64,000 bases of DNA from Acidovorax sp. 106 (GTDB taxonomy: Bacteria; Pseudomonadota; Gammaproteobacteria; Burkholderiales; Burkholderiaceae_C), in assembly GCF_003663825.1 (NCBI RefSeq), contig NZ_RCCC01000001.1, positions 1,992,501-2,056,500 of the forward strand, in the 5' to 3' direction. How positions within the stretch are numbered: the first letter of the stretch is position 1; each line of letters opens with the position of its first letter. The translations under genes were made by a program, and so were the position numbers. The notes under the pieces are model-generated. The model searched no databases and was not told where the DNA came from. It was given only the letters and a program-made list of their open reading frames with translations. Of this stretch, positions 1 through 64,000 are shown in pieces.

Positions 1-213
1 GGCTTTGCCTGGGAGCGCATGAACAACTACGGCAGCTCCATCATCTGGGGCCACCCCCAGGCGCCTACCGGCATGCGCGCCATCATCGAACTGATTGAAG
101 AACTGGCGTTGCGCGGCGGCGGCGTGGGGCTGTTCACCGGCTGCGCGGCGGGCGACACGGGCTATGCCACCGTGCTGCGTGTGACCGACAGCAAAACCAC
201 TTCCAAGGCCTGA
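1..213 (+). CDS. thiolase family protein, C-terminal part (5' end outside window)
   Basis: Only the last 70 residues are present; the frame is open from base 1 to the TGA at 211-213. It carries the thiolase C-terminal signature: a Gly-His-Pro loop (WGHPQAPTG), whose His belongs to the active site, and a Cys in FTGCAAGDTG near the end, where thiolases keep their second catalytic Cys. The Gly-His-Pro loop differs from the usual GGAIALGHPLGATG form, so this belongs to a divergent thiolase subgroup. The next gene, also a thiolase, begins two bases after this stop, so the two are almost certainly co-transcribed and translationally coupled. Substrate (acetoacetyl-CoA or a longer 3-ketoacyl-CoA) cannot be told from this fragment. 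Confidence 0.8.
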   Translation, partial: GFAWERMNNYGSSIIWGHPQAPTGMRAIIELIEELALRGGGVGLFTGCAAGDTGYATVLRVTDSKTTSKA

Positions 214-215
214 CC

Positions 216-1469
216 ATGACGACCGCTTCGACAAGCTCTTTCTCTGCCCCCCTGAACGCCTGGCTGGTGGACGGCGTGCGCACGCCCATGGTCGATTACT
301 GCGGCCCCCTGGGCCATGTATCGCCCACCGACATGGGCATCAAGGTCGCGCGCGCCGTGCTTGCGCGCAGCGGCGTGCCCGCCGCCGATGTGGGCTCGGT
401 CATCACCGGCTCCATGGCGCAGGCAGACTTTGACGCCTTCGTGCTGCCACGCCACATCGGGCTGTATGCGGGCGTGCCGCAGGCCGTGCCCGCCATCCTG
501 GTGCAACGCATTTGCGGCACGGGCTTTGAGCTGTTCCGCCAGGCGGCCGACCAGATTGCCCTGGGCTACACCGACGTGGCGCTGGTCGTGGGCACCGAGT
601 CCATGACGCGCAACCCGATTGCGGCCTACACGCACCGCACCGGTTTCAAGCTGGGCGCGCCGGTGGAGTTCAAGGACTTCCTGATGGAGGCGCTGATCGA
701 CACCGCAGGCCCGGTGACGATGATTGAGACGGCCGAGAACCTGGCCAAAAAATACGGCATCACCCGCGCGGACGTGGACGCCTATGCCTCGCAATCGTTC
801 GACCGCGCCGTCAAGGCACAGGCCGACGGTTTTCTGGCGGGCGAGATCGTGCCCGTGGTCAGCGAGAAGTTTGAGCTGGAAGGCTACGCCAGCCGCGGCA
901 TCACGCTGGCGCGCAAGGTGGCGCAGCTGGACCGCGACACCCACCCACGCCCCTCGCCGGTGGAGACGCTGGCCACGCTGCGCAGCGTGTATCCGGGCGG
1001 TGTGCAGACGGCAGGCAACAGCTCGGCCCTGGTCGATGGCGCTGTGGGCGCGGTGGTGGCCAGCGACGGCTATGTGCAGCAGCACGGCCTCAAGCCCCTG
1101 GCGCGCCTGCGTGGCGTGGCTGCGGTGGGCGTGGCGCCCGAGTTCATGGGCATTGGCCCGGCCCCCGCCATCCGCGCGCTGCTGGCGCGCACCGGCCTCA
1201 CGCTCGAAGACATTGGCCTGTTTGAAATCAACGAAGCCCAAGGCGCGCAGACCCTGGCGGTGGGGCGCGAGCTGGGGCTGGACCTGAACAAGCTCAACGT
1301 GAACGGCGGCGCCATTGCCCTGGGCCACCCGCTGGCCGCCACCGGCGTGCGCCTGACGGTGACCCTGGCGCGCGAACTGCGCCGCCGTGGGCTGCGTTAC
1401 GGCATCGCCAGTGCCTGCATTGGCGGCGGGCAGGGTATTGCCTTGCTCATCGAAAACCCTGACGCCTGA
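216..1469 (+). CDS. thiolase family acetyl-CoA C-acyltransferase
   Basis: 417 residues, normal for a thiolase. It condenses or cleaves 3-ketoacyl-CoA by a Claisen reaction in the cytoplasm. The acyl-accepting Cys is at about residue 100 in VQRICGTGFE; the C-terminal half has NVNGGAIALGHPLAATG with the active-site His and SACIGGGQG with the acid/base Cys. The start follows the upstream thiolase by two bases. A CoA-transferase gene follows 80 bases later, so the cluster looks like a pathway that activates a carboxylic or keto acid to its CoA ester and then thiolyses it. Substrate range is not evident. A second thiolase directly upstream suggests different chain lengths or branched substrates. 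Confidence 0.88.
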   Translation: MTTASTSSFSAPLNAWLVDGVRTPMVDYCGPLGHVSPTDMGIKVARAVLARSGVPAADVGSVITGSMAQADFDAFVLPRHIGLYAGVPQAVPAILVQRICGTGFELFRQAADQIALGYTDVALVVGTESMTRNPIAAYTHRTGFKLGAPVEFKDFLMEALIDTAGPVTMIETAENLAKKYGITRADVDAYASQSFDRAVKAQADGFLAGEIVPVVSEKFELEGYASRGITLARKVAQLDRDTHPRPSPVETLATLRSVYPGGVQTAGNSSALVDGAVGAVVASDGYVQQHGLKPLARLRGVAAVGVAPEFMGIGPAPAIRALLARTGLTLEDIGLFEINEAQGAQTLAVGRELGLDLNKLNVNGGAIALGHPLAATGVRLTVTLARELRRRGLRYGIASACIGGGQGIALLIENPDA

Positions 1470-1476
1470 TATTCAA

Positions 1477-1537
1477 GAGAAATAGGGCGCTATCGCTTAT
1501 GGAATAAGCGCTAGCAGCTATCGAAATCATAGTATTC
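1477..1537. repeat. AGCGCTT-type intergenic palindromic repeat, copy 1
   Basis: Lies between the thiolase stop and the CoA-transferase start. The core GCGCTATCGCTTAT..ATAAGCGCTAGC can fold as a hairpin and is flanked by GCAGCTATC. The same core recurs near 11604, 18806, 24353, 38845, 54817 and 58460. Confidence 0.75.
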
Positions 1538-1551
1538 AATCAAAGGTCACC

Positions 1552-3126
1552 ATGCAGATCATCACTGCCGCCCAAGCTGGCGCCCTCATTCCCGACAACG
1601 CGACCATCTTCCTGGGTGGCCTGGCCGTGACCAGCCTGCCTGAAGAAGTGCTCAAGGGCGTGGAAAAGAACTTTCTGGACACCGGCCACCCGTGCAACGT
1701 GACCACCTGGGCTTGCGGCGCCGTTGGCAACAGCAAGGACGCGGGCATGGTCCACTTTGCCCACCCCGGCATGATCAAGCGCACCGTGGCGGGCCACTTT
1801 GGCCAGACCGGCGCCGAGATGATGAAGATGGTGTTCGACGGCGAGGTGGAGGCGTACAACTTCCCGCAGGGCAGCCTGTCGCACCTCACGCGCCACATCG
1901 CCAGCCGCAGCCCTGGCTTGCTCACCAAGGTGGGCCTGGGCACGTTTGTGGACCCGCGCATTGAAGGCGGAAAGCTCAACAGCAAGTCCACCGAAGACCT
2001 GGTCAAACTCGTTGAGTTCAACGGCGAAGAATGGCTGTTCTACCCCACGCCCAAGATCGACGTGGCCATCATCCGCGGCACGCTGGCCGACGAGAACGGC
2101 AACATCACGCTCGACAAGGAAGGCATGCTGCTCGAGCAAATCAACATTGCGCACGCTGCCAAGGCCTGCGGCGGCATCGTCATCGTGCAGGTGGAGCGCG
2201 TCGTCAAAGCCGGCAGCCTGCACCCCAAGGCCGTGAAGGTGCCCGGCGTGTCGGTGGACTACGTCGTGGTCAGCCAGCCTGAGAACCACATGCAGACCAT
2301 TGCCACGCAGTTCAACCCGGCCTTCAGCGGCGACGTGCGGGTGCCCGTGAATTCGCTGGAGCCCATGCCGCTGGACGAGCGCAAGGTGATTGCGCGGCGC
2401 ACGGCGATGGAACTCAAGCCCGGCGCCATCACCAACTTAGGCATCGGCATTCCGGCGGGCGTGCCATCGGTGGCCGCCGAGGAGGGGGTGTCAGACCAGT
2501 TGACGCTGAGCATTGAAAGCGGCATCACGGGCGGCATTCCGGCGCAGCTGGGCGACTTTGGCGTGGCCTACAACGCCGACGCGATCATCGAGCAGTCGCT
2601 GCAGTTCGACTTCTATGACGGTGGCGGGCTGGACGCCAGCTTCCTGGGCCTGGCGCAGGCCGACAACCATGGCAACGTGAATGTGAGCAAATTCAACGGC
2701 CGCCCGGTGGGCTGCGGCGGCTTTGTAAACATCACCCGCTCGACCAAGAAGCTGGTGTTCTGCGGCACCTTCACCGCAGGCGGGCTGGAGGTGAAGGTGG
2801 CCGATGGCCAGCTCACCATCGTCAAAGAGGGCCGCTCGCGCAAGTTCATCGAGAAGGTCGAGCAGATCACCTTCAACGGGCTGGATGCCGCCCAGCGCGA
2901 GCAAAACGTGCTGTTCGTCACCGAGCGCGCCGTGTTCCACCTGACCACCGAGGGGCTGGAGCTGACAGAGATCGCCCCCGGCGTGGACCTGGAGCGCGAC
3001 GTGCTGGCGCACATGGGCTTCAAGCCCATCATGCGCAACGTGAAGACGATGGACCCGGGGCTCTTTTGCGCCCAGTGGGGCGGCCTGGCCCAGGCCATGG
3101 CGGCGCAGGCCGCACAGAGTGCCTGA
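1552..3126 (+). CDS. acyl-CoA:carboxylate CoA-transferase (acetate/3-ketoacid type, fused subunits)
   Basis: 524 residues, the length of single-chain family I CoA-transferases such as YdiF and propionate CoA-transferase, in which the two subunits found separately in AtoDA or ScoAB are fused. The catalytic Glu is about residue 322 in LSIESGITGG, matching the family Ser-Glu-x-Gly motif; it forms the glutamyl-CoA thioester intermediate. The N-terminal half begins with the typical ITAAQAGALIPDNATIFLGG segment. The gene follows two thiolases and ends in a strong terminator, so it is probably the last gene of an acyl-CoA operon. It would move CoA between acetyl-, propionyl- or acetoacetyl-CoA and a free acid. 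Exact substrate unknown. Confidence 0.87.
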   Translation: MQIITAAQAGALIPDNATIFLGGLAVTSLPEEVLKGVEKNFLDTGHPCNVTTWACGAVGNSKDAGMVHFAHPGMIKRTVAGHFGQTGAEMMKMVFDGEVEAYNFPQGSLSHLTRHIASRSPGLLTKVGLGTFVDPRIEGGKLNSKSTEDLVKLVEFNGEEWLFYPTPKIDVAIIRGTLADENGNITLDKEGMLLEQINIAHAAKACGGIVIVQVERVVKAGSLHPKAVKVPGVSVDYVVVSQPENHMQTIATQFNPAFSGDVRVPVNSLEPMPLDERKVIARRTAMELKPGAITNLGIGIPAGVPSVAAEEGVSDQLTLSIESGITGGIPAQLGDFGVAYNADAIIEQSLQFDFYDGGGLDASFLGLAQADNHGNVNVSKFNGRPVGCGGFVNITRSTKKLVFCGTFTAGGLEVKVADGQLTIVKEGRSRKFIEKVEQITFNGLDAAQREQNVLFVTERAVFHLTTEGLELTEIAPGVDLERDVLAHMGFKPIMRNVKTMDPGLFCAQWGGLAQAMAAQAAQSA

Positions 3127-3150
3127 GAGAGGGTCCGAACCGCAGGCAGC

Positions 3151-3180
3151 AAAAAGGGGCGCTGGGCGCCCCTTTTTTTT
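3151..3180 (+). terminator. Rho-independent terminator after the CoA-transferase
   Basis: A 7-bp GC stem (3156-3162 with 3166-3172), a 3-base loop and eight T residues, 24 bases past the stop codon. The A5 before the stem can also pair with the T tract, so it may work in both directions. Confidence 0.9.
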
Positions 3181-3409
3181 ATGGGATGAGCGGGTAGAGC
3201 CGACCGTCCGTGGCCCGTGCTGCGGCTCACCGGCTTGCGTCGGCGCTCAGCTAAAGAGCTTGTTCACTATCCCCTGCGAGATCGTAAACAGGCCACAAAG
3301 AGTGGCTCACAGAACTCAGCGCAGCGGCCCTGGCTGGCGTTACGCCGCAGGCAGTGCGAGTAGTACGACAAGGCGAAACAACGACGCCAGGGGAGTTTGG
3401 TGAGCCGCT

Positions 3410-3982
3410 CTAGGTCCCGCTGGGCAGGTAGACCTTTTGCAGCAGCCGTATCAGTGTCTTGCGCTCGGTGGCCGTCAGGCGGGCAGTGGCGTCTTCTTCC
3501 AGCTGCGCGGCGGTGTCCTCGGCCTGCGCGGTCAGGTCCGCCCCTGCGGCCGTGAGGTGCACGCCCATGGCGCGCCCGTCGCTCGGGTGGGGCCGGCGCT
3601 CGATCAGGCCGCGCCGCTCCAGCGCGGCAATCAGGCCCACCAGGTTGGGCGGCAGCACGTTGAGCGTGGCGCACAGCTGGCGCGAGGTAATGCCCGGGTT
3701 GTGCGCAGCCAGGGAGAGCACCGAAAAGTCCACCACCTTGAGGTCGTAAACGGCCATGCGTTCCATGAACACCGCAATGATCGACAGCGACGCGCGCCGA
3801 GTGTTGTAGCCCACCAGGGTGCGCAGGAAGCGCGTGTCCACCATGTCCACCGATGGCGCGGGAGCGGAATCCAAGGGAGTGGGCGCTGAGTCTGCAGGCA
3901 GGGGAGGCGGGGGCAGTTGGCGAATGCGGCGGGACATGGGTAGGGTGCGATCGGGTTGGGACGCGGAATGGTCTTGAGTCAA
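3410..3982 (-). CDS. MarR family transcriptional regulator
   Basis: 190 residues, longer than the usual 140-160 because of a proline-rich N-terminal tail of about 45 residues. The winged-helix domain follows, with the recognition region ITSRQLCATLNVLPPNLVGLIAALERRGLIER and the wing RRPHPSDGRAMGVHLTAAG, both typical of MarR proteins. An internal Met at residue 16 is an alternative start. It converges on the thiolase/CoA-transferase genes across a 283-base gap. Its target and ligand are unknown; control of the neighbouring acyl-CoA genes is only a guess from position. Confidence 0.85.
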   Translation of the reverse strand: MTQDHSASQPDRTLPMSRRIRQLPPPPLPADSAPTPLDSAPAPSVDMVDTRFLRTLVGYNTRRASLSIIAVFMERMAVYDLKVVDFSVLSLAAHNPGITSRQLCATLNVLPPNLVGLIAALERRGLIERRPHPSDGRAMGVHLTAAGADLTAQAEDTAAQLEEDATARLTATERKTLIRLLQKVYLPSGT

Positions 3983-4024
3983 TGGTCAGGCGCCTGTGCG
4001 GCAGATTCTAATGAAAATGGCCGC

Positions 4025-4080
4025 TAGGCCTTTTTGATACGGCGCAAGCAGCTATTAAAAATATAGCTAAAAGCGCGCGG
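4025..4080. repeat. degenerate AGCTAT-type repeat remnant
   Basis: Between the MarR start and the LysR stop. It keeps the flanks of the common repeat (GCAGCTATTAAAAATATAGCT) but the AGCGCTT hairpin core is decayed. Confidence 0.4.
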
Positions 4081-4092
4081 AACTGGGACACT

Positions 4093-4995
4093 TCAGTCCA
4101 GCTTGGTCTGCACTACGGCAGCCAGCCAGTCCATCACCACGCGCACGCGCTGGGGCAGATGGCGGCGGTGGGCATACAGCAGCGTGACGGGCATGGGCGG
4201 CGGCGGGTGCTGCGCCAGCACGGGCACCAGTAGGCCTTGCTCTACCAATTCTTGCGCACCCAACAGCGGCACCTGGATCAGCCCCAGCCCGGCCAGGCAG
4301 GCGCCCAGATAGGCCTCGGCGCTGTTCACCGTCACGCGCCCGCCCATGGGCAAAAAGCGGGTGGCGCCGCCTTCTTGCACCTCAAACCCGGCCGATCGTG
4401 TGCCCAGCGTGCTCACGTAGTGCACCAGCTCGTGGGTGGCCAGGTCTTGCAGCGTGCGGGGCGTGCCCAGGCGCGCGAGGTAGGCGGGGCTGGCGCAGGT
4501 GGCCACGCGCACCTGGCCCAGGGGGCGGGCCACCAGGCCCGGTTCGGCCACCGGGCCCACGCGGATCACGCAGTCAAAGCCCTCGCGCACCAGGTCCACG
4601 CGGCGGTCGGTGCTGCTCACTTCCACTTCGAGTTGCGGGTGGCGCTGCAGCAGCTCGGGCAGGCGCGGCAGCACCATGTGGCGGGCAATGCCGGTGGACA
4701 TGTCGATGCGCACCCGGCCGCGCAGGGCGGTGCCGTTGGGTTGGTGGAACATGGTTTGCAACTCGTCCACGTCGTCCAGCACATCCTTGCAGCGCTCGAA
4801 ATACGCTTGCCCGTCTTGCGTGAGCTGCACGCGCCGCGTGGTGCGGTGCAGCAGGCGCGTGCCCAGCTGGGCCTCCAGTTGCTGCACGGCCAGGGAGGCG
4901 CTGGCTTTGGGGATACCCAGCACCTGCGCGGCCTGGGTGAAGCTGCTCAGCTGCGCCACGCGGGCAAAGATCTGCATGCGGTCTAAGGGGTTCAT
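4093..4995 (-). CDS. LysR family transcriptional regulator
   Basis: 300 residues, the standard LysR length. The N-terminal helix-turn-helix spans about residues 1-60 (MNPLDRMQIFARVAQLSSFT, then AAQVLGIPKASASLAVQQLE, LLHRTTRRVQLT); the rest is the substrate-binding-like effector domain. It resembles the subgroup that includes DmlR and other short-chain regulators. It is divergent from the short-chain dehydrogenase at 5117 with 121 bases between the starts, the classic arrangement for a LysR protein and its target. A 13-base palindrome lies just upstream of its start codon. Confidence 0.9.
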   Translation of the reverse strand: MNPLDRMQIFARVAQLSSFTQAAQVLGIPKASASLAVQQLEAQLGTRLLHRTTRRVQLTQDGQAYFERCKDVLDDVDELQTMFHQPNGTALRGRVRIDMSTGIARHMVLPRLPELLQRHPQLEVEVSSTDRRVDLVREGFDCVIRVGPVAEPGLVARPLGQVRVATCASPAYLARLGTPRTLQDLATHELVHYVSTLGTRSAGFEVQEGGATRFLPMGGRVTVNSAEAYLGACLAGLGLIQVPLLGAQELVEQGLLVPVLAQHPPPPMPVTLLYAHRRHLPQRVRVVMDWLAAVVQTKLD

Positions 4996-5000
4996 TGTTC

Positions 5001-5013
5001 GTTTTCTGAAAAC
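5001..5013. promoter_or_regulatory. short palindrome in the LysR/SDR intergenic region
   Basis: GTTTTC-T-GAAAAC, a perfect 6-1-6 inverted repeat of the T-N11-A kind favoured by LysR proteins, placed 6-18 bases upstream of the LysR start codon. Possible autoregulatory site; inferred only from position and symmetry. Confidence 0.35.
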
Positions 5014-5116
5014 AATGATTCTGATTTTGCGCTATTTATTCGTTCTAACGCTGCCAATAAAGTGCGTTCTAGCCCAGCACATGGTGTGACTGGGCTCCCA
5101 ACCCCAGGACTGCAGC

Positions 5117-5923
5117 ATGACCACCACCTCCAACTACACCACCACCGCCACTTCTTCCGCATTGCCTTCTACCCCCATCGTGCTCATCACCGGCGGCAGC
5201 CGGGGCCTGGGCCGCAGCGCCGCACTGGCCGCCGCCCGCACGGGCATTGACGTGGTGCTGACCTACCGCCAGCAGGCCGCCGAAGCCCAGGCCGTGGTGG
5301 ACGAGATCCAAGCCCTGGGCCGCCGCGCCGTAGCCCTGCCGCTGGACGTGGGCGATGTGCGCAGCTTTGAAGCCTTTGCCACCCAACTGACGCAGGCGCT
5401 GCAGACCCACTGGCAGCGCGAGCGCTTTGACTTTTTGGTGAACAACGCGGGCATGGGCGTGCACGCCCCCATCACCGAGACGACCGAAGCGCAGTTCGAT
5501 GCGCTGGTGAACGTGCACCTCAAGGGCGTTTTTTTCCTCATCCAGCGCCTGCTGCCGCTGATGAACGACGGCGGGCGCATCCTGAACTTGTCCTCGGGTC
5601 TGGCCCGCTTCGCGCTGCCGGGCTACGCCGCCTATGCGGCCATGAAGGGCGCTATTGAGGTGCTCAGCCGCTACCTGGCCAAGGAGCTGGGCCCGCGCGG
5701 CATTGCTGTGAATGTGGTGGCCCCGGGCGCCATTGAGACCGACTTTGGAGGCGGCGCCGTGCGCGACAACGCTCAGCTCAACGCCTTTGTGGCCGCGCAA
5801 ACGGCCCTGGGCCGCGTGGGTGTGCCCGACGATATTGGCCCGCTGGTGGCCGCCCTGCTGCAGCCCGCCACACGCTGGGTGAATGCGCAGCGCGTGGAAG
5901 CATCGGGCGGCATGTTCCTGTAA
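5117..5923 (+). CDS. SDR family NAD(P)-dependent oxidoreductase
   Basis: 268 residues. A classical short-chain dehydrogenase/reductase with the cofactor loop ITGGSRGLGRS near residues 24-34, the NNAGMG motif and the catalytic pair Tyr173-xxx-Lys177 (YAAMK). The sequence is close to 3-oxoacyl-ACP reductase-like proteins (FabG family), but many such proteins reduce other ketones. The first 20 residues are a Thr/Ser-rich tail, so a shorter start is possible, though no good alternative start codon lies before the cofactor loop. Divergent from a LysR regulator that probably controls it. Confidence 0.87.
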   Translation: MTTTSNYTTTATSSALPSTPIVLITGGSRGLGRSAALAAARTGIDVVLTYRQQAAEAQAVVDEIQALGRRAVALPLDVGDVRSFEAFATQLTQALQTHWQRERFDFLVNNAGMGVHAPITETTEAQFDALVNVHLKGVFFLIQRLLPLMNDGGRILNLSSGLARFALPGYAAYAAMKGAIEVLSRYLAKELGPRGIAVNVVAPGAIETDFGGGAVRDNAQLNAFVAAQTALGRVGVPDDIGPLVAALLQPATRWVNAQRVEASGGMFL

Positions 5924-5953
5924 AGCGTGCCTTGGGGCTGTGCTTGCCGTTCC

Positions 5954-7498
5954 TCAGCCCGGCGCGTGCAGCCCGCGCCGGTACTGCACCGCCTCGGCCA
6001 CATGGCTCACCTCAGTGCGCTCAGCCCCGGCCAGGTCGGCAATGGTGCGCGCCACTTTCAGCGCTCGGTGCGTGCTGCGGGCGGACCAACCCAGGCGCGC
6101 GGCCGTGGTGTTGAGGAACTTGGCGGCGGTGTCATCCAGGTGCAGGTGTTCGTCAATGGCCTGGCCCTGCAGTGCCTGGTTGGTGCTGCCCTGGCGGGCC
6201 ATGGCGCGGCCCCTGGCTTGCACCACGCGCTCGCGGATGGCGGCGGTGTCTTCGCCCGGCGGGGCCTTGAGCAACTGGTCAGCAGGCAGGGCGGGCACTT
6301 CCACATGCAGGTCAATGCGGTCGAGCAGCGGGCCGCTGAGCTTGCCCTGGTAGCGCGAGACCTGGTCGGGGGTGCAGCGGCAGGTGCGCTGGCTGGAGCC
6401 GAGAAAGCCGCAGGGGCAGGGGTTCATCGCGGCCACAAGCTGAAAGCGCGCCGGAAAATCCGCTCGCTGTGCCGCCCTGGATATGGTGATGTGCCCCGTC
6501 TCCAGCGGCTCGCGCAGGGCTTCGAGCGCGGCGCGGGGGAACTCGGGCAGCTCGTCTAAAAACAAGACGCCTTGGTGGGCCAAGGAGATTTCGCCGGGCT
6601 TCGGTGGCGAGCCTCCACCCACCAGCGCCACCGCTGATGCCGTGTGGTGCGGCTGGCCCGTGGGGCGCACGCCCCAGCGGCTGGGGTCAAAGCGCCCGGC
6701 CAGGCTGGCCACAGCGGCGCTTTCCAGGGCTTCGGTCACCGTCATGGGCGGCAGCAGCCCGGCAAAGCGCTGGGCCAGCATCGACTTGCCTGAGCCCGGG
6801 GGCCCCAGCATCAGCACGCTGTGCCCGCCGGCTGCGGCAATCTCCAGTGCGCGCTTGGCGGCGGCCTGGCCTTTCACGTCGGCCATGTCCGGGCCCGCGG
6901 CGGCGGCACCCAGTGGCGTGGGTTGCAGGGGGCTCCAGCCGTCGTTGTCCACCTCGGCATCACCACCAGCGCTGCTGCCGGGGGGCAAAAAGGCGCGCAC
7001 TACGTCCAGCAGATGGCGGGCGCGCACCACTTGCGCGTCGGGCACCAGGGCGGCTTCTTCGGCGCTGCCTGGGGGCAGCACCATCTGCACGCTGATCTGC
7101 TGCGCGGCCAGCGCCAGGCTGGTGGCCAGTGCGCCGCGCACCGGGCGCAATTCGCCTGACAGCGACAGCTCACCCGCAAATTCATAGCCCTGCAGGCGCT
7201 GTGCATCCACCTGCCCGCTGGCGGCCAGGATGCCCAGGGCGATGGGCAGGTCAAACCGGCCTGAATCCTTGGGCAAATCGGCGGGCGCCAAATTGACGGT
7301 GATGCGTTTGTTGTGCGGAAACTCCAGCCCCGCGTTCTGCAAAGCCGAGCGCACGCGCTCGCGGGCCTCTTTCACCTCCACATCGGCCAGGCCCACCAGC
7401 GTGAAGCTGGGCAGGCCGTTGGCCAAATGCACCTCGACGGTGACGGCGGGGGCCTGCAGCCCCAGAAGGGCGCGGCTTTGCACCAAGGCAAGACTCAT
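5954..7498 (-). CDS. comM: YifB/ComM family Mg-chelatase-like AAA+ ATPase
   Basis: 514 residues from the start MSLALVQSRALLG, which matches the family N-terminus; the frame continues upstream but the extra 22 residues look non-coding. An N-terminal Lon-protease-like fold is followed by an AAA+ ATPase with Walker A GPPGSGKS (residues 232-239) and Walker B GVLFLDELPEF, then a C-terminal Mg-chelatase-type domain including a CxCGFLG..C..C cysteine cluster. ComM is a hexameric helicase that promotes branch migration during natural transformation. Its start faces the torF-glnK-amtB promoter region. Confidence 0.92.
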   Translation of the reverse strand: MSLALVQSRALLGLQAPAVTVEVHLANGLPSFTLVGLADVEVKEARERVRSALQNAGLEFPHNKRITVNLAPADLPKDSGRFDLPIALGILAASGQVDAQRLQGYEFAGELSLSGELRPVRGALATSLALAAQQISVQMVLPPGSAEEAALVPDAQVVRARHLLDVVRAFLPPGSSAGGDAEVDNDGWSPLQPTPLGAAAAGPDMADVKGQAAAKRALEIAAAGGHSVLMLGPPGSGKSMLAQRFAGLLPPMTVTEALESAAVASLAGRFDPSRWGVRPTGQPHHTASAVALVGGGSPPKPGEISLAHQGVLFLDELPEFPRAALEALREPLETGHITISRAAQRADFPARFQLVAAMNPCPCGFLGSSQRTCRCTPDQVSRYQGKLSGPLLDRIDLHVEVPALPADQLLKAPPGEDTAAIRERVVQARGRAMARQGSTNQALQGQAIDEHLHLDDTAAKFLNTTAARLGWSARSTHRALKVARTIADLAGAERTEVSHVAEAVQYRRGLHAPG

Positions 7499-7559
7499 AT
7501 GTAACTTTCTCCCCAGATGGGTGCGCTTGCTAAAGCGATGGGATGTAACGGCTTGTGAT

Positions 7560-7576
7560 TGCACCAGTCGGGTGCG
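7560..7576. promoter_or_regulatory. NtrC-type binding site
   Basis: TGCACC-N5-GGTGCG closely matches the NtrC dyad TGCACC-N5-GGTGCA. It is centred about 100 bases upstream of the -12 element of the sigma-54 promoter at 7658, the usual distance for an enhancer. Two more half sites, TGCACC at 7592-7597 and GGTGCA at 7627-7632, lie between them. Confidence 0.6.
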
Positions 7577-7657
7577 TCGTCAAAAAAAGCTTGCACCGCT
7601 TTGCGCAGCCGATCAGCGCGCATTGCGGTGCATTCAATTTTGGAATGCAGCAGGCGG

Positions 7658-7673
7658 TGGCACGGTCCGTGCT
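7658..7673 (+). promoter_or_regulatory. sigma-54 promoter for torF-glnK-amtB
   Basis: TGGCACG-N4-GTGCT. The invariant GG (7659-7660) and GC (7671-7672) are separated by exactly 10 bases, as required for RpoN promoters; the -12 element has GTGC in place of the consensus TTGC. A transcript would start near 7684, about 28 bases before the ATG at 7712. Confidence 0.65.
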
Positions 7674-7711
7674 TAAAGCCCTTGTCCCTACTTTGTCCAA
7701 CCGGAGGAAAC

Positions 7712-8826
<1,115 letters not shown>

Positions 8827-8857
8827 GGGCCCGCCGCATCACACAGAGAAAAACGCC

Positions 8858-10405
8858 ATGAAAAAACTGCTTGCTTCTTTCGTTCTGGGATTGAGCCTGT
8901 TGTCCGCCGGCACCTTGTCGCTGGCCCAGGCACCTGCCGCCGAACCCGCTGCCGCCACCGCCCCGGCCGCAGCCCCTGCTGAAGCCGCTCCGGCCCCTGC
9001 CGCCGCAGCCGCACCTGCTGCGGCCGCTGCAGCAGCCCCCGCCGCTGACGCCGCTGCACCCGCAGCCCCTGTGCCCAACAAGGGCGACACGGCCTGGATG
9101 ATGGTCTCCACCATCTTGGTGATCCTGATGGTGCTGCCTGGCCTGGCCCTGTTCTATGGTGGCTTGGTGCGCAGCAAGAACATGCTGTCCGTGCTCATGC
9201 AGATCATGGTCACGTTCTCGCTCATCACGGTGCTGTGGTTCATCTATGGCTACAGCCTGGCCTTCACCGAAGGTGGTGCCTTCATCGGCGGCTTTGATCG
9301 CCTGTTCATGAAGGGTATCTGGGACAACGCCGCTGGCACCTTTGCCAATGCCGCCACGTTCAGCAAGGGCGTTGTGATTCCTGAAATCACGTTCGCAGCC
9401 TTCCAGGCCACGTTCGCTGGCATCACTTGCGCACTGATCGTGGGTGCCTTTGCCGAGCGCATCAAGTTCTCCGCCGTGCTGCTGTTCATGGTGCTGTGGT
9501 TCACTTTCAGCTACCTGCCCATCGCTCACATGGTGTGGTTCTGGATGGGCCCTGACGCCTACACCGCCAAGGACGTCGTGGACTCAATGAACGGCAAGGC
9601 CGGTCAAATCTGGCAGTGGGGTGCGCTGGACTTTGCGGGCGGCACCGTGGTGCACATCAACGCAGCGGTCGCTGGCTTGGTGGGTGCCTTCATGGTGGGC
9701 AAGCGCATTGGCTACGGCAAGGAAGCCATGGCCCCTCACAGCCTGACGCTGACCATGGTGGGTGCTTCCCTGCTGTGGGTGGGCTGGTTCGGTTTCAACG
9801 CAGGCTCTGCCCTGGAAGCCAACGGCTTTGCCGCCCTGGCCTTCATCAACACGCTGGTGGCTACGGCTGCTGCGGTGCTGGCCTGGTGCACGGGTGAAGC
9901 GCTGATGCGCGGCAAGGCCTCCATGCTGGGTGCGGCCTCGGGTGCAGTGGCTGGCCTGGTGGCGGTCACGCCTGCAGCGGGCAACGTCGGTATCGGCGGC
10001 GCCTTGGTCATCGGCCTGGTGGGCGGCTTTGCTTGCCTGTGGGGTGTGCATGGCCTCAAGAAGATGCTGGGCGCTGACGACTCGCTGGACGTATTCGGCG
10101 TGCACGGTGTGGGCGGTATCGTGGGTGCGCTGCTGACGGGCGTGTTCAACTCCCCCGCCCTGGGTGGCCCCGGCTACGTGGCCGACTGGGTCACGGCTTC
10201 CATGGTCACTTCTGCCGACTACTCCATCGCCGCCCAGGTGTGGACGCAAACCAAGGCCGTGCTGCTGACCATCGTGTGGTCTGGCGTGGTGTCGTTCATT
10301 GCCTTCAAGGTGGTGGACCTGGTGGTGGGCCTGCGCGTGTCGGAAGAAGACGAACGCGAAGGTCTGGACATCACGTCCCACGGCGAAACGGCCTACAACC
10401 GTTGA
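8858..10405 (+). CDS. amtB: ammonium transporter with Ala/Pro-rich N-terminal extension
   Basis: 515 residues, about 90 longer than E. coli AmtB. A signal sequence (MKKLLASFVLGLSLLSAGTLSLAQA) is followed by roughly 45 residues of almost only Ala and Pro before the first transmembrane helix at about residue 78 (TAWMMVSTILVILMVLPGLALF). The channel domain has the pore histidine pair in GGTVVHINAAVAGLVG and GVHGVGGIVGALLTG and the conserved AFAERIKF segment. It conducts ammonium across the inner membrane and is gated by GlnK, encoded just upstream. A strong terminator follows. Confidence 0.95.
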   Translation: MKKLLASFVLGLSLLSAGTLSLAQAPAAEPAAATAPAAAPAEAAPAPAAAAAPAAAAAAAPAADAAAPAAPVPNKGDTAWMMVSTILVILMVLPGLALFYGGLVRSKNMLSVLMQIMVTFSLITVLWFIYGYSLAFTEGGAFIGGFDRLFMKGIWDNAAGTFANAATFSKGVVIPEITFAAFQATFAGITCALIVGAFAERIKFSAVLLFMVLWFTFSYLPIAHMVWFWMGPDAYTAKDVVDSMNGKAGQIWQWGALDFAGGTVVHINAAVAGLVGAFMVGKRIGYGKEAMAPHSLTLTMVGASLLWVGWFGFNAGSALEANGFAALAFINTLVATAAAVLAWCTGEALMRGKASMLGAASGAVAGLVAVTPAAGNVGIGGALVIGLVGGFACLWGVHGLKKMLGADDSLDVFGVHGVGGIVGALLTGVFNSPALGGPGYVADWVTASMVTSADYSIAAQVWTQTKAVLLTIVWSGVVSFIAFKVVDLVVGLRVSEEDEREGLDITSHGETAYNR

Positions 10406-10484
10406 TTGGGGGACCACCGGTAGCGGTATCTGGTGGTGCCGCCGCCGCCCCAATGTTTTTCTAGCGAGAGTCTCCTCAAGAGTT

Positions 10485-10514
10485 GGGCCCACCCTGTCGG
10501 TGGGCCCTTTTTTT
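10485..10514 (+). terminator. Rho-independent terminator after amtB
   Basis: A perfect 9-bp stem (10485-10493 with 10499-10507), a 5-base loop and seven T residues, 80 bases after the amtB stop. Confidence 0.93.
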
Positions 10515-10642
10515 ATGGGCGCACCGGTGCGTTTGCCCATGCCCGGCGGGTGCCCATCGCAAAGAACCTGCACGGGCCCTGTTCAAAAAATTCACGCCAC
10601 GCGGGGCGCCCGTGCCAAGCCGCACCCGCTACGATGCAGGCC

Positions 10643-11761
10643 ATGGACCAAGCCCTTGCCCAGATTGCCGAGCGCGTGCGCGCCGCTGCCGCAGACCACA
10701 CCCCCTTGCGCATCCGGGGTGGGGGCACCAAAGATTTTCATGGCCGGGCGCTGCATGGCGAGGTGCTCGATACCCGCACCCTCAGGGGCATCACCAGCTA
10801 CGAGCCGAGCGAGCTGGTGGTGACGGCCCGTGCGGGCACGCCCCTGGCCGAGCTGGAGGCTGCGCTGGCCGACAAAGGCCAATGCCTGCCCTTTGAACCC
10901 CCGCACTTTGCCCCTGGCGCCACCGTAGGCGGCATGGTGGCTGCGGGCCTGTCAGGGCCCGCACGGGCCAGCGTGGGCGCGGTGCGCGACTATGTGCTGG
11001 GCGTGGGTCTTATCAACGGGCGGGCCGAGTCACTTACCTTTGGCGGGCAGGTGATGAAGAACGTGGCCGGGTACGACGTCTCGCGCCTGATGGCGGGGGC
11101 CTGGGGCACGCTGGGGCTGCTGACGGAGGTCAGCCTCAAGGTGCTGCCTGTGGCCCCGGCCGAGGCCACGCTGCGCTTTGAATGCAACCAGGCCGATGCG
11201 CTGCGCAAGCTGCACGCCTGGGGCGGCCAGCCCCTGCCGCTGAACGCCAGCTGCTGGGTGCAGAACGCAGACGCGGGCTTGGGCACCCTGTATGTGCGCC
11301 TGTGTGGCGCTGTGGCGGCCGTAGAGGCCGCGTGCAAAGCCATGGGCGGCACGCGGCTGGACAACGCCACCACGGCGCCAGATTGGGTCGCCTGCCGCAA
11401 TCACACCCTGCCCTGGTTTGCTGCACGCGCCCAGCAGCCTGGCCTGGCGTTGTGGCGCTTGTCGCTGCCTGCCACGGCACCGGTGCTGACCCTGCCCGCT
11501 GCTGCCCAGCCATTGGTCGAATGGCACGGCGCGCTGCGCTGGGTGCAGGCCCCGGCCAATGCGGGCGATGCCCTGCGCGCGGCGGCCCAAGCGATGGGTG
11601 GAAGTGCTACTTTATTTGTAGCTGCTAGCGCTCATCCCTTGAGCGCTAGCGGCCAATTTGATCCGAAGTCTGCCGCGCTGGCGCAGATCCATGCTCGGCT
11701 CAAGCAGGCGTTCGACCCCGCAGGCATCTTCAACCCCGGCCGCATGGCCGCCGACTGGTAA
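10643..11761 (+). CDS. glcE: glycolate oxidase FAD-binding subunit GlcE
   Basis: 372 residues from MDQALAQIAERVRAAAADHTP; ATG 10634, three codons upstream, is an alternative. The upstream extension of the frame runs through the amtB terminator and is rejected. It has the FAD-binding type 4 features RIRGGGTKDF and GATVGGMVAAGLSGP and the C-terminal FDPAGIFNPGRM typical of glycolate oxidase subunits. GlcE acts with GlcD and GlcF to oxidise glycolate to glyoxylate at the membrane. No glcD lies upstream here. Bases 11604-11660 are a copy of the AGCGCTT palindromic repeat read through in frame, giving about 18 odd residues in a loop near the C-terminus. Confidence 0.9.
   Translation: MDQALAQIAERVRAAAADHTPLRIRGGGTKDFHGRALHGEVLDTRTLRGITSYEPSELVVTARAGTPLAELEAALADKGQCLPFEPPHFAPGATVGGMVAAGLSGPARASVGAVRDYVLGVGLINGRAESLTFGGQVMKNVAGYDVSRLMAGAWGTLGLLTEVSLKVLPVAPAEATLRFECNQADALRKLHAWGGQPLPLNASCWVQNADAGLGTLYVRLCGAVAAVEAACKAMGGTRLDNATTAPDWVACRNHTLPWFAARAQQPGLALWRLSLPATAPVLTLPAAAQPLVEWHGALRWVQAPANAGDALRAAAQAMGGSATLFVAASAHPLSASGQFDPKSAALAQIHARLKQAFDPAGIFNPGRMAADW
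11604..11660. repeat. AGCGCTT-type palindromic repeat embedded in the glcE coding sequence
   Basis: GTAGCTGCTAGCGCTCAT..TTGAGCGCTAGCGGC matches the intergenic copies closely, including the flanking TGCTACTTTATTTGTAGCTGC. The reading frame of glcE stays open across it, encoding roughly LFVAASAHPLSASGQF. Confidence 0.75.
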
Positions 11762-11772
11762 GGCCGCCGCCC

Positions 11773-12600
11773 ATGCGCCGCCTGCGCCACCTCACGGGCC
11801 ACCACCGCACCGTCACCACCAATCGGGTGTTGGGCCTGCTGCTGGCGTTCAACGCCGGGGCGGTGAATGCGGGGGGCTTTCTGGTGGTGCACATGTATAC
11901 CTCGCACATGACGGGCTTTCTCTCGTCGCTGGCCGACAACCTGGTGCTGGGCAACATGAAGCTGGTGCTGGGCGCTGTGGGCGCGCTGTGGGCGTTCATG
12001 TCCGGCGCTGGCAGCACGGCCATCCTGGTCAACTGGGCGCGCCACCACCGCCTGCGCGGCACCTATGCGCTGCCGCTGCTGCTCGAAGCCCTGCTGTTGC
12101 TGCTGTTTGGCCTCATGGGCGCCATCACCTTGGGTTGGCGCACGCCGTTTTCGGTGCCGCTCACGGTGCTGCTGCTGGCCTACCTGATGGGGCTGCAGAA
12201 CGCGGTGGTCACCAAGATGTCGTCGGCCCAGATCCGCACCACCCACATGACGGGCGTGGTGACCGACCTGGGCATCGAGATGGGCAAGATGCTGTACTGG
12301 AACCGCAGTGGCACCACGCCCGATCGCCATGTGCACGCCAACCGCGAGCGGCTGTGGCTGCTGGCGGGGCTGATGGGCTTGTTCCTCGTCGGTGGGTTGG
12401 TGGGGGCGGCCGGGTTCAAGCATGTGGGCTTCATCTTTGTGGTGCCGCTGGCGCTGGTGTTGCTCACGCTGTCACTGCCGCCGCTGTGGGCCGACCGTGT
12501 GCGCCTACGGCAGCTGCTCAAAGGGTTGCGCGCCAGCCCCAGGGCTGTGCCGCCCCCGGCCCCATCTGGCCCCCAGCCGGACCCGCACGAAACCCGATAA
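11773..12600 (+). CDS. YoaK family DUF1275 membrane protein
   Basis: 275 residues with six or so hydrophobic helices and the DUF1275 signature AFNAGAVNAGGFLVVHMYTS..MTG near residues 25-48, repeated in variant form as YLMGLQNAVVTK..TTHMTGVVTDLG near 140-170. The start lies 11 bases after the glcE stop and glcF follows 75 bases after its end, so it is embedded in the glycolate oxidase operon. The family is of unknown function. The context hints at a transport or membrane role linked to glycolate or related acids, but this is inference. Confidence 0.82.
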   Translation: MRRLRHLTGHHRTVTTNRVLGLLLAFNAGAVNAGGFLVVHMYTSHMTGFLSSLADNLVLGNMKLVLGAVGALWAFMSGAGSTAILVNWARHHRLRGTYALPLLLEALLLLLFGLMGAITLGWRTPFSVPLTVLLLAYLMGLQNAVVTKMSSAQIRTTHMTGVVTDLGIEMGKMLYWNRSGTTPDRHVHANRERLWLLAGLMGLFLVGGLVGAAGFKHVGFIFVVPLALVLLTLSLPPLWADRVRLRQLLKGLRASPRAVPPPAPSGPQPDPHETR

Positions 12601-12675
12601 CACAACGCGATAACACCGCGAGAAAAGCGCGTGCCAACGCCACCCCTTTTTTGATTTTTACCCCAGGCATGCACT

Positions 12676-13947
12676 ATGCAGACCCAACTCGCCCCTGAAT
12701 ACGCCGCCCGCGCTGATGGCTTGGAGGCCGAAGCCATTTTGCGCAAATGCGTGCACTGCGGCTTTTGCACCGCCACCTGCCCCACGTACCAGCTGCTGGG
12801 CGACGAGCTGGATGGCCCGCGTGGCCGCATCTACCTTATCAAGCAGGTGCTCGAAGGCGCTGAACCGACCCGCGCCACACAGCGCCACCTGGACCGCTGC
12901 CTGACCTGCCGCAACTGCGAAAGCACCTGCCCCAGCGGCGTGCAATATGGCCACCTGGTGGACATTGGCCGCAAGATCGTGGACGAAAAAGTGCCCCGCC
13001 CCGTGGGTGAAAAGGCCCTGCGCTGGGCGCTGAAGGAGGGGCTGCCATCGCCCCTGTTCGCCCCAGCCATGAAGGTGGGACAGGCCCTGCGCGGTGTCCT
13101 GCCCACGGTGCTCAAGGAAAAGGTGACCACGCCGCGCAGCGCCGGTGCCTGGCCCACGCGCGAGCACGCCCGCAAGGTGATCCTGCTGGCGGGCTGCGTG
13201 CAGCCCAGCATGATGCCGAACATCAACACCGCCACCGCCCGCGTGCTCGATGCTGTGGGCGTGCAAACCGTGGTGGTGGCCCAGGCCGGGTGCTGCGGCG
13301 CGGTCAAGTTCCACCTCAACGACCAGGAAGGCGGCAAGGTCCAGATGCGCGCCAACATCGACGCCTGGTGGCCGCTCGTGGAGCAGGGCGGGGTGGAGTC
13401 CATCGTGATGAACGCCTCGGGCTGCGGCGTGACGGTGAAGGAATACGCCCACACCTTGAAGGACGATGCGCAATACGCAGCCAAGGCCCAGCGCATCAGC
13501 GCCCTCACGCGCGATTTGTCGGAACTGCTGCCCGCCATGCTGCCCGAGCTGGCCGCCAAGCTGCAGGGCCGCGTGGACGCCACGCGCCAACCCGACACCC
13601 TGTACGCCTACCACCCACCCTGCACCCTGCAGCACGGCCAAAAACTGCGCGGCGGGGTGGAAGCGCACCTGAACCAGCTGGGCTTCAAACTGCGCACGGC
13701 GCGCAACGAGGCGCACCTGTGCTGCGGCTCGGCGGGTACGTACTCGGTGCTGCAGCCGGACCTGTCGCACCAGCTGCGCGACCGCAAACTGGGCGTGCTG
13801 GCCGAAGCCTTTGGCGAGCAGCCGCCCGATGTGATCCTGTCGGCCAACATTGGCTGCATCACCCACCTGCAAAGCGGTACCGGAACGCCTGTGCGGCACT
13901 GGGTGGAGGTGCTGGATGAGGCGCTGGTCGCACGCCCCACCACATAG
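12676..13947 (+). CDS. glcF: glycolate oxidase iron-sulfur subunit GlcF
   Basis: 423 residues. Two ferredoxin-type 4Fe-4S motifs, CVHCGFCTATCP (about residues 23-34) and CLTCRNCESTCP, are followed by two cysteine-rich CCG domains (AGCCGAVKFH and LCCGSAGTYS), the architecture of GlcF. It passes electrons from the FAD subunits GlcD/GlcE to the quinone pool. Length and motif order are normal. It is separated from glcE by the DUF1275 gene. About 240 bases without an evident gene follow it. Confidence 0.93.
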   Translation: MQTQLAPEYAARADGLEAEAILRKCVHCGFCTATCPTYQLLGDELDGPRGRIYLIKQVLEGAEPTRATQRHLDRCLTCRNCESTCPSGVQYGHLVDIGRKIVDEKVPRPVGEKALRWALKEGLPSPLFAPAMKVGQALRGVLPTVLKEKVTTPRSAGAWPTREHARKVILLAGCVQPSMMPNINTATARVLDAVGVQTVVVAQAGCCGAVKFHLNDQEGGKVQMRANIDAWWPLVEQGGVESIVMNASGCGVTVKEYAHTLKDDAQYAAKAQRISALTRDLSELLPAMLPELAAKLQGRVDATRQPDTLYAYHPPCTLQHGQKLRGGVEAHLNQLGFKLRTARNEAHLCCGSAGTYSVLQPDLSHQLRDRKLGVLAEAFGEQPPDVILSANIGCITHLQSGTGTPVRHWVEVLDEALVARPTT

Positions 13948-14189
13948 CGGTGGCAGGGCGTGCGCGAGCGGGATCGCGAACGACGGCAACTGGCCGAGCG
14001 CATCTCGCCGCCGGAGCCGCAAATTCCGCCAGCCTCTGGCGGCTGGCACTCCCCCACAGCCCTGCCGTTGTCGCCCGAAAAGCCGCACAACAGCCCCTTC
14101 AGACAGGCCCTTCAAGCAGGCTCTGGAGTCCATCAGTGGCATGATGGAGGGTTTGTTGTTCCCCTCGTCCCCCGAGGACATTGACCGCC

Positions 14190-15107
14190 ATGACCGAATC
14201 CGTGCCTGAAGTCGTTGCCGCCCACCTGCCCGCTGATGCTGGGGCAGCCCATGCTGGGGCAGCCAGTGCAGGCGCAGCTGCGACTGCCGAGCCCTCCGTT
14301 GCAACGACCCCAGAAGGGGCCGCATTGGCCCCTACTGCCGACCACCCTGGCCAAGCCGACAACGCAGCGCGTGCCACGCGCGATCGTGGCAACCGGGGTC
14401 GCCGTGGCGGCAAGGACCGTGCGGGCCGCAAGCCCGACGGTGCGCCCGCTGCGGCCCAGGTGCCTGCCCCGCAGCGCGTGCACCCTGCGCTGGAGCAGTT
14501 GGCTGGCCTGTACCCGCACCTGTTTGGCGCGGTGTTCCGCCCCCTCAAGCGCGGCATCTTCCAAGACCTGCTGGCGGCCCACCCCGATGCGTTCGAGCGC
14601 GAAGCGCTCAAGGTGGCCCTGGGCATCCACACCCGCTCGACCCGCTACCTGCAAACCGTGGCCGCTGGCGAGCAGCGCCACGACCTGCAAGGCCAGCCCG
14701 TGGAAGCCATGGCGCCCGAGCATGTGCACCACGCCCTGCTGGAGGTGTACCGCCGCCGCAAGAACCAAAAGGGCCGCCCCACCGAAGACCTGCTGCCCAA
14801 GCTGCGCAACCGCATGATCGCCGCGTTCGAGGCTTCGGGCCTGACCCGCGAGGCCTACACCGAGCTGGTGGTGGGCCGCGACGATGCTGCCAATGCCATC
14901 CTCGAAGAAGCCTTTGCCGAATGGGCCGCCCGCAACGCCAAGGCCGAAGCCCTGCTGCGCGCCTTTGAGGCCAGCGGCAGCACGCTGGAGCAGTTTGCCG
15001 ACATGTACGGCATGGACCCGCGCAGCACCGGCCAGCAGCTGGAGCGCGCCCGCAAGCTGGCGGCGGCCAAGGTGGCCCCGCAGGCAGACGGCGGCGCTGC
15101 CGACTGA
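14190..15107 (+). CDS. ProQ/FinO family RNA chaperone-like protein
   Basis: 305 residues from the ATG at 14190; GAGGA at 14174-14178 is 11 bases upstream, while a TTG at 14181 would be too close. The first 60 residues are Ala-rich, residues 61-85 are Arg/Gly/Lys-rich (a likely RNA-binding tail), and the ProQ/FinO domain spans about residues 97-205 (YPHLFG, RPLKRGIFQDLLAAHPD, ALGIHTRSTRYL, GQPVEAM). A helical C-terminal region follows. The protein should bind structured RNAs or 3' ends of mRNAs. A 15-bp unit is tandemly duplicated in the Ala-rich coding part (14236-14265). Confidence 0.85.
   Translation: MTESVPEVVAAHLPADAGAAHAGAASAGAAATAEPSVATTPEGAALAPTADHPGQADNAARATRDRGNRGRRGGKDRAGRKPDGAPAAAQVPAPQRVHPALEQLAGLYPHLFGAVFRPLKRGIFQDLLAAHPDAFEREALKVALGIHTRSTRYLQTVAAGEQRHDLQGQPVEAMAPEHVHHALLEVYRRRKNQKGRPTEDLLPKLRNRMIAAFEASGLTREAYTELVVGRDDAANAILEEAFAEWAARNAKAEALLRAFEASGSTLEQFADMYGMDPRSTGQQLERARKLAAAKVAPQADGGAAD
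14236..14265 (+). repeat. 15-bp tandem duplication in the proQ-like gene
   Basis: ATGCTGGGGCAGCCC followed directly by the same 15 bases with one change at the end. It is in frame, adding five residues to the low-complexity tail. Confidence 0.8.
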
Positions 15108-15265
15108 CTGATTGATTGATTGACCTGATGCACCGACCCTGGCCCGCGCCGGGGCGTGTCAGGGCTCAGCACGGCAGGCCGGGGGCGCCTGCCACCCTGC
15201 TGACATAACGGTGTCAGTAGCCCCAAGGCAGTATCCAAACCCTGTTTAAACATACAGGAGTTTGC

Positions 15266-15766
15266 ATGTTGTGTGCCATCACGCCTTGGGCGGTGTCTGT
15301 GCCTGCATTCCGCGCGGTGGGCATTCGCACCCGTACCTCCAACCCGGCCGAAGCCGACCCCGCCACCGCGCGCATCGGCGCGCTGTGGGATCGCTTTTTC
15401 AGCGAAAGCTGGGAGCACAAGCTGCCCCCTCCAGGCGACGATGGCCGCGTGTTCGGGGTGTACAGCCACTACGCCTCAGACCAGCACGGTGAATTTGACG
15501 TGCTGGCAGGGGTTGCTGCCCCCGCTGACCACCAAGCCATGCCCGGCGCGAGCGCGGTGGACATCGAGGCTGGCACCTACCTGGTGTTCGAATCCGATGG
15601 CCACATGCCCCAGTTGGTGATCGACGCCTGGACGGCGGTATGGCACTACTTTGCAGCCAACCCCCAGGTACAACGCCGCTTTGGTACCGACTTCGAGGCC
15701 TACAGCGGCCCGTATCAGGTAGCCATTCACATTGGGGTTTATGAGTCCGGGGCCGTTCCCCGTTAA
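15266..15766 (+). CDS. GyrI-like/AraC effector-binding domain protein
   Basis: 166 residues, a stand-alone copy of the small-molecule-binding domain found at the C-terminus of AraC/Rob regulators and in GyrI. Visible features are the opening VPAFRAVGIRTRT, GALWDRFF near residues 38-45, VFGVYSHYASD, AGTYLVFESDG, and the closing FEAYSGPYQVAIHIGV. The start is set by AGGAG at 15254-15258. No DNA-binding domain is present. It may sequester a toxic or signalling molecule. Neighbours give no clear functional link. Confidence 0.75.
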   Translation: MLCAITPWAVSVPAFRAVGIRTRTSNPAEADPATARIGALWDRFFSESWEHKLPPPGDDGRVFGVYSHYASDQHGEFDVLAGVAAPADHQAMPGASAVDIEAGTYLVFESDGHMPQLVIDAWTAVWHYFAANPQVQRRFGTDFEAYSGPYQVAIHIGVYESGAVPR

Positions 15767-15785
15767 GCGCTTTCGTGCCTTTCGC

Positions 15786-15822
15786 CCCCTGGGAGCGTTG
15801 GATGTGTTCCCAGGGGCTTGTT
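15786..15822 (+). terminator. probable terminator after the GyrI-like gene
   Basis: A 9-bp stem (15786-15794 with 15808-15816) followed by a weak TTGTTGT tract, 20 bases after the stop codon. Confidence 0.5.
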
Positions 15823-16125
15823 GTCAGACAACATTCGTTACAACTGCAGGCCAGGCGTTGTTGCGGCTATCAATGTGTGTTTTTGCTATGAAAAATATAG
15901 CTGAAAAGCTAATGGGAAAGAGCGTAATCGCCATGCGGAACACTCAAGGCTATGCCTTTTCTAAGGTGGCTCTTGCGGTGCTGTCACCGTTGTACCCCTA
16001 TGCCATGCGTGGACAATGGCGGCCGACCGCTGGCTGGGCCGTGGTGGGCCGCTGCCATCCGCGCTGCGCTTGTGCCACCCATGCCCCTCCATGGCGGTCT
16101 GCCACAACAAGAGAGAGGGAAAAAC
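15818..16125. other. intergenic stretch with a decayed repeat
   Basis: Bases 15881-15925 (TTGCTATGAAAAATATAGCTGAAAAGCT) look like a worn copy of the AGCTAT/AGCGCTT repeat. No open frame with coding character or a Shine-Dalgarno was seen in the remainder. Confidence 0.5.
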
Positions 16126-16521
16126 ATGGAATTGAGCAGCGGCTTCAAGAAGATTGCCTGCGTCGGGATCGGAGCGGCATTTCTGATTTTTGGCTACCAG
16201 GACTATTCCAAAAACAAGTCCTTGCACAAGCGGGGCGTAGCGGCGGTGGTCGAGCCGATCAGCAAATACACCGAGCGGTCGCGCAAGGGCTCGACCACCT
16301 ACACGGCAGAGTTCGATTTCACGACGGCATCGGGGCAGAAGATCCACAAATCCAGCTCTTTCCCCAAGGAGGCGCTGGACGACTTCCAGGCGGGCAAACC
16401 GGTCAAGGTGTTCTACGATGAGCGCAACCCCTACGAGTTCGTCTTTGAAAAGGACGACCCCGCTTGGTGGCCCATGTTGTTGGGCGTGGCCATTGCCGTG
16501 GGCGGGTTGCTGCTGCTCTGA
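16126..16521 (+). CDS. DUF3592 domain membrane protein
   Basis: 131 residues. The start at 16126 is preceded by GAGAGGGA. A transmembrane helix spans about residues 9-25 (IACVGIGAAFLIFGY), then a small beta domain of the DUF3592 type (GVAAVVEPISKYTE, TYTAEFDFTTASGQ, VKVFYDERNPYEF), and a second helix at the extreme C-terminus (MLLGVAIAVGGLLLL). The topology puts the beta domain in the periplasm, or in the cytoplasm if inverted. Function is unknown for the family. Confidence 0.75.
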   Translation: MELSSGFKKIACVGIGAAFLIFGYQDYSKNKSLHKRGVAAVVEPISKYTERSRKGSTTYTAEFDFTTASGQKIHKSSSFPKEALDDFQAGKPVKVFYDERNPYEFVFEKDDPAWWPMLLGVAIAVGGLLLL

Positions 16522-16592
16522 CCGGCCAAACGGCGGCTTGCCTCTGGCTGGCCACTACCGTTGTGCTGAGGCAGTGAATGCGCGGAGGCTCT

Positions 16593-17306
16593 ATGCGCCG
16601 CGCTGACCGCCTGTTCCAGATCGTGCAGCTCATCCGGGGGCGGCGGCTATCGACGGCGGCATTCCTGGCGGAGCGGCTGGAAGTGTCGCAGCGCACGATT
16701 TACCGCGACGTGGCCGACCTGCAGCACCAGGGCGTGCCCATTGAGGGCGAGGCCGGTGTGGGGTACCGCCTGGGGGCGGGGTTTGAGCTGCCCCCGCTCA
16801 TGTTCAGCCAGGGCGAGGCCAATGCGCTGGTGGCGGCCGCCCGCCTGGCGCAAGTGTGGCTGGACCCAGGCCTTGCGCGCGAGGTGGAGGGGGCGCTGGG
16901 CAAGATCTTGTCGGTGCTGCCCCCGGCGGCCCGGCTTGCGGCCGAGGCCCAGGCGCTGTACGCACCCATGGTGGGGCTCGATGCCCGCGCACAAGCCACA
17001 CTGCAAGCCTTGCGCGAGGCGGTGCAAAGCTGCCACGTGGTGGAGATCGACTACGCCGATGTGCAGGGCCGCCCCAGCCTGCGCAGGCTGCGGCCGCTGG
17101 GCTGCTTTTACTGGGGCAAGGTGTGGACCTTGTCGGCCTGGTGCGAGCTGCGCAGTGACTTTCGGGGCTTTCGCATTGACCGCATTGCGGCCTTCAAGGT
17201 GCTGCCCGAGCGCTTTCGGCAAGAGCCTGGCAGAACGCTGGCCGACCTGCTGCGCCAGGTGGAGGAAGAGCGCGCCTGCTGGGCCGCCGAGGCGCCGCAG
17301 CAGTGA
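16593..17306 (+). CDS. YafY-type transcriptional regulator with HTH and WYL domains
   Basis: 237 residues. The start at 16593 (MRRADRLFQIVQLIRG) is chosen because GCGGAGG at 16581-16587 precedes it; an ATG five codons upstream would overlap that site. The N-terminal HTH_11 domain (RRLSTAAFLAERLEVSQRTIYRDVADL) is followed by a WYL domain in which the usual Trp-Tyr-Leu appears in the variant CFYWGKVWTLSAWC. WYL proteins bind ligands or nucleic acid and control stress and defence genes. A glutathione peroxidase gene lies convergent, 15 bases from its end. Confidence 0.85.
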   Translation: MRRADRLFQIVQLIRGRRLSTAAFLAERLEVSQRTIYRDVADLQHQGVPIEGEAGVGYRLGAGFELPPLMFSQGEANALVAAARLAQVWLDPGLAREVEGALGKILSVLPPAARLAAEAQALYAPMVGLDARAQATLQALREAVQSCHVVEIDYADVQGRPSLRRLRPLGCFYWGKVWTLSAWCELRSDFRGFRIDRIAAFKVLPERFRQEPGRTLADLLRQVEEERACWAAEAPQQ

Positions 17307-17321
17307 TGATGTGGCGGGGCT

Positions 17322-17810
17322 TTAGGCGCGCAGCGCCGCCTCGATGTCTTGCGCCAGCTTGGCGGGCGCGTCCTGCGGGGCATAGCGGCGCACTACCTGC
17401 CCGTCTTTGCCCACGAGGAATTTGGTGAAGTTCCACTTGATGGCTTTGGTGCCCAGAATGCCGGGCGCCTGCTCGGTCAGCCAGCGGTACAGCGGCGCGG
17501 CTTGTTCGCCGTTCACGTCGATCTTGGCCATCATGGGAAAGTCCACGCCGTAGTTCAGCTGGCAAAAGCCTGCAATCTCTTCGTTGCTGCCGGGGTCTTG
17601 CTTGCCAAACTGGTTGCAGGGAAACCCCAGCACCACCAGCCCCTGGCCCGCGTACTGCTGGTGCAGTGCCTGCAAGCCCGCAAACTGCGGCGTGAAACCA
17701 CAGGCGCTGGCCGTGTTGACGATGAGCAGCACCTGGCCCCTGAACTGTTCCAGCGCCACGCGCTGGCCGCGAATATCCTGGGCGTCGAAGGTGTAGATGT
17801 CTGGGGGCAT
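17322..17810 (-). CDS. glutathione peroxidase family thiol peroxidase
   Basis: 162 residues from MPPDIYTFDAQDIRG, preceded by AAGGAG nine bases upstream; an ATG 15 codons further up is less likely. The peroxidatic Cys37 sits in NTASACGFTPQ (Cys, not selenocysteine) and a second Cys65 in FPCNQFGKQDPG; the WNFTKF motif near residue 129 supplies the catalytic Trp and Asn. Bacterial members often use thioredoxin rather than glutathione to reduce lipid and hydrogen peroxides. It is 103 bases from the EamA transporter gene, same strand. Confidence 0.92.
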   Translation of the reverse strand: MPPDIYTFDAQDIRGQRVALEQFRGQVLLIVNTASACGFTPQFAGLQALHQQYAGQGLVVLGFPCNQFGKQDPGSNEEIAGFCQLNYGVDFPMMAKIDVNGEQAAPLYRWLTEQAPGILGTKAIKWNFTKFLVGKDGQVVRRYAPQDAPAKLAQDIEAALRA

Positions 17811-17913
17811 AGGTAGGGGCTCCTTCGGTGGGGTGATGGGGGTGACCGCGCCCATGGTAGCTGCGTGTGCGGCGGCGCGGGTCTGTCAGTCCATTTTTGT
17901 CTGCGCCTGTTCG

Positions 17914-18798
17914 TCAGCGCTTTTGCCTCCACGGCACGGTGGCCAGCAACGCGGCCGACACGATCATGGCACCGCCCAGCACGGTGCGCGTGTCCAGCGC
18001 GGTGTCCGTCAGCAGCACCGACGACACGCTGGCAAACACCACCTCCGACAGCATGATGAGCGCCGTGGTGCCCGCCGCCAGCCGCGTGGCGCCAAACTGC
18101 AGCGCGTAGTTGCTCAGCAAAAAGGCCGCAGCCAGCACCAATGCCACCGTCACCCAGCCCGTGGCCAGCGCTGGCACGGGGGTGACAAAGCCCGCCAGCA
18201 AGCCCGCGCAGGCGCTGGCCGTGGCCATGAGGGCGCCGCCGCCAAACATGGCCAGCATCCGGCATTCGCTGGGCAACTGGTGCAGGCGGCGCAGCGTGAC
18301 ATTGGTCAATGCAAAGCAAAAGCCCCCAGCCAGCGCCAGCAGGTCGGCCCCCGACAGGTGGCCCACCAGGCGCTCGATCGAGGCATCTGCAGGCACCAGC
18401 ACCAGGGCCACGCCCGCAAACGCAAGTACCAGCCGCACCACGGCCATGCGCGTGGGGCGCTCGCCCAGCACGCGCCAGGCCAGCAGCACCGACCAGGCGG
18501 GCATCAGATAAAACAGCAGCACCACCCGCACCACGTCACCCACCGTCACGGCCCAGTTGAAGGCCACATTGGTCAGGCCTGACGACAGCGCCAAGAGCCA
18601 CAGGGCCGGGTGCTGCAAGGTGCGCGTGAGCAGGCCGGGGCGCACCAGCAGCAGGCCCCCCACGGCCAATGCGTACATCAGCGCCGTGGCCCACAAGGGG
18701 TGCAACCCGGCGCCGTGCAGTTGCCGAAACGGCCACCACGAAACGCCCCAGACAAAGGCGTTGAACACCAGCGCCAGTACAGGCAAAAAACTAGGCAT
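17914..18798 (-). CDS. EamA/DMT family transporter
   Basis: 294 residues with ten predicted membrane helices arranged as two EamA repeats of about 140 residues (first ending near LVLVPADASIE, second starting GADLLALAGGFCFALTNVTLRR). Proteins of this superfamily export amino acids, purines or other metabolites. The substrate is not evident. The start at 18798 lies next to an AGCGCTT repeat copy that occupies its upstream region. Confidence 0.82.
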   Translation of the reverse strand: MPSFLPVLALVFNAFVWGVSWWPFRQLHGAGLHPLWATALMYALAVGGLLLVRPGLLTRTLQHPALWLLALSSGLTNVAFNWAVTVGDVVRVVLLFYLMPAWSVLLAWRVLGERPTRMAVVRLVLAFAGVALVLVPADASIERLVGHLSGADLLALAGGFCFALTNVTLRRLHQLPSECRMLAMFGGGALMATASACAGLLAGFVTPVPALATGWVTVALVLAAAFLLSNYALQFGATRLAAGTTALIMLSEVVFASVSSVLLTDTALDTRTVLGGAMIVSAALLATVPWRQKR

Positions 18799-18805
18799 TA
18801 AATCG

Positions 18806-18852
18806 GGTTCTAGCGCTTGTTCAATAAGCGCTAGCAGCTATCAAAAAAGGAG
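18806..18852. repeat. AGCGCTT-type intergenic palindromic repeat, copy 3
   Basis: GTTCTAGCGCTTGTTCAATAAGCGCTAGCAGCTATCAAAA, directly upstream of the EamA gene and downstream of lplT, with a 9-bp hairpin core. Confidence 0.8.
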
Positions 18853-18938
18853 TGATTGAGGGCTTGGGCAGCGTGGCGCAGGTCCCCGGAGCATCACCCA
18901 CCGCGCCTGTGCGACCATGGGTGGCTTGGAACAGGGGC

Positions 18939-20243
18939 TCAGTGGTGGTGGTCTTGCCGTGCAATGTGCAGCAGGTGCTCCACCTCTTCACGGTGGCGGG
19001 TGCAGTTGCTGATGTGCCAGCGGCGAATCAGCCACATGGTGCCCGCCACCACCAGGCCAAACGCCGTGATGGCACCAAACACCGACAGCCCCAGCTTGAG
19101 CGACAGGCTGTAGAACGCGCCCAGGCCCAGGATGCAGGCCTGCTCGTTGAAGTTCTGCACGGCAATCGAGCGCCCGGCGCCCATCAGGTTGTGGCCCCGG
19201 TGCTGCAGCAGAGCGTTCATGGGCACCACAAGGTAGCCGCCCAGGCCGCCCAGCAAAATCAGGAACGGAATGGCCAGCCAGATGTTGTTGATGAACACCA
19301 TGAGGATGAGCAGCAGCCCCATGGCAATGCCCAGCGGGATCACCTTGGTCGCAGCATCCAGCCGCATGCGCATGGACGCCACCACCGCGCCCACGGCCGT
19401 GCCGATGGCCACCACCCCGGTCAGGGCCGAGGCCTGCGTGGTGTTGTAGCCCAGCGCCACAGCGGCCCAGGCCAGCACGATGAACTTGAGGTTGCCGCCA
19501 GCGCCCCAGAAGAGGGTGGTGGTGGACAGCGAAATCTGCCCCAGCTTGTCGCGCCACAGGCGGCTGTTGCAGGCCCAGAAGTCGGGTAGCAGCGCCAGCG
19601 CGTTGGCCAGCACGTTGCGCGAGGGGTCGGTGCGCAGGGGGCGCATTTCCACCCCGGTGTGCGGGATGCGGGTGTTGAACCAGGCCGCTACCACGTAAAC
19701 CAGGATCAGCGTTGCAATGGCCGACTCGGCAGGGGTGTCCACCCCCGTATTGATGAAAGGGATGTCGATGCTGAGCAGCATCACCGACAGGTGCTGCCCC
19801 ACCAGTTGCCCGCCCAGCAGCACGCCCAGAATGATCGATGCAATCGTCAGCCCCTCGATCCAGCCGTTGGCTTTGACCAATTGCGACGCGGGCAACAGCT
19901 CGGTCAGGATGCCGTACTTGGCGGGCGAGTAGGCCGCCGCCCCCAGCCCCACCACGGCATAGGCCATGAGCGGGTGCGAGCCAAACAGCATCATCAGGCA
20001 GCCCACCACCTTGATGGCATTGCTGATGAACATGACCCGGCCTTTGGGCAGCGCGTCGGCAAAGGCGCCCACAAACGGTGCCAGCACCACATAAAACAGC
20101 GCAAACATCGGCACCAGCGCGGCGCGTTGCCACTCGGGGGCGCCATCGGTGCGCAGCAGCTCCACGGCGGCCACGAAGAGAGCGTTGTCGGCCAGCGAGC
20201 TGAAAAACTGCGCCGACATGATCGTGTAGAAACCGCGCTTCAT
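18939..20243 (-). CDS. lplT: lysophospholipid transporter LplT
   Basis: 434 residues, a 12-helix major facilitator protein. The N-terminus MKRGFYTIMSAQFFSSLADNAL is the family hallmark, as are GAAAYSPAKYGILTELLP and PMNALLQHRGHNLMGAGRSIA. LplT flips lysophospholipids across the inner membrane; in enterobacteria it is paired with the acyltransferase Aas, which is not next to it here. It is divergent from alr, with 136 bases between the starts. The last 30 residues are His-rich (RHREEVEHLLHIARQDHHH). Confidence 0.9.
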   Translation of the reverse strand: MKRGFYTIMSAQFFSSLADNALFVAAVELLRTDGAPEWQRAALVPMFALFYVVLAPFVGAFADALPKGRVMFISNAIKVVGCLMMLFGSHPLMAYAVVGLGAAAYSPAKYGILTELLPASQLVKANGWIEGLTIASIILGVLLGGQLVGQHLSVMLLSIDIPFINTGVDTPAESAIATLILVYVVAAWFNTRIPHTGVEMRPLRTDPSRNVLANALALLPDFWACNSRLWRDKLGQISLSTTTLFWGAGGNLKFIVLAWAAVALGYNTTQASALTGVVAIGTAVGAVVASMRMRLDAATKVIPLGIAMGLLLILMVFINNIWLAIPFLILLGGLGGYLVVPMNALLQHRGHNLMGAGRSIAVQNFNEQACILGLGAFYSLSLKLGLSVFGAITAFGLVVAGTMWLIRRWHISNCTRHREEVEHLLHIARQDHHH

Positions 20244-20379
20244 CGATGGGCTTGTGCGGGTATCAGCTGGGCTGATGCCCTGTTAAATGTGGAAAACCGT
20301 GGCAAGTGACCGGCGGTTATATCACGCGGGTAAACGGTGGCGGTGCCAGAATCCGAGGCTGATCACCCGGTTTAACCCC

Positions 20380-21486
20380 ATGCCACGCCCCATACAAGCC
20401 CACGTCCACACCGCCGCTTTGCAACACAACCTCCAGCGCGTGCGCCAGGCCGTGCCAGACGCCAATGTCTGGGCCGTGGTCAAGGCCAACGCCTACGGTC
20501 ACGGCATTGAGCGCGTGTTTGAGGGCCTGCGTGGCGCCGATGGCTTTGCCCTGCTGGACCTGTCCGAGGCCGAGCGCGTGCGCGCCCTGGGCTGGCGTGG
20601 CCCCATCCTGCTGCTCGAAGGCGTGTTCGAGCCGCGCGACCTGGAGATCTGCTCGCGCCTGGGCCTGTGGCACGCCGTGCACTGCGACGAGCAGATCGAC
20701 TGGCTGGCCGCCCACAAGACGCAGGTGCCGCACCGCGTGTTCCTTAAGATGAACTCGGGCATGAACCGCCTGGGCTTCACGCCCGCCCGCTACCGCGCAG
20801 CCTGGGCGCGGCTGAACGCGCTGCCGCAGGTGGACGAAATCTCGTACATGACCCACTTCAGCGACGCCGACGGCCCGCGCGGCATCGCCCACCAGATGGC
20901 CGCCTTCAACACCGCCACGCAAGACCTGCCCGGCGAGCGCAGCCTGAGCAACAGCGCCGCCATCCTGCGCCATGCCACCGATGCCGGGGTGCGGGCCGAC
21001 TGGGTGCGCGCGGGCATCGTGGTGTACGGCAGCGCGCCCGACCACCCTGAACACACCTCTGCCCACTGGGGCCTGCAGCCCACCATGACGCTTTCCACCC
21101 GCCTGCTGGCCACCCAGCAGCTGCAGGCGGGCGACACCGTGGGCTACGGCTCGCGCTTCACGGCCGAGGGGCCGCTCACCATCGGAGTGGCCGCCTGCGG
21201 CTATGCCGACGGCTACCCCCGCCACTGCGATACCGGCACGCCCGTGTTGGTCAACGGCGTGCGCACCCGCCTGGTGGGCCGCGTGAGCATGGACATGGTC
21301 ACCGTGGACCTGACCCCCCTGCAGCAGGCCGGTGTGCCTGTGGGCCTGGGCAGCGAAGTCACGCTGTGGGGCCGCGCCAGCAATGGCGAGGTGCTGCCCG
21401 TCGACGAAGTGGCCCGCGCCGCAGGCACCGTGAGTTGGGAGTTGCTGACCGCGCTGGCGCAGCGGGTGCCGGTGGTGGTGGACTGA
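20380..21486 (+). CDS. alr: alanine racemase
   Basis: 368 residues from [21 protein letters not shown]. The PLP-binding Lys35 is in [11 protein letters not shown] and the second catalytic base Tyr256 in [19 protein letters not shown] and [11 protein letters not shown] are also conserved. It makes D-alanine for peptidoglycan in the cytoplasm. The start is the first Met matching the family; upstream in-frame codons look non-coding. Divergent from lplT. A 190-base AT-richer gap follows before the chemotaxis gene. Confidence 0.95.
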
Positions 21487-21639
21487 GGCGGATGGCGCAA
21501 AGGCCGCCTACAGCACGCAGGCGGCCGATGTGATGATGTCTCTCAACCAAGTGTCGTCATCTTGGTGCTTTTTGCTGCCTTCTTGTCCTGCGATGGTGGG
21601 CATCGCGTGTTGTGAAATGTGACAATTTGGTTACATTTT

Positions 21640-21673
21640 AAAATTAATCCCTTCATTCACAGGGATTAATTTT
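21640..21673 (+). promoter_or_regulatory. 13-bp perfect inverted repeat over the chemoreceptor ribosome-binding site
   Basis: AAAATTAATCCCT (21640-21652) pairs fully with AGGGATTAATTTT (21661-21673) across an 8-base loop, and T residues continue to 21675. The only Shine-Dalgarno-like bases, AGGGA at 21661-21665, lie inside the stem 11 bases before the ATG. As DNA it could be an operator; as RNA it would hide the ribosome-binding site or act as an intrinsic terminator. Confidence 0.7.
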
Positions 21674-21676
21674 TTG

Positions 21677-23401
21677 ATGCGAAATATAAAGATATCGACA
21701 CGGCTGATGGCCTTGATTGCATGTGTGGCAATGCTGTTAATTGCTTTGGGAGGGCTGAGCCGATTTGCCCTGCAAAAGGCCAATGCCTCCATGAACACGG
21801 TGTATCAAGACCGTGTGCTGCCTCTCGAACAATTAGGTGATCTGGGTTACTTGGTGCCCCGCAATCGCATCCTGGTCATGGACATGCTGTTGCATCCCGA
21901 GCCAGACAACGTCCAGAGGCGCAGCGCCGAACTGGAGTCCAACGTGCAGAAAGTGTCGGTGATCTGGGCCGCGTACATGAACACGCAGCTCACCCCTGAG
22001 GAAAAGCGTTTGGCCGATGGGTATGCAGAAAAGCGCGCAGCCTATGTTCGCCAGGGGTTGACCCCCGCAGTGGCAGCCCTCAAGTCAGGTGATCGGGACA
22101 CGGCGCAGAAAATCTACTTGGAACAGATCAGCCCGTTGTCGATGGAAATGCAGAAGTTTGCAGACCTTCTGTTTCAACTGCAGGTGGATGAAGCCAAGGC
22201 CGTGTACGACGCGCAGGTCTCGCGCTTCCATACATTCCAATGGATTTCCACCGCGTCGATTGTGCTGAGCATTGGATTGATCGTGGCGCTCGGCTGGGCC
22301 ATCATCAGCAGCGTGCGCAGCTCCATGCAGCAAGCGCAAGAGGCCGTCAATGCCGCGGCGCGGGGCGATCTGACTTATCCCATTGCAGTGCAAGGGCGGG
22401 ATGAAGTGGGCGAGCTGATGCAAGCGCTCGCGGCCATGCAAAGCAACCTGGCCTCTGTGGTGGCCACCGTGCGCAGCGGGGCCGATGGCGTTGCCACGGC
22501 CAGCTCCGAGATTGCACAAGGCAACAGCGACCTGTCCAGCCGCACCGAACAGCAGGCCAGTGCGCTGGAAGAAACGGCAGCGTCGATGGAAGAGCTGGCC
22601 AGCACCGTCAAGCAAAACGCAGACAGCGCCCGCCAAGCCAATCAGCTGGCCGTGAACGCCTCCACCGTGGCGGTGCAGGGCGGCGACGTGGTGGGCCAGG
22701 TGGTCAACACCATGAAGGTCATCAACGAAAGCTCCAAGAAGATCGCGGACATCATCAGCGTCATTGACGGCATTGCCTTTCAAACCAACATCCTGGCGCT
22801 GAACGCTGCTGTGGAAGCCGCCCGTGCGGGCGAGCAAGGCCGAGGTTTTGCCGTGGTGGCCAGCGAGGTCCGCAACCTGGCCCAGCGCAGCGCCAGTGCG
22901 GCCAAGGACATCAAGATACTGATCGACAACAGCGTGACCGAAGTAGCGCGGGGAACCACCTTGGCGGACCAGGCGGGCACGACCATGACCGAGGTGGTCT
23001 TGGCCATTCGCCGCGTCACGGACCTGATTGCGGAGGTGAGTGCCGCGAGCAACGAGCAAAGCCAAGGCGTGGCCCAGGTGGGCGAGGCGGTGTCGCAGAT
23101 GGACCAGGTCACGCAGCAGAACGCTGCGCTGGTGGAAGAGAGCGCGGCCGCAGCCAACAGCCTGAGCACCCAGGCGCAGCAACTGCAGCAGGCGGTGGCG
23201 GTGTTCAAGCTGGCTGGCAGCAGCTATCAGGCAGCCGCCGTGCAAAGCGTTGCTCCACGCGCTGTGGCTGTTCCGGCCGCCATCAAGGCCACCGCCAAGG
23301 CTGCACCTGCGCGCCAGTTGGCGGCCAGGGCCAGCAGCCCCAAGATGGGGCAGGCGCCCGCCCAGCCCGCAGCGGACAAAGGCGACTGGGAAAGCTTCTG
23401 A
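21677..23401 (+). CDS. methyl-accepting chemotaxis protein
   Basis: 574 residues. Transmembrane helix 1 (residues 10-30), a four-helix-bundle periplasmic sensor (31-187), helix 2 (188-211), HAMP (212-265) and a long cytoplasmic signalling coiled coil with methylation-region EEQ-type heptads ([20 protein letters not shown]) and the hairpin tip [33 protein letters not shown] region. The extreme C-terminus DWESF resembles the CheR/CheB-tethering pentapeptide after an Ala/Pro/Lys linker. The start is the ATG at 21677, in a hairpin context described separately. It senses an unknown ligand and controls CheA. No other che gene is nearby. Confidence 0.93.
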
Positions 23402-23431
23402 TCGCCGTGGTGCTTTCGTAGCCGCCACCCT

Positions 23432-23463
23432 AGGCCCGGCGGCATGGCCGGGCCTTTGTTTTT
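23432..23463 (+). terminator. Rho-independent terminator after the chemoreceptor gene
   Basis: A perfect 9-bp GC stem (23432-23440 with 23447-23455), a 6-base loop and a TTGTTTTT tail. Confidence 0.85.
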
Positions 23464-23523
23464 CTGGTGCCCGTTCAGTGCTTCGGGCAATATGGCGGCC
23501 ATTTTGCAAACCATCGTGTTGTC

Positions 23524-24336
23524 ATGGCGTCTCATCCCTCTTCCCCTCCCAAGCCATCACGCCGCCGCTGGACCTCTGTGCGCATGACTGCGCGCGATGT
23601 CGCCCATGATCTGCAGCAGCGTCACAGCCTGCGCTGGCATGGCCTGTGTATTGGCAGCCTGACGCTGCTGGGCATGCTGCTGGCCGCATGGGTGCAGAAG
23701 CTGGCGGGCGTGCACATGCTTTCGGTGCGCTACGCCATCACGCTCACGGTGGGGTACGGCATCTATTTGCTGGTGCTGCGCTGGTGGGCCTCCCGGTTGC
23801 TGGGCGACGAGGAAGAGAGCGCTGACGTGGATGGGGTGGATGCCCTGGATGTGGCGCTGGACGTGGCCGATCTGGCCCGTGCCGTGCCGCGCAGTGGTGG
23901 CACGCGCATGCCGGATGTCCCCAGCTTGGGCGATGTGGCCGATGGTGCGGACGCGGGCAAAAGCCTGGGCGAGTTGGCCAGTGGTGCACTGGACGGGCTG
24001 GGCAGCGCCGACGAAGGCGCGGTGGTGGTTATCCCGGTGGTCGCCATCTTCCTGATTGGCGCCGCCGTGCTGGCCGGTGCCGGTGCACTGGCCATGCTGT
24101 TCTTCAGCTGGGATGTGTTGCTGGCCGTGGCTGTGGAGCTGGCCTTCTCGGTGGCCGCTGTGCGCGTGGCCACTGGGGTGGAGCGCGAAGGCTGGATCAC
24201 GGCCGCCGTGCGCCTGACCTGGAAGCCCCTCTTGGGCGCGCTGCTGTGCGCTGTGCTGCTGGGCGCCACCATCGACCATTTCATGCCCCAGGTGGATTCG
24301 CTGCCCGAAGCGCTGCGGGTGCTGCAGGGCAAGTGA
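23524..24336 (+). CDS. uncharacterised multi-pass membrane protein
   Basis: 270 residues from ATG 23524; a longer form starting at 23467 would run through the terminator tail region and is less likely. A basic, proline-rich N-terminus is followed by helices at about 38-56 and 68-88, an acidic Asp/Gly-rich loop (residues 94-165), a hydrophobic block at 167-215 that may hold two helices, and a last helix at 233-251. No family was recognised. It starts 61 bases after the chemoreceptor terminator, and a repeat follows its end, so it appears to be transcribed alone. Confidence 0.65.
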   Translation: MASHPSSPPKPSRRRWTSVRMTARDVAHDLQQRHSLRWHGLCIGSLTLLGMLLAAWVQKLAGVHMLSVRYAITLTVGYGIYLLVLRWWASRLLGDEEESADVDGVDALDVALDVADLARAVPRSGGTRMPDVPSLGDVADGADAGKSLGELASGALDGLGSADEGAVVVIPVVAIFLIGAAVLAGAGALAMLFFSWDVLLAVAVELAFSVAAVRVATGVEREGWITAAVRLTWKPLLGALLCAVLLGATIDHFMPQVDSLPEALRVLQGK

Positions 24337-24352
24337 TGGCGAAGTTTGTAGT

Positions 24353-24415
24353 GTGCTATTGAATATATAGCTGCTAGCGCTTATCCATCAAGCGCTAGAG
24401 CCATAAAAAGCATAA
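24353..24415. repeat. AGCGCTT-type intergenic palindromic repeat, copy 4
   Basis: TGCTATTGAATATATAGCTGCTAGCGCTTATCCATCAAGCGCTAGAGCC, between two convergent genes. This is one of the best-preserved copies and useful as a reference for the family. Confidence 0.85.
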
Positions 24416-24443
24416 AAATTAGAGCGAATGAATACCCCGGGGC

Positions 24444-24767
24444 TCAGCGCACCCAGGGCATCAGCACCGCGAGCCAGCGCGGGCGCCAGCTCAACGTAAA
24501 TGCCACGGCCAGCGCGCTGGCGGCCAAGCCCATCACCCACACCAGCGCGGCCATCGAGGCATGGTCCACCGCCAGGCACAGCGCCAGCGAGGTGGCCAGG
24601 CCCGCTGCGCCCAGCAGGCGCAGCGCGCGTACGGTGCGTGCGCTGCGGGCGGGCAGTGGGGCGGTGCCGCGCACCTGCTCCCAGTGGGTTTCCATGGCCA
24701 GGGCCAGCCAGGCCATGCCCAACACACTGGCCGCCAGGGCTGCGGCAAACATCACGGCATCAGGCAT
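24444..24767 (-). CDS. DUF3325 family small membrane protein
   Basis: 107 residues from MPDAVMFAAALAASVLGMAW; three hydrophobic helices (about 2-22, 48-66 and 72-92). Its ATG overlaps the stop of the PepSY gene (ATGCCTGA), so translation is probably coupled. Proteins of this kind are found beside PepSY and DUF3649 genes in iron-uptake clusters of Pseudomonas and Burkholderiales. Precise function unknown; probably an accessory to the PepSY membrane protein. Confidence 0.72.
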   Translation of the reverse strand: MPDAVMFAAALAASVLGMAWLALAMETHWEQVRGTAPLPARSARTVRALRLLGAAGLATSLALCLAVDHASMAALVWVMGLAASALAVAFTLSWRPRWLAVLMPWVR

Positions 24768-26460
24768 GGACGGTCTCCGTCGTGTTGGCACTCATCGTTG
24801 TTGAGCGGGCCGGGGTGGCCGGTGCGCCTTGCGCACGCTGGGTGAGCTTGCGCGCCGCGAGCAGGGCCACGGCCGCGCCAGCCAAGATGAACAGGTCCAC
24901 GCCCGCCACGGGCCAGTAGCCCGCGCCCAGGGTCTTGATGAGGTGGTCGCCTGTAGTCACCCAGTTCAGCACCACGGCGCACACGGCCAGCCCGGCAATG
25001 GCCCAGCACTGCTCGCGCCACGCGGGTGACATGCGGCCCTGCGCCACCGGCGCACTGCGCCAAAAGGCGTGGCCCAGCGCCAGCGCCCAGGTGGCCCAGA
25101 AGGCGTATTGCTCCAGGCTGCCACGGTTGGGCCAGCCAGCGGGCACCGCGTCAGGCAGCAATCGGTTGGCAATCAAAATGCCCAGCGCGGCCAGCACCAT
25201 GCCGGTGACGGTGGTGGTGGCCAGCGCGTCCACCGCGCGGGCGCCCTGGCTGCTTTGCTTGGCGTGTTGCTTCTTGCGCTTTTCCACAAAGAACACAAAG
25301 CCCGTGGCAATGCACACGCAGCCCATCAGCCCGCCCAGCACATACATCCAGCGCAGCAGCCAGTGCCTGAAGTGCTGCAGGTGCAGCCCGGTGAGGAACT
25401 CGTTGACGCTGTTGACGGCGCTGTGCGGCGGGTCTTCGCGCAGCAGCGCGCCCGTGCTGGCTTTGAAGTGGATGCCGTTGCCCACCAGCGCAATGCGGTC
25501 GGTGCCTGCGCGGTACACGCTCACGTAGCCATTGGCATCGCCCACATGCTGCAACGCCAAAAAGCCCACATCGCCCGCCATGCCCTGCGCAGCCCAGCGG
25601 CGCTGGGCTTCGGCCACCATCGCATCGACCGAGGCCAGCGGTGCGGGCACGCCAGCGCGCTCGTGCGGCAGGCCCGTCTCGGCGGCTTCGAGCTTTTCGT
25701 GCAGCTCGTGCAGCGGGTTGAGCTGCGTGTGCGCCACCGGGAAGTAAACGCCCGCAAAAATCACCAGCCCGGTGAAGGCAAAGAAGAAGTGAAACGGCAG
25801 CGCCAGCACGCCCGTCATGTTGTGCAGATCGAGCGCGCTGCGCTGCGTGCTCTTTTTGGGGCGGAAGGTGAAAAACTCGCGGAAGAACTTGCGGTGCATG
25901 ACCACGCCGCTGACCAGTGCCACCAGCATCATCAGCGCCGCAAAGCCCACGATCCAGGTGCCCAGGTTGTACCAATTCAGGTTCAGGCTGTAGTGCAGCG
26001 GGTAGAAGAACTGGCTGCCCACCTTGAGCCGGTCGTCAGGCAGCGATGCGCCGGTGCGTGGGTCGATGGTGCGCTGGCCCCAGGCCACGTCGTCGTGGTC
26101 CTTGATGCCAGGCGGCTCGTGGGCAGTAAACAGGCTCAGCACCGGGTCGCGGTGGGTGGTGTAGGCACCCATGCGCTGCATGGTCTCAAACCGCTCGGGC
26201 ATGGGCAGGCCGGTTTTGGCGCGCAGGGCCTCCACGCTCTCGGGCGTGGGCTGCATGCTGTCAAACACTGGGCGCAGCACCTTGTCGAACGAGGGCATGG
26301 GCTGCGGCGCAAAGCGCGACTGCGGAATGGCCCAGCGGTCGATCTCGCGGTCGAACACCGACAGTGCACCAAAGAAGAACACCACCATCAACACAAACCC
26401 GAGCGCCAGCCCGAACCAGGTGTGCAGCCAGGTCAGCGCCTGGCGAGCGTTTTGAAACAT
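24760..26460 (-). CDS. PepSY-associated TM helix (iron-uptake) membrane protein
   Basis: 566 residues from MFQNARQALTWLHTWFGLALG; GGGAG precedes this start. Helix 1 is at about 13-35, a large periplasmic region carries PepSY-type sequence, further helices appear around 200-225 and 250-275 (LALPFHFFFAFTGLVIFAGVYFP), then 390-420, with two to four more near the C-terminus. This family is often found with TonB-dependent siderophore receptors and is thought to reduce or move ferric siderophore at the inner membrane. It sits between DUF3649 (14 bases upstream) and DUF3325 (overlapping), forming a three-gene unit. Confidence 0.85.
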   Translation of the reverse strand: MFQNARQALTWLHTWFGLALGFVLMVVFFFGALSVFDREIDRWAIPQSRFAPQPMPSFDKVLRPVFDSMQPTPESVEALRAKTGLPMPERFETMQRMGAYTTHRDPVLSLFTAHEPPGIKDHDDVAWGQRTIDPRTGASLPDDRLKVGSQFFYPLHYSLNLNWYNLGTWIVGFAALMMLVALVSGVVMHRKFFREFFTFRPKKSTQRSALDLHNMTGVLALPFHFFFAFTGLVIFAGVYFPVAHTQLNPLHELHEKLEAAETGLPHERAGVPAPLASVDAMVAEAQRRWAAQGMAGDVGFLALQHVGDANGYVSVYRAGTDRIALVGNGIHFKASTGALLREDPPHSAVNSVNEFLTGLHLQHFRHWLLRWMYVLGGLMGCVCIATGFVFFVEKRKKQHAKQSSQGARAVDALATTTVTGMVLAALGILIANRLLPDAVPAGWPNRGSLEQYAFWATWALALGHAFWRSAPVAQGRMSPAWREQCWAIAGLAVCAVVLNWVTTGDHLIKTLGAGYWPVAGVDLFILAGAAVALLAARKLTQRAQGAPATPARSTTMSANTTETVHA

Positions 26461-26474
26461 CGTGATCTCCCTGA

Positions 26475-26777
26475 TCAGACCAAAGTCATCTGCAGCAGCG
26501 ACGCTGCACCCGCCATCAGCGCCGCTCCGCCCGCCAGCACCGCCCAAGCGCGCGCCAAGCTGCGGGTCGCAAAGGCCCAGCAAAACACCGTGACGTACAG
26601 CAAAAAGGCCAGCATGGCGCACAGGTGCTCTGCGTCGTGGAACGACATGCCCAGCGCAAACAGGCCGGCCATGCCCAGGGCCACAAAGCCCCAGCAAAAG
26701 GCGTAGCCCCCCAGCACGGCGGCCGCAATGCGCAGCAGCACATGTCTGCGAGGGTTGGAAAGAGTTCCGGTGCTCAT
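26475..26777 (-). CDS. DUF3649 family small membrane protein
   Basis: 100 residues with three helices (about 15-37, 42-66 and 76-96). It matches the DUF3649 pattern, including the GGYAFCWGFVALG stretch. It is the first gene of the PepSY/DUF3325 unit and has a Fur-like box about 27 bases upstream of its ATG, which points to iron control. Biochemical role unknown. Confidence 0.72.
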   Translation of the reverse strand: MSTGTLSNPRRHVLLRIAAAVLGGYAFCWGFVALGMAGLFALGMSFHDAEHLCAMLAFLLYVTVFCWAFATRSLARAWAVLAGGAALMAGAASLLQMTLV

Positions 26778-26803
26778 GGTGTGGGTCAGCGGGTGAAAAT
26801 TAA

Positions 26804-26818
26804 TGAGAATGATTAGCG
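26804..26818. promoter_or_regulatory. Fur-box-like site upstream of DUF3649-PepSY-DUF3325
   Basis: TGAGAAT-G-ATTAGCG matches 11 of 14 positions of the 7-1-7 Fur consensus TGATAAT-N-ATTATCA. It sits in an AT-rich patch (about 26797-26830) just upstream of the first gene. Confidence 0.6.
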
Positions 26819-27006
26819 ATTATCTATTTATGCCCGGCTCTCGCCAAGCCGCAACCCTGCCCGCCAGCGCGGATAAGCACCCCGGTGGCGATACCTGTGC
26901 GCGATCCTGACCCCGCTGCCCGGGCCGTTCGCACTGGGTAAATTCAGTATCGAAATGGCTTGATTCGGTGCATACCGCAGAGAGGAACATCAGTCGTTGC
27001 GCGGGG

Positions 27007-27119
27007 TATGGCTCCCTCTCCCCTCGTGGGAGAGGGTTGGGGAGAGGGGGCCTGCATAAGCGCCGCGCCCGTTTCACCCCTCTCCCCGGCCCTCTCCCGC
27101 AAGGGGAGAGGGTGTGAGA
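27007..27119. repeat. paired CCCTCTCCCC inverted-repeat element
   Basis: Two head-to-head hairpin units (27012-27050 and 27076-27119), each made of CCCTCTCCC and GGGAGAGGG arms; the second is nearly the reverse complement of the first. Such elements are common between genes in Xanthomonas, Burkholderia and relatives and give rise to false peptides of the LPNPLPRGER kind. The stretches 26830-27006 and 27120-27239 on either side hold nothing else that could be recognised. Confidence 0.75.
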
Positions 27120-27239
27120 AGCCTCTGAGCCATCTGAGATACGTACCTATTCAGGCAAAGTGGCCGCCAGGGCAATTGGAGCGGGCGCTGCCTGCTATCA
27201 AAATAATATCAGTCGATGGCCAAGCGGGGCTGACGGGGC

Positions 27240-29621
27240 TCAGAACCGGTACGTCATGCTCAGGTTGACACTGCGCGGCGCCCCCCAGGTGTAGGTGCTG
27301 TACCAGCTGAAGATGGTGTAGTACTTCTTGTCCAGTACGTTGTTCACCGTGACCGACGCCGACAGCTGTTTGCTGAAGTCGTAGCGCGCCATCAGGTCCA
27401 CCAGCCAGTAGCCCTTGACGGTGTGCTGCATGGTGCCGCCACTGGGGGTGCTGATGTCGCCCCAGGTCTTGTCCTGCCAGCGCGTGCCGCCGCCCAGTGT
27501 CAGGCCCGCCAGGCTGCCGCTGAGTTTGTAGCTGGTGTACAGGCTGAATTGGTTGGACGGCGTGAGCGTGGACTCCCGCTTGCCCTGGTTGTGGGACACG
27601 CTGTGCGACAGGCCTGCCTGCAGTTGCCAGGCGGGGGTGATCTGGCCCGACACCTCCAGCTCCCAGCCGCGCGTTTTCATGCCTTGCACGGCGCGGTAGG
27701 CCGTGCCGCCGCTGGGCGTCTTGCCGCCGCTTTCCACGCCAAAGTTGTCTTGCTCCAGCTTGAACACGGCGACAGAGGCATTCATGCGCCCGTCCAGCAA
27801 GGCCATCTTGGCACCCAGCTCGTAGTTCTTGCCACGCAGCGGGTCGAGCGTGCGGCCTTGAACGTCTTGCAACGACTGCGGCGTGAAGATGCCGGTGTAG
27901 CTGGCGTACAGCGAATAGGTGTCGTTCAGGTTGACCACCGTGCCCAGGTAGGGCACCAGCACGCCCGACTCGCGCTGTCCAGCCTCTCGGTTGGTGTAGC
28001 GGGACCAGCGCCCGCCGGTGATCAGCTTCCAGTCGCTGGCCAGGTTCCAGCGCGCGGCGGCGTACAGGCCGCGCTCGCGGGTGGTTTCGTCGTCGGTGTC
28101 TTCTGGGGTCGCGTTCCAGGCAGGGGCTGGCACATTGCCCGCCCAGTGATAGTAGTCATATACGTCGAGGTCGTAGCCATTGCCCTCCCACCAGGCCTTG
28201 CTCTTCCAGCGGCGGTTGGCGATGCTGCCGCCCAGCACCAGTTCGTGCTCGCGCCCCGCCAGCTCAAACGGGCCGCTGGCATACACATCGCCCGCGTTGC
28301 TGGTGGTGCGGCCAATGTACTGGCCCGCCCACATGCTCACACCGGTGCCGGTGGCTGGATCGGGGAAACCGCTGGCTGCTGCGCCCAGGTTGGCGTTGTA
28401 GCCGTTGATCTGGTGGTTGAACTGCGCCTTGGCCACCCAGCCGTTGTCAAACGTGTGCTCCAGCGTGGCAAAGCCGGTGCGGGTGTACTGGTCCCAATGG
28501 CTCCAGCGTGCGCCGTTGTTGAAGTCGCGTGGCATCCGGTTGAAGTCGCCCTGCGCGTTGAGCAGCGGAATGCCGCCCCAGGTCGATCCCTCGGGGCTGT
28601 TGTTTTGCGCATCCATCCCCAGGGTCAGTAGCGTGCGCGGGGCCAGGTCGGCCTCCAGCACACCGTAGAACACGCCGGTCTGGCGCTGGTAGTGGTCCAG
28701 ATGGCTTTTGCCGTCCTGGTAGGCGGCCACGCCCCGTGCGCGCACGCTGCCGCTTTCGTTGACGGGGCCGCTCAGGTCCAGCTCACTGCGGTACTGGCTC
28801 CAGCGGCCCGCGCTGGCCGTGACGTGCCCTTGAAAGTCGCGCGTGGGCTTTTTGCGCACCAGGTTGATGGTGGCGCCCGGCGTGCCGCTGCCCGTGAGCA
28901 GACCGGTGGCGCCCTTGAGCACCTCCACGCGGTCGTACATCACCATGTCGCTGAGCGTGTTGCCCGCCGAGTAAGACGAGTCGCGCATCATCGGAATGCC
29001 GTCGTACTGAAAGTTTTGTATGGCAAAGCCGCGTGCGTAGTACTCGGTGCGCTCGCTGTCATAGGTCACCGTGCTCACGCCGGGCGTGTGGGCCATCACC
29101 TGGTCGATAGAGGTGAGCTGAAAGTCGTCCATCTTCTGGCGCGTGACCACGCTGACGGACTGGGGCGTCTCGCGCGGGGTCAGCACCAAGCGCGTGGCCG
29201 TGGCGATAGCGCCCGGCGTGTACGAGCCCGAGTGCTCGGTCACCTCTCCCAGTTGGTTGGACACCACGGTGACCTCCGACAGGGTTTTGGTTTCGGCGGC
29301 GATGCGCGCCACCGTCACCGTGCCATTGCCCACCCTGCCAGACAGCCCCGAGCCTTGCAGCAGCGCATCCAGCGCCTGCTGCACATCACGTGTGCCCTGC
29401 ACAGCTGGTGCTTGGCGGCCCTGCGCCAGCGAGGGAGAGAAGACCAACTGCAGCTGGGCTTGCCGGGCCAGCTGCTCCAGCGCCGTGGCCAGCGGCTGGG
29501 CGGCAATGTCAAAACGGGTTGGCTGTGCGGATGCCACCTGCACCTGCATGGCCAGCGCCAAGCCCGACAGGGCCAGCACCAGCGTGCGTGGGCGGGAAGC
29601 GTGAAACTTGGAAACCTGCAT
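27240..29621 (-). CDS. TonB-dependent siderophore receptor with STN signalling domain
   Basis: 793 residues from MQVSKFHASRPRTLVLALSGL, with AAGGA seven bases before the ATG. A signal peptide ends near ASA-QPTRFD; the STN domain (about 35-105, ALEQLARQAQLQLVFSPSLAQG) is the periplasmic module used in surface signalling to a FecR-type protein; the plug starts near residue 140 (TPRETPQSVSVVTRQKMDDF) and the 22-strand barrel ends with the terminal Phe of MTYRF. It resembles the FpvA/FoxA/FhuE class of ferric-siderophore receptors. The sigma/anti-sigma hybrid gene lies upstream on the same strand, 217 bases away. Ligand unknown. Confidence 0.92.
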   Translation of the reverse strand: MQVSKFHASRPRTLVLALSGLALAMQVQVASAQPTRFDIAAQPLATALEQLARQAQLQLVFSPSLAQGRQAPAVQGTRDVQQALDALLQGSGLSGRVGNGTVTVARIAAETKTLSEVTVVSNQLGEVTEHSGSYTPGAIATATRLVLTPRETPQSVSVVTRQKMDDFQLTSIDQVMAHTPGVSTVTYDSERTEYYARGFAIQNFQYDGIPMMRDSSYSAGNTLSDMVMYDRVEVLKGATGLLTGSGTPGATINLVRKKPTRDFQGHVTASAGRWSQYRSELDLSGPVNESGSVRARGVAAYQDGKSHLDHYQRQTGVFYGVLEADLAPRTLLTLGMDAQNNSPEGSTWGGIPLLNAQGDFNRMPRDFNNGARWSHWDQYTRTGFATLEHTFDNGWVAKAQFNHQINGYNANLGAAASGFPDPATGTGVSMWAGQYIGRTTSNAGDVYASGPFELAGREHELVLGGSIANRRWKSKAWWEGNGYDLDVYDYYHWAGNVPAPAWNATPEDTDDETTRERGLYAAARWNLASDWKLITGGRWSRYTNREAGQRESGVLVPYLGTVVNLNDTYSLYASYTGIFTPQSLQDVQGRTLDPLRGKNYELGAKMALLDGRMNASVAVFKLEQDNFGVESGGKTPSGGTAYRAVQGMKTRGWELEVSGQITPAWQLQAGLSHSVSHNQGKRESTLTPSNQFSLYTSYKLSGSLAGLTLGGGTRWQDKTWGDISTPSGGTMQHTVKGYWLVDLMARYDFSKQLSASVTVNNVLDKKYYTIFSWYSTYTWGAPRSVNLSMTYRF

Positions 29622-29653
29622 CGAAAGTCCTTGAGGGGGTGCAACGAGAAAGA

Positions 29654-29673
29654 CGGCGCGCCATGGCGCGCCG
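29654..29673. promoter_or_regulatory. 20-bp perfect palindrome in the receptor leader
   Basis: CGGCGCGCCATGGCGCGCCG, fully self-complementary, 33 bases upstream of the receptor ATG. It could be an operator or a strong RNA hairpin. Confidence 0.5.
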
Positions 29674-29838
29674 CTCTGCGGCTGAGCCCGTGGGTGGCCT
29701 GTGCTCCAGCGCACGGGTTTGCAGCCGTCTGTGTGTTTGACGGATGGCGTTGCAAAACCCTGAAAAAAATCTGAAGAAAGCCGCGCAACGCCTGTGCGCG
29801 TGCGCTGCGGCGTAAGCCACGAAGGGCTTTGGGCGGGT

Positions 29839-31212
29839 TCAGGCAGGGGCGCCTGTCGCCATCTCTACGCGCATGCCGCCGTCGCCTTGGGGGTGCAGCC
29901 GCACGGGCAGCGCCTGGGGCAGTGCGCGCAGCCAGGCCTGCGCGTTGGCAATGCGCACCAGCCCGCTCACGGGCAAATGGGCTGCCGCACCCGTGGCCGA
30001 CAAGTGCGCGGGCGAATAGCGCTGCAGCCGCTCCAGCGCCTGGCCCAGGGGCGTGTCGGTAAATACCAGCTCGCCCCGGCGCCAGGGGGCGACGGCATCG
30101 GTGGCCAGCTCGCGCCGCGCCAGCCCATCGGGCGCAATGCGCAGGGCTTCGTCAGCAACCAAGACTTCGGCAGCCCAGCCTGGGCCGGGCTGCACCTGCA
30201 CACGGCCCGATTCCACCTGCACCAGCACGCCACCGGTGCCGGGCAGGCGCTCCACCCCAAAGCGCGTGCCCAGCACCGTCACGCGCACGGGCCCGGCATC
30301 GACCACAAAGGGGCGTTCGGCATCGCGCGTCACTGCAAAAAATGCGGCGCCCTCGTGCAGCGCTACCGTGCGCGTGCGGGCGGTGAGCGTGACCGAGGTG
30401 TGGCTCAAGGCGTCCAATTGCAGCGTGCTGCCGTCAGGCAAGGTATAGCGCGGCAACTGCCCGCGTCCACTGCGCTGTGCGGCTTGCCACTGGGCGGCAT
30501 CCGCACGCTGCGCTTGCCACAGCTGCCAGGCCAGCGTGCCGCTGCAGCCCAGCCCGGCCAGGCCCAGCAGGGCCGTCAGGCTGCGCCGCCGGTGCATTGC
30601 GCGACCTGTAGCGTTGGCACTGGTCGCTCCGGCACCTGCGGGGGGCGATCCGCGCCAGCGGTGCAAGGCGTCCTCCACGCAGGCGTGGGCCAGCATCAGG
30701 TCGCGCTCTACAGTGTTCAGCGCCACGCCCAGGCGCAGTGCAATGTCGGCCTGCGCCTCGCCATGCACCCGGTGCGCCACAAAGGCCGTGCGGGCGCGTT
30801 CGGGCAGCGTGGCCAGCGCCTGCTCCAGCGCCTGCAGGGCCTGGCGGTACATCAGGTGCTCGGCCGCATCGGGCACCCGCCGCGGCGACTGGTGCTGGCG
30901 CGTGGCAGCGTCGTACAGATAGTCCGCCTGCAGTCGGTCTTTGCGGTGCTGGTCCATGGCCAGGTGCTGGGCCAGCGTGGTCAGGTAGGCGGTCGGGTTG
31001 CGCAGCGCCTGGGGCGGTGCGCCCTGCGGCGCGTCTGCCATCGGGGCAGGCATGCCACGCTTCTGCTCGGCCAGCCGCACCCAGGCGTCATGCACCAGAT
31101 CGCGTGCGGTTTCCGCACAGCCGGTGCTGCGCCGCGCCACCCGCAGCAGGTGCGCATACGCCGGTTCAAACTCGTTGAGCAGCGACTGCGTGAAGCGGGC
31201 GGGCAGGGACAT
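29839..31212 (-). CDS. ECF sigma factor / FecR-like anti-sigma hybrid protein (IutY-type)
   Basis: One uninterrupted 457-residue frame. Residues 14-95 are sigma region 2 (FEPAYAHLLRVARRS, ARDLVHDAWVRLAEQ) and 122-186 region 4 (LPERARTAFVAHRVHG, IALRLGVALNTVERDLM), as in FecI. A linker of about 25 residues leads to a membrane helix (212-232) and a FecR-type periplasmic domain (about 255-345: LPDGSTLQLDALS, RPFVVDAGPVRVTVLGTRFGV) with an STN-like C-terminal part. The Gly-Thr at 315-316 matches the site where FecR-type proteins self-cleave. The usual cytoplasmic anti-sigma domain of FecR (DUF4880) has no room and appears absent. IutY of Pseudomonas putida has this layout and is freed by Prc and RseP. 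A Fur-like palindrome lies upstream, the likely receptor downstream. Confidence 0.88.
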   Translation of the reverse strand: MSLPARFTQSLLNEFEPAYAHLLRVARRSTGCAETARDLVHDAWVRLAEQKRGMPAPMADAPQGAPPQALRNPTAYLTTLAQHLAMDQHRKDRLQADYLYDAATRQHQSPRRVPDAAEHLMYRQALQALEQALATLPERARTAFVAHRVHGEAQADIALRLGVALNTVERDLMLAHACVEDALHRWRGSPPAGAGATSANATGRAMHRRRSLTALLGLAGLGCSGTLAWQLWQAQRADAAQWQAAQRSGRGQLPRYTLPDGSTLQLDALSHTSVTLTARTRTVALHEGAAFFAVTRDAERPFVVDAGPVRVTVLGTRFGVERLPGTGGVLVQVESGRVQVQPGPGWAAEVLVADEALRIAPDGLARRELATDAVAPWRRGELVFTDTPLGQALERLQRYSPAHLSATGAAAHLPVSGLVRIANAQAWLRALPQALPVRLHPQGDGGMRVEMATGAPA

Positions 31213-31235
31213 AGGTGTGTCATTCTATCTTCATA

Positions 31236-31254
31236 AACAAGAATCATTCTTGTT
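31236..31254. promoter_or_regulatory. Fur-box-like palindrome upstream of the sigma hybrid
   Basis: AACAAGAAT-C-ATTCTTGTT, a perfect 9-1-9 inverted repeat with the GAATCATTC centre common in beta- and gammaproteobacterial Fur boxes. It is 24 bases from the hybrid's start codon. Confidence 0.7.
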
Positions 31255-31547
31255 CATTGGGCGTGCCGACGCCTTGCTCGGGTGCGGTGTTCGCCCGGAC
31301 ACTCACCTGCGCGAGCGCTTGCATCTGGTGCTGGTCAGATGCCGCTGCAGCCCGAAAATTTCAGCTCAAATTGGCCGCCATGGAGCATGGAGATTGCGCA
31401 AGATGCTATTGATTTTGTAGTGAGTGTGCAGCCGTGGCTGGCGCAAGGTGCAGGGGTTGGTGCGGGCTTGCTGCCATGGCGCATGCCGTAGCGGCTGCAA
31501 TGTCATACCGCCGCCCCTAACATCGCGGCCTCTGGAGACCCTTGCCT
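31255..31547. other. divergent intergenic region, no gene seen
   Basis: Between the sigma hybrid and the ABC exporter. Short open frames here lack coding character and Shine-Dalgarno sites. TGCTATTGATTTTGTAGTG at about 31402 may be a trace of the AGCTAT repeat. Confidence 0.4.
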
Positions 31548-33395
<1,848 letters not shown>

Positions 33396-33425
33396 GGCGC
33401 TGAAGTGCCCAGCGGGCAGTAGGGG

Positions 33426-33860
33426 CTAGCGTTCCAACTGCCCCCGCAACTGCTCCAGCAGTTCCATCAACTGGGCCTGCGCTGCGGCGGGCACGGGCTG
33501 GAGCAGGTCCGCAGCCACGGTGCTGCGGGCCTGGCGCACGGCGTTGAACAGGGCCTGGCCCTGGGGGCTCAGGTGCAGGCAGCGGCTGCGTTTGTCGTGC
33601 TCGTGCGGGGCGCATTGCAGCCAGCCTTTGTCCAGCAGCAGGGCCACCAGGCGGGCGATCTGGGCTTTGTCGGCGCTGGCGTGTTGCACCAGTTCTTTTT
33701 GCGTGGCGCCGGGGTGGCGCCCCACGAACATGAGGGCGCGCACCTCGTTGTGCGTCAGCTCGGGGTGGATGGAGGCCACCCCCTCCATCATGCGGGCGCG
33801 GTACACATGCACCAGGTCGTGCATGGCTTCAAAAATCTGGGCGGGGCGGTTCGTGGGCAT
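33426..33860 (-). CDS. MarR family transcriptional regulator
   Basis: 144 residues from MPTNRPAQIFEAMHDL; an ATG 11 codons upstream (33893) is possible but would put the operator palindrome inside the gene, and neither start has a clear Shine-Dalgarno. The winged helix includes LTHNEVRALMFVGRHPG, ATQKELVQHASADKAQIARLVALL and a wing at HEHDKRSRCLHLSPQG. It is divergent from the siderophore-interacting protein gene and shares a 51-base palindromic region with it, so autoregulation and control of that gene are likely. It converges on the ABC exporter, 30 bases away. Confidence 0.86.
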   Translation of the reverse strand: MPTNRPAQIFEAMHDLVHVYRARMMEGVASIHPELTHNEVRALMFVGRHPGATQKELVQHASADKAQIARLVALLLDKGWLQCAPHEHDKRSRCLHLSPQGQALFNAVRQARSTVAADLLQPVPAAAQAQLMELLEQLRGQLER

Positions 33861-33867
33861 AGTTTTG

Positions 33868-33918
33868 TTGTTGACAAAGTCAACCAAATGCATGATATTT
33901 GGTTGACTTAATCAACAA
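33868..33918. promoter_or_regulatory. large palindromic operator between marR-type gene and SIP gene
   Basis: Arms 33868-33889 and 33897-33918 are inverted repeats with 20 of 22 bases matching (TTGTTGA..AAGTCAACCAAAT), separated by 7 bases. Inside each arm is TTGAC/GTCAA symmetry. The size and position fit a double MarR operator covering both divergent promoters. Confidence 0.7.
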
Positions 33919-33927
33919 TTTTAAATC

Positions 33928-34758
33928 GTGACCCAGCATTCTGATCCCTCTTTGACTCTATCGACTCCTGCCACCGCAGACGTGGTCGACCCTTTGGTCG
34001 TGCAGCGTGTGCGCCACCCCCTCAAGGGGCGGCATGTGCAGGTGGTGCGCCGTACGCAAATCAGCCCCGGCTTTGTGCGGCTGACGCTGGCAGGCCCCGA
34101 CATGGCCGATTTTGTGAGCGCCGGGTTTGACGACCATGTGAAACTCATCTTGCCCGCGCCGGGGCAAGAACGCGCGAGCCTGCCGCAGCTGGTGGACGGG
34201 CGGCCGCAGTTCAGCGAACCCCGCCCGGTGCTGCGCGACTACACACCCGCCCACTTTGATGCGGTGCAGGGCACGCTCGATATCGAGGTGGCCTTGCACG
34301 ATGCCGGCCCCGCATCAGACTGGGCGGCCGCTGTGCAGGTGGGCCAGTGGGCGGGCATTGCGGGGCCGCGCGGCAGCCTGGTGATCCCGGTGGGGTTTGA
34401 CTGGCACTGGCTGCTGGGCGATGAAACCGCGTTGCCCGCCATGGCCCGCCGCTTGGCCGAGCTACCCGCCGCCACCCGCGCCGTGGTGCGTGTGCAGCTG
34501 CGCAACCCGCAAGACCAGCGCACGTTGGCATCGGCAGCGCAGCTGGACGTGCAATGGGTGAATTCGCTGACCGAGGCTGCGCAGGCGCTGGCCGTGCCCG
34601 CAGGCACCGGCTACATCTGGGCGGCAGGCGAGCACCACGACATGGCCGCGCTGCGTGGCGTGCTGGCCTCCAAGCCGGGTGTGGACGCCAAGCGCATGCG
34701 CATCGCCGCGTACTGGAAGCGCGGCGAGGCCGACCACCACGAGAACCTGACGGCTTGA
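33928..34758 (+). CDS. siderophore-interacting protein (ferric-siderophore reductase family)
   Basis: 276 residues from GTG 33928. The N-terminal FAD-binding barrel includes GFVRLTLAGPDM and the flavin motif RDYTPAHF near residue 104; the C-terminal SIP domain ends with YIWAAGEHHDMAALRGVL and IAAYWKRGEADHHENL. Proteins of this family (ViuB, YqjH) reduce ferric siderophores in the cytoplasm with NAD(P)H, releasing iron. The gene has no evident Shine-Dalgarno and starts 10 bases after the palindromic operator, so it may be translated from a very short leader. Confidence 0.9.
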   Translation: MTQHSDPSLTLSTPATADVVDPLVVQRVRHPLKGRHVQVVRRTQISPGFVRLTLAGPDMADFVSAGFDDHVKLILPAPGQERASLPQLVDGRPQFSEPRPVLRDYTPAHFDAVQGTLDIEVALHDAGPASDWAAAVQVGQWAGIAGPRGSLVIPVGFDWHWLLGDETALPAMARRLAELPAATRAVVRVQLRNPQDQRTLASAAQLDVQWVNSLTEAAQALAVPAGTGYIWAAGEHHDMAALRGVLASKPGVDAKRMRIAAYWKRGEADHHENLTA

Positions 34759-34780
34759 ACCGGCAGGGAAGCTGAACGCT

Positions 34781-35671
34781 TCAGCGTGCAGGCAGCGCGC
34801 TGCGCGCCTGGGCCTGTACGGCGGCGGTCATGTGGGCCAGGGCCTGCACGTTCAGCCGCCAGTATTGCCAGTACAGCGCCACGTCCACGGGCTTGCCCGG
34901 AATCAGCTCGACCAGCGTGCCCGCGCGCAGGTGGCTGTCGACCATGGGGTCTGGCGTCATGCCCCAGCCCAGCCCGGCCTCGGTGGCTTTGACGAAGGCG
35001 TGCGCCTCGGGCAGCCAGTGCACGGGCGGAGTGAGGGCGCGGCGGGTGATGCGGCGTACAAAGCGCTCTTGCAATGCGTCTTTGCGGTTGAACACCAGCA
35101 TGGGCGCCAGCGCTAGGGTTGCCGCCGTCACGCCCGTTGCAAAGTGCCGTTGCACAAAGGCCGGGCTGGCCAGCGCGCGGTAGCGCAGGGTGCCCAGGGG
35201 CAGCACCTTGCAGCCCTGCACGGGCTGGGGGTCGGCCGTCACGGCGGCCATCACCCGGCCTTCGCGCAGCAGGTTGGCCGAGTGGTCCTGGTCTTCCACA
35301 TGGATGTCGAAGGTGATGGGCTGACCCTCGGCCGCTTGAGCCATGGCCGCAGGGAACCAGGTGGCCAGCGAGTCTGCATTGACGCCGATGGCCAGGCGCG
35401 TGGCGCTGCGCTGGCCGCCGCCAATGGTGGCCAGCGCGTCGGCCTCGCTCAGGGCCACTTCGCGGGCATGGCGGTACAGGGCCTGCCCGGCATCGGTGGG
35501 GGTGCAGGGCGTGGCGCGGCGCACCAGCACCTGGCCCACGCGTTCTTCCAGCAGCTTGACGCGCTGCGACACGGCCGAGCGGGTGACATGCAGCACGGCG
35601 GCGGCGCGCTCAAAGCTGCCCTCGTCGATCACCGTGGCAAAGGCGTTGAGCTGGGCAGAGTCGAGTTGCAT
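34781..35671 (-). CDS. argP: LysR family regulator ArgP-like
   Basis: 296 residues, the length of ArgP/IciA. The N-terminus MQLDSAQLNAFATVIDEGSFERAAAVLHVTRSAVSQRVKLLE matches ArgP and LysG, which respond to lysine and arginine. The divergent neighbour at 35749 is a LysE/ArgO exporter, the classical ArgP target, so the pair is recognised with good confidence. The effector-binding domain follows with FDIHVEDQDHSANLLREGRVMAAVT. It converges on the siderophore-interacting protein gene. Confidence 0.87.
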   Translation of the reverse strand: MQLDSAQLNAFATVIDEGSFERAAAVLHVTRSAVSQRVKLLEERVGQVLVRRATPCTPTDAGQALYRHAREVALSEADALATIGGGQRSATRLAIGVNADSLATWFPAAMAQAAEGQPITFDIHVEDQDHSANLLREGRVMAAVTADPQPVQGCKVLPLGTLRYRALASPAFVQRHFATGVTAATLALAPMLVFNRKDALQERFVRRITRRALTPPVHWLPEAHAFVKATEAGLGWGMTPDPMVDSHLRAGTLVELIPGKPVDVALYWQYWRLNVQALAHMTAAVQAQARSALPAR

Positions 35672-35748
35672 GGGTGGTTAGCCAAATTGACGGATCGTTA
35701 AAAAGTATAGCTGGCGTGACTGGTGCGTGATGCCGAGAATCGGCCGCC

Positions 35749-36357
35749 ATGACCACCACTGCTTTTGTCCACGGCTTCAGTTCCACCGCCATGCTCATCA
35801 TGGCCATTGGCGCGCAAAACGCGTTTGTGCTGCGCCAGGGCTTGCGCCGCGAACATGTGCTGCCGGTGGTGGTGCTGTGTGCGTTGTCAGACGCCGTGCT
35901 GCTGCAGGCCGGGGTGTGGGGCATGGGCGGCGTGTTGCTAGCGCGGCCCGAGTGGGGACAATGGATGCGCTGGGCAGGGGCGGCCTTCTTGCTGGCCTAT
36001 GCCTTGCAGGCCGGGGCACGGGCGCTGCGGCCAGGGCAGCTGCTGGTGGCAGCGGGCGGGCCGGGCAACCCGCTGCGCAGTACGGTGCTCACGCTGCTGG
36101 CGCTGACCTGGCTCAACCCCCATGTGTACCTGGACACCGTGGTACTGCTGGGCACCATGGCAAGCCCTTACCCCATGTGGGGGCGGGCGGCCTTTGCCAC
36201 CGGGGGCGCGTTGGCCAGTGCCCTGTGGTTCACCGCCATTGGCTTTGGTGCGCGCTGGCTGGCCCCGCTGTTTGCCTCGCCCCAGGCGTGGCGGGTGCTC
36301 GATGGCGTCACTGCGGCTTGCATGATGGCTTTGGCGGTGGCCATGGGTCTAAGCTAA
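35749..36357 (+). CDS. LysE/ArgO family amino acid exporter
   Basis: 202 residues with six predicted helices. The sequence FVHGFSSTAMLIMAIGAQNAFVLRQGLRREHVL is the LysE/ArgO opening, and LTWLNPHVYLDTVVLLG carries the conserved Asn-Pro motif. It exports arginine or lysine across the inner membrane and is divergent from an ArgP-type regulator, 77 bases between starts. ArgO and LysE cannot be separated by eye; both fit. Confidence 0.88.
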   Translation: MTTTAFVHGFSSTAMLIMAIGAQNAFVLRQGLRREHVLPVVVLCALSDAVLLQAGVWGMGGVLLARPEWGQWMRWAGAAFLLAYALQAGARALRPGQLLVAAGGPGNPLRSTVLTLLALTWLNPHVYLDTVVLLGTMASPYPMWGRAAFATGGALASALWFTAIGFGARWLAPLFASPQAWRVLDGVTAACMMALAVAMGLS

Positions 36358-36431
36358 GAACGATAAGTTCGTTACAACGCCCGGCGGTTTGGTTCATAGT
36401 GGGGGAATTGACTGATCTGGAGTGATTCCCC

Positions 36432-38012
36432 ATGCGTTTCAAAACCCTGATGCTCGCGGCTGCCGTGGCCGCTGCCCTGCCCCTGGCCGCACAGTCCGCC
36501 ACCTTCCGCTGGTCCCGCTCGGTAGACATTTCCACCTGGGATATCCATGCCCAGAACGTGGGCCCCAATAACACCATGCACGGCGCGGTGTATGACACGC
36601 TGGTCGAATACAACAGCAAGACCTTCAAGCCCGAGCCGTCGCTCGCCACCGAGTGGAAGCTCATCAAGCCCACGCAGCTGCGCCTGACGCTGCGCAAGGG
36701 CGTGAAGTTCAGCGACGGCAGCGAGTTCACGGCCGACGACGCCAAATTCTCGCTGGAGCGGGCCAAGGCCAAAAGCTCCAACTACGCCGTGTACGCCCAG
36801 GGCATTGACCGCGTGGAGAAGGTCGATGCCTACACCATTGACATCATTTCTGAGCTGCCCAACCCGGTGCTGGTGAACCAGCTGACCGAGCTGCGCATCA
36901 TGAGCAAAGCCTGGGCCGAAAAGAACAAGTCGGTCGAGCCCAAGGACATCAAGACCAAGGACGAGACCTATGCCCACCGCAACGCGCTGGGCACCGGCCC
37001 CTACCAGCTCAAGCAGTGGGCACCCGACCAGCGCGTGGTGCTGGAGCCCAACCCCAACTGGTGGGGCAAGGGCAAGTACCCCACCAACCTGACCGAGATC
37101 ATCTACACCCCCATCAAGGCAGACGCCACGCGCACGGCGGCGCTGTTGTCGGGTGAGGTGGATTTTGTGATCGACCCCAGCCTGCAAGACCTCTCGCGCA
37201 TCAAGCAGACGCCCAACCTGCAGGTGCTGGAAGGGCCGGAGTACCGCACCATCTTTTTGGGCCTCGACCAGTTCCGCGATGAGCTGCCCGGCTCGGACGT
37301 GAAGGGCAAGAACCCGCTCAAGGACCTGCGCGTGCGCAAGGCGCTGTACCAGGCGATCGATATCCAGTCCATACAGCGCGTGGTGCTGCGCGGACTGGCC
37401 CAGCCCACCGGCACGCTGATTGCCAACCAGGTCAATGGCTGGACCAAGAAGGCCGACGTACGCTGGCCCTACGACGCCAAGGCCGCACAAAAGCTGCTGG
37501 CCGATGCGGGCTATCCCAACGGGTTTGAAGTGGACTTTGCGTGCAGCGCAGGCCGCTACATCAACGACGAGCAGCTGTGCCAGGCCATCACCTCGCAGTG
37601 GGCCAAGGTGGGCGTGAAGGCCAAGCTGCGTTCACTGCCGTTTGCCACGTACTTTCCGATGATCCAGCGCAACGAAGCCAGCATCTACCTGCTGGGCTGG
37701 GGCGTGCCCACGTTCGACGCGTTCTACAGCCTGCAGTCGCTGGTGCGCACGACCGGTGCGGGCGGCGATGGCAACTTCAACCTGGGCCGTTTCTCTGATC
37801 CGCAAATTGACGCCCTGGTCGAGCGCGTGAAGAAGGAAACCGATGCCACCACGCGCAACCAATTGATCGAGCAAGCGCTGATCAAGGAGCATGAGCTGGT
37901 CTCGCACATCCCGCTGTATAACCAAGTGATCCCGTGGGCCGCGACGAAGAAGGTGGACATCATCCACCGTGCGGACAACCGGATTGACTGGCGCTATTTG
38001 AAGGTGAATTGA
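36432..38012 (+). CDS. ABC transporter substrate-binding protein, peptide/nickel type
   Basis: 526 residues. A signal peptide (MRFKTLMLAAAVAAALPLAAQSA) is followed by a family 5 extracellular solute-binding domain: ATFRWSRSVDISTWDIHAQN, LRKGVKFSDGSEFTADDAKFSLERA and KQWAPDQRVVLEPNPNWWG are typical of DppA/OppA-like proteins. It binds peptides or similar solutes in the periplasm. No permease or ATPase genes adjoin it: ArgO lies upstream and GST downstream, so it is an orphan binding protein that must use a transporter encoded elsewhere. Confidence 0.9.
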   Translation: MRFKTLMLAAAVAAALPLAAQSATFRWSRSVDISTWDIHAQNVGPNNTMHGAVYDTLVEYNSKTFKPEPSLATEWKLIKPTQLRLTLRKGVKFSDGSEFTADDAKFSLERAKAKSSNYAVYAQGIDRVEKVDAYTIDIISELPNPVLVNQLTELRIMSKAWAEKNKSVEPKDIKTKDETYAHRNALGTGPYQLKQWAPDQRVVLEPNPNWWGKGKYPTNLTEIIYTPIKADATRTAALLSGEVDFVIDPSLQDLSRIKQTPNLQVLEGPEYRTIFLGLDQFRDELPGSDVKGKNPLKDLRVRKALYQAIDIQSIQRVVLRGLAQPTGTLIANQVNGWTKKADVRWPYDAKAAQKLLADAGYPNGFEVDFACSAGRYINDEQLCQAITSQWAKVGVKAKLRSLPFATYFPMIQRNEASIYLLGWGVPTFDAFYSLQSLVRTTGAGGDGNFNLGRFSDPQIDALVERVKKETDATTRNQLIEQALIKEHELVSHIPLYNQVIPWAATKKVDIIHRADNRIDWRYLKVN

Positions 38013-38020
38013 GAGTGACA

Positions 38021-38165
38021 ACCCCCTGAGGCACTTCGTGCCTTCCCCCTTCTCTCGAATTGCTGCGCCATTCGGGAAGGGGGACGCCGCCAGCGCATGC
38101 ACGCGCATGCGCTGCCTACGCAGCATGGCGGCCCTTGTGCGGCGGCCCTCGCCTCGGCCCCGCCA
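38021..38165. repeat. CCCCCTGAG-type intergenic repeat, copy A
   Basis: Contains CCCCCTGAGGCACTTCGTGC, then GGGAAGGGGGACGCCGCCAGC, and ends with GGCGGCCCTTGTGCGGCGGCCC; several nested hairpins. The reverse-complement copy is at 53873-53962. It lies directly after the binding-protein gene and may end its transcript. Confidence 0.75.
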
Positions 38166-38217
38166 GTTTCAAACGCCGCGCATCCAGACGGCGTTGATGT
38201 AGTGACCCAGCAAAAAC

Positions 38218-38841
38218 TCAGGCCAGTGCGCGCTGCACGGCAGGCCGCTGCAGCATGCGCTGCGTGTGCGCAAACACCTTGGGGAACTGGGCAATGTCCA
38301 CCCCATCACTTTGCAGCCAGGTGCCGATGGTGAACAGATACCCGTCGGCCACGGTGTACTGCTCGCCCATCACCCAGGGGCCTTGATCCGTATGCGCCAG
38401 ATAGTGGGTTTCGATGAAGTTGAAGCACTCCGTCATGTTCTGTGCCACCTTGCGCTGCATGGCGGCCTGGGCCTCGGGCTCGTCGGCCCAGCGGCTGGCG
38501 CGGGGGCGGTGGGCGTGGGCGATGTGCACGGTGGACGCGAGGTAGCTGTGGAACTCTTGCAGGCGCGCAAAGCCGTAGGCGTCGGTGGGTGCCAGCTGCG
38601 CTGCCGGATAGCTTTGCGCCACATAGGCCAGCAGCGCGGGCGTTTCGGTCAAGGTGCCTTGGGGCGTGACCAGGGCAGGCACCCGGCCCTTGGGGTTGAT
38701 GGCGAGGTACTCGGGCGTGCGCTGCTGGCCCGCTGCAAAGTCCACGCGCACCAGTTGGTGCGCGGCACCGGCCTCCTCCAAAGCGATGCGCACGGCTTGT
38801 GCGCAGGTGCCGGGGGTGTAGTAGAGCGTGAGTGTGGTCAT
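38218..38841 (-). CDS. glutathione S-transferase family protein
   Basis: 207 residues, the normal length of bacterial beta-class GSTs. The N-terminal thioredoxin fold begins TLTLYYTPGTCAQAVRIALEEAG, with Cys13 at the position of the beta-class catalytic Cys, and has the cis-Pro loop in GRVPALVTPQG and TETPALLAYVAQ for glutathione binding. The helical C-terminal domain ends AQFPKVFAHTQRML. It conjugates glutathione to electrophiles or acts in peroxide defence; substrate unknown. A repeat copy separates it from the gene upstream. Confidence 0.9.
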   Translation of the reverse strand: MTTLTLYYTPGTCAQAVRIALEEAGAAHQLVRVDFAAGQQRTPEYLAINPKGRVPALVTPQGTLTETPALLAYVAQSYPAAQLAPTDAYGFARLQEFHSYLASTVHIAHAHRPRASRWADEPEAQAAMQRKVAQNMTECFNFIETHYLAHTDQGPWVMGEQYTVADGYLFTIGTWLQSDGVDIAQFPKVFAHTQRMLQRPAVQRALA

Positions 38842-38844
38842 AGG

Positions 38845-38905
38845 TTGCTATTAAGTTGATAGCTTGCTGCGCTTGATTTGTAAGCGCTAGAGGCTGTTTT
38901 GGTTG
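38845..38905. repeat. AGCGCTT-type intergenic palindromic repeat, copy 5
   Basis: TTGCTATTAAGTTGATAGCTTGCTGCGCTTGATTTGTAAGCGCTAGAGGCTGTTTTG, between the GST and PanE-like genes; one arm has an extra T. Confidence 0.75.
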
Positions 38906-38910
38906 AAAAA

Positions 38911-39888
38911 TCAGTACAGGCCGCGTGTGCGCGCCATCAGCCTCACCAGGCCCAGCAGGGCGTCGGTGTGGGGCGTGGGGGTGCTGGTGATCTGCCCCAG
39001 CTCGCGCACGGCGCCCACCAGGGCGTCGATCTCCAGGGGCTTGTTCGCTTCCACGTCCTGCAGCATCGAGGTCTTGAACGCGCCCAGCTTGCGGGTGACG
39101 GCGTGGCGGTCTTCAGGCTGCTGGTCAATCGGCAGGCCCAGCTTGTTGCCAATGGCCTTGGCTTCGAGCATCACGGCGCTGACAAAGTCGCGCACCAGGT
39201 CGTCGTCGAGGATGCGGTCGGTGGTGGCGCCGGTGAGGGCGCTGATGGGGTTCATGGTCAGGTTGCCCCACAGCTTGAACCAGATGTCCTTTTGGATGCA
39301 GTCGCTCACCTCCACATCGATGCCGCCGCGCTGGAGCGTGTCGGCCAGCGCCTGCAGGCGTGGGCTGCGGCTGCCGTTGGGCTCGCCCACGATGAGGCGG
39401 TTGCCGAAGTGCTGCCGGACGAAGCCCGGGGCTTCCAGCGAGCAGCTGGTGTGCACCACGCTGCCCAGCACGTTGCGCCCCGGGATGGCGCTGGCGATCA
39501 CGCCGCCTGCGTCCACGGATTGGAGCGCATGCCCCTCGGCGGCGCCGCCAAACCCGTCCAGAAACCACCACGGCACGCCGTTCATGGCGGTGAGCACGAT
39601 GGTGTCTGGCCCGATCAGCGGGGCGATGGCGCGCGCCACATCGGGCAGGCCGGGCGCCTTGACAGCCAGCACGACCAGGTCTTGCACGCCCAGCGCGGCG
39701 GGGTCGGCGTGGGCGGTCACGGCCGTTTGCGCCACCGATCCATCAGGGCGCCGCAGGCGCAAGCCCTCGGCCTGCAAAGCTACCAGCGTGGCGCCGCGGG
39801 CCACCAGGCTGAGCTGGCAGCCCGCCTGCGCCAGGGCTATGCCCATCCAGCCGCCAATGGCGCCGGCGCCGTAAATACATGCTTTCAT
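38911..39888 (-). CDS. 2-dehydropantoate 2-reductase family protein
   Basis: 325 residues from MKACIYGAGAIGGWMGIAL; a longer open frame upstream lacks coding features. The Rossmann nucleotide motif GAGAIG is at residues 7-12, and the catalytic Lys region appears as IWFKLWGNLTMNPISALTGAT. Family members (PanE) reduce ketopantoate for pantothenate synthesis, but many paralogues act on other 2-keto acids; this one is longer than E. coli PanE and lies next to an HpaI-type aldolase (gap 47 bases, same strand), so a role in keto-acid catabolism is as likely. Confidence 0.87.
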   Translation of the reverse strand: MKACIYGAGAIGGWMGIALAQAGCQLSLVARGATLVALQAEGLRLRRPDGSVAQTAVTAHADPAALGVQDLVVLAVKAPGLPDVARAIAPLIGPDTIVLTAMNGVPWWFLDGFGGAAEGHALQSVDAGGVIASAIPGRNVLGSVVHTSCSLEAPGFVRQHFGNRLIVGEPNGSRSPRLQALADTLQRGGIDVEVSDCIQKDIWFKLWGNLTMNPISALTGATTDRILDDDLVRDFVSAVMLEAKAIGNKLGLPIDQQPEDRHAVTRKLGAFKTSMLQDVEANKPLEIDALVGAVRELGQITSTPTPHTDALLGLVRLMARTRGLY

Positions 39889-39935
39889 GGTGATAGAGCC
39901 TTTGTGTTCCGTTGTGTTTTGAATGCGTGGCGGTG

Positions 39936-40766
39936 TCAGTAGCCCGCTGGGCGGATCACCGGGGTGGGGGCTTCTGTGCGAAAGCGTGCCAGCAAGTCTT
40001 GCGCAGCGCTGGCCAGCAGCATGGTGTCCACGCCCACCGCTACAAACAGCGCACCGGCCGCCAGCCATTGGCGCGCCTGGGGTTCGGTGGTGGCCAGAAT
40101 GCCCGGTGCCTTGCCCGCGCGCAGGATGCGTGCAATGCCGTCGTGGATGGCGGCCTGCACGTCTGGGTGCCCCGGGTTGCCGGGGTGGCCCATGGAGGCC
40201 GATAGATCAGCCGGGCCGATGAACACGCCGTCCACGCCGGGCGTGGCGGCGATGGCATCGAGGTGGGCCATGGCTTGCACCGTCTCGGCTTGGACCAGCA
40301 AGCAGACTTGCTGGTTGGCCTCGCGCACGTACTGGGGGTAGGCCTGCCAGCGCGACGCGCGGGCCAGGGCGCTGCCCATGCCTCGCACGCCCTCGGGCGC
40401 ATAGCGCGTGGCGCGCACCAGCCCCTGGGCCTGCTCTGGGGTGTCCACCATGGGCACCAGCAGCGTCTGCGCGCCCAGGTCCAGGTACTGCTTGATGAGC
40501 GCGGTGTCGCCCACGGGCACGCGGGCGATGGGGTGGGGCGCTGGCGCGCCCGGTGGCAATGCACTGGCCGCGCTGGCAATGGCTTGCAGCTGGTGCAGGA
40601 TGCTGCGCACATCGTTGGGCGCGTGCTCGCCGTCGACCAGCAGCCAGTCGTAGCCGGTGCCCGCGAGGATTTCAGCGCTGTAGGCGTCGGCCAACCCGAG
40701 CCACAGCCCGATCTGCGCCTGGCCTTGGGCCATGGCCTGTTTGAAACGGTTGATGGGGGTCTGCAA
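39936..40766 (-). CDS. HpcH/HpaI family aldolase
   Basis: 276 residues starting at TTG 40766, chosen because GGAG at 40773-40776 is six bases upstream and the product then begins [11 protein letters not shown] like known HpaI proteins; TTG 40772 is possible. Family motifs: [15 protein letters not shown], the metal-binding QAETVQA and [10 protein letters not shown]. It is a class II, metal-dependent aldolase cleaving 4-hydroxy-2-oxoheptanedioate or related compounds to pyruvate and an aldehyde. It is the first gene of a short unit with the PanE-like reductase. Substrate not certain. Confidence 0.88.
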
Positions 40767-40899
40767 TGTCAACTCCGTGCGGCGGTGCCAAGCCCACCAT
40801 CGTACGGGCAGTTGTCGGGGGTTGCAGGCGGGTCGCTATAGTCGCTTTCCCCGTGGCCAGAGTTCTGCTGCGCGCCGGGGCATTTCACAGACACCCGCC

Positions 40900-42282
40900 A
40901 TGGCCAAAGACAAAACCACCTTCACCTGCTCCGAATGCGGCGGCACCAGCCCGCGCTGGCTGGGCAAATGCCCATCTTGCGGCGCCTGGAACACGCTGGT
41001 GGAAACCGTGGCAGAGGCGGGCGCTGGCAAAAACCGGCTGAGCACACCGCAAGGCTACGCCGGCCTGGCCAGCGCGCAGGCTGTGACGCCATTGGCTGCC
41101 ATCGAGGCCCAGGATGTGGCGCGCACCCCCAGCGGCATTGACGAGCTGGACCGTGTGCTGGGCGGCGGCATTGTGGAAGGTGGCGTGGTGCTCATCGGGG
41201 GCGATCCGGGCATTGGCAAATCGACCCTGCTGCTGCAGGCCATGGACGCACTGCAGCGCGCGGGCCTGCCCACGTTGTATGTGACAGGTGAAGAAAGCGG
41301 CGCCCAGGTGGCACTGCGCTCGCGCCGCCTGGGCATTGAGGGCAGCCAGGTGCAGCTGCTGGCCGAGATCCAGTTGGAAAAGATTCTGGCCACGGTCGAG
41401 GCCACGCAACCGTCCGTGGTCGTCATCGACTCCATCCAGACGACCTATTCCGACCAACTCACCAGCGCGCCGGGCTCGGTCGCCCAGGTGCGCGAATGCG
41501 CGGCGCACCTCACGCGCATGGCCAAGGGCACTGGCATTGCGGTCATTTTGGTCGGCCACGTCACCAAAGAGGGCGCGCTGGCTGGCCCGCGTGTGCTGGA
41601 GCACATGGTGGACACGGTGCTGTACTTTGAAGGCGACACGCACAGCCAGTTTCGCCTGGTGCGGGCCATCAAGAACCGCTTTGGCGCGGTGAATGAGATC
41701 GGCGTGTTTGCCATGACGGAAAAGGGCCTCAAGGGCGTGAGCAACCCCAGCGCCATCTTTTTGAGCCAGCACAGCGAGCCCGTGCCGGGCAGCTGCGTGA
41801 TGGTGACGCTGGAGGGCACGCGCCCGCTGCTGGTGGAGATCCAGGCCCTGGTAGACAGCGGCGGCCCCAGCCCCCGACGCCTGAGCGTGGGCCTGGACAA
41901 GGACCGCCTGGCCATGCTGCTGGCCGTGTTGCACCGCCACGCGGGCGTGGCCTGCATGGACCAGGACGTGTTTGTGAACGCGGTGGGCGGCGTGCGCATC
42001 AGCGAGCCGGCTGCCGATTTGGCGGTCATGCTGTCCATCACCTCCAGCCTGCGCGGCAAGGCGTTGCCCCGGGGCTTTTTGGCTTTTGGTGAAGTGGGGC
42101 TGGCTGGCGAAGTACGCCCCGCCCCGCGTGGGCAAGAGCGCTTGAAGGAGGCCGCCAAGCTGGGCTTTAGCGTGGCGGTGGTGCCCAAGGCCAATGCGCC
42201 CAAAAAGCCCATTGAGGGCCTCACCATCCATGCCGTGGAGCGGGTGGAAGAGGCCATGAACGTGGTGCGCGGCCTGGTTTGA
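40900..42282 (+). CDS. radA: DNA repair protein RadA
   Basis: 460 residues from MAKDKTTFTCSECGGTSPRW; the open frame reaches further upstream but this is the conserved start. A four-Cys zinc finger (C10, C13, C24, C27), a RecA-like ATPase with Walker A GGDPGIGKST and the RadA-specific KNRFGAVNEIGVF, and a Lon-protease-like C-terminal domain are all present. RadA is a hexameric helicase promoting branch migration in recombination. The divergent HpaI gene starts 133 bases upstream. Confidence 0.96.
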   Translation: MAKDKTTFTCSECGGTSPRWLGKCPSCGAWNTLVETVAEAGAGKNRLSTPQGYAGLASAQAVTPLAAIEAQDVARTPSGIDELDRVLGGGIVEGGVVLIGGDPGIGKSTLLLQAMDALQRAGLPTLYVTGEESGAQVALRSRRLGIEGSQVQLLAEIQLEKILATVEATQPSVVVIDSIQTTYSDQLTSAPGSVAQVRECAAHLTRMAKGTGIAVILVGHVTKEGALAGPRVLEHMVDTVLYFEGDTHSQFRLVRAIKNRFGAVNEIGVFAMTEKGLKGVSNPSAIFLSQHSEPVPGSCVMVTLEGTRPLLVEIQALVDSGGPSPRRLSVGLDKDRLAMLLAVLHRHAGVACMDQDVFVNAVGGVRISEPAADLAVMLSITSSLRGKALPRGFLAFGEVGLAGEVRPAPRGQERLKEAAKLGFSVAVVPKANAPKKPIEGLTIHAVERVEEAMNVVRGLV

Positions 42283-42389
42283 TCGGGGCGAACGCTGCGA
42301 TGGTTGGGCCAACGGGTCGGGTGGACCTCAGCGCCCTGTACGCACTCTCCGCAGCAGGGGCATAGCCTTGGCATAGGACAATGGCGCCC

Positions 42390-42803
42390 ATGAATTTGCG
42401 CAATATTTTCGTCCCCGTCGGGGTGATCGGGTTGGTTGTGGTGGGTTACGCCTCTGCAGGCTGGCCTGGGGTGGCGGCTGTGGCGGGCGGCTTGGTCATG
42501 TGGGCGCTGTTGCATTTCACGCGATTGATGAACGTTATGCGCAAGGCCGCCAAGCGCCCTATTGGTTATGTGGGTAGTGCGGTCATGCTCAATGCCCGGC
42601 TCAAGTCTGGCGTGAATCTGATGCACGTGATGGCCATGACCCAATCGCTGGGCGAGCGCCTGTCTGCGGTTGATGTGCAGCCCGAGGTGTACCGCTGGAC
42701 CGACGGCACGCAGTCGCATGTGACCTGCGAGTTCGTCAACGGCCGCCTGCAAAAGTGGACGCTGGAGCGGCCGCAGGCGCAGGAACCCACCGCCGCTGAA
42801 TAA
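42390..42803 (+). CDS. conserved small membrane protein downstream of radA
   Basis: 137 residues from ATG 42390; AGGA at 42375-42378 suits this start better than the in-frame ATG at 42381. Two hydrophobic helices occupy about residues 6-20 and 24-45; the remaining cytoplasmic or periplasmic part (residues 50-137) has a conserved look (YVGSAVMLNARLKSGVNLMHVM) with a C-terminal beta-rich stretch. No family was recognised. It follows radA by 107 bases and precedes ilvE by 98 bases, perhaps in one transcript. Confidence 0.7.
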   Translation: MNLRNIFVPVGVIGLVVVGYASAGWPGVAAVAGGLVMWALLHFTRLMNVMRKAAKRPIGYVGSAVMLNARLKSGVNLMHVMAMTQSLGERLSAVDVQPEVYRWTDGTQSHVTCEFVNGRLQKWTLERPQAQEPTAAE

Positions 42804-42901
42804 GGCTCTGGCCGGGGTGGGCTGGTTTTGCGTGCGCGGCCCCTGCTGCCGCCCGTAAAATCAGGAGCTTGCTCAACCACAGCAACCCACAAAGGACACC
42901 C

Positions 42902-43852
42902 ATGAGCCCCGTAGTTCCCTCGATGGCCGACCGTGACGGCAAAATCTGGATGGACGGCCAAATGGTCGATTGGCGCGACGCCAAGATCCATGTGCTGACC
43001 CACACCCTGCACTACGGCTGCGGCGCCTTTGAAGGCGTGCGCGCCTACAACACCGTCAATGGCCCGGCGATTTTCCGCCTGCAGGAGCACACCGAGCGCC
43101 TGTTCAACAGCGCCAAGATCCTGCGCATGAAGATCCCCTTCACGCAAGAGCAGGTCAACGAGGCCCAGTGCGCCGTGATCCGTGAGAACAAGCTCGAATC
43201 CGGCTACATCCGGCCCTTGACCTGGATTGGCGACAAAAAGCTGGGCGTCAGCCCCAAGGGCAACACCATCCACCTGATGGTGGCCGCGTGGGCCTGGGGC
43301 GCCTACCTGGGCGAAGAGGGCATGAAGCGCGGCATCCGCGTCAAGACCAGCAGCTACACGCGCCACCACGTCAACATCACCATGACGCAGGCCAAGGCGG
43401 TGAGCAACTACACCAACTCCATCCTGGCCAACATGGAAGCCACCGATGAGGGCTACGACGAAGCGCTGCTGCTCGACAGCTCCGGCTTTGTGTCCGAAGG
43501 TGCGGGCGAGAACATCTTTGTGGTCAAGAACGGCGTGATTTATACGCCCGACCTGTCGGCCGGTGCCCTCAACGGCATCACCCGCAACACCGTCTTTCAT
43601 ATCGCCAAGGACCTGGGCCTGGAGATCGTGCAAAAGCGCATCACGCGCGACGAGGTGTACATCGCCGATGAAGCCTTCTTCACCGGCACGGCGGCCGAAG
43701 TCACGCCCATCCGCGAGCTGGACCGCATCGAGCTGGGCAAGGGCGACTACGTGGGCAGCCGTGGCCCCATCACCGAAAAAATCCAAACTGCGTTCTTTGA
43801 CATCGTCAACGGCCGCAACCCCCAATACGCCCACTGGCTCACCAAGGTTTGA
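42902..43852 (+). CDS. ilvE: branched-chain amino acid aminotransferase
   Basis: 316 residues from MSPVVPSMADRDGKIWMDGQ, with AAAGGA before the ATG; an in-frame start 11 codons upstream is unlikely. Fold-type IV PLP enzyme: the cofactor Lys is at residue 165 (TMTQAKAVSNYTNS), with HYGCGAFEGVRAYN near 37-50 and SEGAGENIFVVKNG. It transfers the amino group between glutamate and the keto acids of Leu, Ile and Val in the cytoplasm. A zinc-finger gene follows after two bases. Confidence 0.95.
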   Translation: MSPVVPSMADRDGKIWMDGQMVDWRDAKIHVLTHTLHYGCGAFEGVRAYNTVNGPAIFRLQEHTERLFNSAKILRMKIPFTQEQVNEAQCAVIRENKLESGYIRPLTWIGDKKLGVSPKGNTIHLMVAAWAWGAYLGEEGMKRGIRVKTSSYTRHHVNITMTQAKAVSNYTNSILANMEATDEGYDEALLLDSSGFVSEGAGENIFVVKNGVIYTPDLSAGALNGITRNTVFHIAKDLGLEIVQKRITRDEVYIADEAFFTGTAAEVTPIRELDRIELGKGDYVGSRGPITEKIQTAFFDIVNGRNPQYAHWLTKV

Positions 43853-43854
43853 TC

Positions 43855-44061
43855 ATGTCGCAAGCAGTTATTGAAGTTCTGGCCAAGGATCTGAACGCCC
43901 AAGGCGGCGTGTTCTGCCCTAACCCCAAGGCCGACATGAAGCTCTGGAACAGCCACCCCAAGGTGTACCTGGACGTGGCCCACCACGGCGAGGGCAAGTG
44001 CCCTTATTGCGGCACCGTGTACCGCCTGAAGGCGGGCGAAGTCGTCCGCGCAGGGCACTGA
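43855..44061 (+). CDS. zinc-finger CHCC domain protein
   Basis: 68 residues. The pattern is a Cys (FCPNP), a His region (VAHHGEG), then CPYCGTVY, the CHCC zinc-finger found in NDUFS6-like and small bacterial proteins; Cys-x(22)-His-His-x(4)-Cys-x2-Cys fits. It starts two bases after ilvE and is translated with it. In alphaproteobacteria relatives assist respiratory complex I, but the role in this group is unknown. The coupling to ilvE is common in Burkholderiales. Confidence 0.85.
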   Translation: MSQAVIEVLAKDLNAQGGVFCPNPKADMKLWNSHPKVYLDVAHHGEGKCPYCGTVYRLKAGEVVRAGH

Positions 44062-44095
44062 GCTTGCAGCGGCGCAGCCGGCTGCCGGGGGCGCC

Positions 44096-45193
44096 ATGCG
44101 GGTGATGCACTTCGTCACCGGGGGGTTCTCTGGTGCCACCCAGGTGGCGGTAGACCTGTGCTTGGCCGCCCGCAGTGCGGGGCAGGACGTGGTGCTGGTG
44201 CTGCGCCGCAAGCGCCGCACCACACTACCCGAAAAAGTAGATGCTTTGCGCGCCCAGGGCCTGGACGTGCGCGTGGTGCCCGGCTGGACCCATTTCGCCA
44301 CGGTGTGGGCCCTGCGCGCGCTGGCGCTGCAGTGGCGCCCCGACATCCTGGTTGCCCATGGCTACAGCGAACACCTTTGGGGGCGCTACGCAGGCCTGTG
44401 GGCCAAGGTGCCCCGCCTGGTGCATGTGGAGCACAACTCCCGCGAACGCTACACGCGCTGGCGCCTGAAGCAGGCGCTGTGGTTGGCCGATCGCACTGCG
44501 GCCACGGTGGGCGTGTCCGAAGGCGTGCGCGAGCAGCTGGTGGCGCGCGGCTTCCCGGCAGCGCGCTGCGTGGCCATTCCCAATGGCATTGACCTCGAAC
44601 GCTTCCCCGAGTCGGCCCTGGTGCCCTTTGCCGAGCGCGCGCCCGGCATCGTGATGGCGGCCCGCTTTGCCCGCCAGAAGGACCATGCCACCCTGATTGA
44701 AGCTGCGGCCTTGCTCAAGGCCCAGGGCGTGACTGCCCCGGTGTACCTGGCCGGCGGCGGCAAGGCAGGCATTCAAAAGCGCATGCGCGCCTTGGCCGAG
44801 CAGCGCGGGGTGGCCGATCAAGTGCACTTTCTGGGCCCGGTGGCCGACCTGCCCCAGCGCTTGATGCACAACCAGATTTTTGTCCTCTCCACCCATTACG
44901 AAGGCATGCCTTTGGCATTGGTGGAGGGCATGGCGGCGGGTTGCGCCTGCGTGGCGTCCGATGTGGTGGGCGTGCGCGGTGTCATGCAGCCAGGCCAGAC
45001 GGGCCTGCTGGTGCCAGAGGGTGACGCACCCGCCTTGGCTCAGGCGCTGGCGGGCTTGTTGGCCGACCCGGCCCGTGCAGCCAGCCTGGGCCAAGCGGCA
45101 CGGACGCAGGCCGTGCAAGAGTACCGCCTGGCAAAGATGCACGCCCGCTACCAGCAGTTGCTGGAGCGCGTGCATGCCGATGGCGCACCCTGA
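44096..45193 (+). CDS. glycosyltransferase family 4 (GT-B) protein
   Basis: 365 residues. N-terminal Rossmann domain MRVMHFVTGGFSGATQVAVDLC with HGYSEHLWGRYAG and VHVEHNSRERYTRW; C-terminal donor-binding domain with IPNGIDLERFPE, MAARFARQKDHATLIEAAALL and the STHYEGMPLALVEGMAAGCACVASDVVGVRGV block, whose Glu contacts the nucleotide sugar. It adds a sugar to a lipid-linked or LPS core acceptor at the inner membrane. It starts 34 bases after the zinc-finger gene and opens the polysaccharide cluster. Confidence 0.9.
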   Translation: MRVMHFVTGGFSGATQVAVDLCLAARSAGQDVVLVLRRKRRTTLPEKVDALRAQGLDVRVVPGWTHFATVWALRALALQWRPDILVAHGYSEHLWGRYAGLWAKVPRLVHVEHNSRERYTRWRLKQALWLADRTAATVGVSEGVREQLVARGFPAARCVAIPNGIDLERFPESALVPFAERAPGIVMAARFARQKDHATLIEAAALLKAQGVTAPVYLAGGGKAGIQKRMRALAEQRGVADQVHFLGPVADLPQRLMHNQIFVLSTHYEGMPLALVEGMAAGCACVASDVVGVRGVMQPGQTGLLVPEGDAPALAQALAGLLADPARAASLGQAARTQAVQEYRLAKMHARYQQLLERVHADGAP

Positions 45194-45214
45194 AATCGTT
45201 TCTCAAAACAGGCT

Positions 45215-45955
45215 CTAAAGGCGGGGCAAACGACGGCGGTGCCAGGCATTGCCTACCGTCAGAGCCAGCTTCATCGTGAACTTGCGCCAGCGCTGGCCGG
45301 GGGTGAGGGTGTCGCGGGTGTCCCAGATGCTGCTGACCTCGCTGGTGTCGTCCAGTGCAATGGCCGAGGGCGAGACGCCCAAGATGCGCAGTGGGTCGCC
45401 TTCCCACCAGAAGCGCAAATCCACATCAATCGGTCGGCCAAAAGGCTGGCGGTGCGCCAGCAGCTTGGCGGCACCGGCGCGGCTGATCACGTAGCCCGCC
45501 GTCATGCTCGGCACGCGGCTGTAGTCCACCAGCGCGGTGCCTGGCACCAGGGGGCGTGCGGACCGCACCTTCTCGCGGTCGCGGCCCAATAGCTTCACCA
45601 TGTCCCACGGCGCTTGCAGAGCGGCAATGGCATTCACCACCTCGGCAAACTGCGGGGTCAGGCGCACATCGTCCTCCAGCACCACCAGGGCGGGGGCATC
45701 GTTGGCCAGCAGCTGTTGCCAGGCACCGATGTGGCTGGCATAGCAGCCTTTTTCTCCGTTGCGCAGGGGCTTGTAGTACTGGCGCGCATTCAGGCGGTCG
45801 CTGTACCAGCGGCTGGCTTGCTCGGGGGGCACGTCCGCCCACCACACGGCAGGAAAGCGCTCGCTGGGCATGTCGATGGACTGCAACTCGGCCAGCAGCC
45901 GCGTGCGGCGCTCGGCGTCGCGGTCCAGGTTGATGAAGACGATGGGCAGGCTCAT
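45215..45955 (-). CDS. glycosyltransferase family 25 (LPS type)
   Basis: 246 residues from MSLPIVFINLDRDAERRTRLL; the frame opens earlier but this is the family N-terminus. GT25 features are the INLDRD opening, NGEKGCYASHIGAWQQLLA and ALVVLEDDVRLTPQF with the nucleotide-binding acidic cluster, and later SMTAGYVISRAGAAKLL. It probably adds galactose or a related sugar to the LPS core. Its start is nine bases from the end of the adjacent gene on the same strand. Confidence 0.88.
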   Translation of the reverse strand: MSLPIVFINLDRDAERRTRLLAELQSIDMPSERFPAVWWADVPPEQASRWYSDRLNARQYYKPLRNGEKGCYASHIGAWQQLLANDAPALVVLEDDVRLTPQFAEVVNAIAALQAPWDMVKLLGRDREKVRSARPLVPGTALVDYSRVPSMTAGYVISRAGAAKLLAHRQPFGRPIDVDLRFWWEGDPLRILGVSPSAIALDDTSEVSSIWDTRDTLTPGQRWRKFTMKLALTVGNAWHRRRLPRL

Positions 45956-45963
45956 GGGTGCGC

Positions 45964-46677
45964 TCAGCCCAGCAGGCGGCGCCACCAGCGGCGCTTCTTT
46001 TTGATCGGGGTGCCTTGTTGCAGGGCAATGGCCGCTTCCAGGTAGCGGACAAACTGCAATGGGCGCTGCGCGGTGGCGTCATCGGCCACGGCCACCAGCA
46101 GTTGCTCGTACGCGGGCTCGCGCGACTCGAACAGGTGAAAGAAGTCGTTGTCACCGTAGAAGGTGCCAATGCCAAACACCCCCTCGTTGCCCAGCGCAAA
46201 CTTGGAGATCAATGTGGAGGTGGGCTTGTGCAGCACCAGCGGGACGCCCTGTTCACGCGCCAGGGCGGACATGCCTTCGGCTGCGTCAAAGGCCGAAGAC
46301 GATTTGAGGTCGGGGCTTCCCAGCCGCTCCCACACGCTCTTGCGAAACGCCATGAACATGGGACCTGCATAGGTCTCGGTGGTTTTCTTGTGGTTGGAAA
46401 ACTGCGACAGGCCGAAGATGGCGCCTTGCTCGGCGTGGGCTACGGCCAGGTCGTAGGCCGAGCGCTTGAGCGGGAAGGCGTCAATGTCACAAAAGATGAC
46501 GATATCGTCGGATGCCATGCGCTCCACCACGCTGTTCATCCAGGTGCCATGGGGGATGCGGTGCGCAGATTCCTGCTGCAGCGGAACGTCCAGGGCGGCA
46601 AAAACTTCACGCTGCTTTTGCAGGATGACACTGGGGATGTTGTCCCAGTGCATGGTGTGAACAATAGGTTGGGGCAT
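45964..46677 (-). CDS. putative GT-A fold glycosyltransferase
   Basis: 237 residues. The key feature is IFCDIDAFPL (D64-I65-D66), a DxD motif with a hydrophobic strand before it, as in GT-A enzymes that bind a metal and a nucleotide sugar. Other features are QFSNHKKTTETYAGPMFMAFRK and, near the end, GIGTFYGDNDFFHLFES. The C-terminus is basic (KKKRRWWRRLL), which suggests peripheral membrane binding. It lies upstream of the GT25 gene in the same direction, within the polysaccharide cluster. Family not identified. Confidence 0.7.
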   Translation of the reverse strand: MPQPIVHTMHWDNIPSVILQKQREVFAALDVPLQQESAHRIPHGTWMNSVVERMASDDIVIFCDIDAFPLKRSAYDLAVAHAEQGAIFGLSQFSNHKKTTETYAGPMFMAFRKSVWERLGSPDLKSSSAFDAAEGMSALAREQGVPLVLHKPTSTLISKFALGNEGVFGIGTFYGDNDFFHLFESREPAYEQLLVAVADDATAQRPLQFVRYLEAAIALQQGTPIKKKRRWWRRLLG

Positions 46678-46808
46678 GGGCGCGAAGCACGCAGGCGCAG
46701 GGGCTGCTGCCGTGCAATGGATAATGTGAGGCTCTAATTATCGCGGCCTGGGCACCCATGATGTGCTGGCCTAGTGTCAATGTTGTTGCCGTTGCGGCGA
46801 CAAGGTCT

Positions 46809-48038
46809 ATGCAGTATCCCCACGTTTTTCTGCGCACGGCGGCTGTTTTCAGTGCCATCGCAGCCTTCTTTTCCATCCCGTGGACGCTTGCGGGGGCCAA
46901 CATCGCGCTGCTTTGCCTGGTACTTACCTGGTTGCTGGCGGGCGGTTTGCGCCAGCGTTGGGATGTCGCCCGCGGCAACGCCGTCACCCTCCCGCTGCTG
47001 GCCCTGTACGCCATCATTTTGCTGGGCGCGGCCTACACCACCGCCCCCTGGCGCGTGGTAATGGACCACTGGCTCAAGTACGACAAGCTGCTGCTCATAG
47101 TCATCGCCATCACGCTGCTGGCCCAGGATGAAAAAACCCGCGAGCGCTGCTGGACGGCTTTCACCATCGCCGCCTTGTTCACTTTGGCCAGCAGCTACCT
47201 CAGCATCTGGTGGCGGCTGCCCTGGTCGCGCGCCCAGACGTTGGGCTGGGGGGGCGACCATTCCGTGTTCAAGGACTACATCACCCAAAGCGTGCTGATG
47301 GCGCTGCTGATGCTGCGCGGCCTGTATTTGGCGCTGCGTGCCAACGTCGCTTGGCAGCGTGGCGCCTGGCTGGCCGTGGCAGCGCTGGCCTTTGTGTGCA
47401 ACACGCAGTTGCTGTATGGGCGCACGGGCTATGTGGCCACGGCGGTGGCCGTGCTGGCCTTTGTGCTGGCACTGGTGCCGGTGCGTCGGTGGTGGATGGC
47501 CCTGGCACTGGTCGCCGTGCTGCTGGCGGGCGCCGTACTGCTGTCGCCCACCATTGGTCCGCGTGTGGCACTGGGCCTGAAGGAGCTGGGCGAGGTGCCC
47601 GAGACCACGACCTCCATCGGGCCGCGCCTGTATTTCCTGCACTATGGGCTGGATCTGTTCTGGCAAAAGCCCTGGCTGGGCTGGGGCACGGGGGCATACC
47701 ACGGCGAGTTTTGCCGCATTGCGACCACGCCCGAGTGGTGCGCGGCGGGCTCGTTCCATCCCCACAACCAGTTCTTGTTTTTCATGATTGAGCACGGGAT
47801 TCCGGGGCTGCTGGCCTTTGTGGCTGTGTTTGCTGCCGCCCTGTGGCAAGCCGCCCGGATGGAGCGGCTGGACCGCGCCGTGGCCGTTGCCTTCGTGGGG
47901 GTGGCCTGCGTGGGCAGCCTCACGCACAGCGGTATCTGGCTGGCCAACGAGGGGCTGGCCTACAGCTTTGGCCTAGTGCTGGTACTGACGGCGCCGCTGC
48001 GGCCGTGCGCCAAGGCGCAGGCTGGTGTGCCTGCCTGA
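46809..48038 (+). CDS. O-antigen ligase/polymerase (WaaL/Wzy type)
   Basis: 409 residues from MQYPHVFLRTAAVFSAIAAF; an ATG at 46758 would add 17 residues. About eleven membrane helices, and a large periplasmic loop carrying the motif GSFHPHNQFLFFMIEHGIPG typical of O-antigen ligases, preceded by GWGTGAYHGEFC. It either joins O-antigen to lipid A-core (WaaL) or polymerises units (Wzy). Only one such gene is present, so ligase is slightly favoured. It is divergent from the GT-A gene and convergent with the gene at 48047. Confidence 0.85.
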   Translation: MQYPHVFLRTAAVFSAIAAFFSIPWTLAGANIALLCLVLTWLLAGGLRQRWDVARGNAVTLPLLALYAIILLGAAYTTAPWRVVMDHWLKYDKLLLIVIAITLLAQDEKTRERCWTAFTIAALFTLASSYLSIWWRLPWSRAQTLGWGGDHSVFKDYITQSVLMALLMLRGLYLALRANVAWQRGAWLAVAALAFVCNTQLLYGRTGYVATAVAVLAFVLALVPVRRWWMALALVAVLLAGAVLLSPTIGPRVALGLKELGEVPETTTSIGPRLYFLHYGLDLFWQKPWLGWGTGAYHGEFCRIATTPEWCAAGSFHPHNQFLFFMIEHGIPGLLAFVAVFAAALWQAARMERLDRAVAVAFVGVACVGSLTHSGIWLANEGLAYSFGLVLVLTAPLRPCAKAQAGVPA

Positions 48039-48046
48039 TTGTCCCG

Positions 48047-49024
48047 TCAGGCCCGCGCTGGGGCCGTGATGTGGTCGAACTGCCGCACCCAGTGTGCGAA
48101 GTCGTACGGCTGCAAAGCCCCTTTTGGCAGCGGCGGCATGGGCGCTTGCAAGAACGCGGTGAGTGCCTGCGGGTCATCCTGCCCCAGGATGAAAAAGCGC
48201 GCAGGGTTATAAAACGGCAGCGTTCGCACGCATGGGTTGTTGGTGATGAGCTTCTTGTCGAAGAACAGCGCCTCCAGGCAGCGCACCGTCAGCCCGCTCT
48301 GGTTGGCTTGGGTGATCTCCAGCAGGCAGCGGGCGCGGTTGATGCTGTCGATGTTGCTGGGGTAGTCGATGCTCTGCGCCAGCACTTCCAGGCCAGGCAC
48401 CTGCGGGTAGGTTTGGCCCGGTTCGGGCACCATGCGCAGACAGGTGCGCAGGCCCATGCCGTGCCATTGTTCGGCCAGAGTGCGCAGGGTCTCGAAACGG
48501 TGTTTGTCCTGGCCCAGAAAGTAGATGTCAAAGGCCTCGGGCAGGGGCTCGCGCAAACCCTCCACAGACCGGTACACCTGCTGCGTGAGCGTGAGTCCGT
48601 AGCGTTGCGCATCGCCCGGGTCGAACGTGAAGATGTTAAGCCCCAGCCCCTTGAGCTGCTGGATGTGCAACTGCCGCACCCGGTGGTTTTGCTGGTAGTC
48701 GATGACCGGGTTCCAGGTGAACACTGCGATGCGCTGGGTGCGCAGGTACTTGCGCAGAATACGCAGGTCCTTGATGTTCTCGATCCCGAAAATCAGCACC
48801 GGCGCTTGCTCTGGAATGGCCTGCAGCGCCTGCAGGTAAGCCTCAGGAAACGGGCGAAACCCCGGCAGCCGAAATGGGCACCACGCGTCCAGGGCCTTCA
48901 GCAGTGAATAGCCCACGCCCTTGATGCGCTTGGGGTGCGTGAGCACGCCAGCCCGCTGTGCGGGGGGCAGGCTGTCGAGCAAGAACTCCGTCAGCGTGAA
49001 GGGGTTGGCGATGATGTGGGGCAT
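48047..49024 (-). CDS. uncharacterised protein of the polysaccharide cluster, possibly a glycosyltransferase
   Basis: 325 residues from MPHIIANPFTLTEFLLDSLP; no reliable family identification. Features seen: VLIFGIENIKDLRILRKYL, AVFTWNPVIDYQQNHR, IYFLGQDKHRFETLRTL and, near the C-terminus, ARCLLEITQANQSGLTVRCLEALFFDKKLITNNP, where a Glu in a GLTxRxxE context resembles the donor-binding region of GT-B enzymes and of spore-type CgeB proteins. The context is LPS assembly. Its start is 93 bases downstream of the nitronate monooxygenase stop. Confidence 0.62.
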   Translation of the reverse strand: MPHIIANPFTLTEFLLDSLPPAQRAGVLTHPKRIKGVGYSLLKALDAWCPFRLPGFRPFPEAYLQALQAIPEQAPVLIFGIENIKDLRILRKYLRTQRIAVFTWNPVIDYQQNHRVRQLHIQQLKGLGLNIFTFDPGDAQRYGLTLTQQVYRSVEGLREPLPEAFDIYFLGQDKHRFETLRTLAEQWHGMGLRTCLRMVPEPGQTYPQVPGLEVLAQSIDYPSNIDSINRARCLLEITQANQSGLTVRCLEALFFDKKLITNNPCVRTLPFYNPARFFILGQDDPQALTAFLQAPMPPLPKGALQPYDFAHWVRQFDHITAPARA

Positions 49025-49116
49025 GGGCAATCGGGGTTCGGGCCGATTGTAGGCAGGGGCACGCAGGCTGCGGTCTTGCACCCCGCGTGCCCTCGGGCTT
49101 TCGCGCGGCAGCGTGC

Positions 49117-50190
49117 TCAGTGCGCGGTGGCCGCGCTGAGCTGCCTGCAAGCCGCCCGCCATTCCTCGGCCAGTGTCGCTACCAGCTGGGCTGCAGGCTG
49201 GGGCCGCACGGCTGCCACCCCTTGGCCAGCCCACAGCGACAAATGGCTGGAGCGGCCCTGGGCGGCTGCGGCGCGGCGCAGGGCGCCGGTCAGCGCGTTT
49301 TGCACGGGGTAGGCGGGCACGTTCGCTTCATCGGCCGCCATGGTTTCCATCATGGGGTTGACGATGCCGCGCGCGGGGCGGCCCGAGAAGATGCGGGTCA
49401 GTCGCGTATCGGTGTCCTTGGCCTGCACCAGGGCCTGGCGGTAGGCGGGGCTGATGCTGGACTCGGGGCAGGTCAAAAAGGCTGTGCCCATCTGCACCGC
49501 CTGCGCGCCCAGGGCCTGGGCGGCTGCAATGCCGCGCCCGTCCATGATGCCGCCCGCTGCAATCACCGGGATGTCCAGCGCATCCACGCATTGGGGCACC
49601 AGCGCCAGGGTGCCCACCAGGCTCGACTGGAAATCGCCCAAAAACGTACCCCGGTGGCCACCGGCCTCCATGCCGCTGGCACACACTGCGTCTGCCCCCA
49701 CTGCCGCCCAGGCCTGGGCCTCGGCCACCGTGGTGGCCGTGCCCACCACCAGGCAGCCCACGGCTTGCAAGCGCGCCACTTGCGCGGAGGTCAGGATGCC
49801 AAAGGTGAAGCTGGCCACTGCCGGGCGCAGCGCCGCCAGGGCTTCCAGCTGGGTGCCAAAGTCTTCGCACCACTGCGCGGGCACCTCGGGTGCGAGGCCC
49901 AGCTCGGCATACAGAGGCGCCAGGCGCTGCAGCGCTGCCTCCACCGTGGCCGCATCAGGGGTGGGGGTGGCTTGCACAAAGAGGTTCATGCCAAAGGGCC
50001 GGTCCGTCAGCTGGCGCACGGCGGCCGCAGCCTCGGCCATGGCGGCGGGCGAGCGCATGCCGCAGCCCAGCATGCCCAGCCCGCCCGCAGCCGATATGGC
50101 AGCGGCCAGCGCGGGGCTGTCAGCACCCGTCATGGGGCCCTGGACGATGGGCAGGGTGATGGGCAGGCGCTGCAAAAGTGAATAGCTCAT
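49117..50190 (-). CDS. nitronate monooxygenase family flavoprotein
   Basis: 357 residues from MSYSLLQRLPITLPIVQGPM. A TIM-barrel FMN enzyme: VQGPMTGADSPALAAAISAAGGLGML opens it, the conserved His lies in GMEAGGHRGTFLGD, and the phosphate-binding parts are IPVIAAGGIMDGRGIAAAQALGAQAVQMGTAFL. Family members oxidise alkyl nitronates such as propionate-3-nitronate; some relatives are FabK-type reductases, but the AGGHRG motif favours nitronate monooxygenase. A LysR regulator gene ends 16 bases upstream on the same strand and may control it. Confidence 0.87.
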   Translation of the reverse strand: MSYSLLQRLPITLPIVQGPMTGADSPALAAAISAAGGLGMLGCGMRSPAAMAEAAAAVRQLTDRPFGMNLFVQATPTPDAATVEAALQRLAPLYAELGLAPEVPAQWCEDFGTQLEALAALRPAVASFTFGILTSAQVARLQAVGCLVVGTATTVAEAQAWAAVGADAVCASGMEAGGHRGTFLGDFQSSLVGTLALVPQCVDALDIPVIAAGGIMDGRGIAAAQALGAQAVQMGTAFLTCPESSISPAYRQALVQAKDTDTRLTRIFSGRPARGIVNPMMETMAADEANVPAYPVQNALTGALRRAAAAQGRSSHLSLWAGQGVAAVRPQPAAQLVATLAEEWRAACRQLSAATAH

Positions 50191-50206
50191 GGGTGCGGGC
50201 TCCGTT

Positions 50207-51139
50207 TCAGGTCGAGGAAATCCAGGTGGGCACGGCAGGGCCATGTCCCTGCCGCAGGCTGAACAAGGTGTCCAGCAGGGCATCGAGCGCGGGCGACTGG
50301 TAGCCGCGCCGGCGCACCAGCACGGTGTCGCAGTGCTGCAGCGGCACCAGGCGCAGAGCGGGGGGATCGCGCATCAGGTCCCACACGGCCTGGGGCACTA
50401 CGCCCGCGCAGCGGCCTGCGGCCACGCAGGCCAGGATGGCGTGGTACGACGCTAGCTCCAGCACCTTGGGGGGCTTGCCTGTGCCTGTTCCTGTGGTTTG
50501 GGCGGAGCCCAGGGCCTGCTGCATCCAGGTCTCACCCAGGTGGCGGTAGGTGCAGCCGGTGCCGAAGGCGGCCAGCGTGTGCAACTGCAGATCGGCCGGG
50601 CTGTGCACCGGCGGGTGGTCGGCGGGCAGGGCCAGCAGCAAAGACTCCTGGTACACCGTGGTGCGCTCCATTGGCGCATCGGGCGCCAGCCCCTGCAAAG
50701 GCCAGGCCACCAGGGCCGCGTCCAGGGTGTGGGCCAGCACCTGCTCTGCCATCGGGGCGGAGGCGCCGGTGGTCAGCTCCAGCTCCACTTCGGGCCACTG
50801 CGCGTGCAGCCGTGCCAGGGGCTGCGGCAGGCGTGCGGCGGCGGTGCTTTCCATGGCGCCCAGGCGCAGGCGCCCGCTGGGGTAGGTGGGGCGCACGGCT
50901 TGGCGGGCCTCTTCGGCCAGCGCCAGCAGGCGGTCGGCATAGCCGCGCAGCGATTCACCGGCGGGCGTCAGCAGCATGCGCCGCCCTTCACGCAAAAACA
51001 GCGGAGCGCCCAGTTGCTCCTCCAGTTGCTGAACGCGCGTGGTCACGTTGGACTGCACGCGGCCCAGCCGCTCGGCCGCCCGGGTCACGCTGCCTTCTGC
51101 GGCGACGGCACGAAAGATTTCCAGTGCAGCAAGGTCCAT
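50207..51139 (-). CDS. LysR family transcriptional regulator
   Basis: 310 residues. HTH at residues 1-60 (MDLAALEIFRAVAAEGSVTRAAERLGRVQSNVTTRVQQLEEQLG), then an effector domain (GRLRLGAMESTAAARLPQPLARL). It resembles the subgroup that controls MFS efflux and other small targets. It is divergent from the MFS transporter at 51252, with 112 bases and a T-N11-A type palindrome between them, and lies just upstream of the nitronate monooxygenase on its own strand. Confidence 0.9.
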   Translation of the reverse strand: MDLAALEIFRAVAAEGSVTRAAERLGRVQSNVTTRVQQLEEQLGAPLFLREGRRMLLTPAGESLRGYADRLLALAEEARQAVRPTYPSGRLRLGAMESTAAARLPQPLARLHAQWPEVELELTTGASAPMAEQVLAHTLDAALVAWPLQGLAPDAPMERTTVYQESLLLALPADHPPVHSPADLQLHTLAAFGTGCTYRHLGETWMQQALGSAQTTGTGTGKPPKVLELASYHAILACVAAGRCAGVVPQAVWDLMRDPPALRLVPLQHCDTVLVRRRGYQSPALDALLDTLFSLRQGHGPAVPTWISST

Positions 51140-51159
51140 AAATATTCTCTTTATGAGAT

Positions 51160-51178
51160 GATTTATAAAAAATAAATC
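51160..51178. promoter_or_regulatory. AT-rich inverted repeat between LysR and MFS genes
   Basis: GATTTAT-N5-ATAAATC with T-N11-A spacing in an AT-rich island. Likely LysR operator and promoter region. Confidence 0.4.
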
Positions 51179-51251
51179 TCAATTCAGAATAATACGCCAG
51201 GTGGCTGCCACTACTCAGCAGGCGCTCTCTGGTGGCCTGGAACCTGCCCTC

Positions 51252-52508
51252 ATGTCCTCTTCTGCCTCGGCCTCTTCGGCTGCCCCCGTCGCCTTGTTTG
51301 ACCGCCCCTACACCGTGGCCCTGGCGGGCATGGCAGCGCTGGCGGCTGCGATGGGCATTGGCCGCTTTGCCTTTACCCCGCTGCTGCCCATGATGCTGCA
51401 CGACGGGGTGATATCGCTGGCCGGTGGCAGCTGGCTGGCCACCGCCAACTATGTGGGCTACCTGCTGGGGGCGCTGGCCTGCATGGCCTTCCCGTGGGTG
51501 GCGCCGCGCGCGCGCCAGCGCTGGCATGCAGCGCGGCTGGCGCGCTGGGGGCTGCTGGCCACGGTGGTGTTGACTCTGGGCATGGCCTTGCCGTGGCCCT
51601 GGGCCTGGCCCGCACTGCGCTTTGCCGCAGGGGTGGCCAGCGCCCTGGTGTTTTTGAACGTCTCGGCCTGGTGCATGTTGCGCCTGGTGGCGCTGGGGCA
51701 GCCTGCGCTCGGGGGCTTCATTTTTTGCGGGCCGGGGCTGGGCATTGCGCTCACGGGCTTGTCGGCCAGCGCCATGGTGGCCTGGCACTGGCCCGCAGCG
51801 GCGGGCTGGGCTGTGTTTGGCTTGCTGTGCGTGGGGCTGTGCGCCTTGGTGTGGCCGGTGCTGCAAGGCTTGCCCCAGCCCAGCGCCGCCAGCGCGCAGG
51901 CCCCGTTGGCGGCGCCCACCGGGTTGGGCGTGGCGGCACGCAGCCTGCTCACGCTGGCCTACGGGTTGGCGGGGCTGGGGTACATCGTCACGGCCACGTT
52001 TTTGCCGGTGATTGCCCGGGCGGCCTTGCCCAGCGATTCCCCTTGGCCCGATTTGTTCTGGCCGCTGTTTGGCGCGGGTGTTGCCATGGGCGCGGCGCTA
52101 TCGACGCGCACCCCCGCGCGGTGGGACAGGCGCTGGCTGCTGTTGGGGGCCTATTTGATGCAGGCAGCCGCCATTGCCTTGACCCTGGTGTGGCCCGGCG
52201 CCGCAGGGTTTGCGTTGGGCAGTTGGTTGCTGGGCTTGCCCTTCACGGCCATCACCTTCTATGCCCTGCAAGAGGCACGCCGGGTGTGGCCTGCGGCGGG
52301 AGACAGCTTTACGGGCCTGCTGACGGCTGCCTATGGCGTGGGGCAGATCGCAGGCCCACCTATGGTGGCGTGGCTGCTGCACGGTGCCGCTACGCAGGGC
52401 CAGGGGTTTGCACAGGGACTGGGTGCTGCCGCCGGAGCGCTGGTGGTGGGGGCCGTGGTATATGCCTTCATGGCGTGGCGCTGGCCCTTGAAGGCTCCCG
52501 GCCTTTGA
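51252..52508 (+). CDS. YbfB/YjiJ family MFS transporter
   Basis: 418 residues from ATG 51252; a GTG at 51201 would give 17 more. Twelve membrane helices and the family opening VALAGMAALAAAMGIGRFAFTPLLPMML, with GSWLATANYVGYLLGAL and the mid-protein GGFIFCGPGLGIALTGL. Substrates of the YbfB/YjiJ group are not well known. A divergent LysR gene probably regulates it. It converges on the sensor kinase, six bases away. Confidence 0.86.
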   Translation: MSSSASASSAAPVALFDRPYTVALAGMAALAAAMGIGRFAFTPLLPMMLHDGVISLAGGSWLATANYVGYLLGALACMAFPWVAPRARQRWHAARLARWGLLATVVLTLGMALPWPWAWPALRFAAGVASALVFLNVSAWCMLRLVALGQPALGGFIFCGPGLGIALTGLSASAMVAWHWPAAAGWAVFGLLCVGLCALVWPVLQGLPQPSAASAQAPLAAPTGLGVAARSLLTLAYGLAGLGYIVTATFLPVIARAALPSDSPWPDLFWPLFGAGVAMGAALSTRTPARWDRRWLLLGAYLMQAAAIALTLVWPGAAGFALGSWLLGLPFTAITFYALQEARRVWPAAGDSFTGLLTAAYGVGQIAGPPMVAWLLHGAATQGQGFAQGLGAAAGALVVGAVVYAFMAWRWPLKAPGL

Positions 52509-52513
52509 GTGGA

Positions 52514-53827
52514 CTACGGCGTGTGCGGCCCGGCGGCGGGTTGTGCCAGCGGCAGCCGCAGCACAAAGCAGGCGCCTCCGCCGACGTGGTCTTCGCAGTG
52601 CACGGTGCCGTTGTGGCGCCCGGCAATCGACCGTACCAGCGCCAGCCCCAGGCCCACGCCGCCCGAGCGTTCGCTGGCACCGGGCAGGCGGTAAAACGGC
52701 TCAAAAATGCGTTCGCGCTGCGCAGGCGGCACGCCGGGGCCTCGGTCGCACACGCGCACTTCGGCCATGCTGCCCGCGCGTTGCACCACCACGGTGATCT
52801 CGCCTGTGCTGTAGCGGCGGGCGTTCTCCAGCAGGTTGCGGATGGCGCGGCGCAGCAGCTTGGAGATGCCCTGCACCTCCAGCCCCTCGGGTACGGCGCT
52901 CACGTCCAGGTCGGCGTCAATGCGGGCGCATTCCTCGGCGGCCAGGCCGATCAGGTCCACGTCTTCCACGGTGCCCACATCGGCCTCGCGGGCGTCCAGG
53001 CGGCTGGCCAGCAGGATTTCATCCACCAGCTGGTCCAGCTCGGCAATGTTGCGCAAGATTTCGGCGCGAAAGGCGGGCGAGGGCTGATCGCCACCCATCA
53101 GCTCCAGCCCCATGCGGATGCGGGTGAGGGGTGAGCGCAACTCATGTGAGGCATTGGCCAGCAGCGACTTGTGCGACTTGACCAGGGTCTCGACCCGCGC
53201 GGCCGCCGCATTGAACTGACGGGCCAGGTCGGCCACCTCGTCTTGCCCGGTCTCGGGCACGCGCACCGACAGGTCGCCTTCGCCAAACTTTTTCACGCTG
53301 CGCTGCAGGGCTTCCAGTCGCAGGGTCAGGCGGCGGATGACGGGGTACACGCCCAGCGCGGCCGCCAAGCCCATGATGGCCAGCATCCATACAAAGCCAA
53401 ACGGGGGGCGCAGCCAGAAGGCGCGGTCTGCCCCGCCAGGGGGGCCACCGGGTGGGCCTGGCGGCCCTAGGGCACGCCGCCGCTCCCCGCCGCGTTCGTC
53501 GGCGCGCTCGCCTCGCCGGTCTTCACGCGGGGGCTTGGGCCCCAGCTCCAGGGTGAACTTCTCGCCGTTGTCCGTTTCAATGCGGAAATCGATGCCTTCA
53601 CCCGGCGGGCCGGGCTCGCGCACCGCATAGCCGCGCATCACGGTCTGCCCATCGGCGCTGCGCAGCAGCAACTCCCGCCCATGCGGAGCGGGCTGCACCA
53701 TGTTGCCTTCTTCCACCGCCACCCGCCAGGCCCAGCCCACGGCCAGCGTCAGCACGGCCATGCCAGCCACCACGGCCAGCCAGATGCGCAAAGACAGGCG
53801 CTGGGCGAAGGGGTTAGTCAATGACAT
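52514..53827 (-). CDS. two-component sensor histidine kinase
   Basis: 437 residues. Helix 1 (about 13-36), a periplasmic region of about 105 residues, helix 2 (143-163), HAMP (164-216), HisKA with the phospho-His228 in NASHELRSPLTRIR, and a HATPase domain with N-box NLLENARRYS, G1 DRGPGVPP and G2 GGVGLGLALVRS. The periplasmic part ends in a stretch (97-137) of charged and then Pro/Gly-rich residues with many Arg and Glu. It partners the response regulator encoded upstream. Signal unknown; the CpxA/RstB type is the nearest resemblance. Confidence 0.9.
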   Translation of the reverse strand: MSLTNPFAQRLSLRIWLAVVAGMAVLTLAVGWAWRVAVEEGNMVQPAPHGRELLLRSADGQTVMRGYAVREPGPPGEGIDFRIETDNGEKFTLELGPKPPREDRRGERADERGGERRRALGPPGPPGGPPGGADRAFWLRPPFGFVWMLAIMGLAAALGVYPVIRRLTLRLEALQRSVKKFGEGDLSVRVPETGQDEVADLARQFNAAAARVETLVKSHKSLLANASHELRSPLTRIRMGLELMGGDQPSPAFRAEILRNIAELDQLVDEILLASRLDAREADVGTVEDVDLIGLAAEECARIDADLDVSAVPEGLEVQGISKLLRRAIRNLLENARRYSTGEITVVVQRAGSMAEVRVCDRGPGVPPAQRERIFEPFYRLPGASERSGGVGLGLALVRSIAGRHNGTVHCEDHVGGGACFVLRLPLAQPAAGPHTP

Positions 53828-53872
53828 GGCCGCTCAATGGGTAGTTCGCACGCACATTGTTGGAATGAGGCC

Positions 53873-53962
53873 GCACCAGGCCAGCGGCCGCCGCGCAAGG
53901 GGCGCCCCGCCGCGCTGGCGGCGTCCCCCTGAGGGGGAAGGCGCGAAGCGACTCAGGGGGCA
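53873..53962. repeat. CCCCCTGAG-type intergenic repeat, copy B
   Basis: Reverse-complement orientation relative to copy A at 38021. It contains GGGGCGCCCCGCCGCGC and GGCGGCGTCCCCCTGAGGGGG, and ends at the response-regulator stop. It separates the regulator and kinase genes, which otherwise look like an operon. Confidence 0.8.
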
Positions 53963-53965
53963 TGT

Positions 53966-54685
53966 TCAATCCTGTTGCTTGGCAAACACGTAGCCCACGC
54001 CGCGCACGGTGAGGATGCGGCGGGGGTTCTTGGCGTCTTGCTCAATGGCGGCGCGGATGCGGCCCATGTGCACGTCGATGGAGCGGTCAAACGCGTCCAG
54101 CTCGCGGCCGCGCACGGCTTCCATGATCTGGTCGCGCGTGAGCACGCGGCCTGCGCGCTCGGCCAGGGCCACCAGCAGGTCAAACTGGTACGAGGTCAGG
54201 TCGGCCACCTGCCCGCCCACGGTGACGGTGCGCGAGTCGCGGTCGATCTCCAGCGAGCCAAAGCGCAACGCCTGCGTGGCGGCGGCAGCGCCCACGTCGT
54301 TGCGGCGGCGCAAGATGGCGCGAATGCGCGCCAGCAGCTCGCGGGGCTCAAACGGCTTGGGCAGGTAGTCGTCGGCGCCCAGCTCCAGGCCGATGATGCG
54401 GTCCATCGGGTCGCCCTTGGCGGTGAGCATCAGCACCGGCACCTGCGCGGCAGAGCCCTGCAGCGAACGGATGCGGCGGCACACCTCCAGCCCGTCCATG
54501 TCGGGCAGCATCAGGTCCAGGATCACCAGGTCGGGCAGCGCGCCGGCCTCGGGGCCCTGCAACTGGGCCAGGCCGCTTTTGCCATCGGCCCGGTGCGTCA
54601 CGTGCAGGCCCGACTGGCCCAGGTACTCACCCACCATCTCTGCGAGGCGGGTGTCGTCTTCGATCATCAGCAGTTGCGAACTCAT
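53966..54685 (-). CDS. OmpR family response regulator
   Basis: 239 residues. The receiver domain has the acidic pair at residues 10-11, phospho-acceptor Asp57 in LVILDLMLPD, the switch Thr in LMLTAKGD and the Lys in DDYLPKPFEP. A C-terminal winged helix follows (ALRFGSLEIDRDSRTVTVGGQVADLTSYQFDLL, then LTRDQIMEAVRGRELDAFDRSIDVHMGRIR). It is transcribed towards the kinase, with a 138-base gap that contains the CCCCCTGAG repeat. Targets unknown. Confidence 0.92.
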   Translation of the reverse strand: MSSQLLMIEDDTRLAEMVGEYLGQSGLHVTHRADGKSGLAQLQGPEAGALPDLVILDLMLPDMDGLEVCRRIRSLQGSAAQVPVLMLTAKGDPMDRIIGLELGADDYLPKPFEPRELLARIRAILRRRNDVGAAAATQALRFGSLEIDRDSRTVTVGGQVADLTSYQFDLLVALAERAGRVLTRDQIMEAVRGRELDAFDRSIDVHMGRIRAAIEQDAKNPRRILTVRGVGYVFAKQQD

Positions 54686-54816
54686 GGATTCAGTGTAGGT
54701 GTGGTGTGTGGCGTGCGCCCCGGCGCGCCAGTTCGCTCTATCGTGCCTTGGGGGCGTGCAGGGTGCTTGTCGTTTGTGTAAAGCTGCCGTAAACGCGCAG
54801 TGGCGGTTTGGTTTGT

Positions 54817-54876
54817 TTTTGCTATATAAAACATAGCTGCCAGCGCTTGTGTATTAAGCGCTAGGTGCTATTTTGA
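54817..54876. repeat. AGCGCTT-type palindromic repeat overlapping the ampG stop
   Basis: TTTTTGCTATATAAAACATAGCTGCCAGCGCTTGTGTATTAAGCGCTAGGTGCTATTTTG. The right-hand arm encodes the last five AmpG residues (IAPSA) and its stop codon. Confidence 0.8.
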
Positions 54877-56233
54877 CTTTGGATGCCAGCCACACCAGCA
54901 GCAGCACCGGCAGCCCCAGCAGCGCGGTGCTGGTGAAGAACTGGCCATAACCAAACGCATTGACAAAGTCGCCCGAAAAGCCCGCCAGAAACTTCGGCAG
55001 CAACAGCATCATCGAGCTGAACAGCGCGTACTGTGTGGCCGAGTAGCTCACGTTGGTCAGGCTCGACAGGTAAGCAATGAACGCCGCCGAGGCCACGCCG
55101 CCCGCCAGGTTGTCGGCCGAGACCACGGCAATCAGCGCCGTCACGTCATGCCCATGCCCGGCCAGCCAGGCAAACAGCAAGTTGCTGCCCGCGCTGAGCA
55201 GCGCGCCCAGCATCAGAATGCGCATCACCCCAAAGCGCATCGACAGCACCCCGCCCACAAAGGCGCCCAGCAGGGTCATCACCACGCCGTAGATTTTGGT
55301 GACGGTGGCCACCTCGGCCTTGGTGTAGCCCATGTCCACATAAAACGGGTTGGCCATGATGCCCATGACCACATCGCTGATGCGGTAGACGGCGATGAGC
55401 GCCAGGATGAGCGCCGCGTGCCAGCCGTAGCGGCGCAAGAAGTCGGCAAATGGCTCCACCACTGCGCCTTGCAGCCACACGGCCAGGTTTTTGGCCGGGG
55501 GCAGTTGCACGCGGGCGGGCTCGTTCGAGAACAGCACCGTCACCATGCCCACCACCATCGATACCGCCATCACCAGGTAGGCCGCCATCCACGCCTGGTT
55601 TTGGTAGCTGGCAGCCTGGCCCAGTGCAGGCAGCACTTCCGAGCGGTCGGCAATCCACAGCACCCCGGCGCCCGCCCAGATCATGGCCAGGCGGTAGCCC
55701 GTCTGGTACGACGCGGCCAGCGCCGCCTGGTGGTTGGCGTCGGCCGATTCGATGCGAAAGGCATCCAGCGCAATGTCTTGCGTGGCCGATCCAAACGCCA
55801 CCGCCAGCGCGCACCATACGATGGGACCCAGCGCGTCGCGTGGGTCGGCCAGCGCCATGCCCACCAGCCCGGCCACCACCAGGCACTGCGACAGCAGCAG
55901 CCAGCTGCGCCGCCGCCCCAGCCAATGCGTGAGCAGCGGAATCGGCAGCCGGTCCACCAGCGGCGCCCACACCCACTTGAAGCCATAGGCTAGGCCCACC
56001 CAGCTCAGGTAGCCAATGGTGCTGCGATCAATCCCCGCCTCGCGCAGCCGAAAGCTCAGCGTGCCCAGCACCAAGAGCAGCGGCAGCCCCGCAGAAAAGC
56101 CCAGCGTCAGCATCCGCAGGCTGGCGGGCTCCAGGTACACGCGCAGGGTTTGCAGCCAACTGGGGCGCGGGGAAGCGGGCAGGGTGAGGGTGGATGGGGC
56201 GGTGCTGGAGGCTGGAGGGGTGGCGTCTGACAT
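54854..56233 (-). CDS. ampG: AmpG family muropeptide transporter
   Basis: 459 residues, a 12-to-14-helix MFS protein. Hallmarks are GFSAGLPLLLVLGTLSFRLREAGID, GYLSWVGLAYGFKWVWAPLVDRLP, and GSATQDIALDAFRIESADANHQA. AmpG imports anhydromuropeptides released during cell-wall turnover and so feeds beta-lactamase induction. The first 25 residues are a Thr/Pro/Ser-rich tail. The C-terminal codons and stop lie inside a palindromic repeat. It is divergent from the M48 protease gene, with 33 bases between the starts. Confidence 0.9.
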   Translation of the reverse strand: MSDATPPASSTAPSTLTLPASPRPSWLQTLRVYLEPASLRMLTLGFSAGLPLLLVLGTLSFRLREAGIDRSTIGYLSWVGLAYGFKWVWAPLVDRLPIPLLTHWLGRRRSWLLLSQCLVVAGLVGMALADPRDALGPIVWCALAVAFGSATQDIALDAFRIESADANHQAALAASYQTGYRLAMIWAGAGVLWIADRSEVLPALGQAASYQNQAWMAAYLVMAVSMVVGMVTVLFSNEPARVQLPPAKNLAVWLQGAVVEPFADFLRRYGWHAALILALIAVYRISDVVMGIMANPFYVDMGYTKAEVATVTKIYGVVMTLLGAFVGGVLSMRFGVMRILMLGALLSAGSNLLFAWLAGHGHDVTALIAVVSADNLAGGVASAAFIAYLSSLTNVSYSATQYALFSSMMLLLPKFLAGFSGDFVNAFGYGQFFTSTALLGLPVLLLVWLASKVKIAPSA

Positions 56234-56266
56234 GGGTGGGTGCGGGTTTTTGTCTATTATTCCTGC

Positions 56267-57130
56267 ATGTGCTTTTTGTGCCCCACCCCCTTTGCCTCTA
56301 GCCCTGTGGCGCCGTCATCCCCCTGGTCGGCGCGCCGCGCCTTCTTGCTGGCGGCGGGCAGTGCGGTGGCAGCTCCCGCCCTGGCCCAGGTGGACGTGGG
56401 CAATGCCTCCACCCTGCGCAAGCTGGTGCCCGCCGAAACGCTGGAGCGCTCGGCCGCGCAGCAATACCAGCAGATGCTGGAGCAGGCCCGCGTCAAGCGC
56501 GCCCTGGCGCCGCCAGAACACCCCCAGCTGCAGCGCCTGCACGCCATCGCCAAGCGCCTCATCCCCTTTGCCATGCCCTGGAACGACCGCGCGCGCCAGT
56601 GGCGCTGGGAGGTGAACCTGATCGGCAGCCAGCAGATCAACGCCTTTTGCATGCCCGGCGGCAAAATTGCCTTCTACACAGGCATCCTCGACAAGCTGCA
56701 ACTCAGCGACGACGAAGCCGCCATGATCATGGGCCACGAAATGGCCCACGCCCTGCGTGAGCACGCCCGCGAGCGGCTGGCCAAAACGCAAGCCACCAAC
56801 CTGGGCGTGCGCCTGGGCGCACAGCTGCTGGGCCTGGGCGACCTGGGCAACGCTGCAGCGGGCTTGGGCGCGCAGCTGCTCACGCTCCAATTCAGCCGAT
56901 CTGACGAAACCGACGCCGACCTGGTCGGGCTGGAGCTGGCCGCGCGTGCGGGCTACCGCCCCGACGCGGCGGTGAGCCTGTGGCAAAAAATGGGCAAGGC
57001 CTCAGGCAGCCAGCAGGCAGGGCTGGCGTTTTTGTCCACCCACCCCTCGGGGCCTGACCGCATCCGCGAGCTACAGCAAAACGTGCCCAAGGTGCAGGGG
57101 CTGTACCAGGCTGCGAACAAGCCGGGTTGA
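56267..57130 (+). CDS. M48 family metalloprotease
   Basis: 287 residues from ATG 56267; a GTG 27 bases upstream is possible. The signal region SARRAFLLAAGSAVAAPALA has paired Arg and may be Tat-dependent. The zinc site is HEMAH (residues 157-161), with the third ligand in the downstream DETDADLVGLELAARAGY block. This is the Oma1/YcaL/LoiP type of periplasmic or lipid-anchored protease, involved in outer-membrane protein quality control. The end KMGKASGSQQAGLAFLSTHPSGPDRI is typical. Divergent from ampG. Confidence 0.9.
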   Translation: MCFLCPTPFASSPVAPSSPWSARRAFLLAAGSAVAAPALAQVDVGNASTLRKLVPAETLERSAAQQYQQMLEQARVKRALAPPEHPQLQRLHAIAKRLIPFAMPWNDRARQWRWEVNLIGSQQINAFCMPGGKIAFYTGILDKLQLSDDEAAMIMGHEMAHALREHARERLAKTQATNLGVRLGAQLLGLGDLGNAAAGLGAQLLTLQFSRSDETDADLVGLELAARAGYRPDAAVSLWQKMGKASGSQQAGLAFLSTHPSGPDRIRELQQNVPKVQGLYQAANKPG

Positions 57131-57163
57131 GGCGGGGGCGCCGCTTTTGCTTTGAGCAGGCTC

Positions 57164-58240
57164 TCAGCCCACGTCCACACTCACGCAGTTGCGCCCGGCG
57201 CGCTTGCTGGCATACAAAGCCCGGTCTGCGCGGGCGGTGGCGGCCTTCAGGTCCTGGGTGCCCTGCACATGGGTCACACCAAACGACAGCGTCACCTGCA
57301 GCGGCGCATTGCCTTCGCCCAGCTCCAGCGTGGTGGCCTCCACCGCCTGGCGAATGCGCTCGGCCACCTCCTGCGCTGCGCCCGCCGTGCTATGCGGCAT
57401 CAGTGCCAGAAACTCCTCACCACCCCAGCGGGCCAGCAAGTCGCCTTCGCGCAGGTTGCGGCTCATGATTTGGGCCACGGCCTGCAGCACTTGGTCACCC
57501 ACCGCATGGCCGTGGGTGTCGTTCACCTGCTTGAAGTGGTCCACATCGCACAGCAGCAGCGCCACCGGCTCGCGCGTGCGCTGGCACAGGGCCAGCGCGT
57601 GCTGTGCCTGGGTCTGGAAGTGACTGCGGTTGTACAGGCCCGTGAGCCCGTCCTGCGTGGCCTGCTTGAGCAGGCGGCCCTCGGCGATCAGGATGGTGCG
57701 GCGGTAGAACGCCGCCACAGAGGCTGACAAGGCAAACGCAATGCAGATGTGGATCCAGTTGACGATCTGCATGCCTTGGCCCGGTAGCGGGTCGAGCGGC
57801 CCTAGGTGGTCGCACAGCGCCCGCAGGCCCACGTAGTACGCCAACAGCGCCACCACAATCGGCACCGCATAGCGCCCCGCATTGGCAATCACGATGGCCG
57901 GGATGAACAGCAGCAGGTAGTAGTGAAAGCCGCTGTCCCAGCCAATCAGCAGCGAACCCAGGGCCGAGTGGCCGATGACCTCGGCCCAGATCAGTACCAG
58001 CCCCGGCCCATTGCGCCGTCGCTGAATGAGCGCATACGCCCCCAGGTACAGCGCAATGCTGCCCAGGTTGACCAGCGCCAGCGGCACCGAGCCCAGCCAC
58101 AGGAACAGTCCGATGTAGCCCAGATCAATGCAAGCAGCCGTCAGCGCCACCCGCTGCACCATGGCCCAGAAGGCCTTGCCCGCCAGGCTGGAGCCGCGCG
58201 GGGCAACGGGACGGGGAGGCTTGTGGGGCTGCGTTGGCAT
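57164..58240 (-). CDS. membrane-bound diguanylate cyclase (GGDEF)
   Basis: 358 residues. About six helices in residues 25-180 form an integral membrane sensor, followed by a GGDEF domain (about 195-355). The active site is the GGEEF variant at 273-277, which is catalytically competent in known enzymes, and the product-inhibition I-site RxxD is intact (REGD, 264-267, five residues before). It makes cyclic di-GMP from two GTP. Start at 58240; the gene converges on the M48 protease. Signal unknown. Confidence 0.93.
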   Translation of the reverse strand: MPTQPHKPPRPVAPRGSSLAGKAFWAMVQRVALTAACIDLGYIGLFLWLGSVPLALVNLGSIALYLGAYALIQRRRNGPGLVLIWAEVIGHSALGSLLIGWDSGFHYYLLLFIPAIVIANAGRYAVPIVVALLAYYVGLRALCDHLGPLDPLPGQGMQIVNWIHICIAFALSASVAAFYRRTILIAEGRLLKQATQDGLTGLYNRSHFQTQAQHALALCQRTREPVALLLCDVDHFKQVNDTHGHAVGDQVLQAVAQIMSRNLREGDLLARWGGEEFLALMPHSTAGAAQEVAERIRQAVEATTLELGEGNAPLQVTLSFGVTHVQGTQDLKAATARADRALYASKRAGRNCVSVDVG

Positions 58241-58539
58241 GGATCAGGGCGGGCAGGGGGCTGTCAGCGCCTGCGGTGCAGGCCAAAGCCATGGGGATGG
58301 TTTACAAAGTGATACATCGTAACCAAAGCGGCGCCTGCCAGTCGTCCCAAAGAGGCAGGGGTAAGCCCGCCAGTTCTCGCCGGTGGCCTGCCCGGGCTCG
58401 GCCATAGGAACCTGTTCAAACCCCCTGGGGGATGGGCGCCAGGAACCCGTTGCGTGGTGTTTGCTATTGAATTTATAGCTGCTTGCGCTGTTCCTGAAGG
58501 CGCTAGAGGCGTATTGGGTTTGAAGCGTGCGGCGTTTGC
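58241..58539. other. intergenic region between diguanylate cyclase and DUF2218 genes
   Basis: Holds an AGCGCTT-type repeat at 58460-58520 (TTGCTATTGAATTTATAGCTGCTTGCGCTG..AGGCGCTAGAGGC). The remainder, 58241-58459, has no recognisable gene or signal beyond the promoter region expected for the cyclase. Confidence 0.6.
58460..58520. repeat. AGCGCTT-type intergenic palindromic repeat, copy 7
   Basis: Keeps the flanks TTGCTATTGAATTTATAGCTGC and CGCTAGAGGC, with a weakened hairpin core. Confidence 0.75.
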
Positions 58540-58905
58540 CTAGCCCGCCCCCTGCACGGGCTGCCACAGCACCGGCACAGGGCTCTTGCGGGAGAACAGT
58601 TCCACATGCGCGTCGATGGCGAACTGCACACGGGCCAGCCGCTCAGCGTCGGTGGCGGTGCAGTCAAAGTGCAGCGCGGCGTCGTCGGCCCGCAGCACGC
58701 ACAGGCCCCAGGGAAAGTGCGCTTCGCCCCGGTGGGTGTCGTAGTGCACCGTGATCTTGCGGGTGAAGTGGTAGCACAGGCGCTGCAGGTAGCGGCTGGC
58801 TTCGGGGGTGGGCACATGGCCTTGTCGTCGCAGCATGGTTCGTGGGGTGATGTGGGTGGTGACATGGGGCGCTGCCTGTTGGCTGCCACAAGTTTCAGTC
58901 GGCAT
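58540..58905 (-). CDS. DUF2218 domain protein
   Basis: 121 residues. It matches DUF2218: ASRYLQRLCYHFTRKITVHYD, GEAHFPWGLCVLRADDAALHFDCTATDAERLARVQFAIDAHVELFS. Proteins of this kind occur beside siderophore transport and reductase genes. Its ATG overlaps the end of the ATPase gene by 11 bases (ATGCCGACTGA), so it is the last member of the iron-siderophore operon. Cytoplasmic by its lack of a signal sequence. Its role, perhaps in handling the imported ferric siderophore, is an inference from context. Confidence 0.82.
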   Translation of the reverse strand: MPTETCGSQQAAPHVTTHITPRTMLRRQGHVPTPEASRYLQRLCYHFTRKITVHYDTHRGEAHFPWGLCVLRADDAALHFDCTATDAERLARVQFAIDAHVELFSRKSPVPVLWQPVQGAG

Positions 58906-59686
58906 CCAGGGGCAAGGCCGTGTCGGCCAGCACCAGCAGGTGGCCTTGGCTGCAGCGCTCTACGCGGGCCTGCACGCCGTAGGCCTGGCGCAGCAGATCG
59001 GGTGTGAGCACCTGGGCCGGGTCGCCCTGGGCCCGCACGGTGCCGCCGCCCAGCACCAGCACGCGCTGGCAAAAGCGCAGGGCCAGGTTCAGGTCGTGCA
59101 CGGCCACCAGGCCCACGCTGCCCTGCTGCTGCACGCGCTGGCGCACGGCCTGCAGCACCTGCAGCTGCCAGCGCAAATCGAGGGCGCTGGTGGGCTCGTC
59201 CAGCAGCAACAGGCGCGGCGCGCGCACCAGCACCTGGGCCAGCCCCACCATTTGCCGCTGCCCGCCCGAGAGTTCATCGAGCCGCCGCAGTGCCAGCGCC
59301 TGCAGGCCCAGCTCGACCACCACGGCTTCGATGGCGGCCTCGCGCTGGGCGGCGCTCCAGGTGCCTCGGCTGGCGCGCAGGACGCTGTGCCAGGCCTCGT
59401 AGGCCATCAGCGACGAGCTTTGCGGCAGCGCTTGCGGCAGATAGCCCACGGTGCGCAGCCGCTCACGCGGCGCCAGTGTGGTCAGGTCGGTGCCTTCCAG
59501 CCACACGCGGCCCTGCGCAGGTCGCAGCCCGGCCACTGCCTTGAGCAGGGTGGACTTGCCCACCGCGTTCGGCCCCACCACGGCCACCAGCGTGCCTGGC
59601 GGCACGGCGGGCAGGTTCACGCCTTGCAGCACGGCGCGGCCGGGGTAGCCGGCGGCCAGTTGTTCGATGGTCAGGCCCGGGGTCAT
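58895..59686 (-). CDS. iron-siderophore ABC transporter ATP-binding protein (FecE type)
   Basis: 263 residues. Walker A is GPNAVGKST, signature LSGGQRQM, Walker B LLLLDEPTSALD, followed by the His switch in AVHDLNLALRF. This is the FecE/FhuC class of importer ATPase. It starts inside the permease stop region (four-base ATGA overlap) and ends inside DUF2218, as expected for a tightly packed operon. It energises uptake of a ferric siderophore or heme-like compound through the FecCD permease. Confidence 0.92.
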   Translation of the reverse strand: MTPGLTIEQLAAGYPGRAVLQGVNLPAVPPGTLVAVVGPNAVGKSTLLKAVAGLRPAQGRVWLEGTDLTTLAPRERLRTVGYLPQALPQSSSLMAYEAWHSVLRASRGTWSAAQREAAIEAVVVELGLQALALRRLDELSGGQRQMVGLAQVLVRAPRLLLLDEPTSALDLRWQLQVLQAVRQRVQQQGSVGLVAVHDLNLALRFCQRVLVLGGGTVRAQGDPAQVLTPDLLRQAYGVQARVERCSQGHLLVLADTALPLDAD

Positions 59687-60798
59687 ACCACCCTCCGCCC
59701 GCGCAGCACCAGCGCCATGAACAGGGGCACGCCCACCAGCGCGGTGATGATGCCAATGGGCAGCACCACGCCGGGAATCAGCGCTTTGCTGAGGATGGAC
59801 GCCAGCGACAGCATGAGCGCCCCGGCCAGCGCGCTGCCGGGCAGGTAGTAGCGGTGGTCCTCACCCAGCAGCATGCGAGCCATGTGGGGCCCTACCAGGC
59901 CCACAAAACCGATGGTGCCCACGAACGACAGGGCTGTGGCGGCCAGCAGGCTCACGCGCAGCAGCGTCAGCATGCGCAGGCGCTCCACCGGCACACCGAA
60001 GCTGCGGGCCTGGTCTTCACCCGCGCGCAGTGCCGTCAGCGCCCAGGCCTGGCGGGCCGACCACAGCAGGCACAGCGCCAGCACGCTGCCCACGATGGCG
60101 ATCTTGACCCAGGTGGCGCGGCCCAGGCTGCCCATGCTCCAGAACACGATCTGCTGCAGCGCATTGCTGTCGGCCAGGTACTGCAGCAGCCACAGCAGGG
60201 CCTCAAAGCTGAACAGCAGCGCAATGCCGAACAGCACCACCGTTTCCACACTCGCGCCCTGGCGCCAGGCCAGCCACTGGATGAGGCCTGTGGCGCAGGC
60301 CGCCCCGGCAAAGGCACACAGCGGCACGGCCATGTTCTCGCCCCACACAATCAGGCTCAGCCCGCCCACCACGGCGCCCGATGCCCCCACGGCCGCAGCG
60401 GCCGACACCCCCAGCGTGAAGGGGCTGGCCAGCGGGTTGTTCAGCGCGGTCTGCATCTCGCCCCCGGCCAGGCCCAGGCTGGCACCCACCAGCACGGCCA
60501 TCACCGCATAGGGCAGGCGCACCTCCCACAGGATCACCTGCTGCGCAGCGGGCAGGCTTTGCGGCGCCCACAGGCCGCGCAGCACATCGGCCAAGGCAAA
60601 CGTGGACGGGCCCAGCGCCACATCGACCGCCACGCTGGTGGCCAGCATGGCGGCCAACGCAGCCAAAAGCCACCAGCGCAGGCGCACCAGGCTGCGGTAG
60701 CGCTGGTGCAGCGAAGCGCGGGATTCGGGCGGTATGGCGGGGCTGGCGGGCAGCGGCTGCGGGGCAGGCTGCGCGGGCTGGCGGGCGGCAAAGGTCAT
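59683..60798 (-). CDS. iron-siderophore ABC transporter permease (FecCD/BtuC type)
   Basis: 371 residues with about ten membrane helices. FecCD motifs: LPYAVMAVLVGASLGLAGGEMQTALNNPLASPFTLGVSAAAAVGAS and, for ATPase coupling, GFVGLVGPHMARMLLGEDHRYYLPGSALAGALML. A longer cytoplasmic N-terminal tail of about 40 residues is Pro/Ala-rich. It starts 20 bases after the esterase stop. It forms a homodimer importing a ferric siderophore delivered by the binding protein encoded first in the operon. Confidence 0.92.
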   Translation of the reverse strand: MTFAARQPAQPAPQPLPASPAIPPESRASLHQRYRSLVRLRWWLLAALAAMLATSVAVDVALGPSTFALADVLRGLWAPQSLPAAQQVILWEVRLPYAVMAVLVGASLGLAGGEMQTALNNPLASPFTLGVSAAAAVGASGAVVGGLSLIVWGENMAVPLCAFAGAACATGLIQWLAWRQGASVETVVLFGIALLFSFEALLWLLQYLADSNALQQIVFWSMGSLGRATWVKIAIVGSVLALCLLWSARQAWALTALRAGEDQARSFGVPVERLRMLTLLRVSLLAATALSFVGTIGFVGLVGPHMARMLLGEDHRYYLPGSALAGALMLSLASILSKALIPGVVLPIGIITALVGVPLFMALVLRGRRVV

Positions 60799-60818
60799 TC
60801 AAACAGAGGGGGTCAACG

Positions 60819-61775
60819 TCATAAAAGGAACCCACGGGGCGATTGGGCCAGCGCCAGGGCGTCGATGAGTGCGGGGGCCATCACAGCGCCGTGGTCCAGC
60901 CCGGGCAGCACGCCCAGTTGCACTTGCAGCTCGGGCCAGTGCAGGGCGGTGAGTGCATCGGTCAGCTGGTGGATGTGCTCCCACATGCGCCGCTCCTGCA
61001 GCACGGCAGTGCGGGCTGCGTTGGGTGCGGCCTCGGCCCGCTCCAGCGCGCCCAGGCGCAGTTGCAACTGCGCCTGGAAGGCACGCTGCGGCGGCGCGTG
61101 GCGCTGTGCAAAGGCCTGCGCGGTTTGCATCACCTGCCCCTGGTTCCACCACACCGAAGGGCTGGCGGCAGCATAGCGGGTGAACTGCTGTGGCCGCGTG
61201 AACAGTGCATGCAGCACCAGCAGCCCGCCAAACGAATGGCCGAACAGGGTGTGCCGCTGCGGGTCGATGGCAAAGCGCTTTTGCAGATGCGGCTGCACCT
61301 GGTGCGCAATGAAGTCCAGCAACCGGTCGGCCCCACCGGCCTGTGGCGCGGGGCGCTGGCCTGGGGCGGGCGGGGTGTAGTCGCGCTGGCGTGCGGGCTG
61401 GTCGTAGGGGGCATCGCTGGGGTGGCCAAGGCCCACCACCACGGCGCTGCCCTGGTCCCCGCGCATGTCGGCGGGGCGGCCTGCGCTGTTGCGTGCCAGT
61501 TGCCCGGCCAGGGCAAAGCAGGCGTTGCCGTCCAGCACATACAGCACCGGGTGGCCGGTGGCGGGCGCAGGGCCTTGCGGGGCTTGCACCCACACGCGCC
61601 AGGTCAGGCCGCTCGCGGGGTCGGTCCAGTCGCGCTGGGTGGCGCCGGGTAGGTGGGCCGCCTGTTCAGCGCCCTGGGGTGCCGACCGCTGTGTGGGGCC
61701 AGCGCAGCCTGCTAGCCATAGGCCGGAGGCGGCCGTCGCGGCCAAGGCCGTGCGGCGAGGCATGGCGGATGGCAT
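60819..61775 (-). CDS. predicted lipoprotein alpha/beta-hydrolase (siderophore esterase-like)
   Basis: 318 residues from ATG 61775, which shares bases with the binding-protein stop (TGATG). The signal ends in a lipobox LAGC with Cys24, so the enzyme should be lipid-anchored and periplasmic. The nucleophile Ser lies in LFGHSFGGLLVLHAL, after HPVLYVLDGNACFAL; the pattern matches the esterase D/IroE-Fes branch that cleaves ester-type ferric siderophores. It is the second gene of a FecB-hydrolase-FecCD-FecE-DUF2218 operon, so it probably opens an imported siderophore in the periplasm. Substrate not known. Confidence 0.82.
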   Translation of the reverse strand: MPSAMPRRTALAATAASGLWLAGCAGPTQRSAPQGAEQAAHLPGATQRDWTDPASGLTWRVWVQAPQGPAPATGHPVLYVLDGNACFALAGQLARNSAGRPADMRGDQGSAVVVGLGHPSDAPYDQPARQRDYTPPAPGQRPAPQAGGADRLLDFIAHQVQPHLQKRFAIDPQRHTLFGHSFGGLLVLHALFTRPQQFTRYAAASPSVWWNQGQVMQTAQAFAQRHAPPQRAFQAQLQLRLGALERAEAAPNAARTAVLQERRMWEHIHQLTDALTALHWPELQVQLGVLPGLDHGAVMAPALIDALALAQSPRGFLL

Positions 61776-62926
61776 CACAGGCCCGTCCAGTACACGCCCT
61801 GCAGCGGGATGGGCTGGTGGCGCGCGTACAGCGCCTTCAGCGTGGCCTGCGGGTCCAGGTCGGCAAACAACTCGGGGTAGAGCCACTTGGCCATCACCTG
61901 CACCGCTACCACGTTGAACGGCGAGTTGTAGTAGTGGTGCCAGATGGCGTAAGCCCGGCCCTGCTGTACCGCCTGCAGCGCGTTGATGCCGCGCCGCTGG
62001 TTGGCCCGCGCCAGCGACTGGCGGGCGGCCTCGGGCGTGGCGTCGGCGCCCAGCACAATGCGCTGCGCCCCCTTTTGTGCATCGCCCATGTTGCCAATGC
62101 CGGTGCCTATGTAGATGCGTGGTTGCTGGGCCAGCAGCAGCTCGGGGTTGAGCGTGCCGTGCTCGCCGGGGATCAGCCCCTTGGCCACGTTTTTGCCGCC
62201 CGCAGCGTCCAGCAGCATGCCCACCAGCCCCACCATGGTGGCGCAGCATTCGTCGGCCAGGCCCACGCGGTTTTCCAGGAACACGGTGGGTGCTGGCGTG
62301 CCCGCAGGCAGTGTGCGCAGGCGCGACTGCACGCGCTCCAGCTCTGCCTTCCAGGTGGTCACAAAAGCATCTGCCTCCTTGCGCTTGCCCAGCACCTGGC
62401 CCAGCAGCTCTAGGCTGCGCGGCGTGTTGCGCAGCGGGTCGTGGCGGAAGTCGATGAACACCACGGCCACGCCAGCGGCTTCGAGCCGGGCCAGCGTCTC
62501 GCGGTGGCTCTGGCTGGGGCCGTGGCCGCTACCCAGGCCCAGGATGGCCACCTGCGGGCGCAGGGCAATGGCCTGCTCGTCGCTGAAGCTGCCGCTGCTG
62601 TTGCGGCCCACGCGGGTCACCTTGTCCAGCTGCGCAAAGCGCTGGCTCCACTGCTGGTAGCCGGGTGCGTCCAGGCTTTCGAAGTCGCCCATCATGCCCA
62701 CCAGGCGGCGGGGCAGCTCGCCCTGCTCCAAGATGGCCAGGGCGGGCAGCAGGCGGCCTTCGCCCAGCAGGATGCGGTCTACCTGCGCGGGCACCGTGAC
62801 GGTACGCCCCGCCAGGTCAGTGACGGTGATGGACGCTGGTGGGGCCGAGAGGGCCGGGGTGCTCCACAGCAGCGCGGCGGCACAGGCAGCGCCTGCGTAG
62901 GCAGCCAGTCGGGTCAGGAAATGCAT
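61775..62926 (-). CDS. iron-siderophore ABC transporter substrate-binding protein
   Basis: 383 residues from MHFLTRLAAYAGAACAAALLW; a longer start is not supported. A signal peptide ending near ALSA is followed by a FecB/BtuF-type domain: ITVTDLAGRTVTVPAQVDRILL, RPQVAILGLGSGHGPSQSHRETLARLEAAGVAVVFIDFRHDP and the C-terminal lobe with NPELLLAQQPRIYIGTG. It binds a ferric siderophore in the periplasm. It is the first gene of the operon, and a Fur-like box lies 52 bases upstream of its ATG. Confidence 0.9.
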   Translation of the reverse strand: MHFLTRLAAYAGAACAAALLWSTPALSAPPASITVTDLAGRTVTVPAQVDRILLGEGRLLPALAILEQGELPRRLVGMMGDFESLDAPGYQQWSQRFAQLDKVTRVGRNSSGSFSDEQAIALRPQVAILGLGSGHGPSQSHRETLARLEAAGVAVVFIDFRHDPLRNTPRSLELLGQVLGKRKEADAFVTTWKAELERVQSRLRTLPAGTPAPTVFLENRVGLADECCATMVGLVGMLLDAAGGKNVAKGLIPGEHGTLNPELLLAQQPRIYIGTGIGNMGDAQKGAQRIVLGADATPEAARQSLARANQRRGINALQAVQQGRAYAIWHHYYNSPFNVVAVQVMAKWLYPELFADLDPQATLKALYARHQPIPLQGVYWTGL

Positions 62927-62977
62927 GGGTTGGAAGGCAGGAAAGGGGGATCGATACACCTTTGATCATCTCATTAT

Positions 62978-62992
62978 TGAGAATCATTTGTA
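62978..62992. promoter_or_regulatory. Fur-box-like site between the iron ABC operon and the AraC gene
   Basis: TGAGAAT-C-ATTTGTA matches 10 of 14 positions of the 7-1-7 Fur consensus and sits in an AT-rich stretch (about 62964-63008) between two divergent iron-related genes. Confidence 0.6.
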
Positions 62993-63117
62993 TTTATTAT
63001 GTAATGTTGATAGCATTCCACGGCCGCTGGCTGGCCGTGTTTGCGCTGGCAACGAATACCTTTGTTGTATCTCCAGCACCGTCGCCAGCCGCGCCACTCC
63101 AAACCCTTCCCTTGCCC

Positions 63118-64000
63118 ATGTCTGCCTGCCCTTCACCCATAGCCGTCAGCCCCTTGCGCGTGGCGTCAGCCGACCCCGCGTCGGATGCGATGCAGGACGC
63201 GCTGCGCAGCCACCTGGCGCGCCTGCGGGTACTGCGCCCGGGCCTGCACATGCACGCCGACGACGTGGTGGATGCGCAAGACTTCACCGCCAGTGGTGAA
63301 CTGGATGCCGGGCTGCGCATCGTGGTGTTGCTGGAGGGCATGGTGGATGTGAGCTACGGCCCGCGCCGTGTGGCGTTGACATCGGGCGAAGCTGTGGCCG
63401 GGCGCACGCGCCCGGCGGGTGGGCGCGGCGCTGTCGTGCCCCGTGCCCTCATGGTGTCGGTGGCCGAGCCCGAGCGCTTTGAGCGCCGCGCCCGGCGCGG
63501 TGCCTATGCCCGGCGGGTGAGTGTGGGCGTGGGGGCCGAGTGGCTGGAGCAACTGGCCAGTGCGTCAGCCCCTGGCATGGCGGCGGTGGAGGCGTTTCGC
63601 CGCCAGCACCTGGCCATGCACCATTGGCAGCCGTCCACCCGTATCACTGCGCTGGCCGAGCAGATCACCCACGCGCCCGACCTGAGCGCGCCCCTTTTGC
63701 ACCTGTACCTGGAAAGCCGCGCGCTGGAGCTAGTGAGTGAGGCCCTGGCCAGCCTGGCCCAGCATGCCCCCGGCCCGGCCCCAGCGCCCGCGCCAGCCCC
63801 AGCACCGGCCCATGCGGCGCTGCGCCTGTTGCCGCAGGAACATCGCCGCATTCAGGCGCTGCATGCCTACCTGCAGCGCGACGAGGCCATGGACGCATCG
63901 CTCGACGACCTGGCCCGCCAGGCGGGCACCAACGCCACCACCTTGCAGCGGCACTTTCGTGCGGTGTATGGCACCACCGTGTTCGACTTTGTGCGCGAAA
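63118..64000 (+). CDS. AraC family regulator, PchR-like (3' end outside window)
   Basis: At least 294 residues from ATG 63118; the frame is still open at the right edge. The N-terminal part (about 40-170: RVLRPGLHMHADDVVDAQDF, GLRIVVLLEGMVDVSYGPRR) is a cupin-like ligand domain with no clear match, then an Ala/Pro linker (about 217-232), and the first half of the AraC helix-turn-helix, SLDDLARQAGTNATTLQRHFRAVYGTT. PchR and related regulators control siderophore receptors by sensing the siderophore. It is divergent from the ferric-siderophore ABC operon across a Fur-like box. Confidence 0.8.
   Translation, partial: MSACPSPIAVSPLRVASADPASDAMQDALRSHLARLRVLRPGLHMHADDVVDAQDFTASGELDAGLRIVVLLEGMVDVSYGPRRVALTSGEAVAGRTRPAGGRGAVVPRALMVSVAEPERFERRARRGAYARRVSVGVGAEWLEQLASASAPGMAAVEAFRRQHLAMHHWQPSTRITALAEQITHAPDLSAPLLHLYLESRALELVSEALASLAQHAPGPAPAPAPAPAPAHAALRLLPQEHRRIQALHAYLQRDEAMDASLDDLARQAGTNATTLQRHFRAVYGTTVFDFVRE

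Follow-up and report, generated by a model that had tools for sequence, protein, structure and literature searches.

An IutY-like one-chain sigma-FecR regulator of Acidovorax sp. 106 belongs to a large clade of such fusions, in another host group than that of IutY

A gene in the stretch of Acidovorax sp. 106 DNA analysed here (the window; 64,000 nucleotides, contig NZ_RCCC01000001.1, positions 1,992,501 to 2,056,500) joins an ECF sigma factor and a FecR-like periplasmic domain in one chain, and raises the question of whether an iron sigma factor is kept silent by an anti-sigma domain or by mere anchoring. The initial annotation described a single frame of 457 residues with FecI-type sigma regions 2 and 4, a membrane helix, a FecR-type periplasmic domain and a Gly-Thr pair at the self-cleavage position. 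Each of these elements was found again: the open reading frame is intact, both sigma profiles (Sigma70_r2 and Sigma70_r4_2) and the FecR profile (residues 248-338) scored above their Pfam cut-offs, hydropathy and the AlphaFold model both placed a helix after the sigma part, and Gly-Thr is present at residues 315-316 of the translation. The gene and its parts are as follows.

29839..31212, minus strand: single-chain sigma-FecR fusion gene, 457 aa, ATG start (open reading frame, Pfam and homologues)
30889..31200, minus strand: sigma region 2, model residues 5-108, Sigma70_r2 at 20-48 (Pfam and AlphaFold model)
30652..30867, minus strand: sigma region 4, model residues 116-187, Sigma70_r4_2 at 127-175 (Pfam, AlphaFold model and structure matches)
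30592..30651, minus strand: disordered linker, residues 188-207, in the usual place of DUF4880 (AlphaFold model)
30586..30591, minus strand: invariant twin arginine R208-R209, Tat-like motif RRRSL (alignment and pattern search)
30526..30582, minus strand: membrane helix, residues 211-229 by hydropathy, 211-238 in the model at low confidence (hydropathy and AlphaFold)
30106..30489, minus strand: beta subdomain of the periplasmic FecR module, residues 242-369, resembling the CJM subdomain of PupR (Pfam and model)
30265..30270, minus strand: Gly315-Thr316, FoxR-type self-cleavage motif (sequence and alignment)
29860..30072, minus strand: C-terminal alpha/beta subdomain, residues about 381-451, like the PupR STN subdomain (AlphaFold model)

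The AlphaFold model has a mean pLDDT of 84.7 and a pTM of 0.53. In it the helices of the sigma part run to residue 187, a poorly defined stretch covers residues 191-220 (pLDDT 38-53), and the helix at 211-238 is weak (pLDDT 49-69); the hydropathy peak at 211-229, with a mean of 1.33, is only modestly hydrophobic. The top match of the model in the PDB was 6ovk_R, the cell-surface signalling domain of PupR (TM-score 0.84 on the length of the target), followed by three chains of a Parabacteroides anti-sigma factor and then by ECF sigma factors. Among 121 aligned rows, G315 is glycine in 120 and T316 is threonine in 119.

A sequencing error or frameshift behind the fusion was excluded because homologues are intact across both halves. 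The Pfam column, read by eye, marks both FecR and sigma region 4 in 119 of the 120 homologues listed out of 277, and 115 of the 121 rows in the alignment, which includes the query, reach 400 aa or more. This confirmed that the fusion architecture is real and that the gene is one intact frame.

The lack of DUF4880, also pointed out at the outset, held on closer search. The Pfam scan of the fusion gave no DUF4880 match at E<=1, with the FecR and sigma domains above cut-off, and the DUF4880 profile run over the whole genome at E<=10 matched 13 places, none inside the fusion gene. A cryptic DUF4880 within the gene was rejected, as no match appeared there even at this threshold. The same genome carries six FecR domains by profile search, that of the fusion included; three FecR-domain genes have DUF4880 above cut-off and a fourth has a sub-threshold match (16.4 bits). 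For another FecR-domain gene (G000:C1:3182503-3182808, in a 623-residue open frame) no DUF4880 match was listed at E<=10. With FecI-FecR-FecA systems such as PupI-PupR-PupB and FoxI-FoxR-FoxA the fusion shares the sigma and FecR families, an STN receptor, likely Fur control and the GT motif. However, those are built from two regulatory proteins, the FecR usually with a DUF4880 anti-sigma tail, whereas the fusion is one protein and has no separate FecR with such a tail.

The fusion is an IutY-like one-chain cell-surface signalling regulator, of a kind already known through IutY, the sigma/anti-sigma hybrid of the aerobactin system of Pseudomonas putida, and the likeness proposed by the initial annotation holds. 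Like IutY, it has regions 2 and 4 of an ECF sigma factor at the N-terminus, a single membrane segment (here the weakly modelled helix) followed in the same chain by a FecR-type periplasmic half, and an adjoining receptor with an STN signalling domain. It differs in length (457 aa against 374 aa for IutY), in host group and in receptor type. According to passages of PMC5411451, IutY is made constitutive by changes at D210, R231, A240, F251, V253, W301 and L313/L317/L320. When these published positions were placed by constant offsets and residue identity rather than by sequence alignment, six of the nine had the same residue in the fusion at two offsets: F251 and V253 correspond to F318 and V320 (offset 67), and W301, L313, L317 and L320 to W377, L389, L393 and L396 (offset 76). 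At offset 67 D210, R231 and A240 fall on T277, A298 and G307, with no identity. In 115 full-length rows F318, V320, W377 and L389 are invariant; L393 is leucine in 95 and L396 in 90.

IutY is called unique in a passage of PMC5411451, and the relevant part of PMC8999054 describes it as the only one characterised for this mechanism. PMC8999054 also gives the extension to certain members of ECF243 only; therefore extended ECF243-type members other than IutY may already have been noted in print. In ECF48, ECF52, ECF53 and some ECF36 the sigma factor is likewise joined to a membrane-bound regulatory part, with proteolysis expected; these have other extensions and belong to Actinobacteria, and the passages of PMC8999054 on them do not name FecR. 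A search of Pseudomonadaceae, started from a genome found through DUF3509, listed no match spanning both halves, either in 248 genomes (E<=1e-38, up to 6 candidates per genome scored) or in 48 of them searched more deeply (E<=1e-45, up to 35 per genome), and IutY itself was not recovered.

A partner for the periplasmic half is encoded just downstream, as the initial annotation had stated, and Pfam identified STN, plug and barrel domains in it.

27240..29621, minus strand: TonB-dependent siderophore receptor with an STN signalling domain (Pfam; NCBIfam)

By NCBIfam the receptor is FauA/FhuE-like, below the equivalog cut-offs. A scan of named genomes returned 37 loci, 36 with a match across both halves of the fusion and one, from Bacteroidetes, with FecR only. 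The 36 loci come from Acidovorax, Comamonas, Delftia, Variovorax, Xylophilus, Pseudorhodoferax, Hydrogenophaga, Rhodoferax, Vandammella, Allofranklinella and unclassified assemblies; in two of them (L082 and L084) the open frame with the FecR half starts within the sigma half, perhaps owing to a frameshift. In 33 of the 36 a receptor homologue follows downstream at a distance of at most 600 bp and on the strand of the fusion; in L087 and L088 it lies at 1.4 and 1.9 kb, and none was found downstream of the fusion in L090. The alignment to the receptor starts ahead of the STN region in 34 of 35 cases, and the open frame in L093 covers only query residues 225-793.

Upstream of the fusion gene the palindrome reported earlier was found again; it is 19 bp long and starts 24 nt before the start codon.

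31236..31254: perfect 19-bp Fur-like palindrome AACAAGAATCATTCTTGTT (sequence scan)

It is the only match to AACAAGAATCATTCTTGTT in the window at up to 3 mismatches, with 0 expected from shuffles. Of 51 distinct upstream regions of fusions, that of the window among them, 17 contain the core GAATNATTC, against 0.4% of shuffles. Scored against a 19-bp Fur consensus, 19 of 52 upstream regions reached at least 13 (shuffles about 0.4%), and the window's own region matched at only 10 of 19 positions. The fusion gene is a candidate for control by Fur.

A second putative regulatory element lies between the fusion stop and the receptor start.

29739..29764, minus strand: promoter-like motif, TTCAGG (29764-29759), 16-nt spacer, CGTC (29742-29739) (pattern search)

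The motif, written as TTCAGG, 15-18 nt, and CGT or GGT plus C, A or T, was drawn up by eye on 37 regions, one from the window and 36 from the named loci, all of them among the 53 regions counted later. Of these 53 downstream regions 31 contain it, or 30 of 52 once a duplicate of the window is set aside, split as 26 of the 37 defining regions versus 4 of the 15 other distinct ones. First-order shuffles contained it in 0.4%, and real windows of the named loci in 45 of 3632 cases, a count that includes the sites themselves. The form TTTTCAGGN{15,18}CGTC occurs once in the window and in 0 of 100 shuffles, and the strict form TTTTTCAGGN{15,18}CGTC twice in the 4.9-Mb genome with 0 in the reversed control. 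The second strict copy (L170 1501-1528; G000:C1:3091831-3091858) lies where a frame of MOSC-like appearance, judged by eye, begins; the gene has no evident iron role, and the copy is either a chance occurrence or a second target. The motif as written is absent from 22 of the 53 regions, several of which show variants such as TGAGGGA with CGTT, or GGTCTTA. Groups of loci have variants of their own, TGAGGGA...CGTT and GTCTGCCC...GGTC, in their downstream regions (L119, L121, L126 and L129-L131; L068, L070, L072 and L082), and these group-specific forms suggest that promoter and sigma factor may have changed together. Such a motif allows each sigma factor to be tied to its target.

We consider it likely that the protein is a Fur-controlled, membrane-tethered sigma factor, that signalling by the receptor triggers its proteolysis, and that the freed sigma domain mainly transcribes the receptor gene. 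Under plentiful iron, Fur would repress the fusion gene. Once made, the sigma half would stay in the cytoplasm, tied by the floppy linker to the membrane helix, and the FecR half would probably be routed through the Tat pathway by the twin-arginine motif. As expected from its family, the periplasmic half would bind the STN domain of the receptor encoded next to it. Arrival of a loaded siderophore at this receptor would then set off stepwise proteolysis, by Prc and then RseP if cleavage of the Prc/RseP type known from analogous systems applies, and the freed sigma domain would read the receptor gene from its TTCAGG-N16-CGTC promoter. In this model the tether as such stands in for the DUF4880 anti-sigma domain, a replacement that would have evolved more than once.

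The sigma domain could instead be held off by an intramolecular anti-sigma contact, made by the tail with W186 or by the stretch between the sigma regions, the tether being incidental. In keeping with this, W186 is tryptophan in all 121 rows, and six residues of the stretch joining the sigma regions (P114, D115, A117, M121, Y122 and Q124) are each conserved in 97% or more of 115 rows. However, the linker is disordered in the model, and the distance from the sigma end to the twin arginine ranges over 10-46 residues (median 13) in 131 main-family relatives and over 2-20 in six separately arisen fusions, which moreover carry other tails. We regard such a contact as unlikely and favour silencing by the tether.

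The twin arginine bears on how the FecR half would cross the membrane. R208 and R209 are arginine in all 121 rows and never lysine, while position 210 is arginine in 94, lysine in 24 and another residue in 3; L212 is leucine throughout. The pair precedes the helix in all 50 distinct fusion loci, as read from the printed list; in a larger protein set it was found by pattern in 131 of 133, and the two misses have it on inspection. L212 stands at a position of the Tat consensus, and the serine of RRRSL stands where that consensus has phenylalanine. A twin-arginine motif thus stands before a moderately hydrophobic helix, as in Tat substrates, and the invariance of R208 and R209 beside the exchange of arginine and lysine at position 210 suggests an internal Tat signal. 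The genome has a gene for TatC, and E. coli FecR is cited in a passage of PMC11533796 as having an internal Tat signal, so Tat export of the fusion is likely. Through these twin arginines, a Tat step for a transcription factor can be put to a direct test.

Positive residues generally lie on the cytoplasmic side before a membrane helix (the positive-inside rule). The two arginines could therefore merely set the topology of a helix inserted by Sec/YidC alone. Two-gene FecRs in which no RR was found in a loose window (19 of 76 in one set, 16 of 113 in another) are consistent with this, as is one of the seven separately found fusions, the metagenomic P0146, which has RARWLPQAAAS before the helix and offers a natural contrast for the Tat idea; the other six have RR. 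Against it stand the strict conservation of R208, R209 and L212, the FecR of E. coli, and the low hydrophobicity of the fusion helix, whose median hydropathy is 1.47 in 49 fusions compared with 1.67 in 55 two-gene FecRs with RR and 2.07 in those without, values uncorrected for kinship. Insertion without Tat is a possible route that we tentatively rank behind the Tat signal. Since RR is common in two-gene FecRs (57 of 76 and 97 of 113 in the same two sets), most fusions have retained a trait widespread among FecRs although DUF4880 is missing from them.

An internal start at Met206 was also considered, by which a separate FecR fragment would be made and the halves would act as two proteins. Met206 precedes the twin arginine, and a protein begun there would open with a normal-looking Tat signal; yet position 206 is methionine in only 7 of 121 rows. 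This candidate was rejected because the residue is not conserved, and we give it almost no credence.

A survey of related genomes for the same fusion, proposed by the initial annotation, found it in relatives. Within the family of the window's host, matches at E<=1e-60 occurred in 28 of 399 genomes (own included) and 18 of 141 genera; two of the 28 (G702 and G762) have only the separately arisen type of L134/L135. In the genus, a match that extends over both halves was seen in 5 of 36 genomes, the own one among them; two of the genus genomes, G001 and G016, encode fusion proteins that from the sigma start onward are identical to those of loci named Acidovorax sp. sif1233 and sic0104. For 370 genomes of the class up to 4 candidates were scored in each, and among the matches listed only the own genome had one that spans both halves. 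Plasmid matches numbered 1563 records, and among the 30 listed one, from Diaphorobacter, has a single place that takes in 80% or more of the query. A search with L135 gave 344 matches, and the 120 listed include at least seven further fusion proteins (P0135-P0140 and P0146); IutY is not named among these 120. Five of these seven were scanned with Pfam, and none showed DUF4880 at E<=0.1. Two-gene FecRs among the matches listed are 44-59% identical to L135 over 48-73% of its length.

The concatenated tree comprised 62 rows, after near-copies had been thinned and five long-branch rows removed (115 to 67 to 62). The 28 main fusions group together (100/100), and three other fusions fall inside a ten-row clade (100/100) together with seven two-gene pairs. 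The Acidovorax fusion is part of a large clade of such fusions, in another host group than that of IutY. The seven two-gene members carry DUF4880, six above cut-off (including L002) and L022 at 21.3 bits against a cut-off of 25 bits. On this tree 4 changes are required, and supported branches force no fewer than 3 of them; none of 200 bootstrap trees needed just one. Holding all fusions as one clade was rejected (p-AU 0.0025), so the fusions do not form one lineage, and such fusions in Burkholderiales seem to have arisen more than once.

A single fusion event behind all sigma-FecR fusions, IutY included, with some of them split later, fits these results poorly. It draws on the sigma-only alignment, in which one clade was not quite rejected (AU p 0.051), and on the FecR-only alignment, in which the minor fusions as one clade were not rejected (p 0.097), so that fewer events with later splitting are conceivable inside the minor group. 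However, the FecR-only test of one clade gave p 0.037, the concatenated tree and its AU test given above speak against it, and every split gene would have to regain the DUF4880 carried by the seven two-gene members. We judge a single event very improbable. As the separate trees are weaker and the minor-fusion clade was not rejected, at least two origins, with later splitting allowed, are the safe minimum; the number rises to three or four on the assumption that a fusion, once formed, is not divided again with a return of DUF4880. A wider reading falls a little short of an even chance in our estimation: that the fusions arose at least three times in Burkholderiales besides IutY, each without DUF4880, so that membrane tethering alone can replace the anti-sigma factor, and that most are inserted by Tat through an internal signal that follows a folded sigma domain. 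The many relatives and the separate fusions without DUF4880 amount to a natural experiment on whether the silence of an iron sigma factor depends on an anti-sigma domain or on anchoring alone.

Several further features surround the locus. Divergently oriented genes at 31542-34755 encode an exporter-type ABC transporter, a MarR regulator and a siderophore-interacting FAD protein, possibly a set similar to IrtAB for import and reduction of ferri-siderophore. The set is not conserved: within 6 kb of the other fusions the ABC transporter was found in 1 of 36 loci, and the siderophore-interacting protein and MarR regulator in 0 of 36. Downstream of the receptor, 24763-26815 encodes a PepSY-TM protein and a 100-aa protein, preceded by the Fur-like sequence AATGAGAATGATTA at 26802-26815; PepSY homologues lie beyond the receptor in 8 of the 36 named fusion loci. 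Between the receptor and the PepSY genes, at 27014-27112, is a GC-rich inverted repeat with 36-nt arms (CCCTCTCCCC...GGGGAGAGGG, 89% complementary), which looks like an interspersed intergenic repeat.
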